Source: a virus. Taken from it: a DNA stretch of 35,470 bases. The stretch is taken from positions 1 through 35,470 of IMG/VR virus record IMGVR_UViG_3300005511_000517; one strand, written 5' to 3'. The notes under the pieces were generated by a model that was given only the letters and a program-made list of their open reading frames with translations, had not been told where the DNA came from and did not search any database. Position numbers and translations under genes: made by a program. Shown one piece after another: positions 1-35,470 of this stretch (the stretch's first letter is position 1; every line of letters starts with the position of its first letter).

Positions 1-363
1 CGGACAGGTATCCAGTCCACGTCCGCGGGCCGCCACCATGATGTTTTGTAAGAACATGCCATAGTCAAGCCAGGAGCCCTGCTCCATGATGCGGTCGATG
101 GTAAAAATAAGTCCCACCGGCGCATCGAAGAACTCAAAGTTGCGGCCATGCTGGGCCGCCATGCCCATTTTGTTTTCGCGGGTCAGGCCCAGCAGGGAAT
201 ACAGGTCCCAGCCTACCTTGCGGCGGCGGTCGATGTAGGGCGACACCCACTCGCGCGGGTAGTAGGCATACATCTGGGGTTGCAAGGAAGCCTTATGCCA
301 TAAGGGCTGGTTTGAAGACCTCCCCTCCCGTACAAAAAATGCACAAAACTTTGTGAAATCCAT
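1..363 (-). pseudogene. nitroreductase, 3' fragment (N-terminal part missing)
   Basis: Reading leftwards, this frame runs off the window edge and encodes the central part of an FMN-dependent nitroreductase of the PnbA/NfnB-like family. The recognisable segment starts about position 285 with AYYPREWVSPYIDRRRKVGW and continues through FFDAPVGLIFTIDR, GSWLDYGMFLQNIM and AARGRGLDTCP, which are hallmarks of this family. About 80-90 N-terminal residues that normally precede this block, including the first FMN-binding segment, are absent. The sequence upstream (about 285-363) encodes an unrelated stretch beginning at an ATG at 361-363 with no ribosome binding site. I infer that the gene was cut by an insertion or deletion at about 285-310, which would make this the left chromosomal junction of the island. 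The 3' end lies outside the window, so I cannot say whether that end is intact. Confidence 0.8.
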
Positions 364-427
364 GAAAATCTAGTTCACAAAAAAGGCCACCGACATCGAC
401 ACGTACTCATTCCAATTTAATAGCTGC

Positions 428-793
428 TTACCACTTGATCAAGACGCCGTTATCGACAAACGGCATTGCTGCATGCAGCTCGCTGGCCTTTCGCTGCTTG
501 GCTGAACGCGCTTGAATCTTTGCCTTTGGCGTAATCACTGCGGCGCTGATCCAATCGAAGCGCTCCATTGCGATGCGCTGGCGGGTCTTGTAATGCCAGA
601 CCGTGTCAAAAACCGCATGTGAGATTACGCGGTAGCGCGCTCCCTCAATCAGTTGAGACTTATCAAACTTACTCGTACTTGGGATTCGCCATTTCTCTTG
701 CCGTTGGTTGGCAGACAGCTTGTAGTAGACGGTCTTAGCGGTGATCTTCGTGATCACGACATCGAGCACCTGTGGTTGCAAAATTTTTGTCAT
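428..793 (-). CDS. hypothetical protein, 121 aa
   Basis: A basic protein of 121 residues, starting MTKILQPQVLDVVITKITAK, that I do not recognise. Its first 60 residues look beta-rich with a cluster YRVISHAVFDTVWHYKTRQR; the C-terminus carries a basic, Ala/Lys-rich patch (KAKIQARSAKQRKAS), so nucleic-acid binding is possible but unproven. The start is supported by GGAG eight bases upstream (793 side). It is transcribed away from the gene at 1013, leaving a 219-base divergent intergenic region (794-1012) likely to hold both promoters. It is the first gene inside the presumed island, next to the broken nitroreductase. Confidence 0.6.
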   Translation of the reverse strand: MTKILQPQVLDVVITKITAKTVYYKLSANQRQEKWRIPSTSKFDKSQLIEGARYRVISHAVFDTVWHYKTRQRIAMERFDWISAAVITPKAKIQARSAKQRKASELHAAMPFVDNGVLIKW

Positions 794-1012
794 TGTTGTT
801 CTCCAAATTGAACGCTTGTGAGCCTCCGGGCTTCACGAACGTATTTAAAGAAGACCCTCGTTTCGGAGCGAATAAGGCCGAGAAATCAAGGCTTTTGTCG
901 AATGCCATTACGACGCGGTAGTTCTTTCATTTAGAAGGTGATTTCTTTACCAGACGGCTTTCCAATTGGTGCACTGCAAACGATGCAGTCAACCAACTAA
1001 CGGAGAACCAAC

Positions 1013-1444
1013 ATGGCAAAGAACCCTCAAGCAGCACCTCAAGCATCCAACGACAACGCACAACCACTCGGCTTCCTCGCTCAAGTGAACGCCCTCGCCA
1101 CGCCAATCACCGACCTGTCCCAAATCGCGGCGAAACGCGATCCGCTGATCAACGCACGCACCAAGTTTTCCGCCAATTGCGACGAGACTGTGAAGCTGAT
1201 CAAAGCAGCGGCGGAACAAGGGAGGTTCTTCAAGAAGCTGCCAGACGGTTACTTGATCACGTTCCGCAACGGGAACAGTGCTATGCCCTTGAATGGAGTG
1301 ACCTACTTCCGGGTAAGTGACGCACAGGCAGCGATCAATTTTGTGGAAGCCGCTAAAGCAGGTGCTGCGAACGGCGAACTAGATCAAGCGTTTCGAGACA
1401 GCTCGCGAGCACCAAGCAAAGGAAAGGAAGAAGCTCCAGCTTAA
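1013..1444 (+). CDS. hypothetical protein, 143 aa
   Basis: Starts at ATG 1013 behind a good CGGAGAA ribosome binding site. The protein has a flexible Ala/Gln/Asn-rich N-terminus (about residues 1-25), a central region rich in Lys/Arg (40-75) with SANCDETVKLIKAAAEQGRF, then a short motif GYLITFRNGNSAMPLNG and a helical tail ending in KGKEEAPA. No domain is recognised. It is immediately followed by a strong rho-independent terminator, so it is probably a single-gene transcript. It could be a small phage or island accessory protein; the function is unknown. Confidence 0.65.
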   Translation: MAKNPQAAPQASNDNAQPLGFLAQVNALATPITDLSQIAAKRDPLINARTKFSANCDETVKLIKAAAEQGRFFKKLPDGYLITFRNGNSAMPLNGVTYFRVSDAQAAINFVEAAKAGAANGELDQAFRDSSRAPSKGKEEAPA

Positions 1445-1466
1445 GGGGCACATAAAGCTGCAAAGT

Positions 1467-1492
1467 AAACGGCGCCTTGAGCGCCGTTTTTA
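1467..1492 (+). terminator. rho-independent terminator after the 1013-1444 gene
   Basis: AACGGCGC (1468-1475), loop CTTGA, GCGCCGTT (1481-1488), followed by a run of T. The eight-base perfect stem plus U-tract is a classical terminator starting 24 bases after the stop codon. Confidence 0.85.
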
Positions 1493-1600
1493 ATTGGAAA
1501 AAAGAATGACATGTGCTGTCACTCTTTTGTTGATCCACCACGTACCTGGCTGCATCCTCGGACGCGTCACAGAAACGCACCTAGAGACCAGGGGATCAAA

Positions 1601-1780
1601 ATGCAGCAAGTAAAACTCGACCAGACCTACTTCAACGAATACTGGGGCTACATCGAAATTGGCGCAACGGCATGCGAAGCACTAATCGAAGTCGCCAACG
1701 CAAATGAAGTGAGCGTGTGCGTGGTGTTTGATGCGCTAGTTCGCGAAGGCCTGGGCAATCCGTGCGGCACTTTTCGTTAA
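1601..1780 (+). CDS. hypothetical protein, 59 aa
   Basis: A longer frame opens at 1511, but the start is more likely ATG 1601, where CAGGGGA lies about eight bases upstream. Residues before that point (Arg/His/Pro-rich) look non-coding. The 59-residue product is acidic and helical (QTYFNEYWGYIEIGATACEA) and ends CGTFR. No family is recognised. It converges on the membrane-protein gene at 1886-2728; the 105 bases between the stop codons contain no strong hairpin that I can see. Confidence 0.5.
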   Translation: MQQVKLDQTYFNEYWGYIEIGATACEALIEVANANEVSVCVVFDALVREGLGNPCGTFR

Positions 1781-1885
1781 TGGGCTGAATGTCGCGAGAT
1801 ACGAATCTAACAAAATGGTTCAACCACAGATTACCTCTAGAACCTTAAGTGACTTATGTAAGCAGTGCACAAAATCAGATCAGGC

Positions 1886-2728
1886 TCAGCAATGTGGCTT
1901 GAGCACCTCGGTTTCGAGCAGATTTCTTTTCTCAGTTAGCCACTTTTCTACCGATGATTCGTCAAGAAGTGTCATCAGATCAACGAGGTGTACAAACAGG
2001 CGCTTGATGCGAACGTGCCGAAAGTCTTTGCCGCCCACCTCAAGGTCCAGCAAGAAATTGGAAACGACTGGGTGCCAACGTTTTATGGCTGAATCTCCTT
2101 CAGCTTCCGCGGCTTCAAGAAAGCGTCCGTAACCGGTCACCGTTCTCGTAGCCCCGCGCGTTTCGATCATGGATTCACCAATTGCTCGAAGTTCATCACG
2201 AAAGATCAGTGTATCTCTCCACATTCCCAAGTCATCTGTCTTATTGATTTGCCCATCAGCGAGGTCACTTCGTATGGCGTTTACCACCCATTCGAGCGCC
2301 TTGGAGTGTGGATTGCTTCCAGATCGAAGATAGGTAACTTCCTGTCTGTAAAGCTCAAGCCAACCAAGGAATGCAGCCAAGCGATAGATGCTACTGAGTA
2401 GCTTATGTCGCTGAAAGTAGGGATCGTGAACTGAGTTGCGGATTTGTCGATCAACTCGCTTGTCGAGAACGCTCGTTTTCAGGTAGACGGTCGGGTAGGT
2501 GAGATCAATCTCGAACAATCGAGTAGCTAGCTCGTGCGCTGACAGATACAGCGGATCACGGTACCGCTGGTACAACTGCTCGAGTGTCTTCTTCTGTTTC
2601 CAGCTTTCGAACGATCGAACAAAAAAGAAGTCCTTAAGTACGATACCAAACAGCGATCCAAGGGTAGAGACTAATGCACCGAGAACTGTTAGGCCAAGCC
2701 AAGTTTGCAAACTGAGTCCCAAAAACAT
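1886..2728 (-). CDS. single-pass membrane protein, last gene of the TIR cluster
   Basis: A 280-residue protein with one N-terminal transmembrane helix (about residues 6-31, WLGLTVLGALVSTLGSLFGI) followed by a basic segment (FESWKQKKTLEQLYQRYRDP) and a long soluble, mainly helical domain. I recognise no enzyme motif. The start is well supported by CGGAGA upstream of ATG 2728. It follows the 248-residue TIR gene on the same strand after 59 bases, so co-transcription is likely. In known TIR systems, such as the Thoeris family, the TIR protein makes a nucleotide signal and a partner executes the response. By analogy this membrane protein could be an effector acting at the inner membrane. That role is an inference; it lacks visible SIR2, SLOG or macro-domain signatures. 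Confidence 0.75.
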   Translation of the reverse strand: MFLGLSLQTWLGLTVLGALVSTLGSLFGIVLKDFFFVRSFESWKQKKTLEQLYQRYRDPLYLSAHELATRLFEIDLTYPTVYLKTSVLDKRVDRQIRNSVHDPYFQRHKLLSSIYRLAAFLGWLELYRQEVTYLRSGSNPHSKALEWVVNAIRSDLADGQINKTDDLGMWRDTLIFRDELRAIGESMIETRGATRTVTGYGRFLEAAEAEGDSAIKRWHPVVSNFLLDLEVGGKDFRHVRIKRLFVHLVDLMTLLDESSVEKWLTEKRNLLETEVLKPHC

Positions 2729-2787
2729 TTCAATCTCCGATGAGCGCGATAGCAGCGGTTTTTACGATCAAACTTTTTGGACCCAAC

Positions 2788-3534
2788 TTAAATTCCCTCG
2801 TCATTATCTGCTTCATACTCAATGCATTCACATCCCAGTGCCTGCCCACCGCATACTGGACAGCGCTCGACGTCGCAACTAGGTACGTGAAGTTCCCCTT
2901 TAATGGCGCCGCAATCATTGCAAGGCATGTCTCCAGGATCCCAACCGCCGTCTTCATCCCCATACCTTACTCGAGGAACACGGGCAACGTAATGAGTTAT
3001 TGACTGCGCGCGCTTCAATTTTTCAGGCCAGAAGCTGGCAACTTCCTGGCCTCGAAACTCAACAAGTTCTCCCTTCCATTTAAGTTCGCCAACATCGCTT
3101 GGATCAGTCTCTGGTCCAAACAACTTTTGGACAATTAGATGACTTAGCTCAGTTAACGAATGGTTTCGAAGGTCAATGTATCCCGTAGTCGCATTGAGAC
3201 CTGGAATTTCGGTATCGTCTAACCGAACGGGAAGAATGTACTCCTGGTTCTCCTTGAAGGCTCTAGCTTGAGCTTGCTTCAGTTCGTGCCGAGTCCAAAG
3301 CTTTTTTCTATACGCAGCAGAGACAAAAATGATGCAGTACTTGGCTCGATCCATGTATACGGACTGCAAGTGCTGATAAAGGTCTTTCCCCCAAAGATCC
3401 GCACGTTCGTAATCGTCATAGAACACATGTACCCCGAGTAAGCGCAGTATTTCTGCTAGCTCAGCGACGGTTTCTCGATCCTCGTTTGCGAACGAAAGCG
3501 CTACGTCGTATTTGAAGTCTGTGGCATCACTCAT
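2788..3534 (-). CDS. TIR-domain protein with C-terminal Cys-rich module
   Basis: Residues 8-140 form a TIR_2-type domain: [30 protein letters not shown] and [15 protein letters not shown]. The glutamate in the WTRHE segment (E84) sits where TIR NADases carry the catalytic Glu, so NAD+ cleavage or cyclisation is plausible. Residues about 145-195 are a linker ([20 protein letters not shown]). The C-terminus (200-240) holds paired cysteines, [13 protein letters not shown] and CEC, typical of a zinc-ribbon module, with an acidic tail. At 248 residues it is longer than simple ThsB-type TIRs because of this addition. It lies between another TIR gene (89 bases upstream) and a membrane-protein gene (59 bases downstream), all on the minus strand. 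Likely a defence sensor/signal enzyme; the trigger is unknown. Confidence 0.85.
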
Positions 3535-3623
3535 TGGATGAGATCTCGACCTATGTTAATCCTCAATTTGTAGAACACATTTATGCTAATGGAACCTATT
3601 ACTGTCAGTCGAAGACGAGGGCT

Positions 3624-4739
3624 TTATTCAGCAGGACGCCTTTTCATTAGCGCCGCGTTACCCCCATTGATTACCAGCGCTGCCCGCATGTCGTCGGTTT
3701 TAACAATTACGTCGCGAACGTTTCGTATGACGTGATCGCCAAGTCTATAACCGCGACCGGGCCACGCAGTTCCTGCCGGGCGGCCGACTACCAGTATCGG
3801 TTGGCAGCCATGTTTGCACGTGTAAATTGTTTCCCCTTCGTCTACCGATAGGTTGCTTTCAGAGAGCAGTTGCACGGTGCCACAAGCCGGACACTCGGTT
3901 TTCATGTTGCTGTCTTTTATGGCGGCTCCATCTTTGCCGATTCCTTGCTGAGCGAAGACATCCTCTACCTTGACCAAATCGTAAGAAATACCGTGTGCAT
4001 TGTTGTAGTCAAAGACTTTCTTAACAACTGATTCAACAATCATGTCATCTGAAATTTTTCGTTGATCCAAGAAGCCTACGGTGCATAAGATTCCGTCGAC
4101 CTGCGCGTCGTCGAGTCGCAACGGAAGGATGTACTCGCTGTTCTCTTGGAAGGCCCTAGCTTGCGCCGCTTTCCGTTCGTGGTTTGTCCACTGTTTTTTA
4201 GAATAATGTTCAGACACCAGCATCAAACAATACTTTGCTTCATCTTTGTAGACCTTTGAAAGATGGACATAAAGGTCCTTCCCCCAAAGATTTGCCTGTT
4301 CGTACTCATCGTAGAAAACCTTCAATCCCCTGAGAACAAGAAGCGACGCAAGACGCTCCGCTACGTTGCGGTCTTCGCCCGCAAACGAGATTGCGATGTC
4401 ATAAGTTGGCATGCCATCCTTTTTTGATGTGTGTGCTTCGCTCGAAAGAGGTTGTACTGGCTGCGGTGTTCGCTTCGCGCCGGCCTTCTTAAATTTGATC
4501 TGAAAATGCGCTGGCATTCCATGAAGGTCGTGGTAGAAAGATGCCTGCGTAACTTCGCTTCTTTCGTCCTTACCATTAGGCAGATGTCTCAGAATTGTAT
4601 CCTCTTCTTCTATGTCAGCAGTCGCATCCCAAACGACTATGGTGCCTCCAGCAATCGTGGCGTTGTACGGCCCTTTCAAAGTGCCATTTGCCTTTTCCAC
4701 TTGAATGTCTTCTTTCGGAAATACACTAAACGGGTTCAC
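3624..4739 (-). CDS. TIR-domain protein with N-terminal beta-rich domain and zinc ribbon
   Basis: A 371-residue protein starting at GTG 4739, chosen because GAGGAT lies seven bases upstream. Residues 1-87 form a beta-rich module (ILRHLPNGKDERSEVTQ and FYHDLHGMPAHFQIKFKK) of a kind I associate with the N-termini of other bacterial conflict proteins. Residues 111-245 are a TIR domain closely related to that of the neighbouring gene: YDIAISFAGEDR, VFYDEYEQANLWGKDLY and QWTNHERKAAQARAF, with putative catalytic E188. A C-terminal zinc-ribbon-like part has CPACG near residue 284 and CKHGC about 28 residues later. The N-terminal domain is absent from the other TIR protein, which suggests a sensor or targeting role here. 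NADase activity is inferred from the conserved Glu only. Confidence 0.85.
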   Translation of the reverse strand: MNPFSVFPKEDIQVEKANGTLKGPYNATIAGGTIVVWDATADIEEEDTILRHLPNGKDERSEVTQASFYHDLHGMPAHFQIKFKKAGAKRTPQPVQPLSSEAHTSKKDGMPTYDIAISFAGEDRNVAERLASLLVLRGLKVFYDEYEQANLWGKDLYVHLSKVYKDEAKYCLMLVSEHYSKKQWTNHERKAAQARAFQENSEYILPLRLDDAQVDGILCTVGFLDQRKISDDMIVESVVKKVFDYNNAHGISYDLVKVEDVFAQQGIGKDGAAIKDSNMKTECPACGTVQLLSESNLSVDEGETIYTCKHGCQPILVVGRPAGTAWPGRGYRLGDHVIRNVRDVIVKTDDMRAALVINGGNAALMKRRPAE

Positions 4740-4810
4740 GTTACATCCTCACATGCAAAGATTTAGAACAGTGCCATCACTCAAAACCTACGCATCTACA
4801 TACTTGTCAG

Positions 4811-5578
4811 TTATCCAAAAATAGAATTGGGATCTTCTGGATCAAATCCCGGAAAGTCTTCAGGAATCGTACTTTCAATCACACTTCCCCCGGAAATCGT
4901 TTGTACTGCGATCAAGAATCCATCGGCCTTCCTCACAATTCGGATCTGTTGCGTGATGTACTGGGCGCGAGTATGGATGAATACATTAATCCTAAAACTT
5001 TCTCTGCTCTCAAGACTGAATCGGTATGCCCCAGTAACGACCTTACTCGGGTAGATGCTTTCAAGTGCAAATTTATGTGGAGTCCACATGATCCCTTCTT
5101 CAGGAACAATTGGCTCATCTAAGTCAATAACATCGACTTTAAGGTCAAACACTGGGTATATCGAACGGTTAAAGAGCCAGAGCTCTAATACATTTGGAGA
5201 AGTCATGATTGGCGAGAAGCAGGCGAAGCTATTCTTGCCAGTTGCAAATCCCATGAAGTCTTCCGTATGTTTCTCCAATCTGGATACTAGGCTAGTAACG
5301 CGACTTTCAATGTTTAGTAAATTTTCTTCAACATGCGCTTGCTTTTGGACACGGAAGAATTGCCCAGTGGCCCAGCTAGCGAGAAAGAATGTCGGCGCAA
5401 AGATGTTCACAAGCGCTTTGGCGTCGTTCACCGAGCCAGCCGGATTGACATTGTATGCAGTCCATAACAAAGCGATGATGGTTGGAAGCCAGAATTCTTT
5501 AAGCAGACGTAAGGCAAGTTTCATGATGAGCGACGAATAGTAATGCGACTGGAAGGCAATTTTAATCCCGAGCAACAC
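4811..5578 (-). CDS. two-pass membrane protein, first gene of the TIR cluster
   Basis: A 255-residue protein if translated from GTG 5578; ATG 5524 (residue 19) is an alternative, and neither has a clear ribosome binding site. There are two hydrophobic helices at about residues 29-44 (FWLPTIIALLWTAY) and 56-75 (LVNIFAPTFFLASWATGQFF), then a short coiled-coil-like stretch (80-110, ENLLNIESRVTSLVSRLEK), then a C-terminal beta-rich domain (about 120-240) with LELWLFNRSIYPVFDLKVDV and YRFSLESRESFRINVF, resembling an Ig-like or accessory beta-sandwich. No catalytic motif is seen. It lies 71 bases upstream of the TIR/zinc-ribbon gene on the same strand and probably opens the operon. An effector or membrane anchor role in TIR defence is inferred from context only. 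Confidence 0.75.
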   Translation of the reverse strand: MLLGIKIAFQSHYYSSLIMKLALRLLKEFWLPTIIALLWTAYNVNPAGSVNDAKALVNIFAPTFFLASWATGQFFRVQKQAHVEENLLNIESRVTSLVSRLEKHTEDFMGFATGKNSFACFSPIMTSPNVLELWLFNRSIYPVFDLKVDVIDLDEPIVPEEGIMWTPHKFALESIYPSKVVTGAYRFSLESRESFRINVFIHTRAQYITQQIRIVRKADGFLIAVQTISGGSVIESTIPEDFPGFDPEDPNSIFG

Positions 5579-5850
5579 AATGATACTCTGCTATTACATC
5601 AGTAGAAAGTCTTGGTAATGAAAGTTAATGCCAAGAATTTTCGACGTCTGGCGGCATCCTGGTTTAGGCTTCATTAACTGATGCTACGGCCCTGTGAATA
5701 ACTTGGAAATTGCATGAAAGTAACGACATGAAGTCCACTCAGCTACCTCGCGTCGAACTGGAGTCAAATGCAACTGGGATGACGATCTCGTCAGTCCTAT
5801 GACGTATTGGTAAACGGTGAAGCCTGGCGTTAGGCTACGTGGCTAGCGGG

Positions 5851-5873
5851 AGTTGGCGGTTCAACCGCCAACT
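5851..5873. repeat. perfect 11-1-11 inverted repeat
   Basis: AGTTGGCGGTT (5851-5861), a single central C, then AACCGCCAACT (5863-5873). The single-base centre makes it a DNA palindrome suited to a dimeric regulator rather than a normal RNA hairpin. It is followed directly by a tandem pair GATTTGTACA / GATTTTGTACA (5874-5894). Confidence 0.7.
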
Positions 5874-5910
5874 GATTTGTACAGATTTTGTACACCGCCC
5901 CCGACAAGCT

Positions 5911-6009
5911 TGTAGGTGCTTGATTACCTGGATGTTTTTGCGACCTGTAGAGTATGGTGTGTATTCCACGGGTCGCAGCCAGGCATGCACGAAGTCATGT
6001 AGGTGCTTG
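5911..6009 (+). repeat. 12-base direct repeat flanking a palindrome
   Basis: TGTAGGTGCTTG occurs at 5911-5922 and again at 5998-6009, 87 bases apart. The 37-base imperfect palindrome at 5940-5976 lies between the two copies. Confidence 0.6.
5940..5976. repeat. imperfect 15-7-15 inverted repeat
   Basis: GCGACCTGTAGAGTA (5940-5954), seven-base centre TGGTGTG, then TATTCCACGGGTCGC (5962-5976). Twelve of 15 positions are Watson-Crick pairs and two more would be G-U pairs in RNA. No T-run follows, so it is more likely a binding or recombination site, or an RNA element, than a terminator. Confidence 0.55.
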
Positions 6010-6144
6010 TTTCTTCTGATCGTTCTGCACCTATTCACAAAAGCAAATCGGCCTGTGAATAAATCCCGAAATCTTGAACCCGAAAACGCATCACTGTACG
6101 GCTTGGCTGCTGCTTGGTAGGTGGCATCAACCAAAAATCTTCTA

Positions 6145-6405
6145 CTACTTGACCCATACGCCATGTGGCACGTTTTCAGGGGCGCAAAGTGATTCCAGGC
6201 GCAATACGTCAAGGTGTTCAAACGCATCGCGAAGTTCAACTCCCTCAGGAAGCTTGATTGCGGCCTTCCAAAGCGCCAGCACACCCGCGGCCGCTTTAAG
6301 CGCTTGGTTATAGTCTTCGGCTGACGTTGCGAGCTTAGCTCTTTTTACGTAGTCATTGATTGTTGCTTCGGCACGGCGAGTCAAAGCCTGGTATGCCATT
6401 TCCAT
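6145..6405 (-). CDS. hypothetical protein, 86 aa
   Basis: An 86-residue, largely alpha-helical protein: MEMAYQALTRRAEATINDYV, then KLATSAEDYNQALKAAAGVL, ending GVWVK. The start at ATG 6405 follows a GGGGAT ribosome binding site. The alternation of charged and Ala/Leu residues suggests a two- or three-helix bundle. No family is recognised. A much longer overlapping frame in another phase (to 6284) is rejected as a shadow. The gene is on the minus strand, like most accessory genes here, and ends at the edge of the repeat-rich region. Confidence 0.55.
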   Translation of the reverse strand: MEMAYQALTRRAEATINDYVKRAKLATSAEDYNQALKAAAGVLALWKAAIKLPEGVELRDAFEHLDVLRLESLCAPENVPHGVWVK

Positions 6406-6462
6406 AGAATCCCCAGTGACTGAGCTAACTACAGACTATCCTACCGTTCACCGCACAGAATG

Positions 6463-6491
6463 GCAAAACACCAGCGCGAGTGCTTGCTGGT
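6463..6491 (-). terminator. terminator for the small membrane-protein gene
   Basis: On the minus strand: ACCAGC, loop, GCTGGT (6470-6491), followed by GTTTTGC. It lies about 60 bases downstream of the stop codon of the 31-residue gene at 6554-6649. The stem is only six base pairs. Confidence 0.5.
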
Positions 6492-6553
6492 CTTAACTCC
6501 TCGAAGCAGGAAAAAAATTAGATGCGGCTGCTCAACCGTCGATAAGTGAAAAA

Positions 6554-6649
6554 CTATCGAAACATTTGTGCTGCAAACACCCACAGATTGAAGATAACCA
6601 CCAGGAAAACGACGACTGACATTGCCACTCGTAGGCGCTTTTCAATCAT
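6554..6649 (-). CDS. small single-pass membrane protein, 31 aa
   Basis: A 31-codon frame reading MIEKRLRVAM, then SVVVFLVVIFNLWVFAAQ, then MFR and stop. The structure is that of bacterial small membrane proteins: a basic N-terminus (Lys/Arg) inside the cell, one strongly hydrophobic helix (about residues 9-27), and a short tail. CCGGGGAT supplies a ribosome binding site at good spacing and a hairpin with a T-run follows. The function is unknown. In a prophage accessory region such proteins can be toxins, holin-like or modulators of membrane complexes. Confidence 0.5.
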   Translation of the reverse strand: MIEKRLRVAMSVVVFLVVIFNLWVFAAQMFR

Positions 6650-6727
6650 TCAATCCCCGGATTATGCAGTGCATGCCAATCATGTAGATCAACTACCGTT
6701 CACTGAGATGGTATTTTGATGTCACGG

Positions 6728-6955
6728 CTATAGGGTCGCGCAGCCACGTGACGTCCCAATGATGACGCATCCCGACCCCTCTCGATCCGAAACGTAATCA
6801 CTTTCGTTACCCGATACAAATTCGGAGGTTGATCGCGGTCGCGCAGCTGTGACATAAACCGTAGGCTCGTCAAAGCCTGAGTGGAAGCCTTCGACAAGGA
6901 ACTCATCGTCATCACTGTAGCTCGACAGGATCGCCAACAATTCTTTCTTTTTCAT
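6728..6955 (-). CDS. small conserved-type protein, 75 aa
   Basis: Begins MKKKELLAILSSYSDDDEFL, then VEGFHSGFDEPTVYVTAARP. This is the pattern of a widespread class of short proteins of phages and islands in which an N-terminal helix is followed by DDxEVLVEG-type strands. The C-terminal half (VSGNESDYVSDREGSGCVII) is Ser/Gly-rich. The start at ATG 6955 has only a weak ribosome binding site. An overlapping frame from 6915 is rejected. No function is known. Confidence 0.55.
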   Translation of the reverse strand: MKKKELLAILSSYSDDDEFLVEGFHSGFDEPTVYVTAARPRSTSEFVSGNESDYVSDREGSGCVIIGTSRGCATL

Positions 6956-7087
6956 AGAAGCCTAAGCAGGCATCTCGCGCAACACTGTGACTAACACAGC
7001 GCGCGATCCTCCATTGAACTGGAAAAGTGTCCTTCATTTGGCGCCCACATAAGCCACAAGTCAGGCACCACGCTGCATTGTAGGGAG

Positions 7088-7297
7088 TTAGGCAGGCTTG
7101 ATGTTGATCGCCTTCTCGCCCTTGGGGCTTGTGCCTCGCTCGAACGACACTCGTTGGTTCTCCTTCAGGCTCTTAAAGCCATCAGCTTTAATGTCCTGGA
7201 AGTGCGCGAACAGATCCCCGCCACCACCATCAGGCGTTATGAACCCGAAGCCCTTTGAGTCGTTGAACCACTTTACAGTGCCAGTCTCCAATGCCAT
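7088..7297 (-). CDS. cold-shock domain protein (CspA family)
   Basis: A full-length 69-residue cold-shock domain. The opening is METGTVKWF-like (here [11 protein letters not shown]), RNP1 is KGFGFI (residues 15-20) and RNP2 is LFAHF (29-33). The remainder, [24 protein letters not shown], is canonical. These proteins bind single-stranded RNA and DNA, melt RNA structure and act as transcription antiterminators or RNA chaperones. The start at ATG 7297 has a CGGGAGAGAG ribosome binding site. It lies among island accessory genes rather than in an obvious chromosomal neighbourhood, and csp genes are common phage cargo. Whether it is cold-inducible cannot be told from the sequence. Confidence 0.95.
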
Positions 7298-7531
7298 GTC
7301 TCTCTCCCGACGTTATGATTGAATGCATGCAGCAAGACGCGCCTCAAGGCGCAATGGCAACAACTGAAGGAATCAATCTGGGAGTGCTCTTAGCGAGCGC
7401 AGCTGGAGTGGGGCCCACAATTTTCGCAAAATGACGACTTGCTAATTCATTATAGGCATTTCGCTGCAAGAATAACCAGCTCTATCGACTCACATTCGAC
7501 AAGTCAGGGTCGCGGTGAACCTTTGAACAAC

Positions 7532-7558
7532 AAAAAAGCCCGCTAGGACGGGCTTTTC
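7532..7558 (-). terminator. terminator for the 7588-7803 gene (bidirectional)
   Basis: AAAAAAGCCCG, loop CTAGGA, CGGGCTTTT. Read on the minus strand, the AGCCCG/CGGGCT stem is followed by six T residues, about 30 bases after the stop of the 71-residue gene. The plus strand also has a T-run, so it can work in both directions. Confidence 0.85.
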
Positions 7559-7587
7559 GCAACGACACCTGAGCAAGGCAGCAGCAA

Positions 7588-7803
7588 CTAGCGAATGCGC
7601 TTTCTCCTGTCCAGCAAGTTGTCAGTTCCCGACGCTTCAATACGGACTCTAAACAAAGGGCGATTGAAGACCGCTTCTGCAAGTATTCTCCGAACGCCGT
7701 AGAACAACGCAGTCCGCATACCTGCTTGAGTCCCAAACGCCGCTCTGGTGAGCAGCGCAACGGAAAGTCTTTCAGCCGTGATAGTGTCTTTGCGCCTTGT
7801 CAT
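7588..7803 (-). CDS. hypothetical protein, 71 aa
   Basis: A basic 71-residue protein (MTRRKDTITAERLSVALLTR, then AAFGTQAGMRTALFYGVRRI) ending in NLLDRRKRIR. CGGGGT lies about six bases before ATG 7803 and a strong terminator follows the stop, so it is probably real. The high Arg/Lys content and helical middle part suggest nucleic-acid binding, but no domain is recognised. The 290 bases between it and the cold-shock gene hold the terminator and nothing else I can identify. Confidence 0.55.
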   Translation of the reverse strand: MTRRKDTITAERLSVALLTRAAFGTQAGMRTALFYGVRRILAEAVFNRPLFRVRIEASGTDNLLDRRKRIR

Positions 7804-7905
7804 ACCCCGAGACTACTCGCAGTCACAAAAGATCACCACACGATTGGTAAAAAAGGTAAGCATGCAGGTTGCGATTAAGGCGCATACTCGTTACAGGAGA
7901 ACATC

Positions 7906-8094
7906 ATGGAAGCCGATCGGCCAAACCATAACTTGCAATGTTTGGCCAGCGTGGCAGTCGACATCGCGGTCAAACAGTCGCGACTTGCCGCTGTCAAGTT
8001 TCTATTCGACCGTGGCTGCGCGCCTGAAATGATCGCCCACGTTCTTGATTCGCCGGTAGCAAACATCATCCCAGAAAAAGCTCCCGCACTTTAG
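7906..8094 (+). CDS. hypothetical protein, 62 aa
   Basis: ATG 7906 lies behind ACAGGAGAAC, one of the best ribosome binding sites in this part of the window. The product (MEADRPNHNLQCLASVAVDI, then AVKQSRLAAVKFLFDRGCAP) is helical, with an alternating pattern that could be a small helix-turn-helix (RGCAPEMIAHVLDSP), although I cannot confirm a DNA-binding fold. Its stop overlaps by four bases the end of the convergent gene at 8091-8507. It is one of the few plus-strand genes in the left accessory region. Confidence 0.55.
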   Translation: MEADRPNHNLQCLASVAVDIAVKQSRLAAVKFLFDRGCAPEMIAHVLDSPVANIIPEKAPAL

Positions 8095-8507
8095 ACCCTG
8101 AATTTCGGCGGTGGTTTGCCCGCTTTATCACGAATCTGAGCAAGCTTCTTGCGCCGATAATCTCGCCAGGACTTGCGGTACCCGCCTTCAGTATGTCTGC
8201 GCCACTCCCCGACTGCATCACCTAATACCGGCACCCATCTTGGGTTCGGGCCAATACTTGCGAAGTGCAGCGGGTTCGCAATTTCCTCCCGCCAGCGAGC
8301 AATGATCAGGTCAAAGGGAAGCGACAAGTGCGCCCACTGTCCCGCTTTCCACATTGCCTCAACGATTTCAAGAAGATGATTTTCCCGCTTACGCGCCGCC
8401 ACTTCTCGTTCCAAAAAATCCGCATTGAACAAGTCAGTTGGTAAGCCCAAGTTGCGCAACCGCTTCATGTTCTGCATGCGCAAACTACGTCTTTCACCTC
8501 GCTTCAT
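8091..8507 (-). CDS. hypothetical basic protein, 138 aa
   Basis: A strongly basic protein of 138 residues with an Arg-rich start (MKRGERRSLRMQNMKRLRNL), a Trp-rich central part (EAMWKAGQWAHLSLPFDLII) and an Arg/Lys-rich end (SWRDYRRKKLAQIRDKAGKP). AAGGGG precedes ATG 8507. It is divergent from the packaging operon: only 58 bases separate its start from that of the small terminase gene, so both promoters share this gap. Position and charge would fit a regulator or a packaging accessory protein, but nothing in the sequence identifies it. Confidence 0.55.
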   Translation of the reverse strand: MKRGERRSLRMQNMKRLRNLGLPTDLFNADFLEREVAARKRENHLLEIVEAMWKAGQWAHLSLPFDLIIARWREEIANPLHFASIGPNPRWVPVLGDAVGEWRRHTEGGYRKSWRDYRRKKLAQIRDKAGKPPPKFRV

Positions 8508-8523
8508 TTCTTTACCCCTTCAA

Positions 8524-8530
8524 TAAATAG
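8524..8530 (+). promoter_or_regulatory. TAAATAG box 1
   Basis: First of a set of identical heptamers in late-gene gaps; it ends 35 bases before the GTG start of the small terminase gene. A short GGCTC/GAGCC hairpin lies between them. Confidence 0.5.
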
Positions 8531-8565
8531 CTGACGGCTCATTTGCGAGCCATGAGGTTATTTAA

Positions 8566-8967
8566 GTGGACGACAAGAACAAGACAACCAACCAGGTTGC
8601 GGAAGTCAGCGCCGAAACGCTAACCAAGCTTGCTAGCCGCGATGCCGATGTCCGCCAAAGCGGCCTAATCGACATCTTCGAGCAGCACCTTCCCAAAATC
8701 CCCAAGGACTACGTCCTTAAGAACAAAGACCGCAAGTTCGTCGAAGACTCGCTCAACGTCGCGTTCGATCTGGCCGGTGGCATACCGCGCCTGACCAAGT
8801 ACGCGCACGAAAACTACGGTGACTTCATCAAGCTGTGGACACGCATGCTGCCAGAAGCACAAAAGCACGAGTCAGGTCCAGCAGTAGTACAGGTATTCCA
8901 TAACGTGCCGCCGTCACCGCTTGATTTGGGCGACATCGTAGACGCGGATGAACTGGACGATGAATAA
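8566..8967 (+). CDS. putative terminase small subunit
   Basis: A GTG start at 8566 follows GAGG at good spacing. The 133-residue product is mainly helical with an acidic tail (DIVDADELDDE). It contains LTKLASRDADVRQSGLIDIF in the first half and AFDLAGGIPRLTKYAHENYG in the second. The case for a small terminase is its size, helical character and position: it overlaps by eight bases the start of an unmistakable large terminase. Small terminases recognise phage DNA and load it into the large-subunit motor. Sequence conservation in this family is poor, so the call rests mainly on synteny. Confidence 0.65.
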   Translation: MDDKNKTTNQVAEVSAETLTKLASRDADVRQSGLIDIFEQHLPKIPKDYVLKNKDRKFVEDSLNVAFDLAGGIPRLTKYAHENYGDFIKLWTRMLPEAQKHESGPAVVQVFHNVPPSPLDLGDIVDADELDDE

Positions 8968-10399
8968 CAGCGTTCAGACAATCCAGCTTGATTACAAGCC
9001 CCGCCCAGCATTCCTACCCTTCCATCAACGCACGAAGCGCAGTGCAGTAATCGTCGCACATCGACGAGCAGGTAAGACTTACAGCGTCATTCAAGACCTA
9101 ATCGCGCGAGCGTTGAATTTTCAAAAGAAGGACAAGACCGGCAAGCTACTGCCAAAGCCAAAGTTTGCGTACCTGTGCCCATACAAAGGACAGGCTAAAC
9201 AGGTCGCTTGGCAGTACTTAATCGACTTCACGAAGGCAATACCAGGCGTAAAGAAGAACGAAACCGAACTGTGGATTGAAATTCCAACCGTAGCCAGCGA
9301 CACAGCCCGAATCTTCCTGGCCGGCGCCGACAATCCCGACAACTTACGTGGCCTGTATTTCGATGGCGTCGTGCTCGACGAATACGGCGACATGAAGCCA
9401 GAGGTCTACAGCACGGTTATTCGTCCTGCGCTATCCGACCGCAAGGGTTGGGTCGTATTCATGGGAACACCTAAAGGCAAGAACGACTTCTACAAGCGCT
9501 GGCAGAAAGCGCAGCAGGAACCCAACAAGTATTTCTCGCTTCGACTCATGGCAAGCGAAAGCGGAATCCTGGACGCTAAAGAAGTTGAAGACATGCGCTC
9601 CGAAATGGAACCGGAGGAAGTCGAACAGGAGCTTGAATGTTCGTTCGATGCGGCATTTCGTGGTTCGTTCTACGGCAAGCAGATCGCGACAGCAACTAGT
9701 CAGGGCAAGTTCCAAACAGTCGAATACGACCCGTTGGAGAAAGTCAGTCTTGCCATGGACTTAGGCCATAGCGATGCGGCCGTAATTTGGTACTGGCAAG
9801 TAGTCGATGGCGAAGTGCGGTTCATCGACTATTGGGAGCAAAGCGGATTCGATGCGGAAGAAGTCTGCGACATGCTGGCCTTAAAGCCATACGAGTACGA
9901 AACAGTCTGGCTTCCCCACGACGCCATGCACCGCACGTTTGCATCTAAGAAGTCCGTCATGGATACATTTTTGGAGCACGACCTACCTGCTCGCAGGGTG
10001 CCTAATCCAGACCAGGGTAACCGAATCATGCACGGCATTGACGCAGTTCGGAAGTTCCTTCGCTTGTGGCCGTTCATCCTTGATAAAGACCGCTGCTATC
10101 GCGGTATCGAGGCACTGAAGAACTACAGTCGCAAATTCAATCGAGCATCTGGAACCTACGGCAGCGAAGCTGATCACAACGAATGGTCGCACGGCGCGGA
10201 TGCATTCCGTTATGCGGTGCTTTCGATAAAAGATGAAGACCTGGGCCGATCTACTGAACGCGCAAATAGGCGCCGTACCCTCCAGATTACAAAACGCGGT
10301 CAGGTAAATACAAGTCGAATGACTTTGGATGAAGCATTTGCAGCACGCGACCGCGAGCTATCTATGCATAGACAACACCTTGGTCGAGCGTGGGACTAA
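8960..10399 (+). CDS. terminase large subunit
   Basis: The motor and nuclease that packages DNA into the prohead. I place the start at ATG 8960 (479 residues); ATG 8948 in the same frame is possible but lacks a ribosome binding site. Walker A is HRRAGKT (residues 34-40) and Walker B is VVLDEY (137-142), which define the ATPase domain. The C-terminal RNase H-like nuclease shows AMDLGHSD (Asp about 267), WLPHDAMH (Asp about 321) and SHGADAFRY (Asp about 414), giving the three expected acidic residues. The length is close to that of P22-like large terminases (about 500). It overlaps the small terminase gene and is followed 42 bases later by the portal gene. Confidence 0.95.
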   Translation: MNNSVQTIQLDYKPRPAFLPFHQRTKRSAVIVAHRRAGKTYSVIQDLIARALNFQKKDKTGKLLPKPKFAYLCPYKGQAKQVAWQYLIDFTKAIPGVKKNETELWIEIPTVASDTARIFLAGADNPDNLRGLYFDGVVLDEYGDMKPEVYSTVIRPALSDRKGWVVFMGTPKGKNDFYKRWQKAQQEPNKYFSLRLMASESGILDAKEVEDMRSEMEPEEVEQELECSFDAAFRGSFYGKQIATATSQGKFQTVEYDPLEKVSLAMDLGHSDAAVIWYWQVVDGEVRFIDYWEQSGFDAEEVCDMLALKPYEYETVWLPHDAMHRTFASKKSVMDTFLEHDLPARRVPNPDQGNRIMHGIDAVRKFLRLWPFILDKDRCYRGIEALKNYSRKFNRASGTYGSEADHNEWSHGADAFRYAVLSIKDEDLGRSTERANRRRTLQITKRGQVNTSRMTLDEAFAARDRELSMHRQHLGRAWD

Positions 10400-10403
10400 A
10401 CAG
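10397..10403 (+). promoter_or_regulatory. variant box TAAACAG before portal
   Basis: One mismatch to TAAATAG; it overlaps the terminase stop codon and ends 38 bases before the portal start. Confidence 0.35.
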
Positions 10404-10441
10404 ATCAATCAAGTGCGCCACTAGAAGCGTACAGAGAAAAA

Positions 10442-12529
10442 ATGACCGACATCTATAACGAAGGGATGGAATGCGGAGTCAGCGAAGACGCCTTTGTGCA
10501 AGACCCTGTACTTTCGCAATACCAAACAGAAAGCGAACAAGAGAAGTGGCAAAAGGAGCTTGAAGCCTGCCGCAAGGAACGGAAGAAATGGAACGAGACA
10601 GCGGCACGCGCCGTAACACGTTATCGAGCCGAAGCAGGCGCGCAGTACAGCGGCGGCCAGTTCTACAACATCTACTTCCTTAATACCGATACCAAGCTAT
10701 CGGCCCTGTATGCCCGCACTCCAAAGCCAGACATCAAACGCCGATTCGATGACAGCCAAGACGATGTGGCCCGGGTGGCGGCGCTGCTGTTGCAACGTAA
10801 CCTCTCCTATGAGTTAGATACTGGTGGCTTCGATGTCACGTTCAAGCAGGTACTTTTCGATCACGTAGTTGCGGGCCTGGGTCTTAGCTGGCTGCGTTTG
10901 GAACAGGAAGAACAGGAACAACCTGCTGTCATCGACCACATTACCAGCGCAGCAATGCCGCAAACACCTGTAATCATGAGCCAGGAGGCATGCACGGATT
11001 ATGTGGCCTGGGATGACTTCTATTGGAGCCCCTGCAAGGTCTGGACTTTGTGCAGTTGGGTCGCTCGTCGCATCCCAATGACGCGTGATGCGATCAAACG
11101 CCGCTTTGGTCACACCATTCCGCCTGAACTGCTTGGCGGCATTGGCTATACGACTAAGCCAGATGCCCAGGATGCCAGCAAGGCCAAATTAGCGCCAAAG
11201 AACCAGACGGAACCAACGGCAGATGTGTACGAAATCTGGGACAAGGAACGCCAACTCGTGTTCTGGGTAACTGACAGCGTTGATGTTCCACTTGATGTGC
11301 AGCAGGACACCATGGGTTTTGATGGCTTCTTCCCTACCCCATTGCCGCCACTTGGCCGCTTTGATACAGCAAACACGATTCCCGTTTGCGACTACCAGCT
11401 TGTACGCGGCAAATACGACGAATTGGATGAACTGAACCAGCGATGCACTCAATTAAGCAAGGCGTTGGCCGTTCGCTTTGCCTATGATGCGTCATGCTCA
11501 GAATTGCGCGACATGTACACGACAGTTGGTGAAAACCAGGGCATCGCAGTTAAGAACTGGGCTTCATTTATGGGCGACCGTGGCGGGCTACAGGGTGCTA
11601 TCCAATTTGCGCCGCTTGAACCAATTGCGAACTCGTTCAACGTGGCATCAGCGCAGCTCGAACGTATTAAGAACCAGATTTACGAAGTTGAAGGCATCAG
11701 CGACATCATGCGCGGCCAGGCTATGCCATACGAAACTGCAACCGCGACCACTGCAAAAAGCCAACAAGCCTTTGGTCGTTTCGCGTCGCGCCAGCAAGAT
11801 GTCGCTGAGTACGTAGAAGCATTGCTGCGACTTAAAGCACACGTTATCTGCAAATTCTACGAGCCCGACTTGATCTCAAAGCGAGCGATGCCGCTGAATC
11901 CCGCCGATCAGGCGTTCATCGGGCCAGCGCTTCAACTGCTCAAAGACGATCAAATGACCCAATTCCGCTTAAGCGTAAGCGTGGACAGTCTGCAACTGCC
12001 GAACTGGAACACTGAAAAGGCGGAGCGTAGCGAAGCGATCCAAGCAATCACGAAGATGATGAGCGTGATTATGCCGGCAGTGCAACAGACACCCGAAATC
12101 GCGCCGCTTGGCCTTGAACTTATCAAGTGGGGTGTGAGCGGCTTTAAGGGCGCGCAGGCAATCGAAGGCGTTATCGACAACGGCTTACAGCAACTCTTGC
12201 AGGCATCGCAGCAAAGTCAGGGCGGGCAAAAGCAGCCAAGCGCGGAAGAAGCCAAGGCACAAGCGGTCATGCAGAAGGCCCAGCTTGACTATCAGGCAGT
12301 GCAAATGCAAGAGAACACCAAGCTTCAAATCGCACAGCTCCAGGCACAAATCAAGCAGCAGCAGCTCGCAATCGCCCAAATGCAGACCGAACGCGATAAC
12401 GCTTTCGAGGAACGCCAGCTATTAATGCGCCAAGGCGAGCTGGCCGCAGACATTGCGCACCAACAGGCAACGCATGTTCATAGCGCCACCATCGACTTGT
12501 TGAACAATCGCCAGAATGGAGGTCAATAA
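10442..12529 (+). CDS. portal protein
   Basis: A 695-residue protein, close to the roughly 725 residues of the P22 portal. It starts directly after an A-rich GAGAAAAA sequence. An N-terminal charged helical segment leads to YNIYFLNTDTKLSALYARTP and KPDIKRRFDD, typical of podovirus portals. The central part includes VYEIWDKERQLVFWVTD and the wing/stem-like YEVEGISDIMRGQ. The C-terminus (about residues 590-695) is Gln/Ala-rich and coiled-coil-like (MQKAQLDYQAVQMQ, LQIAQLQAQIKQQQLAIAQ), matching the helical barrel that extends inside the capsid in P22-type portals. The portal forms the dodecameric ring through which DNA enters and leaves. Its stop overlaps the next start (TAATG). Confidence 0.9.
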   Translation: MTDIYNEGMECGVSEDAFVQDPVLSQYQTESEQEKWQKELEACRKERKKWNETAARAVTRYRAEAGAQYSGGQFYNIYFLNTDTKLSALYARTPKPDIKRRFDDSQDDVARVAALLLQRNLSYELDTGGFDVTFKQVLFDHVVAGLGLSWLRLEQEEQEQPAVIDHITSAAMPQTPVIMSQEACTDYVAWDDFYWSPCKVWTLCSWVARRIPMTRDAIKRRFGHTIPPELLGGIGYTTKPDAQDASKAKLAPKNQTEPTADVYEIWDKERQLVFWVTDSVDVPLDVQQDTMGFDGFFPTPLPPLGRFDTANTIPVCDYQLVRGKYDELDELNQRCTQLSKALAVRFAYDASCSELRDMYTTVGENQGIAVKNWASFMGDRGGLQGAIQFAPLEPIANSFNVASAQLERIKNQIYEVEGISDIMRGQAMPYETATATTAKSQQAFGRFASRQQDVAEYVEALLRLKAHVICKFYEPDLISKRAMPLNPADQAFIGPALQLLKDDQMTQFRLSVSVDSLQLPNWNTEKAERSEAIQAITKMMSVIMPAVQQTPEIAPLGLELIKWGVSGFKGAQAIEGVIDNGLQQLLQASQQSQGGQKQPSAEEAKAQAVMQKAQLDYQAVQMQENTKLQIAQLQAQIKQQQLAIAQMQTERDNAFEERQLLMRQGELAADIAHQQATHVHSATIDLLNNRQNGGQ

Positions 12530-12894
12530 TGCCGACCTACATAGCGCATTGCACCACTTGTGGAACTGACCACGATTACATTCGCAGCATCGCCACTCGC
12601 AATGACACGCCTATCTGCTGCGATGTTCCGACGATCAAGGGCTTGACCGCACCGGCCATTAGCGCGATGACTTTTACCGGTCATAAGGGTTTTCACATGC
12701 CTGACGGGAGGAACGGGAAAGGAACCTGGATTGAATCGGGCCAGGATTACAAGAAGTACCTACGCGAGAACAATAAGATTCCCGCCAGTGAAGCAGCAGC
12801 CGAAGCACAGATTCAAAAGAAGAACGCCGAAGCAGCCAACAACAAAAAGCGAAGAGAGGCCGTTATCAAGGCCGTCGAGACGCTAAGTAAATAG
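12529..12894 (+). CDS. FmdB-like zinc-ribbon protein
   Basis: A 121-residue protein whose first 35 residues (MPTYIAHCTTCGTDHDYIRS and TPICC) resemble the FmdB-type zinc ribbon, with CTTC as the first cysteine pair and an adjacent CC as the second; that second pair is atypical, since CxxC is expected. A short linker contains FTGHKGFHMPDGRNGKGTW, and the C-terminal 45 residues form a charged helix (EAQIQKKNAEAANNKKRREA). Such proteins often sit between the portal and scaffold genes of short-tailed phages, but their role is unknown. The start overlaps the portal stop and GGAGG precedes it, indicating coupled translation. Confidence 0.75.
   Translation: MPTYIAHCTTCGTDHDYIRSIATRNDTPICCDVPTIKGLTAPAISAMTFTGHKGFHMPDGRNGKGTWIESGQDYKKYLRENNKIPASEAAAEAQIQKKNAEAANNKKRREAVIKAVETLSK
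12888..12894 (+). promoter_or_regulatory. TAAATAG box 2
   Basis: Overlaps the last codons of the zinc-ribbon gene (its TAG is the stop codon) and ends 27 bases before the scaffold-gene start. Confidence 0.45.
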
Positions 12895-12921
12895 ACCACA
12901 TAACAAGAAGAGGTTGACACC

Positions 12922-13974
12922 ATGGACGATTCCATTAACAACAGCCCTGAGCTGGAAACCGGAGCCACGACCAACGTTGCCGAAGTCGCAGAGCAGAACG
13001 TGCCTGCAACTGAAACCGTTGAATCATCGGAACCAAAGAACTTACGAGACGCAGTTCTAAAAGCATTTGAGAAAACAACCGGTGACCAAGAGCCAACAAA
13101 GCCATTGCCACTAGCTGCGGAAGCAGAAGATGTCAAACCCGCAAAGGAAATCGACGCCATCACGGGCCGTGAACTTGAACCGATCCGCGCACCTGCTAGC
13201 ATGACGCCTTTGCTTCGTGAGAAATGGGGCGGCGTTCCACGCGACATGCAGAAGTACTGGGTAGACCGCGAGCGAGACATCCAAGTGCGTTTGCAGGAAA
13301 CTGCGGACGAACGTAAGCTGGCAAAGCAATTTAACGAGGTCGCTGCGCCGTACGAGGCCATGTTTCGCCAGCACGGAACTAACGCGGTCGCGCATACGAA
13401 GGAACTGCTTAACCTGGATTACCAGCTCCGCACTGGATCACCGGCACAGAAAGCGCAGATCATTCACAGCCTGATTACGCATTTCCAACCTGACGTACAG
13501 ACGTTGACTCAATTAGCAGCCGGCCAACCGCTTCAGCAAACACAACACCAGCAAGCGCCAGATGTTCAAGAGCTGGTTCGTCAAGAGCTTGAAGCTCGTG
13601 AATCGCAACGCCATGAAGCGGAGATTGGCCGCGAGTTACAGGCATTTGCGGCCGACCCGAAGAATGAATTTTTGGAAGACCTGCGACCGACCATGCAGAA
13701 GGCCATTGAAGCTGGCTTCGTAACCGGCCACAGCATCACGGAACTATTCCGAAATGCATACGACTTCGCGGCCAAACAGCATCCCGAAGTATCGCAAGTA
13801 CTTGCAAGTCGCGCTGCCCGAGTGTCGGTTAAACCGACAGGTCAGGCCACCAAGCCCGTACAAAGCGTAAAGCCTTCGCTTGCTAGTGGTGGTCGCGGCG
13901 GGCAAAGCCAACCGCGACCAAAAAGTTTGCGTGAAGCAGTCGAGCTTTCTTGGAACAAGCATACCGGTAACTAG
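12922..13974 (+). CDS. putative scaffolding / head-assembly protein
   Basis: A 350-residue, charged, Gln/Glu/Ala-rich and largely helical protein placed between the portal and the coat gene, as expected of a scaffold. The N-terminus is disordered and acidic; the middle (about 90-300) is helical with coiled-coil potential (WVDRERDIQVRLQETADERK, LVRQELEARESQRHEAEI); the C-terminus is basic and Gly/Lys-rich, as in scaffolds that bind coat protein through a basic tail. The two ends carry a related 17-residue motif: KNLRDAVLKAFEKTTGD (39-55) and KSLREAVELSWNKHTGN (334-350). AGAGGTTGACACC precedes ATG 12922. Alternative: a minor head protein. Confidence 0.75.
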   Translation: MDDSINNSPELETGATTNVAEVAEQNVPATETVESSEPKNLRDAVLKAFEKTTGDQEPTKPLPLAAEAEDVKPAKEIDAITGRELEPIRAPASMTPLLREKWGGVPRDMQKYWVDRERDIQVRLQETADERKLAKQFNEVAAPYEAMFRQHGTNAVAHTKELLNLDYQLRTGSPAQKAQIIHSLITHFQPDVQTLTQLAAGQPLQQTQHQQAPDVQELVRQELEARESQRHEAEIGRELQAFAADPKNEFLEDLRPTMQKAIEAGFVTGHSITELFRNAYDFAAKQHPEVSQVLASRAARVSVKPTGQATKPVQSVKPSLASGGRGGQSQPRPKSLREAVELSWNKHTGN

Positions 13975-13993
13975 GCCGTAGGAGCCAGGTAAC

Positions 13994-14018
13994 GCGTCGG
14001 CCGAAGGTCGGCTGACGC
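13994..14018. terminator. strong hairpin between scaffold gene and cargo genes
   Basis: GCGTCGGCCGA (13994-14004), loop AGG, then TCGGCTGACGC: an 11-bp stem with one G-T pair. No clear T-run follows on the plus strand, so termination is likely but not certain. It marks the left edge of the inserted minus-strand gene pair. Confidence 0.5.
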
Positions 14019-14048
14019 CCCGTTGCTGACGGCCAGCATTCCCAATTT

Positions 14049-14678
14049 TTAACCTGTCTTTTTGCGGTAAAGGTGAAGTCGCGTAGCCAGTATTCTGCAA
14101 TACATTGAAGCCGCATTCTCCAGTTTCCCATCTTTCCGAAGGAGACGGGCGGCCATCAGCTTCTGGTCTGTGTCGTCTTCAATATTATTGCTCCAATATG
14201 TATCGCCGATTGCATCAAGCCCTGTCAGGCATACATCAATGGCACTTTCAAATTTTCGTTGAGCAATCGCGGATTCGCCATCCTTTAACTGCTTGCTGAC
14301 TTCCTCAACGTCAGGAGAATGCCCCGGAACTATTCCCTCGCCATTTTCTCGCAGCCGAGAGGAAACAACCCATGCGGTAACCTCCCGGTCACTCTTCTTC
14401 ATGGTGATGAACGAGACTTTTGTAAATCCTTTGTAGGAAAACTTTGCAAACAGAGTATCTCCGGGAAGGACAAACCAGCCAGCCATCTTGCAACTTACGT
14501 CCGGTGCCGAGTAAAACTGCAAGCGCCCATTGCCCACGATATCGCGACCGGAGCCAAAATCTGGAACCACGTTTGCAATATTTTCGCCAGCCTTATCCAG
14601 CTTGTCACAATCGACACCAGCAAACGCTCTGACGGGTAGCAGAACTAATGCGAAAAGTAAAACCTGAATTCTGTTCAT
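14049..14678 (-). CDS. secreted/periplasmic protein, probable prophage cargo
   Basis: A 209-residue protein with a clear Sec signal peptide: MNR, hydrophobic IQVLLFALVLLPVRAFA, and a probable AFA/G cleavage site near residue 20. The mature part has three cysteines in its first two-thirds (CDKLD, DVSCKMAG, IDVCLTGL) and another near the end, so disulphides are possible. The C-terminal half is helical and TPR-like (GESAIAQRKFESAIDVCLTG, then LRKDGKLENAASMYCRILAT), a pattern of tandem helix pairs. It lies on the minus strand inside the plus-strand head module, with a membrane-protein gene upstream, so it looks like a lysogenic-conversion gene expressed from the prophage. No function is recognised. 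Confidence 0.75.
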   Translation of the reverse strand: MNRIQVLLFALVLLPVRAFAGVDCDKLDKAGENIANVVPDFGSGRDIVGNGRLQFYSAPDVSCKMAGWFVLPGDTLFAKFSYKGFTKVSFITMKKSDREVTAWVVSSRLRENGEGIVPGHSPDVEEVSKQLKDGESAIAQRKFESAIDVCLTGLDAIGDTYWSNNIEDDTDQKLMAARLLRKDGKLENAASMYCRILATRLHLYRKKTG

Positions 14679-14701
14679 ACTGATTTAATTAGTGGACTTG
14701 G

Positions 14702-14764
14702 GCGTCCGCATTTGGCCGGATACTGCCGGCCTCCAAGATGCCGACACCGCCCCTTCGCGGACGC
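14702..14764. repeat. nested inverted repeats between the two cargo genes
   Basis: GCGTCCGC (14702-14709) pairs with GCGGACGC (14757-14764), and inside lies GGCCGG, a six-base loop, CCGGCC (14714-14731). The gap between the stop of the membrane gene and the start of the secreted-protein gene is 131 bases and consists mostly of this structure. It could be an intercistronic stabiliser, a terminator or an insertion scar. Confidence 0.55.
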
Positions 14765-14809
14765 TGACGCTTTCACAAAGCAGCCGATCAACGCCCAGCT
14801 TGAGTTGGG

Positions 14810-15424
14810 TTAGGCGTGGGCTCGTTCCCCCTTGAGTGCTTCATACCCCTTTCCCTCAACGATCTCACCATCTGCCGGAATCCCGCGCTTCCAGTCATTC
14901 TTCGTAAAAGCCGGAGCGCATAGTTCTGGCTCAAAGACTGTTCCGGCACAGTTGATATCAATTACGTATCCGGCATCTTTGTGTCGAAGAACTTCGAACT
15001 CCGTGCATGGAAATTGCCGCAGTTGATTTAATTCTGGATCATCTGAGATAGGTTCAAAGTCATACAGATACTGTCCGCTGAGGAATAGAACCCTCCCATC
15101 TAGGAGCTCGATGAAGTAATGCAAACCTTCATCTTCGAATTCAGCTACGCCGAACGCGCGCACCGCCTGGAATTGTTGCCGCACAAGACGGCCTTGCCCC
15201 TCCAGTTCGGAAATCTGTTCTGCCAGTGTCTTGCGACTCAAATTTGGCCTGAAGCCGCTTCCGTTAAATATAAATAACGAGACAAACAACGCGCTAAGCA
15301 TCACAACAGCGGGCGCAAACTTGACCCACCAAGGCCAATGCCCATTATCAAAGTGCGAACTTACCATAGCCACTGTGCCGAGCATCGAACCAAATACGAA
15401 TAACGCTGCAAAGACAACTCTCAT
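14810..15424 (-). CDS. two-pass inner-membrane protein, probable prophage cargo
   Basis: I start it at ATG 15424, where GGTAGG lies about five bases upstream; GTG 15430 would add two residues. Two transmembrane helices fall within the first 60 residues (VVFAALFVFGSMLGTVAMVS, then WVKFAPAVVMLSALFVSLFI). These are followed by a short coil (AEQISELEGQGRLVRQQFQA) and a soluble beta-containing domain with YFIELLDGRVLFLSGQYLYD and YVIDINCAGTVFEP. No family is recognised. It is on the minus strand with the secreted-protein gene downstream; together they interrupt the head operon between the scaffold and coat genes. A role in changing the lysogen's envelope or excluding other phages is possible but is an inference. 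Confidence 0.7.
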   Translation of the reverse strand: MRVVFAALFVFGSMLGTVAMVSSHFDNGHWPWWVKFAPAVVMLSALFVSLFIFNGSGFRPNLSRKTLAEQISELEGQGRLVRQQFQAVRAFGVAEFEDEGLHYFIELLDGRVLFLSGQYLYDFEPISDDPELNQLRQFPCTEFEVLRHKDAGYVIDINCAGTVFEPELCAPAFTKNDWKRGIPADGEIVEGKGYEALKGERAHA

Positions 15425-15561
15425 AGCCACCTACCGAATGCAAATCCCATACTCCCTCCACCCCACAATTGCTGACCAGGCAGGTTCTTTGTCAGTCGGC
15501 TTCTGGCCGGTCGCTGATCAAGTCACCATTACCGACTTAAACCATACCGCCGTTACTCGGA

Positions 15562-15603
15562 TTGCAACGATACTATCTAAATGTCGATAATGCAACTAGA
15601 TAG
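15562..15603 (+). promoter_or_regulatory. possible promoter with overlapping inverted repeat
   Basis: TTGCAA (15562-15567) and GATAAT (15586-15591) are separated by 18 bases, a fair sigma70 pair. CTATCTA (15573-15579) and TAGATAG (15597-15603) form an inverted repeat spanning the -10 element and could be an operator. The site would restart late transcription after the minus-strand insertion. Confidence 0.3.
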
Positions 15604-15615
15604 CTTCGGCCTTGC

Positions 15616-15622
15616 TAAATAG
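15616..15622 (+). promoter_or_regulatory. TAAATAG box 3
   Basis: Lies between the putative operator and the 15657 gene, ending 34 bases before its start. Confidence 0.5.
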
Positions 15623-15656
15623 GTGCACATACATCCGCGACAGGAGAACAGTACAA

Positions 15657-15884
15657 ATGATCGTTTCGCTTTTTTCACTGATCGTGGCGCAAGGCGCTGA
15701 AGTGCCAGTTGTCGATCCACGATTGGCAACACACGTCGGTTACGCCTCGCGTGTCGATACTCCAGACCAAGGACCAGCGACGCAAACTGATTCGGAACCT
15801 TTTGGTGATGCACTGGCCGCGCAGCCAACCAGCATCGCCAACAGCGATCCCGCAGATGCGGTGGCACCTGATGGCCCAACGTAA
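15657..15884 (+). CDS. small hypothetical protein before the coat gene, 75 aa
   Basis: ATG 15657 is chosen because CAGGAGAACAG lies just upstream; an in-frame start at 15612 would add 15 implausible residues. The product opens with a short hydrophobic stretch (MIVSLFSLIVAQGAEVPVVD) and continues as an acidic, Ala/Pro/Asp-rich, probably disordered tail. The hydrophobic start could be a weak signal or an assembly helix. The gene sits 45 bases before the major coat gene. A role as a small head decoration, chaperone or coat-related protein is a guess from position. Confidence 0.55.
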   Translation: MIVSLFSLIVAQGAEVPVVDPRLATHVGYASRVDTPDQGPATQTDSEPFGDALAAQPTSIANSDPADAVAPDGPT

Positions 15885-15929
15885 AGACCTCGATTAGAAA
15901 CGGTCGCTAGCCAATAAGGATAAAAATAA

Positions 15930-16901
15930 ATGGCATTCCCAAACCTTAGTGACCTCGCGGCGACTACCATCGAGTTCCGCTCGAAAGAAATCGCCGACAA
16001 CGTAACCCAACACAACGCCGCGCTTCTGGCTATGAAGAAGTCAGGTGGCATTGCCACCTTTGACGGTGGTACCTACATTAACGAAAACTTGTCCTTCGCC
16101 GAAAACGGCAACGGCGGTTCATACAGTGGCTACGACACGCTGCCAACTGCTGCCGCTGACGTAATTTCGGCGGCACAGTATTCGTTCGCGCAGTATGCAG
16201 TTCCAGTGACATTCTCCGGTCGTGAAACGCTGATTAATAGCGGCAAGGAAGCGCTGATTGATCTGGTTGAAGCACGCGTAAAGGTCGCTGAATCGACCAT
16301 GACCAACCTGCTTAACCGTCACTTCTACCTGGATGGCACCGGCAACAGCGGCAAAAACATCACCGGTCTGGCGGCGGCATTGCCGCTAGCAAATACCACT
16401 GGCACTTACGGTGGCATTAGCCGTGCAACTTCTAGCTTCTGGCGCAACCAGAAATACCAAGCATCGGTCGACGGTGCTGGCGTGGCGGCTACCGGTACTG
16501 CTTTGATCAGTCAGTGGAACCAGTTCCTGATCTCACTGACACGTGGCACCGATCGTCCCAAGATCATCTTGGCATCGCCAGCCGTGTATGCGCTGTATGA
16601 ATCAGGTCTGCAAAGCATGCAGCGCATTTCAGATGCGACGTTGGGTAATGCAGGCTTCCAGACGCTGCAATTCCAGGGTATCCCGGTCGTGTTCGACTCC
16701 GCTGCTTCCGGCATCGGCGCACAGACCGCTTACTTCCTGAACACCGATTACATGAAATGGCGTTCGCACAAGGACCGAAACATGGTCGCTCTGGATGACA
16801 AATCCGCAGTGAACCAAGATAGTACTGTGAAGACACTTGTTTGGGCTGGCAACCTGACGATGTCCGGTCCACAGTTCTCCGGTATCTACTCGAACACTTA
16901 A
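15930..16901 (+). CDS. major capsid protein (HK97-fold type)
   Basis: A 323-residue protein starting MAFPNLSDLAATTIEFRSKE, read directly after a GGATAAAAATAA leader. The N-terminal helical part and TIEFRSKEIADNVTQHNALL-like segment resemble the N-arm and spine region of phage coat proteins. Further on come FAQYAVPVTFSGRETLINSG and ALIDLVEARVKVAESTMTN, the usual coat-protein core, then a Gly/Asn-rich loop. The end contains LQFQGIPVVFDSA and FLNTDYMKWRSHKDRNMVAL, the beta-sheet/P-domain signature seen in many siphovirus and podovirus coat proteins. No extra decoration domain is apparent. A strong terminator follows the stop, fitting a highly expressed gene. Confidence 0.9.
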   Translation: MAFPNLSDLAATTIEFRSKEIADNVTQHNAALLAMKKSGGIATFDGGTYINENLSFAENGNGGSYSGYDTLPTAAADVISAAQYSFAQYAVPVTFSGRETLINSGKEALIDLVEARVKVAESTMTNLLNRHFYLDGTGNSGKNITGLAAALPLANTTGTYGGISRATSSFWRNQKYQASVDGAGVAATGTALISQWNQFLISLTRGTDRPKIILASPAVYALYESGLQSMQRISDATLGNAGFQTLQFQGIPVVFDSAASGIGAQTAYFLNTDYMKWRSHKDRNMVALDDKSAVNQDSTVKTLVWAGNLTMSGPQFSGIYSNT

Positions 16902-16916
16902 TCTGTCGTTCTTAGC

Positions 16917-16944
16917 AAAAGGGCTCCCAAGCGGGAGCCCTTTT
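16917..16944 (+). terminator. rho-independent terminator after the coat gene
   Basis: AAAAGGGCTCCC (16917-16928), loop AAGC, GGGAGCCCTTTT (16933-16944). The 12-bp stem ends in four T residues. It is the strongest terminator in the late region and would separate coat expression from the tail genes unless antitermination operates. Confidence 0.9.
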
Positions 16945-16954
16945 CCATTGGGCG

Positions 16955-16961
16955 TAAATAG
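16955..16961 (+). promoter_or_regulatory. TAAATAG box 4
   Basis: Lies 10 bases after the coat-gene terminator and 94 bases before the next start, the longest spacing in the set. A box just after a terminator fits a promoter role better than a translational one. Confidence 0.5.
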
Positions 16962-17054
16962 GTTGTGTGTAGCAATAGCGCTGCCCCATTTGCCGCCAGT
17001 TCGACGACCCGCGATAACAAGTGCACCTCGCATCGACCACGGCAGGAGCCATTA

Positions 17055-17744
17055 ATGAATCAACAGAAAGCAAACGAAATTGACCTCAACGTTGCCATTG
17101 CTAATCAAAGTCTTGGCAACCGTTTTGAAAACGACGAGCAACGCGGCATCCGCGATCCCCGCACAGGGCGTTTTATTCAGCATGCCGACTATGGCGAAGA
17201 CACAAAGCTAAACGTCCAATTCAGCACGGAGCCTGTCTTTTCGAAAAAAGAGACCTATCTTGCTGGCGTAACGAAGTATGTAGACATGGACTTCATCACA
17301 ATCACAGTTCCAGGCAACCGCGATTTGATCATTCATACCCCGGTTACTGACTTCTACGAATGGCGATTCCCGCTTGAGTACGAGTCGTTCAAGCGCGGGA
17401 AGGAAGCAACAGTTGTTGGCACTCCGCTGGACATGTGGCCGGCATTGCAGCCCTCCCAAATCGCTGAACTTAAGCATCAAGGCATTCGGACCATCGAGCA
17501 GCTAGCGACACTTTCGGACAGTGCAAGCGGTGTCATGCGTGGCTTCTACGCGCTCAAACATAAGGCGAAACAATACCTGGATGAAGCTAAAGATAAGAAT
17601 GCGGCCGCAATCGTTCGTGCGCAGATGGAAGAACAGGAAGCTCGCCACAAGGCAGAACTGAAAGCGATGGAAGATCGTGTCGCGGCAATGTTGGCCGAAG
17701 CAATGGCAAGTAAGGAATCCAGAAAAGCAAAGCCAACTGAATAA
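17055..17744 (+). CDS. conserved phage head-region protein, 229 aa
   Basis: ATG 17055 is preferred because GGCAGGAGCC lies upstream; a start at 16965 would add 30 unlikely residues. The middle carries the recognisable string TDFYEWRFPLEYESFKRGKE, followed by GTPLDMWPALQPSQIAEL and QGIRTIEQLATLSDSA. This architecture occurs in proteins encoded just after the coat gene in many short-tailed phages. The last 60 residues form a long charged helix (ARHKAELKAMEDRVAAMLAE). The family is usually annotated as hypothetical. A role in head maturation or as a head-to-tail component is inferred from position. Confidence 0.75.
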   Translation: MNQQKANEIDLNVAIANQSLGNRFENDEQRGIRDPRTGRFIQHADYGEDTKLNVQFSTEPVFSKKETYLAGVTKYVDMDFITITVPGNRDLIIHTPVTDFYEWRFPLEYESFKRGKEATVVGTPLDMWPALQPSQIAELKHQGIRTIEQLATLSDSASGVMRGFYALKHKAKQYLDEAKDKNAAAIVRAQMEEQEARHKAELKAMEDRVAAMLAEAMASKESRKAKPTE

Positions 17745-17748
17745 ATAG
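17742..17748 (+). promoter_or_regulatory. TAAATAG box 5
   Basis: Begins with the TAA stop of the preceding gene and ends 25 bases before the start of the adaptor gene, with GAAGGAG in between. Confidence 0.5.
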
Positions 17749-17773
17749 CTAGAAGGAGACCGAACAACAAGAA

Positions 17774-18496
17774 ATGGCGCAAAAGACCGTATTACAGATC
17801 GCCCAGACGATCACAAACCAAATTGGGATTCCGACACCGCAAGCCGTTGTTTCAGCTAACGATCAAAACATGGCGAAGCTGCTGGCAGTAATCAGGTCTG
17901 CATGCGAAGACCTGCTGCAAGAATACGACTGGCAGGTACTTCAACGCCGCTATACGTTCCAGACTACCAGCGGCGTTGATAACTACGCGTTGCCATCAGA
18001 CCAAGAGCGCTTCATTAACGCCACGTTCTACGATCAAAATAATCGTTGGCCCATGCAAGGCCAGCTAACCGCGACTGAATGGGAACTGATCAAGGCAAGC
18101 AATCTGGCAGCAAGCCCGTTTGAACGATACCGCGTCCTTGGCAACAAGCTGTACCTGTTCCCTACCCCTAGCTCCAATGCCTACACCTTTGTGTATGAAT
18201 ACATCAGTAGCGCCTACTGCACTAGCAGCGCAGGTGTTCCGCAGATAGACATCCAGCAGGACAGCGACATCATTCTGCTTGATCACCGTATGGTGGTCTA
18301 TGGGGCGAAGGTTAAGTGGCTAACTTCTATTGGCATGGATACAAGTGCGGCATTGGCCGAATTTGACCGCGCCGTCGAGTTGGCTAAAGGCACCGATGTA
18401 CCAGGTCGAAAGCTCAGTATCGTTGGTGGTCTTGCAGATGCTCGGCTAATTGGCACCGCGAATCTGCCAGATACCGGCTATGGGGGCATCAACTGA
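17774..18496 (+). CDS. head-tail adaptor (P22 gp4-like position)
   Basis: A 240-residue protein. The N-terminal half is helical (LLAVIRSACEDLLQEYDWQV), leading into WQVLQRRYTFQTTSGVDNY and LPSDQERFINATFYD, the beta-strand pattern of phage tail-adaptor proteins. After that come YRVLGNKLYLFPTPSSNAYT and YEYISSAYC, also typical. Such proteins bind the portal ring and connect it to the tail hub. Its stop overlaps the next start (TGATG at 18494-18498), so it is translationally coupled to the stabilisation protein. Confidence 0.75.
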   Translation: MAQKTVLQIAQTITNQIGIPTPQAVVSANDQNMAKLLAVIRSACEDLLQEYDWQVLQRRYTFQTTSGVDNYALPSDQERFINATFYDQNNRWPMQGQLTATEWELIKASNLAASPFERYRVLGNKLYLFPTPSSNAYTFVYEYISSAYCTSSAGVPQIDIQQDSDIILLDHRMVVYGAKVKWLTSIGMDTSAALAEFDRAVELAKGTDVPGRKLSIVGGLADARLIGTANLPDTGYGGIN

Positions 18497-20145
18497 TGCC
18501 ACGCTCGACCTACTCACCACAACAGCGCAGTTCGCTTACCGTACGAATGCCTGGTTTGTCACTTGGCCTGAACACGCTAGATAACCTGGATCAGATGGAC
18601 CCACGTTACGGTCTTAGCATTCAAAACTTCGTGGCGACCAACCAGGGGTTAGCGGTACGCCAAGGCTATCGAAAATGGGCAACTGGGTTACCAGGATCAG
18701 TTACGAGTCTCATTCCTTATCACGGTCGTATCGCGGCGCAAAGCAAGCTGTTCGCAGTCTCCAATGGCGGCATCTACGATGTAACGAATGGTGGCACTGT
18801 AGGGGCGCCAGTTGTATCCGGCCTTAATGCGGCTAGCGGCAACTGGCAAAGCGTTGTTCAGTCCTATACGAATGCCAGTACAGGCGTGCTTGTGGCTGTA
18901 AATGGCTACGACACACCGCGCACCTTCGACGGCACGAATTGGGCTGCCTGCACTCAGGTTGCTAGCCCTGCTGGCCCAGGCCAGTTCGCACAGAACGACA
19001 ACAACGGCAATCCGGTCAACATTAGCAACTTCGTGGACGTTTTGCTGCATCAACAGCGTTTGTGGTTTGTTTCGACCAATTCAACCAAAGGCTATTACTG
19101 CGACATAGCCCAGGCCGGTGGCGCACTTTACGCATTCGACTTCGGCCCGTTCTTCCCAACTGGCGGCAAATTATTCAAGCTCGCGACATGGACGATGGAC
19201 AGCGGCGGGTCAAGCGGCACTCAAGCTATGCTCGTTGCCTTGTCCGATAAAGGCGACGTCGCTGTATTTCAGGGCCTGAACCCTAGCAGCGCTTCCACCT
19301 GGTCGATGATAGGTCAATACAAGATAGGTTCGCCTGTTGGTCGCCGTTGCACTACTCAGTATGAAGGCGATCTCCTGGTATTGACACAGGACGGCTTATA
19401 CCCGATGAGCCAGTACTTGCAAAGCGCACGCGTGGAAAATACAGCGGCATTCACGTACAAGATTTCCAACGTGATCAGCAATCTAGTGGCATCACAGCCA
19501 AACGTCCCTGGCTTTGAGGCGACCGTCTATCCAGGCGCAAACGTCATGATGCTGAACGTTCCACAGTCCCAGCAATCGAACAACTTCCAGTTTTGCTTCA
19601 ATACCATCACAAAAGGCTGGACTCAGTTCACCGGCTGGCCTGCACAGTGCTTTGGGCTATTCAATGACGCCTACTACTTTGGCGGAACAAATTTCGTCGC
19701 GCTGGCGTTCATCGGCTATCAGGACGGAGCAGACATCTATGGGCAAGGTGGAAATAACATCGTTGCGACGGCCATGTCGGCATTCGCCACATTTGACGAA
19801 GCCTTCGGCGCTGGCGTGGTGAAGCACGTCAAGCTCGTTAAGCCCTTCATCAACTCAGGCAGTGCACAGCCGGCAGTAAAAGTAGGCGTCAATACGGACT
19901 TCAACCTGATTCCAATTGTGGGCAGCGCCACACTATCGCCAATTACTGGCGCGGTATGGGATAGCGCCAAATGGGACGATCCGAACGCTACCTGGGTGGG
20001 TAATCTTGCCACCTACAACAGATGGAACAGCGTTGCATCATGGCCTGGTTCTTATGTGTCTGTCGTTATTTCGATCAGTGCGACGACTGACACAACTTGG
20101 ACGGCCACAGATTTGTTACTGACGCCGGGCGGGCCATTTGCATGA
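18496..20145 (+). CDS. tail hub / DNA-stabilisation protein (P22 gp10-like)
   Basis: A 549-residue, beta-rich protein. The opening SLTVRMPGLSLGLNTLDNLD and LDQMDPRYGLSIQNFVATNQ, followed by LAVRQGYRKWATGLPG, is the start of a repeated-blade structure. Later segments such as GYDTPRTFDGTNWAACTQVA and LLHQQRLWFVSTNSTKGYYC repeat the F/W-DGTNW and RLWFVS patterns that give the stopper proteins of P22-like phages a propeller-like fold. It probably closes the portal-adaptor channel after packaging. It follows the adaptor with overlapping start and stop codons and itself overlaps the GNAT gene by four bases. Confidence 0.75.
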   Translation: MPRSTYSPQQRSSLTVRMPGLSLGLNTLDNLDQMDPRYGLSIQNFVATNQGLAVRQGYRKWATGLPGSVTSLIPYHGRIAAQSKLFAVSNGGIYDVTNGGTVGAPVVSGLNAASGNWQSVVQSYTNASTGVLVAVNGYDTPRTFDGTNWAACTQVASPAGPGQFAQNDNNGNPVNISNFVDVLLHQQRLWFVSTNSTKGYYCDIAQAGGALYAFDFGPFFPTGGKLFKLATWTMDSGGSSGTQAMLVALSDKGDVAVFQGLNPSSASTWSMIGQYKIGSPVGRRCTTQYEGDLLVLTQDGLYPMSQYLQSARVENTAAFTYKISNVISNLVASQPNVPGFEATVYPGANVMMLNVPQSQQSNNFQFCFNTITKGWTQFTGWPAQCFGLFNDAYYFGGTNFVALAFIGYQDGADIYGQGGNNIVATAMSAFATFDEAFGAGVVKHVKLVKPFINSGSAQPAVKVGVNTDFNLIPIVGSATLSPITGAVWDSAKWDDPNATWVGNLATYNRWNSVASWPGSYVSVVISISATTDTTWTATDLLLTPGGPFA

Positions 20146-20642
20146 GCAAGCGCGTAATCGTCACGGATCAACAGTATGCACCTCTATTCCTGCAATGGAT
20201 GCGGGAACGTATTGGCTGTGACATTGGCGAGTTTGACGCCAAGGACTGCCGCACCATAGCGCATGTTCTTGTGCACGGAGATGCGCCGCCGGAAATTCTG
20301 GCTGTGGTAGCAATCAACCGATGGAGCCCCTTTTCCTGCGAGGGAAACATTGCCAGCGACGGCAGCCGCCGTTGGTTTAGCCGTGACTTTGCTTTTACGG
20401 TCTATGACTTCGTATTCCGCCATGCGGGTAAAACACGCTTCAACTTCACCGTGTCAGTAGACAACCAGGCAGCAATCGCCATGCATGAAGGCTTGGGTCA
20501 CGAATACGTGGCTCGACTTGCCGATGCTTTTGGCGAAGATAACGACGCACTAATCTACGGGCTAACGCGCAAGCAATGGCAATCCGGCAAATGGGCAAAG
20601 CCATCAAAACAAGAGAAAGGGGCGCTATCGCTCGCTAAGTAG
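20142..20642 (+). CDS. GNAT-family acetyltransferase
   Basis: ATG 20142 overlaps the preceding stop (ATGA); a start at 20097 would add 15 residues and is rejected. The 166-residue protein fits the compact single-domain GNAT fold. LAVVAINRWSPFSCEGNIAS is the central strand region, FAFTVYDFVFRHAGKTRFNF is the acetyl-CoA-binding helix region (motif A degenerate), and VSVDNQAAIAMHEGLGHEYV is the typical Asn-x-x-A/glycine region with a terminal strand. Such enzymes transfer an acetyl group from acetyl-CoA to an amine. The target is unknown. It is embedded in the tail operon, a place where phages often carry a GNAT that may modify a virion or host protein. Confidence 0.8.
   Translation: MSKRVIVTDQQYAPLFLQWMRERIGCDIGEFDAKDCRTIAHVLVHGDAPPEILAVVAINRWSPFSCEGNIASDGSRRWFSRDFAFTVYDFVFRHAGKTRFNFTVSVDNQAAIAMHEGLGHEYVARLADAFGEDNDALIYGLTRKQWQSGKWAKPSKQEKGALSLAK
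20636..20642 (+). promoter_or_regulatory. variant box TAAGTAG
   Basis: One mismatch to TAAATAG; its last three bases are the GNAT stop codon, and it ends 30 bases before ATG 20673. Confidence 0.35.
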
Positions 20643-20672
20643 AAGAAACAATTATTGAGGAAGGACACGAAG

Positions 20673-22805
20673 ATGTCTAAGGGATCAGCTCCACCAGCAC
20701 CAGATTACACTGGTGCGGCGCAGGCTACTGCACAAGGTAACCTGCAAAACCTAAATCAACAGACTTGGGCAAATCGCCCGGATCAAAATACGCCGTGGGG
20801 CTCGTCAACTTGGACGAACAGTACTGACACGGCAGCGTACAACCAGGCGGTCAAGAACTGGCAAGCCAGCGGCGCAGACCCCAAGTCACGACCTGACGCC
20901 AACTCGTACACGACTTGGACAAACAACGTTACGCTGTCCCCACCCGAACAAAGTGCGCTGAACTCGCAACAGCAGATTCAACAGAATCAATCCTCGCTGG
21001 CGCAATCGTTGCAAGGTCAGGTAGCACACCAGATGCAGAACGGTTTTACCGCTCCATCGATCGATTCCTACACCAATGGTATTCCTAAAGTGAATGCCAA
21101 TTTTTCAGGATTCAACGCAAGCGGCGTTGGTGCGGTCGATCAAACCCGCTTTAATCCAGCCAACTATACCGGCGATTATCACGGTCTGAATCAAAGCTTT
21201 AGTTCAGCGGCGCAGCAAAATTCCAGCTTCAATGGTGGCCCTGCACAGAACACCGCATTTAACACCAATGCGCCTGGACTGAATACAAGCTTCAATAGCG
21301 GAACACCTTCGCTGAACAACACGTTCAGCAGCAACTCGCCTGCATTAAGTACCACATTCCAAAGCGATGCGCCTGCGATCAATACAAGCTTTCATAGCGG
21401 CGCTAATCCGGTCAATCAGGACTTCACCAGTCATGCCGGATCACTCGTCGGTTCAGCGGGAACTGCCCAGGTCAACACGAATCCGAACGCTTACACCAAC
21501 GGCGCGGGGAATGTCGATCTTAGTGCACCGCAGTTTAATCAAACGACTGCAGATGCGGGTGCGAAGGCGGCTTACAGTGCATCGACTGGATTACTTAATG
21601 ACCAGTGGGAGCAAGACAAGAGGAACCTAGACAATTCATTGCGCTTGCAAGGTCTAACTCCAGGCACGGAGGCCTACAACAACGCGATGCAAAACACCTT
21701 GCGAGTGCAGGCGCAGCAAAAAGACCAGCTCGCAAACCAGGCCGTTGTGACCGGAAATCAGCTCGCCAACAATAACTACGCTTCAGCGTTGGCAGGCTAT
21801 CAGGCACACAACTCGGCACAAGGTCAGGCCTTTGACCAAGGCATTAGAAGTCTCACCACTGAAAACCAGGCGTTAGGCCAGCAGTTCAGCCAGAACCTGT
21901 CAAATGCACAGCTGAATAATGCGTCAGCGGGCCAGCAATACGGCCAAGATTTGCAAGGCTTCAATGCCAATAACGCGGCGCAGCAACAGCATTACACGCA
22001 GGATGCCAACAGCTTTGGCATGACCAATGATGCGCGAAACCAGGCCTACGCAAATTCGCTGACTGGGTTCAACGCCAACAACGCAGCACGCGGCCAGCAA
22101 TTCAACCAAGACGCCACAGGCTTTAGCTTGACCAACGAAGCTCGCAATCAGGGCTACGCGAATGCTTTGAACGGTTACAACGCCACAAATAGCGCTCGAA
22201 ACACGCAGTTCAGCCAAGACCTTTCGGCTGCGAGCTTCAACAACACAGCTTCGAATACACAATTCCAGAACAACCTGTCTGCCTATAGCACTGTCAATGC
22301 AGCTAACAACACCCAGTATCAAAACGACCTTGCTAAATTCAACGCCAACAATGGCAGTTCAAGCCAAGCGCTGCAAAATGCGTTGTCACAGTATGGCGCA
22401 GCCTTGCAAGGTCAAAACTCCTACAACGCCGCTGCCGGTCAAGCTTACAACCAGGCGCTTGGCACATACGGTGCAAATCAGCAGGCGCAGCAAGATTCAA
22501 ACTCTGCGCAGTCGCAGGCTTACCAACAGGCGATGCAGCAGTATCAAACTGCTTACCAGAACGCATACCAGAACTATCTGCAACCACTTAACAGCATGAA
22601 TGCCGTCCTGACTGGTCAGCAGGTTGGAATGCCGCAGATGCCGAGCTTTACTGCTTCAGGTTATACGCCTGGATCGGATTACAGCGGTGCGGCAAGTGCA
22701 ACGGGCCAGTACAACTCTGGCCTTTACGCACAGAAGAATGCCAATGCCAGTTCGACAATGGGAACTGTAGGTTCGTTGGCAATGGCCGCGGCGATGGCGT
22801 ACTGA
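20673..22805 (+). CDS. large repetitive virion protein, putative DNA-ejection type
   Basis: ATG 20673 follows TTGAGGAAGGA; a TTG at 20655 is in frame but less likely. The protein has 710 residues and extreme Gln/Asn/Ala/Ser content. An N-terminal Trp/Pro-rich part (WANRPDQNTPWGSSTW) precedes Phe-rich units of about 10-11 residues (174-250, for example TSFNSGTPSLN and TTFQSDAPAIN). A helical segment DQWEQDKRNLDNSLRLQGL then PGTEAYNNAMQN matches a family often encoded near the tail genes of podoviruses. Residues 367-582 are twelve tandem 18-residue units. The C-terminus is Tyr/Gln-rich and ends in a hydrophobic SLAMAAAMAY. It probably travels in the virion and helps DNA ejection, as an internal or needle-like protein. 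This is inferred from family resemblance and position. Confidence 0.65.
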   Translation: MSKGSAPPAPDYTGAAQATAQGNLQNLNQQTWANRPDQNTPWGSSTWTNSTDTAAYNQAVKNWQASGADPKSRPDANSYTTWTNNVTLSPPEQSALNSQQQIQQNQSSLAQSLQGQVAHQMQNGFTAPSIDSYTNGIPKVNANFSGFNASGVGAVDQTRFNPANYTGDYHGLNQSFSSAAQQNSSFNGGPAQNTAFNTNAPGLNTSFNSGTPSLNNTFSSNSPALSTTFQSDAPAINTSFHSGANPVNQDFTSHAGSLVGSAGTAQVNTNPNAYTNGAGNVDLSAPQFNQTTADAGAKAAYSASTGLLNDQWEQDKRNLDNSLRLQGLTPGTEAYNNAMQNTLRVQAQQKDQLANQAVVTGNQLANNNYASALAGYQAHNSAQGQAFDQGIRSLTTENQALGQQFSQNLSNAQLNNASAGQQYGQDLQGFNANNAAQQQHYTQDANSFGMTNDARNQAYANSLTGFNANNAARGQQFNQDATGFSLTNEARNQGYANALNGYNATNSARNTQFSQDLSAASFNNTASNTQFQNNLSAYSTVNAANNTQYQNDLAKFNANNGSSSQALQNALSQYGAALQGQNSYNAAAGQAYNQALGTYGANQQAQQDSNSAQSQAYQQAMQQYQTAYQNAYQNYLQPLNSMNAVLTGQQVGMPQMPSFTASGYTPGSDYSGAASATGQYNSGLYAQKNANASSTMGTVGSLAMAAAMAY
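21771..22418 (+). repeat. twelve tandem 54-bp (18-residue) coding repeats
   Basis: Residues 367-582 of the ejection-type protein divide, without any gap, into twelve 18-residue units with the pattern [Q/T]-Q-[F/Y]-x-x-[D/N/A]-L-x-x-F/Y-x-x-x-N-x-A-x-x. Examples are QQFSQNLSNAQLNNASAG, QAYANSLTGFNANNAARG, QQFNQDATGFSLTNEARN and TQFSQDLSAASFNNTASN. The DNA is diverged between units, so the periodicity is maintained by protein selection. Confidence 0.85.
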
Positions 22806-23554
22806 TGATGACCTTTGATGACATCATTAGCCGCCATAACCACATTGCGCTTCAATTTAGCGGTGGTCGGGACAGCCTTGCGCTACTACTTGCGATGCGC
22901 CCTTATTGGGACCGCCTGACGGTCTATTTCACCGATAGCGGTGATGCCTATCCGGAGACGTTGGCATTAATCGACGCCGTTAAGTCTGTAGTTCCAACCT
23001 TCGTACAAATCGAAGGCCGGGTTAAACAGGTTCACGAAGAATTGGGCTGGCCTAGCGATGTACTACAACCAGGGGCAGGCTTCCAGTTCGCTAAGGAAGA
23101 CATTGACGGCTACGTGCCATTAATCGACCGTCACAACTGCTGCTACCAATCGATCATGCTGCCCATGCACGAACGCATGAAAGCAGATGGAATTACGTTA
23201 CTGATACGTGGTCAGCGCGACGAAGATACGACCAAGAGCCACGTTAAAAGCGGTCAGATAATCGACGGCGTTCAAATAGTGTTCCCGATCTCGCATTGGA
23301 CAACAGAACAAGTCGAAGGCTTCATTTCAAGTCAAGGCATGCCGCTTCCACCGTATTACGCAGAAGGCCTTTCATCTGCGCCCGATTGCATGCGTTGCAC
23401 CGCTTGGTTGGAGCATGGAGCCCATAAATACCTGATGAAACACCATCCGAGCGTCGCGTCCGAAGTGAACGAACGCTTGAAGAAGATAAGAATAGTCGTT
23501 GAGCCATTCGTCAAGCGTCTCAACGAAGTACAGGAGACATTGAATGGCAAATAA
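22805..23554 (+). CDS. PAPS/APS-reductase-like N-type ATP pyrophosphatase
   Basis: A 249-residue protein of the adenine-nucleotide alpha-hydrolase fold. The PP-loop is FSGGRDS (18-24). FTDSGDAYPET (42-52) is the usual second strand, and RGQRDEDTTKS (135-145) is the substrate-side loop. It has Cys112-Cys113 and Cys195-x2-Cys198, with 81 residues between the two pairs, the spacing of the iron-sulphur ligands of assimilatory APS reductases. It lacks the C-terminal ECG(L/I)H motif that carries the catalytic cysteine in those enzymes, so a simple sulphate-reduction role is doubtful. Related phage proteins are common and some relatives act in DNA or tRNA thiolation. ATG 22805 overlaps the previous stop; ATG 22808 is equally possible. 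The next gene overlaps its 3' end by 11 bases. Confidence 0.85.
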   Translation: MMTFDDIISRHNHIALQFSGGRDSLALLLAMRPYWDRLTVYFTDSGDAYPETLALIDAVKSVVPTFVQIEGRVKQVHEELGWPSDVLQPGAGFQFAKEDIDGYVPLIDRHNCCYQSIMLPMHERMKADGITLLIRGQRDEDTTKSHVKSGQIIDGVQIVFPISHWTTEQVEGFISSQGMPLPPYYAEGLSSAPDCMRCTAWLEHGAHKYLMKHHPSVASEVNERLKKIRIVVEPFVKRLNEVQETLNGK

Positions 23555-25514
23555 CTGGTACGGCAATTGGTTCGGTAACACACCTTCCGATCCAAGTACG
23601 TTTGACTACGACACGGCATCGCAAAAGGTGCAGCGCCAACGCGCAGCCGCACAAGCACTACAAGCAGTCGGCTCGCAGACTAATCAAGGTCAGTTCATTA
23701 AGAGCGGCGACTTCATGGGCTATGCAGGCGGCAATACCGCTGGTTCGACCATTGCCAGAATAGTGGCTGCTGCTTTGGGTGGTGCAGCACATGGAAGCGC
23801 TGACGACTCGCAGAAGCAGGTAAACGTGGACTCACAAAACGCCTTGAGCTTGGCACTCAATCCCAATAATTCGCCAGCAGCAAAACGTGCAGCAGCGGAA
23901 CAGATGCAACGTGAAGCTGACATGGAACGACAACGCGAGTTCAACCGACTTAATGACACCGTGCAGGCGGGTGATCAGAACAATCCGCAAACATCGGATG
24001 ATCAAGCAACCGTTGAAGCGTTTTCTGTCCCCTCCCCTGTTTCTAGCGACATTCAGACAGCGCCGCTTTCAACGTCAGGAGCAAGTCCAACAGCCAGAAA
24101 GGCAGCAGCGAAGGCACTTTCCGCCAATAAGCTGGATTTGAAAACCGCACCCAATTCGACGGCGCAGCCTTTAACTGGCGGCCCTAACTCGTTTGGAACT
24201 GGCGCCGATCTGTTTAAGACTCTCGCGAAAAAGACCAATCTTCCCGTTGATGCCAAAGGCCCCATTAGTGCAGATGACGCGGTTTTTGCTGCCCGCATGT
24301 TGTCGGGCACTCCAACAGCAAATACACCTGAGTCGCGCCAGAATGTCACCAAAACGCCGAGAGCGCTTACTTCAATTCCTGCATTGCCTAATTTCACGGC
24401 ACAGCCACAGGTCGCCCCACAAGTTGTACCGCCATCGCAACAATCCGAAACTTTGGAAAGCCGCGCTCGTGCACTTGGCATGGACCCAACAGCTCCACGC
24501 GGCCCTGGTGATCCAACGCTTGCCCAGCAAGTGCAGGAAGTTGAAGATACCCGAAAGCAGATGGCTAACGGCACGTTGCCAGAAACTGACTCGCGTTCAT
24601 TAGTCGATCAAGCTCGCGAAAGCGGAAATGAAAACGCTTCGTATGGCGACAAGATCGCTCAGCTCCAACAGATCAGCCGCACCGGACCTATGGGGCAACA
24701 GCTTGCCACTTCGATGATGCAGCAGATGTTCACACACGCTGATCGCTACGACTTCAAGATGAATGATTCAGGCGATGCGGTCGTATTCGACAAGTGGAGC
24801 GGTAAAGCGGTTCCTGTACAGGGCATGACCAACACACTAAAGGTAGACCAAGCCGACATCGAACGCCGAAAGTTGGTTGACCCGACTAACTCGCAGTCTG
24901 TGGCCGAATACAACGCATGGCGTCATCAGCGCGGCATGCCGCAGCTTGATTCACAAACCATCGCAGGCAGCAACATGGGCGCTGATGCCCGCTACACCGC
25001 ACACAAAGGCGAAGCTGATTCGATCAGCTCGATTAGCCAACGTCGCGGCGAAGCAGCCGCACAGGTTGCCGACCTGGGCAAGATCAACCGCGACCTTCAA
25101 ACGGGTATGGTCCTTGCAAATCAGGCAGCAGGAAAATGGGGCGGTGTGCAAGCCAGTATCTCGCAGTACTGGGGCGGCGAATCAGCCCAAGCACGACAGA
25201 TGCTTGAACGAATCCTTAACGACACCCAGCTAATGAGCATCATGCAGGATAAAGGCGGTTCGGGTTCCGCTGGTGTTGGCTTAATGAAGGCCTACCAGGA
25301 CCACGGCGGCATGAATGCCAAGTTGACACCGCAAGCCGTGCAACAAGGATTGCAGCAGATTCAGCAGGCAGTGCAGGAACGCCTAATCTCCAAGCAATCC
25401 GAAGTAGACGCGCATGACTACGCGCTCGGTAAATTTGGCTATCAGTCCAATCAACAACAACATGGTGCCGGCTCCACTCCGTCTGGCCGCGCACCAGGCA
25501 ACTACAGCTTCTAA
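23544..25514 (+). CDS. putative internal virion / ejection protein, 656 aa
   Basis: CAGGAGACA precedes ATG 23544, which lies inside the end of the previous gene. The protein has a Trp/Gly-rich start (MANNWYGNWFGNTPSDPSTF), then a Gly/Ala-rich hydrophobic patch (about 60-85: AGGNTAGSTIARIVAAALGG) that could contact a membrane. A long low-complexity, Ala/Gln/Pro-rich region is probably disordered, and a helical C-terminal part (about 400-630) includes ERRKLVDPTNSQSVAEYNAW and VQQGLQQIQQAVQERLISKQ. No enzyme motif is seen. Its place between the repeat protein and the hydrolase-bearing protein fits the trio of internal ejection proteins in short-tailed phages. The assignment is from position and composition. 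Confidence 0.6.
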   Translation: MANNWYGNWFGNTPSDPSTFDYDTASQKVQRQRAAAQALQAVGSQTNQGQFIKSGDFMGYAGGNTAGSTIARIVAAALGGAAHGSADDSQKQVNVDSQNALSLALNPNNSPAAKRAAAEQMQREADMERQREFNRLNDTVQAGDQNNPQTSDDQATVEAFSVPSPVSSDIQTAPLSTSGASPTARKAAAKALSANKLDLKTAPNSTAQPLTGGPNSFGTGADLFKTLAKKTNLPVDAKGPISADDAVFAARMLSGTPTANTPESRQNVTKTPRALTSIPALPNFTAQPQVAPQVVPPSQQSETLESRARALGMDPTAPRGPGDPTLAQQVQEVEDTRKQMANGTLPETDSRSLVDQARESGNENASYGDKIAQLQQISRTGPMGQQLATSMMQQMFTHADRYDFKMNDSGDAVVFDKWSGKAVPVQGMTNTLKVDQADIERRKLVDPTNSQSVAEYNAWRHQRGMPQLDSQTIAGSNMGADARYTAHKGEADSISSISQRRGEAAAQVADLGKINRDLQTGMVLANQAAGKWGGVQASISQYWGGESAQARQMLERILNDTQLMSIMQDKGGSGSAGVGLMKAYQDHGGMNAKLTPQAVQQGLQQIQQAVQERLISKQSEVDAHDYALGKFGYQSNQQQHGAGSTPSGRAPGNYSF

Positions 25515-25515
25515 C

Positions 25516-27672
25516 ATGGCCGACATTAAGGAATTCATCAACCAGTACATGCCAGCGGCAATCAAGGCTGCTGCCCAACTGGGAACAGACCCTGCTCACG
25601 TTCTAGGTCAATGGGGTCTCGAATCAGGATGGGGAAAAAGTATCATCCCTGGCACAAACAACTTAGGCAACGTCAAGGCCGTAGCTGGACAAGACGGAAC
25701 GCCAGCAAAAGACAACCAGCTTGGCACAGTCGAAAAATACGCCAAATACGACAGCCCGGACGCTGCTGCTGCGGCCTATGCTGATCTATTGGCGAATCGT
25801 CGTTATCAAGGTGTCCGACAAACCGGCAGTAATACAGGTCAATTTGTAGGATCAGTGGTCAATGGCGGCTATGCGCAAGACCGGAACTACAACCAGAAGC
25901 TAACTGGCGCAATTTCGGCCGTACGAGAAACAGGAGCAGTGCCATCGCTTTCGGACATGAAGAACCAACTTGCGCTAGAGGTTGCACAAGACTATGCCTC
26001 AGGAGTTCCAGCGACGCAGATCGTAGCCGGTCTATTGAACAGTAGCCTTGCAGGTGCCGATGTGCGGCATGCGCTTTCGCAGGGTAAGACGGCTGACCGC
26101 ATCATTGAAGTAATTGGCGGCCAGCCGCTTGCCCAGTTCAAAGCAACCGATCCTGCCGAGAAGGTAAAGCAGCAAGGACTTGTCACGAACTTGGCGCAAG
26201 GCGCAAGTAATGCAGTTGGCGACCTTTCAAACGGCGTTCGTCAATTAGGGGATCGCGTTATAGGCGATGACGCAGCGCTGAAAGCAAGACAAGCGGAACA
26301 AGCAGCGATTGAAGCAGATCCAGCGCGCCAAGCACTCGACAAAACTTGGGGCGGCAAAATTGGTAGCGGTGGCGTCAAGGCAGTGCCTTATCTGGTCGCC
26401 AGCGCTGTCGCGCCGGAAGGTGCCATTCCCGTTATGCTCGCGAATGCAGCAGCAGGTGCGACATCAGGCGCGTTGACTCCAACAACAGGCGACGGCCAGT
26501 TCTTAAGAAACATCGGCACCGAAGCTGCGTTCGGCGGCCTTACTGGCGGCGGTGCTTACGCGGCAGCCAAGGGGACGACTGCAATCGCGTCAAAGGTGCT
26601 TGGTGGCGATACAGCAGCAACGGCTAGATTGGCAGCTGCACAGAAGGCTGGCCTACCAGCAGACGTTTCAAGCATCAGTGGTCCAACTGGCTTCTGGCGT
26701 ACTGTATCCGAATCCATGCCCACTAACGGCAACGTGGCAACCGCACAAGCGAATGCGGATCGTACTATAGCCGCCAAGGTGGCAGAAGGCTTGGGATTGA
26801 AAGACTATGCAGGTCCGATAGACACCAACATGCTTAATACAGCGCGACCAGCCATAAAGCAAGCGCTCGACACGGCGACCAATGTTCATGTGCTGCTACC
26901 GCAGTCATTAAAAGCGGAGTTAAACACGGTCGTTCAGCGGGGTTCGAACGCCCTTACGGAAGGCATTGCCAATAACAGCGTAGTTAATACCGCGATCAAA
27001 AATCTAAGCAAGGCTGTTGATTCTGGTACTCCTGTTGCTGGCACTGACCTGCAAGGCCTGGCTAGCGAACTTAAGGGACTGCTGTACAGCCAAGGTACTT
27101 CACACGGCGAAAAGCAGCTTGCAGCAGATGTGATCGAGAAGATCAACGGGTCCCTGACCAGCAACATGACAGCAGAACAACGCGCCGCGTTCCAGGCCGC
27201 AAATGACAACTACCGCAACCTGTTAGCAGTACAGAAGATGGTCAAGGCCAGTAACGACACTGGCGTTGTCACGCCACGCCAAATGCTACAAGCCGCCAAG
27301 ACTGGTTCGTTCAGCAATTCATTCCTTAAGGGCGATGCACCATTCCAAGACCTTGCGGGCGTCGCATCCGATCTCTACGGGCCAGCAGCAGGTAAAGGGT
27401 TAGCTTCGGTCATCGGAAAAGCAGTCGGCAATCCAGGCGATCACAGTCTGTTGGCTGCATCTGTTCTGGAGCCAAGCACCGGCATTCCCCTTTATTTGGC
27501 GAAGAAGGCTGCCAATGTCCTGATGGGCAAGCTAGCCAGCTCGCAAAGCCCTACAGCCATTCGATTACTGACCGGTGCAGGCGGCAAGCCAATTGATCCT
27601 GTTCTCGCAAACGCTATTTCTCGTGCATTAGGTGCAAGTGCAGCAGGTATGACAGGTTCACTTGGCCCTTAA
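25516..27672 (+). CDS. virion-associated peptidoglycan hydrolase / ejection protein
   Basis: ATG 25516 lies two bases after the preceding stop; an earlier start at 25414 is inside that gene and unlikely. The protein has 718 residues. Residues about 5-135 form a glucosaminidase/FlgJ-like domain: VLGQWGLESGWGKSIIPGTN contains the catalytic Glu (E36), followed by NNLGNVKA, KYAKYDSPDAAAAAYADLL and NRRYQGVR. Residues about 270-360 are strongly Gly/Ala-rich and hydrophobic (VPYLVASAVAPEGAIPVMLA, then GGGAYAAAKGTTAIASKVLG), as expected of a protein that inserts into a membrane during DNA entry. The C-terminal half is helical. It likely cuts the cell wall locally during ejection. It is not a lysis enzyme in the usual position. 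Confidence 0.75.
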   Translation: MADIKEFINQYMPAAIKAAAQLGTDPAHVLGQWGLESGWGKSIIPGTNNLGNVKAVAGQDGTPAKDNQLGTVEKYAKYDSPDAAAAAYADLLANRRYQGVRQTGSNTGQFVGSVVNGGYAQDRNYNQKLTGAISAVRETGAVPSLSDMKNQLALEVAQDYASGVPATQIVAGLLNSSLAGADVRHALSQGKTADRIIEVIGGQPLAQFKATDPAEKVKQQGLVTNLAQGASNAVGDLSNGVRQLGDRVIGDDAALKARQAEQAAIEADPARQALDKTWGGKIGSGGVKAVPYLVASAVAPEGAIPVMLANAAAGATSGALTPTTGDGQFLRNIGTEAAFGGLTGGGAYAAAKGTTAIASKVLGGDTAATARLAAAQKAGLPADVSSISGPTGFWRTVSESMPTNGNVATAQANADRTIAAKVAEGLGLKDYAGPIDTNMLNTARPAIKQALDTATNVHVLLPQSLKAELNTVVQRGSNALTEGIANNSVVNTAIKNLSKAVDSGTPVAGTDLQGLASELKGLLYSQGTSHGEKQLAADVIEKINGSLTSNMTAEQRAAFQAANDNYRNLLAVQKMVKASNDTGVVTPRQMLQAAKTGSFSNSFLKGDAPFQDLAGVASDLYGPAAGKGLASVIGKAVGNPGDHSLLAASVLEPSTGIPLYLAKKAANVLMGKLASSQSPTAIRLLTGAGGKPIDPVLANAISRALGASAAGMTGSLGP

Positions 27673-27676
27673 CGAA

Positions 27677-27683
27677 TAAATAG
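27677..27683 (+). promoter_or_regulatory. TAAATAG box 6
   Basis: Four bases after the stop codon of the hydrolase protein, ending 28 bases before the fibre start; AAGAGGCAAAGAG lies between. Confidence 0.5.
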
Positions 27684-27711
27684 CCCATAACAACAATAAG
27701 AGGCAAAGAGA

Positions 27712-30498
27712 ATGTCTTACAACGGCTCGGGCACGTACGTGCCGCCAGCAGGCCAGCCAGTTGCAACTGGTACGGTTATACAGTCGGCCACGTTTAATAC
27801 CCTGGTTACTGACATCGGCAATACGTTCAATAATGTTCTGCCACGTGACGGCCAAGCACCAATGCAAGGCCAGCTAAAGATCTCAGACGGCACCTGCTCA
27901 ATACCTGGCATTGCCTTTAACAGCGAAGCATCGAGCGGCATCTTCCGTCCTTCAACGGGTGTCTTGGCATTATCGGTATCCGGTGTTGAAGGCCTGCGCA
28001 TCAACAGCGCTGGGCGCATGATGCTCGGCACGACAGCCGACGATGGTACCAGCAGGCTTCAAGTCAATGGCACAGCAAAGATTACAGGGGCGACCACAGT
28101 TGGCAGTACGCTTGGCGTCACAGGTGCGGTAACTGCGCCTTCGTTCAACGGCCCATTGACAGGCAACGTGACCGGCAATGTAACGGGCAATGTATCGGGT
28201 ACTGCGGCAAACATTACTGGCGTCGCTATTGCGGCCAACGGCGGTACAGGCATAGCCAGTTATGCGATTGGCGACATCCTTTACGCGAACGGCACGACGT
28301 CACTGACCAAGCTTCCAGGTAACACCACCACTACCAGAAAGTTCTTTGCCGAGACCGGCAACGGATCAGTGACGAACATCGTGGAATGGACAGCGCTTGC
28401 GGCGACGGACATCCCCAGCCTTGACTGGTCAAAGATCACCACAAATAAGCCGACAACGCGAGACGGTTACGGCATCACCGATGTCTACCTGAAAACCGAA
28501 GATGATGCACTATTAGCGACCAAGGAAGCGACTGCCAACAAGAACACCTCGAACGGCTATGTTGGCCTGTCTGGCGGCAAGATCGTATTTCGTAATTTGG
28601 GCCAGACATTCACCAGCTTTATGCAAAACGCTGCCACGGCGGCGCGTAACTACACCTTCCAGGATCGCGACGGCACCATCGCTGACTTGACAGACCTTGG
28701 CACAAAGGCAGCCAAGGGTGCCAATAGCGACATTACTTCGCTGTCTGGCCTAACCACGGCACTAAGCATTGCGCAAGGCGGCACAGGAGCAGTGGATGCG
28801 CAAGGCGCTCGTCTTAACTTCTTTGTGCCCACGCGCGCAGCGTTCGTCACAGGAAATGACTGCTCCGTGCGGTCGGAAACGACCAGCCTGCGCACTGTTG
28901 CAAACCCGTCGACAGGTTTGGGGTACGGCCAGGGCTTGCGTGTACGCTTCGCTTGCACGGATGATGCCACAACGGCGTCGTATTCCGATGTGATCGACCT
29001 ATCGACCTATGCTGACCTGTCAGGTGGTGGATACAATTCGCTGTACTTCAACAAGGCCTTGCAGCAGATACAGCACAAGTTTGGTGCCGCTGGTGCTACT
29101 GCCTGGACTGCGAAAACACTGGCTTACTTGGAAGGTCCGACCTTCGTCAACGATACGTTTTTTAAGGGTACGTCAACGCTCGCCAACGCGTCGGCATTCG
29201 TTCGTGTGACAGATACCACCACGGATTTCTATGCTTCGAGTTCCTCCGGCGTAACCAAGACCCTTAACTTCCACGCAGACGGCAATGCGGGATCAATCCT
29301 GTCTCTCAATTCAACCACAGCCACCGTTACCGGGAGTACAGCAATCACTTCCAAGCTGTCCGTTGGCGCGTCGATGACACCCGATACCCGTATAGGCGTG
29401 TTGTCGAACTCGGACGCGACAAATTCCGGTGACGGCATTTCGTTCTACGGTTCGGCGGCGAACAAGCAAGCGTCAATTCTTAGCTGGAACACCGGGAATT
29501 TTAGCGGCGACCTGCGTTTCAACGTCTCACAAAAAGCATCTGCCAGTACAACGACAACCACTGAAGCAATGCGGCTGACAAGTCGCGGTGCAGCCCTATT
29601 CGGGACCACGACCGACGATGGTACTAGCCTGGTTCAGGTCAATGGCAATACCAGTACCGCATACCTGACGGTTGGTAAGGCAACCGCACAAGCTGGCGGC
29701 AACGGTCAGGTCAAGTTTTACAAAGACACAGGCGCGCTGGCGTGGGCGGCTGGAGTTGATGGATCGGCGGGCGGTACCAACTGGATACTGTATGACATGG
29801 TGGGTAGTGCAACCCGATTGGCAGCTGCGCCTGATGGTACGCTGACTTCCTATGTTGGCGGCAACCAGCGACTCCAAGTTACATCGGGTGGCGTGACCGT
29901 AACCGGTTCTGCGAGTGCGAGCAACGGCTTAACTGTGACTGGTGCGGCAACGAACATCTTGGGAGGTGTCGCAGCCACTTTAGCTAATGCTGGCTTCATG
30001 CAGATTGGTGGAGCGGCAGGCATGAACGTAGTGTATGACTACAATCAAATCCAGGCCCGTAATAACGGAGCTGCTGGCCAGTTGAACCTAAATGCTAATG
30101 GCGGGCTCGTCACAATCGGGTCAGGAGGGTTATCGTCATCTGGTGATGTATGGGCATCCGGCAACGTCACAGCTTATTCGGACGAACGCCTTAAGACCAA
30201 CTGGCGTGATGTCGCGGATGACTTTGTTGAAAAGCTGTCCGCAGTAAGGCATGGCGTGTACGACCGCATCGACACTAAACAAACGCAGGTCGGCCTTTCA
30301 GCACAATCGGTCCAGGCATTCATGCCGGAAGCAGTGGCGACTTCCACTGAAGGCATGCTGTCCTTGAACTACGGCGCGGTTGGTGCAATCGCGGCAGTCA
30401 AGCTAGCTAGAGAAATGCTTTCTTTGAGACAGGAAATCACCAAGGCGAAGAAGACCATAGCGCGTCTGGTGAAATTCATGGGAGGTAGCAAAGCATGA
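27712..30498 (+). CDS. tail fibre/spike with S74 intramolecular chaperone
   Basis: A 928-residue beta-rich fibre. The N-terminus (MSYNGSGTYVPPAGQPVATG) is the usual virion-attachment opening of phage fibres. The body contains TGNVTGNVTGNVSGT and IAQGGTGAVDAQGARLN-type segments. Two related motifs occur at about 103-120 (MMLGTTADDGTSRLQVNG) and 628-648 (ALFGTTTDDGTSLVQVNG), a likely shaft repeat. The C-terminal 106 residues are an S74 peptidase/chaperone: AYSDERLKTNWRDV with Ser823, Asp824 and Lys828, then GLSAQSVQAFMPEAV and a terminal helix. S74 domains trimerise the fibre and then cut themselves off near the Ser-Asp, so the mature fibre should have about 822 residues. It binds the host receptor. 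Confidence 0.9.
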   Translation: MSYNGSGTYVPPAGQPVATGTVIQSATFNTLVTDIGNTFNNVLPRDGQAPMQGQLKISDGTCSIPGIAFNSEASSGIFRPSTGVLALSVSGVEGLRINSAGRMMLGTTADDGTSRLQVNGTAKITGATTVGSTLGVTGAVTAPSFNGPLTGNVTGNVTGNVSGTAANITGVAIAANGGTGIASYAIGDILYANGTTSLTKLPGNTTTTRKFFAETGNGSVTNIVEWTALAATDIPSLDWSKITTNKPTTRDGYGITDVYLKTEDDALLATKEATANKNTSNGYVGLSGGKIVFRNLGQTFTSFMQNAATAARNYTFQDRDGTIADLTDLGTKAAKGANSDITSLSGLTTALSIAQGGTGAVDAQGARLNFFVPTRAAFVTGNDCSVRSETTSLRTVANPSTGLGYGQGLRVRFACTDDATTASYSDVIDLSTYADLSGGGYNSLYFNKALQQIQHKFGAAGATAWTAKTLAYLEGPTFVNDTFFKGTSTLANASAFVRVTDTTTDFYASSSSGVTKTLNFHADGNAGSILSLNSTTATVTGSTAITSKLSVGASMTPDTRIGVLSNSDATNSGDGISFYGSAANKQASILSWNTGNFSGDLRFNVSQKASASTTTTTEAMRLTSRGAALFGTTTDDGTSLVQVNGNTSTAYLTVGKATAQAGGNGQVKFYKDTGALAWAAGVDGSAGGTNWILYDMVGSATRLAAAPDGTLTSYVGGNQRLQVTSGGVTVTGSASASNGLTVTGAATNILGGVAATLANAGFMQIGGAAGMNVVYDYNQIQARNNGAAGQLNLNANGGLVTIGSGGLSSSGDVWASGNVTAYSDERLKTNWRDVADDFVEKLSAVRHGVYDRIDTKQTQVGLSAQSVQAFMPEAVATSTEGMLSLNYGAVGAIAAVKLAREMLSLRQEITKAKKTIARLVKFMGGSKA

Positions 30499-30977
30499 CG
30501 CTACCAGCAAGCGGCCAAATCGACATGAGCCAGGTCAACGTGGAATTGAGTCGGTCTTCCAATGCCGCGATCTCATTAGGTGATTCAGCGGTGCGAGCCC
30601 TGGCTGGCGTGGCGTCAGGTGCAATCAACCTGAATACGCTGCATGGCAAGTCGAATTACGCGCCCATGACAGTAACCAAGTACGATGACAGCGAATCCTA
30701 TTCGAGCTTTGGCAGCGGTGGCACCGCGTATGCCACCCCATCCGTAAGTGTTTCTGGCGGATCAGGTGGCTTTACCTATACTTGGAGCTTTACCAGCAAC
30801 CCGCAAAACACGTCGCTCACTAACGCAAACGCGTACCAGTGCACAGTGTCAAAGAACTACGCCAAGAGTTCGAACGGTTCATTTTCTGCCGTCCTTCAAT
30901 GCATCGTGCAAGACAATACCGGCCATTCGGTGACGGTCACCAACATCAACGCAAGCGCTGACTGGACTAACACGTAA
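30495..30977 (+). CDS. small fibre/adhesin-like tail protein, 160 aa
   Basis: ATG 30495 overlaps the fibre stop (ATGA). The first 50 residues (LPASGQIDMSQVNVELSRSS and DSAVRALAGVASGAINLNTL, then HGKSN) form a module I recognise from many phage tail proteins, usually as an attachment domain before a variable tip. Residues about 60-155 are Ser/Gly/Thr-rich with SVSGGSGGFTYTWSF and VLQCIVQDNTGHSVTVTN, the pattern of an Ig-like or PKD-type beta-sandwich. I infer an accessory adhesin mounted beside the main fibre. The two cysteines could form a disulphide within the domain. Confidence 0.7.
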   Translation: MTLPASGQIDMSQVNVELSRSSNAAISLGDSAVRALAGVASGAINLNTLHGKSNYAPMTVTKYDDSESYSSFGSGGTAYATPSVSVSGGSGGFTYTWSFTSNPQNTSLTNANAYQCTVSKNYAKSSNGSFSAVLQCIVQDNTGHSVTVTNINASADWTNT

Positions 30978-30994
30978 TGCTTGGCGAAAATGGC

Positions 30995-31001
30995 TAAATA
31001 G
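30995..31001 (+). promoter_or_regulatory. TAAATAG box 7
   Basis: Lies 17 bases after the adhesin gene and ends 35 bases before the start of the 56-residue gene. Confidence 0.5.
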
Positions 31002-31036
31002 ATGAACGGCTCGCTTAAGGAGTCAGGAGAAAAGAG

Positions 31037-31207
31037 ATGATTGAGTTCTATAAAGACGATTCCGGCGTCGTTGTGTACAAAGACGATACATACCTGGAGA
31101 CCATGCTGTTCGTGATCGAGCGACCAGCTACCAAAGAAGACATTGAAGCGCACCCGGACGAACATGCCGCTTCCTTAGCACAGACTGACCCGGAAGACAC
31201 CAAATGA
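31037..31207 (+). CDS. small acidic tail-region protein, 56 aa
   Basis: A 56-codon frame: MIEFYKDDSGVVVYKDDTYL, then ETMLFVIERPATKEDIEAHP, ending DPEDTK. AGGAGAAAAGAG precedes ATG 31037, and its stop overlaps the holin-like gene (ATGA), which supports it strongly. The sequence is acidic with a short repeat (YKDDSG / YKDDTY). No family is recognised. Small genes of this kind between fibre and holin genes are common and are often tail-assembly or lysis-related. Confidence 0.65.
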   Translation: MIEFYKDDSGVVVYKDDTYLETMLFVIERPATKEDIEAHPDEHAASLAQTDPEDTK

Positions 31208-31404
31208 CAAGCGAGGTAGTTGCTGCAATCAAGACCGTTGGTGACATCATTGCCGCGAGCGTGACTGTGCTGACGGTCATCAAGGTATTGCCGGCCATTG
31301 CAGCTGGCTTCGCCATTGTCTGGTACGCCGTAAGTCTGTACGAGAAAGTCACAGGTCAGGATTTCAGCAAGTCTCGGTTCGCCCGATTCTTGAGTCGTCG
31401 ATAA
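31204..31404 (+). CDS. holin-like membrane protein, 66 aa
   Basis: A 66-residue protein with a short polar N-terminus, a hydrophobic region from about 15 to 46 (IAASVTVLTVIKVLPAIAAG, then FAIVWYAVSLY) that may form one long or two short helices, and a basic C-terminal tail (SKSRFARFLSRR). This is the size and layout of small phage holins, which make holes in the inner membrane at the end of the lytic cycle. It overlaps the previous stop codon and is the last gene of the late block. No endolysin or spanin gene follows in the window, so the lysis cassette seems incomplete or is elsewhere. Confidence 0.65.
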   Translation: MTSEVVAAIKTVGDIIAASVTVLTVIKVLPAIAAGFAIVWYAVSLYEKVTGQDFSKSRFARFLSRR

Positions 31405-31461
31405 GGCAGGCGAAGAGTCAAGGAATTATTGATCTATTCCACAGCTTCTTTACCATGTTCA

Positions 31462-31468
31462 TAAATAG
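31462..31468 (+). promoter_or_regulatory. TAAATAG box 8
   Basis: Lies 57 bases after the holin-like gene, with no convincing gene after it. If the box is a promoter, the transcript would begin at about 31475 and end at the terminator at 31533-31566, giving a small RNA of about 90 bases. Confidence 0.45.
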
Positions 31469-31532
31469 ATGTATGCAGCGTATGAGGTTGCCAAGGTTTC
31501 CCCTGTGTTTGCCATTCGGCGGACACTGAAAG

Positions 31533-31566
31533 AACCCACGTGCTCATACCGCGTGGGTTTTTTCTT
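31533..31566 (+). terminator. rho-independent terminator closing the late operon
   Basis: AACCCACG (31533-31540), 11-base loop, CGTGGGTT (31552-31559), continuing into TTTTTCTTTG. The eight-base perfect stem with a T-run ends late transcription after the holin-like gene. Confidence 0.85.
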
Positions 31567-31599
31567 TGTTGACCTTTGCGCTGCATGCTTAGTAGTAGG

Positions 31600-32475
31600 A
31601 CAGTAACCCATGTTACTGTGCCCATCGCTCCCAGATTCTTGAGTGCCTCAGTTCCGCTGAGACTACATTGATAAGGACAGTAGGAGTGCTAATGTTGTGA
31701 TTTAGCGAGGCTGCCCAGGAATCTAGACGCCTGGGAACAAACAGCTAGGGACGGCCCGTTGAAAAAGTGCGGCAAAGGCCTAGACGGTAGCAGATACACG
31801 TAACGAGTGTTGATTCCGATAGAGGGGAGGCGTCTCAGGGGCAAAAGATCTTAGAGGTCTTGTCTCAACTGGTTTTGCCAGGGGAGCTTGCGACCTCTTC
31901 ACACTTTTGAAACATGATGCAGTAATTGATTGGCTTTAATGAAGGCCACAAATTTATTACTAAGTGAGTTTGTGTTGATAAGGAGTAGCTGGTTTGCCAG
32001 CTACGACGAAAACACAAACTCCCCTGAAGTGCAGCGACGCAAACTTCAGGAGAGTTATGTATCGAGTGTGGTCGAGGTCTTCATGTTCTTGCCATACCTA
32101 TGGCGAAATGATTCACCAGGAATCATCAGGAATTCTTCCTGATCCATGGGCCTCGACATCATCGCTTCGCTCAGATGCCGAGGGGCTGCGCACCTGCTCT
32201 TCGCTCCGCTCAAAGCTACGGTGCTCGCCTTCGCGTTTCTCTTGAGTTCTGGAGAAGCCAAGTAGGTCTTCGACCTAACTTCGCAAGCTCAGATAATGAC
32301 TGCCAGAAGTCACTTCGTTCCGAGCGGCCTTACTTCGCTTCGCTACGTCCCGGCTCGCCACCTGGAAGAAAACCAACATCAAAAGCGGTAATAGGCTGTG
32401 GTCGCAGTCGCTCCTTGTTCAATTTGATTTTAGTGAGGTCGTTTTTTACGGATGGGAGCAATTAAATTTACTCCC
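31600..32475. ncRNA. candidate large structured non-coding RNA (about 0.9 kb)
   Basis: The DNA holds no convincing gene but is packed with strong hairpins. Paired arms: 31600-31607/31612-31619 (8 bp, loop CCAT); 31647-31651/31657-31661; 31714-31719/31730-31735; 31840-31846/31873-31879; 31854-31859/31892-31897 (crossing the previous one, pseudoknot topology); 31966-31976/32011-32021 (11 bp) enclosing 31985-31992/31997-32004 (8 bp, loop TTTG); 32023-32030/32043-32050; 32091-32095/32100-32104; 32125-32132/32136-32143; 32151-32160/32174-32183 (one mismatch); 32190-32194/32220-32224; 32263-32268/32272-32277; 32321-32325/32353-32357; 32454-32458/32471-32475. A weak promoter-like TTGACC lies at 31569. 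Large ornate RNAs such as GOLLD and ROOL are typical of phages; membership is not shown here, and the strand is undecided. Confidence 0.6.
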
Positions 32476-32583
32476 GTGTTGCTGACGAACGACGAATTTC
32501 TGCATGTCCAGCGGCAAAAAACGTCAATCAACTTTTCAAAATTAGATTAGCGCACCAGTTCGGCATTGGCTCCGCAAATTGGA

Positions 32584-32627
32584 AGTCCCAAAAAATCATG
32601 TTTTCTAAAAGTTGATTTTTTGGGGCT
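32584..32627 (+). promoter_or_regulatory. leader hairpin before the frameshift gene pair
   Basis: AGTCCCAAAAAATCA (32584-32598) pairs with TGATTTTTTGGGGCT (32613-32627), 15 positions with one G-T pair. An alternative pairing of the same region exists between CAACTTTTCAAAA (about 32529-32541) and TTTTCTAAAAGTTG. Two competing stems 75-120 bases upstream of ATG 32702 look like an attenuator or riboregulator; this is an inference. Confidence 0.4.
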
Positions 32628-32701
32628 GGCTTATGAAATCCGAATCCCGCAAGATTCGGTCCGCGCTCAACACATCGCATGACACATTGAAAAGGATTTG
32701 T

Positions 32702-33376
32702 ATGACTCAGCCTGAACACATGGATACCACTGCCCCACAACTGCAAGCGCCGGCTGTTACTGCAAACGCGGAGCAAGCGACCATCAAACAAGCCTACTTG
32801 CTGGCACAGTCCGATGAACTTCTCGGTCACCTGTGCAAACACATTTTTGAAGCAGGTCACGCGACAAAGGCATTGCATAAGACGGATTCACTTCAAGCTG
32901 CGCGCTTAGCCGTTGAGCAGATCATGGCGCGCATCGATGAACAGATCAAAGCCGCTAACGCAGGAAAGTTGGCGGAAGAGTTGGATGAGTTGAACGCATT
33001 GGCTAAGAAGCATGGATACAAGGACTGGGATGCGATGGCTACGAGTCATGGCTTGCTTGGAAATGACAAGCCAAACATCGAGCAACCAAAACCATCGAAT
33101 ACACGACATCAGCAGCCTGCTGAACCATACGACCGATTGCTTAAAGACGAGTACACCGGCACTAACTCGCCTGACTTCAGCCAGGGCTACTACATGCGTC
33201 ATGGTATCCGTCCACAAGCTGGCTGGGTTAAGAAATTTGAAAACGTGAACGGCCGCGCTCCCGCTGAAAATGACTTCCGTGATCCGACTGATGATGAAAA
33301 GAACGCTATGCGAAAAGCAAACGAGGAGGCATTCAACAGTATCAAGCGCCGGAGGCCTCGCGCAAAAAAGCAGTAG
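32702..33376 (+). CDS. unknown protein, 224 aa, zero-frame product of a frameshift pair
   Basis: ATG 32702 follows AAAAGGATTTGT; an upstream in-frame ATG at 32612 lies in the leader hairpin and is rejected. The protein is helical in its first two-thirds (QATIKQAYLLAQSDELLGHL, then LAEELDELNALAKKHGYKDW). A later aromatic part GYYMRHGIRPQAGWVKKFEN is followed by a charged helix DPTDDEKNAMRKANEEAF and the basic end SIKRRRPRAKKQ. The stop at 33374-33376 lies six bases from a slippery A_AAA_AAG in the correct phase, so a fraction of ribosomes should continue into the next frame and yield a 417-residue fusion. No family is recognised. It is close to the structured RNA region, which may or may not be related. 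Confidence 0.75.
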   Translation: MTQPEHMDTTAPQLQAPAVTANAEQATIKQAYLLAQSDELLGHLCKHIFEAGHATKALHKTDSLQAARLAVEQIMARIDEQIKAANAGKLAEELDELNALAKKHGYKDWDAMATSHGLLGNDKPNIEQPKPSNTRHQQPAEPYDRLLKDEYTGTNSPDFSQGYYMRHGIRPQAGWVKKFENVNGRAPAENDFRDPTDDEKNAMRKANEEAFNSIKRRRPRAKKQ

Positions 33377-33410
33377 GTCCGGCCTTGTGGGGCTCCCCAC
33401 AAGTACGGAC
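33351..33410 (+). promoter_or_regulatory. programmed -1 ribosomal frameshift signal (dnaX-like)
   Basis: Four elements in order: internal Shine-Dalgarno GGAGG (33351-33355); eight bases later the slippery heptamer A_AAA_AAG (33364-33370), in the X_XXY_YYZ phase of the upstream gene; a six-base spacer CAGTAG containing the stop; then a hairpin starting at 33377. The lower stem is GTCCG/CGGAC (33377-33381 and 33406-33410); the upper stem is CTTGTGGG/CCCACAAG (33384-33391 and 33396-33403), with loop GCTC and a two-by-two internal loop. This is the arrangement of the E. coli dnaX frameshift site. After slipping, decoding continues GCA GTA GGT CCG GCC TTG into the downstream frame. Confidence 0.8.
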
Positions 33411-33954
33411 GCAAGCGAATGCAGAAGTCGCAGAAGCGAAAAACATCAGCCCAAAAGGTTGGCATGAGAAGGCATCTCGCGCTTTCCTCAAGTTATTGCA
33501 GCGCAATCAAATCCATCGCGTGCTTACTATTAAACGAGATTGCATGCCAAAGATGTTTGGGGCGTTGACACCCTGGAGCGGCAAACCCGAGGACATGATC
33601 GGAATAGTAGTCCAAGGCGGTGTAATGCACTTCTATCAGCTGTTGAAATACGTGAATAAGGAAGATGGGAACCAGACTCCCGTAGTGGATCTCGATGAAG
33701 TCCGCAATGTCAACTTTTCCCGCGACAGCCCTGAAGGCTTGCATCAAGACGCTATCGATGCAGTCCGTAAGGTAGCGTGGGCAAAACAGTACAAGACTTT
33801 GTTCGAAATGGACTCAAACGGCTTTGAGGAGTTGCTGCCATCTAAAGGGAAAAAGTGGAAAGCGGTCATTACGACCACGACTGCCGATGGGAACATTTTG
33901 TTCCATGAGATGACTGATCATGTACCGCAGGTTCAATTACCGAATTCGGAATAG
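33385..33954 (+). CDS. downstream frame expressed by -1 frameshifting, 189 aa
   Basis: The frame is open from the slippery site at 33370 to the stop at 33952-33954. As an independent gene it would need TTG 33385, with no good ribosome binding site and inside a stable hairpin, so expression as a C-terminal extension is more likely. The encoded part (NISPKGWHEKASRAFLKLLQ, then RNQIHRVLTIKRDCMPKMFG, later MIGIVVQGGVMHFYQLLKYV) looks like a folded alpha/beta domain followed by a beta-rich end (KAVITTTTADGNILFHEM). No family is recognised and no transposase motif is visible, so this is not an IS-type frameshift that I can identify. The coordinates are those of the recognisable frame; the fusion would run 32702-33954. 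Confidence 0.7.
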   Translation: MWGSPQVRTQANAEVAEAKNISPKGWHEKASRAFLKLLQRNQIHRVLTIKRDCMPKMFGALTPWSGKPEDMIGIVVQGGVMHFYQLLKYVNKEDGNQTPVVDLDEVRNVNFSRDSPEGLHQDAIDAVRKVAWAKQYKTLFEMDSNGFEELLPSKGKKWKAVITTTTADGNILFHEMTDHVPQVQLPNSE

Positions 33955-34167
33955 TTCGCTGCCAATACGAGTGCGCACCGCCCAGACCCTATGGCTTTAG
34001 ACAAGCATGAAAAGGGGACGTAAGTTCCGCACATTGGACATGCGCCCCTTACAGGTACTTAAGATGCAATAGCTCAAACATGACCTGACATAGAATGTTA
34101 GATGAGTTAGAGTTCGTTTGGGCCGATTGCGGCCAGGTACTGCCATTCCATCGTTAGGACGATAGCA

Positions 34168-34398
34168 ATGCATTTCAAGCAGTACGACGTGGTCAGGGTA
34201 ATGGCATTGCATGTAGAGGCAACCAAAGCTTCTGATGCATTCAATCTACGCAGCCCAGCAATTGGCGATGTCGCTACCATTATTGAGATTTACTCAAAGC
34301 CGCCCGGTTATGAACTGGAATGCAGTGATGGAAGCGGTATCACGCAGTGGCTAATGGCGTATGGCCCTGACGACATTGAGCTAGAATTGGTCCCCTGA
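34168..34398 (+). CDS. DUF4926-like small protein, 76 aa
   Basis: A compact beta-rich protein: YDVVRVMAL, then SPAIGDVATIIEIYSKPPGY, ELECSDGSGITQWLM and DDIELELV. This is the order of motifs in DUF4926 proteins (YDvV near the start, GdvGtIvevy, yeVEF-like, ddl at the end). Members of that family are short, and some occur next to toxin or immunity genes; no activity is established. A strong hairpin terminator follows the stop by seven bases, so it is probably its own transcript. It follows the frameshift pair after 213 bases that contain GGCCG/CGGCC and AAGGGG/CCCCTT hairpins and no gene. Confidence 0.75.
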   Translation: MHFKQYDVVRVMALHVEATKASDAFNLRSPAIGDVATIIEIYSKPPGYELECSDGSGITQWLMAYGPDDIELELVP

Positions 34399-34404
34399 AT
34401 GGCC

Positions 34405-34429
34405 CCGTCCGGCCATTACCGGACGGTTT
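34405..34429 (+). terminator. terminator after the DUF4926-like gene
   Basis: CCGTCCGG (34405-34412), loop CCATTA, CCGGACGG (34419-34426), then TTT. A perfect eight-base stem. Confidence 0.8.
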
Positions 34430-34485
34430 GCCATCAGCCTCAATAAAGGCTGACACATTGATATCCGATGCAGATTTGAAAAGCC

Positions 34486-34950
34486 ATGTATTCTTTAATT
34501 GTAGGCTCTGTCCAATTGACGTTTTCATCTGCAATGATAACGGTCGCTCGCGACGTATCGCATCATCGCTGGCGCGATGATGCAGGAGTCTATGCCCGAC
34601 AAGAAGTTCAGATTACTCAGGCAGAGAATAGTGCAACAGTTGCCGGACTCTCTGGCTCTCGCCGGGAAATGGGGCCGCACCTTGTGCGGGTCTTTCATCC
34701 TAAAGTCTTCTCCGAAGTCGAATTTGCTTGGCAGTTGGCGGCCGCTAACCACTGCGTAACCAAAGACGAATTTTTGAGTGCTATGGTTGTGACCGATTAT
34801 GATTGGGGAAAACTTCTCGAGATAAATTGGACTGCACTGGATTATTGTCCTGGTGGACTGCATTACTACCTGCTGCCTAGTGACCACCCTGTAATTGATC
34901 TTGCGGGTCTTACGTTAGATTGGCCCTCAGTTGATATTATTCCTATCTAG
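34486..34950 (+). CDS. hypothetical protein, 154 aa
   Basis: A 154-residue frame; starts at 34486 and 34534 (MITVARDVSHHRWRDDAGVY) are both possible and neither has a clear ribosome binding site. It is beta-rich with an acidic, aromatic C-terminal half (DYDWGKLLEINWTALDYCPG, then GLHYYLLPSDHPVIDLA). The aromatic-acidic ending is a feature of many small bacterial immunity proteins, but I cannot place it in a family. It lies between two genes of similar size, each followed by its own hairpin, so the right flank looks like a set of small independent accessory genes. Confidence 0.5.
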   Translation: MYSLIVGSVQLTFSSAMITVARDVSHHRWRDDAGVYARQEVQITQAENSATVAGLSGSRREMGPHLVRVFHPKVFSEVEFAWQLAAANHCVTKDEFLSAMVVTDYDWGKLLEINWTALDYCPGGLHYYLLPSDHPVIDLAGLTLDWPSVDIIPI

Positions 34951-35037
34951 GAGGGAAGTTCATTGTCTCAACATAGATGAGTTACAGAAGCAATGATGCC
35001 GAATCCTCCGACGGAATTCGGCCAAAACCGGACCTTT

Positions 35038-35349
35038 ATGTCAGTCTCCTTTACTATAATTGATAGCTTCATCGTTTCAGATACACTTCGCGAAAGAGGC
35101 GTTGATCTGCCGAATGGCACTTGGTATGTCCTCGATGGCCAGATTCATTCGGGTGATGAAATCCCTCGAATTGGGGACGCTGTGCGAATCCTTCCATTGG
35201 CTGGTGAGGCCATTGGCACATTCATCGCCGGCGCAGAGGTCCGGCATGGCTCTGCAGCGGTGACATTTATGCCGACAATCGACAATTTGCCGCGCCTCTC
35301 AACATTTTCGGTGGAACGACGACTTCCTCCTCAGCGGCTCATTCCGTAG
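35038..35349 (+). CDS. hypothetical protein, 103 aa
   Basis: I prefer ATG 35038 (MSVSFTIIDSFIVSDTLRER); an upstream ATG at 34993 would add 15 residues rich in Pro and polar residues. The product is beta-rich with GTWYVLDGQIHSGDEIPRIG, DAVRILPLAGEAIGTFI and VRHGSAAVTFMPTIDN, consistent with a small beta-barrel such as an OB- or translation-factor-like domain. The function is unknown. A hairpin (35348-35366) begins at its stop codon. Confidence 0.5.
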   Translation: MSVSFTIIDSFIVSDTLRERGVDLPNGTWYVLDGQIHSGDEIPRIGDAVRILPLAGEAIGTFIAGAEVRHGSAAVTFMPTIDNLPRLSTFSVERRLPPQRLIP

Positions 35350-35366
35350 TCGGCCATTAGCCGACT
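35348..35366 (+). terminator. hairpin at the end of the last gene
   Basis: AGTCGGC (35348-35354), loop CATTA, GCCGACT (35360-35366). A perfect seven-base stem without a strong T-run. The loop resembles that of the terminator at 34405. Beyond it (35367-35470) nothing identifiable is seen. Confidence 0.55.
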
Positions 35367-35470
35367 TCCGTTGCACCTTAAGTTCGGCGCCGCTGATTTA
35401 ACAACGTTAGCACCATAGGTTGCGTAATGCGATTCAACGTACTTAGCGATTCAAATTGGGAAGCAAAACT

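Follow-up and report, generated by a model that had tools for sequence, protein, structure and literature searches.

The window, by which we mean the whole stretch of DNA that was analysed, is a 35,470-base IMG/VR virus record (designated G000) from a tailed soil phage. Its late operon (8948-30977, + strand) includes terminase, portal, major head, tail and lysis proteins, as recognised with PHROGs. The major head protein shows 49-50% identity to Stenotrophomonas phage BUCT555 and Myxococcus phages Mx8 and Mx9, and with it as query 33 related loci were gathered from metagenomes. A gene inside the tail/virion part of the operon (22805-23554), with 73-81% identity in relatives, carries an SGGRDS motif that we take to resemble that of PAPS-reductase/ATP-pyrophosphatase enzymes; this possible enzyme sits among virion genes. 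Near the left end, two neighbouring TIR_2-domain genes (2788-4739, − strand; Pfam E 2e-19 and 9e-16) match the candidate defence profiles PDC-S66 and ThsB-like and are a probable phage-borne TIR defence or counter-defence, while a nitroreductase-domain fragment (1-363, − strand) that runs off the end of the window may represent either phage cargo or host DNA from a prophage boundary. The last virion gene occupies 30495-30977, and the two ORFs that are the subject of this work lie 1.7 kb past its end. The features of this region are as follows.

31528-31564, + strand: terminator-like hairpin (consensus match only; the number of such hairpins found is about that in shuffled sequence)
32702-33376, + strand: ORF1, 0 frame, 224 amino acids, from ATG 32702 (preceded by AGGA) to a TAG
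33351-33355, + strand: Shine-Dalgarno (SD)-like GGAGG, candidate stimulator, 8 nt 5′ of the slippery heptamer
33364-33370, + strand: slippery heptamer A_AAA_AAG, in phase with ORF1
33374-33376, + strand: 0-frame stop codon TAG, one codon past the heptamer
33377-33410, + strand: candidate stimulatory hairpin of 13 bp, after a 6-nt spacer
33370-33954, + strand: ORF2, −1 frame, 194 amino acids, open for 194 codons and reached by a −1 slip
33430-33651, + strand: ORF2 domain, copy 1 (profile i-E 4.3e-4)
33730-33921, + strand: ORF2 domain, copy 2 (profile i-E 2.3e-4)

ORF1 ends in GCA AAA AAG CAG TAG. The anti-SD duplex of the GGAGG upstream, calculated at −9.5 kcal/mol, is in the top 2% among ORF1 positions. 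The hairpin consists of 5 bp, a 2x2 internal loop and 8 bp; folded alone it reaches −24.1 kcal/mol (z −4.56), none of 200 shuffled sequences was equally stable, and among 35,434 segments of 36 nt on the + strand the one that holds it ranks first in stability. When longer upstream sequence is included in the fold a competing structure appears and z drops to −1.7, with the 8-bp upper stem retained. A −1 slip would produce an ORF1-ORF2 fusion of 417 amino acids with the predicted junction ...RAKKAVGPAL..., encoded across KKAVGPALWGSPQVR. ORF2 has no ATG in the window before 33544, a position that falls inside the first domain copy, and the sole earlier start noted is TTG 33385, which lies within the hairpin and has no SD. 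The first-pass annotation had described an in-phase A_AAA_AAG preceded by GGAGG at eight bases, a six-base spacer, an interrupted hairpin and a −1 frame lacking a credible start of its own, with products of 224 and 417 residues; all of these elements were found where it had placed them.

How often such a site arises by chance was assessed in a control set of 553 kb of related contigs, considering ORFs of at least 80 codons. The heptamer was found in phase 20 times, in seven cases within four codons of the stop. Four of these seven belong to the gene family described here and open into −1 ORFs 103-194 codons long; the remaining three (two distinct) lead into −1 frames of 9-13 codons. In the virion genes of the window (14 genes, 6495 codons) the heptamer is never in phase, and lysine pairs are encoded by AAG AAG in 9 of 13 cases and by AAA AAG in 2. 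On the other hand, a −1 ORF of at least 100 codons follows the stop of 46 of the 184 large ORFs. Since long −1 ORFs are common in these compact genomes, the −1 frame by itself would prove little, and the weight is on the combination of elements and on their conservation. All related loci were scanned for sites of the form X_XXY_YYZ, with A or T as Y, at which an ORF end leads into a −1 ORF extending at least 60 codons past the stop; A_AAA_AAG was recovered solely at this gene, in the window and in three relatives. Chance or sequencing error is a very unlikely source of the cassette.

The cassette-bearing proteins are too diverged for detection by single-sequence scans, and synteny was used instead: the region past the last virion gene was read in seven longer relatives, and G020 has the ORF pair there. 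Three related contigs representing two lineages have an equivalent two-ORF gene: G020 (IMGVR 3300028588_000055), and the close relatives G023 (3300028588_000058) and G029 (3300031088_000394). With the window, the sample in which conservation of the cassette was judged comprises four contigs of three lineages. In all three relatives ORF1 has the identical ending GCA AAA AAG xxx TAR, with the one-codon stop spacing kept throughout; an SD-like stretch precedes the heptamer, and the −1 ORF is long. The G020 ORF1 ends in GCA AAA AAG ACG TAA; GAGGGAGG lies 10 nt upstream of its heptamer (anti-SD duplex −11.4 kcal/mol), and a hairpin with an 11-bp perfect outer stem begins 6 nt downstream (−21.9 kcal/mol, z −4.98). 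G023 and G029 end in GCA AAA AAG CCG TAA followed by a 103-codon −1 ORF, and their SD-like pairing is weaker (−5.9 kcal/mol). A simple downstream hairpin was not found in these two contigs, which may form a three-way junction. Its outer stem, CGAUGGGC/GCCCGUCG, would start exactly 6 nt after the heptamer, and the statistics of the junction are weak (z −1.1 to −2.0). The first-pass annotation had proposed a search for homologues that keep the heptamer together with the hairpin, and G020 is one; in G023/G029 the heptamer is kept, the simple hairpin is not, and the ORF2 is unrelated. Its reading of the locus as a programmed frameshift is supported by the conserved ORF1 ending and −1 ORF.

A profile that combined the ORF2 of G020 with the C-terminal halves of proteins of two further relatives, G015 and G016, leaving the window out, found the window ORF2 with E=1.5e-11 as two tandem copies, the next unrelated match having E=2.2. 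The domain is a tandem duplication in the window phage and a single copy in the relatives. In G015 and G016 it is the C-terminal half of a single uninterrupted protein (40% identity over 137 residues between the G020 ORF2 and the G016 protein), the N-terminal half of which is different. Homologues with one unbroken gene, for which the first-pass annotation had proposed to look, were found in these two relatives, where the ORF2 domain is joined to this different N-terminal half. Comparison of the G023 and G029 ORF2 (312 nt) showed five differences, all of them at third positions of the −1 frame and four of them synonymous, and therefore this frame appears to be translated. With an hhalign probability of 0.1%, the G023 ORF2 shows no link to the ORF2 domain of the others. 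ORF2 encodes a real protein in all three lineages, on evidence that differs among them; it was predicted, with low confidence, to form a small alpha-beta domain.

ORF1 has a basic C-terminal end (...RRRPRAKKQ), and its low-confidence model shows long helices at residues 21-103, in the N-terminal half, and then a linker. A resemblance to H-NS (helices, linker, small basic C-terminal part) was considered and discarded, as neither profiles nor searches of solved structures gave it support. The ORF1 proteins of G020 and G023/G029 are clearly homologous. The Smith-Waterman score of the window ORF1 with that of G020 is 88 (shuffled 37.3, sd 6.0; 0 of 2000 as high) and the local alignment score with that of G023 is 61 (shuffled 35.9; 7 of 2000 as high). 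BLASTP (E 1e-4) points in the same direction, as does hhalign, though weakly (E 5e-4, probability 31%), while a G020/G023 ORF1 profile did not find the window ORF1 with HMMER at E<=10. These comparisons support a distant homology of the window ORF1 to those of the relatives; taken apart from the common location and cassette, they would not be overwhelming.

Single-sequence searches with both halves found nothing in Pfam, NCBIfam, PHROGs, phages or viral_contigs, nor did a search of plasmids and genome_contigs with ORF2. Neither half matched a polymerase, a transposase or any other family in these profile searches, as the first-pass annotation had anticipated, and none of the defence-system profiles matches ORF1 or ORF2. 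Bacterial genomes around Pandoraea, searched in sets of 300, 399 and 369, yielded a single match, at the level of chance. A weak match of P0004 to phrog_824 (5e-5) was rejected because the strongest match of that profile in these sequences is in a superfamily-2 helicase-like ORF. The AlphaFold models of the halves were poor (pLDDT 53 and 49) and the Foldseek results meaningless. Within the reach of these searches, both the gene family and the history of its modules appear to be new.

The terminator-like hairpin at 31528-31564 would set the ORF pair apart from the late operon. A related integrase is found near the equivalent gene in G020, G023/G029 and G015/G016 (within the window itself this integrase has no match), and in G015/G016 additional cargo such as a histidine kinase adjoins the gene. 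Therefore the favoured view is that the gene encodes an accessory (moron) protein, of which a second form bears the ORF2 domain. The kinase genes (G015, L036:3414-4544; G016, L039:7480-8634, − strand) lie near the phage integrase, encode HisKA and HATPase_c domains with an RsbRD_N-like N-terminus, and are 86% identical between both phages. A further gene group, p1013/p1511/n428, has one orientation in the window, G015, G020 and G021; in G023 (L042/L043) and G029 (L044/L045) it has the opposite one and is found close to the other end of the contig, a rearrangement near the integrase region.

The alternative that survives best, although improbable, is that ORF1 and ORF2 are separate genes, the second being translated by termination-reinitiation (translational coupling), and that the A-run represents codons of a lysine-rich tail. 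An ATG is found 2-8 nt past the ORF1 stop in G020 (TAA+8+ATG) and in G023/G029 (TAACGATG), unrelated ORFs of these contigs likewise end in A_AAA_AAG lysine tails, and a prediction of frameshift genes can pick up coupled pairs (PMC3711429). However, the window has no ATG near the stop, and the two starts mentioned above, in the hairpin and inside the domain, are poor candidates. An evident SD for ORF2 is present in none of the three lineages, and the strong hairpin directly past the stop would hinder reinitiation. The lysine-tail explanation also has to account for GCA AAA AAG in all three lineages despite the preference of the virion genes for AAG AAG, and for an ORF2 domain that is the C-terminal part of a fusion in other relatives. 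Reinitiation is possible as a side route to ORF2 in the relatives and unlikely in the window.

There is very little chance that one gene has been split by a sequencing or assembly error or by a recent frameshift mutation. The break falls at a run of six A, and in G015/G016 the ORF2 domain and an N-terminal half are continuous; yet the same break and heptamer recur in independent contigs of two other lineages, the different N-terminal half of the unbroken relatives indicates that they are not the mended form, and an SD and a hairpin flank the break site. This explanation, of which the first-pass annotation had named the sequencing error as a possible objection, is largely refuted. It is just as hard to credit that the frame is changed by RNA polymerase slippage rather than by ribosomes: A-runs can cause it, as in the Thermus dnaX, but here a G ends the run after six A and the cited bacterial cases have nine A or T (PMC5009743), the SD and hairpin stimulators are ribosomal features, and the phase of A_AAA_AAG is exact in all contigs.

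The elements of the cassette and their conservation are thus most readily understood if programmed −1 ribosomal frameshifting lets this accessory gene of the phage yield two proteins, a reading that the comparative sequence evidence makes highly probable. Ribosomes translating ORF1 would pause at A_AAA_AAG, held by pairing of the upstream GGAGG with 16S rRNA and by the resistance of the hairpin to unwinding, and the pair of tRNA-Lys would re-pair one base back. Those that do not slip would stop one codon further on and release the 224-amino-acid protein, whereas those that slip, at whatever frequency this may occur, would read ORF2 and produce the 417-amino-acid fusion.

What the two forms do can be proposed only tentatively. 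The ORF1 protein would be helical and probably self-associating, and the fusion might place a limited number of ORF2 domains on ORF1 assemblies, a display that can be likened to those of lambda gpG/gpGT and T7 10A/10B, with the difference that the window gene encodes an accessory protein and not a virion assembly factor. It is also conceivable, with a similar degree of doubt, that ORF1 plus the cassette constitute a portable adapter with an exchangeable −1 payload, in a modular accessory family with a role in defence, exclusion or lysogeny. The reason for considering such an adapter is that the ORF1 base and GCA AAA AAG are kept while ORF2 differs between lineages: one domain serves as payload in the window (duplicated) and in G020, and an unrelated 103-amino-acid ORF2 in G023/G029. 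In G015/G016 the same payload seems to sit on a different base, to which it is fused directly. If true, this would represent a frameshift-regulated accessory protein family outside virion assembly. The presence of a conserved and complete dnaX-type cassette in an accessory gene suggests that phages also employ frameshifting to set the ratio of two forms of a non-virion protein, and it offers a testable case, with a short natural cassette of predicted high efficiency and relatives that attach the same domain by ordinary fusion.

Among the programmed frameshifts of phages, those that are well studied mostly belong to tail and capsid genes. Candidate −1 frameshifts were few among prophage clusters in one survey (5 of 69; PMC4066793), and among the frameshifted genes annotated by SEA-PHAGES 2397 of 2476 are tail-assembly chaperones, the rest being hypothetical (PMC10885494). 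As it is the case for lambda G/GT and T7/T3 gene 10, a −1 slip near the gene end would append a C-terminal domain to part of the product; those genes, unlike the one described here, are virion genes in the late operon, and no relation of ORF1 or ORF2 to them was detected. The lambda-type G/GT chaperone is flanked by the genes for the major tail protein and the tape measure, and a tail-assembly chaperone was rejected for the window gene, which is beyond the last virion gene and has no PHROG match. Its position past the late operon, in an accessory region, therefore indicates that it is not the usual phage frameshift gene.

IS3-family OrfA/OrfAB, including IS911, share the −1 slip, an A-rich heptamer and a downstream structure. 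Their domains are an HTH in OrfA and an rve integrase core in OrfB; an OrfAB transposase was dismissed, as no homologue has a Pfam or NCBIfam match and an insertion-sequence context was not seen. The IS911 stimulator is a three-way junction (PMC5009743), and G023/G029 may have a similar one.

The closest likeness of mechanism is to E. coli dnaX (tau/gamma), and the decoding is very probably of this known kind, a conserved programmed −1 frameshift of dnaX type. There is no homology to DnaX (DNA polymerase III tau/gamma) by Pfam, NCBIfam or PHROG match. The E. coli site (NC_000913.3) consists of AGGGAG, 10 nt, A_AAA_AAG, 5 nt and an ACCGGC stem, and GCAAAAAAG is invariant in five sequences: the window, G020, G023, G029 and E. 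coli dnaX. The window gene and E. coli dnaX further share SD-like purines 8-10 nt upstream and a hairpin 5-6 nt downstream. Of the elements that define a dnaX-type signal, the heptamer is present in all four contigs, as is the SD-like element, expected some 8-14 nt upstream and weaker in G023/G029; the stable hairpin, expected some 5-8 nt downstream, is evident in the window (z −4.6) and G020 (z −5.0), in both at 6 nt, and not clear in G023/G029. In E. coli A_AAA_AAG has been described as far more slippery than other heptamers (PMC5009743). In both systems one of the two products terminates one codon past the site; in the window, in contrast to E. coli dnaX, the short product comes from the 0 frame and the long one from the slip. 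This reversed arrangement, with the 0-frame stop directly after the site, has been reported for some bacterial dnaX genes (PMC5009743), and it is the arrangement found in the window.
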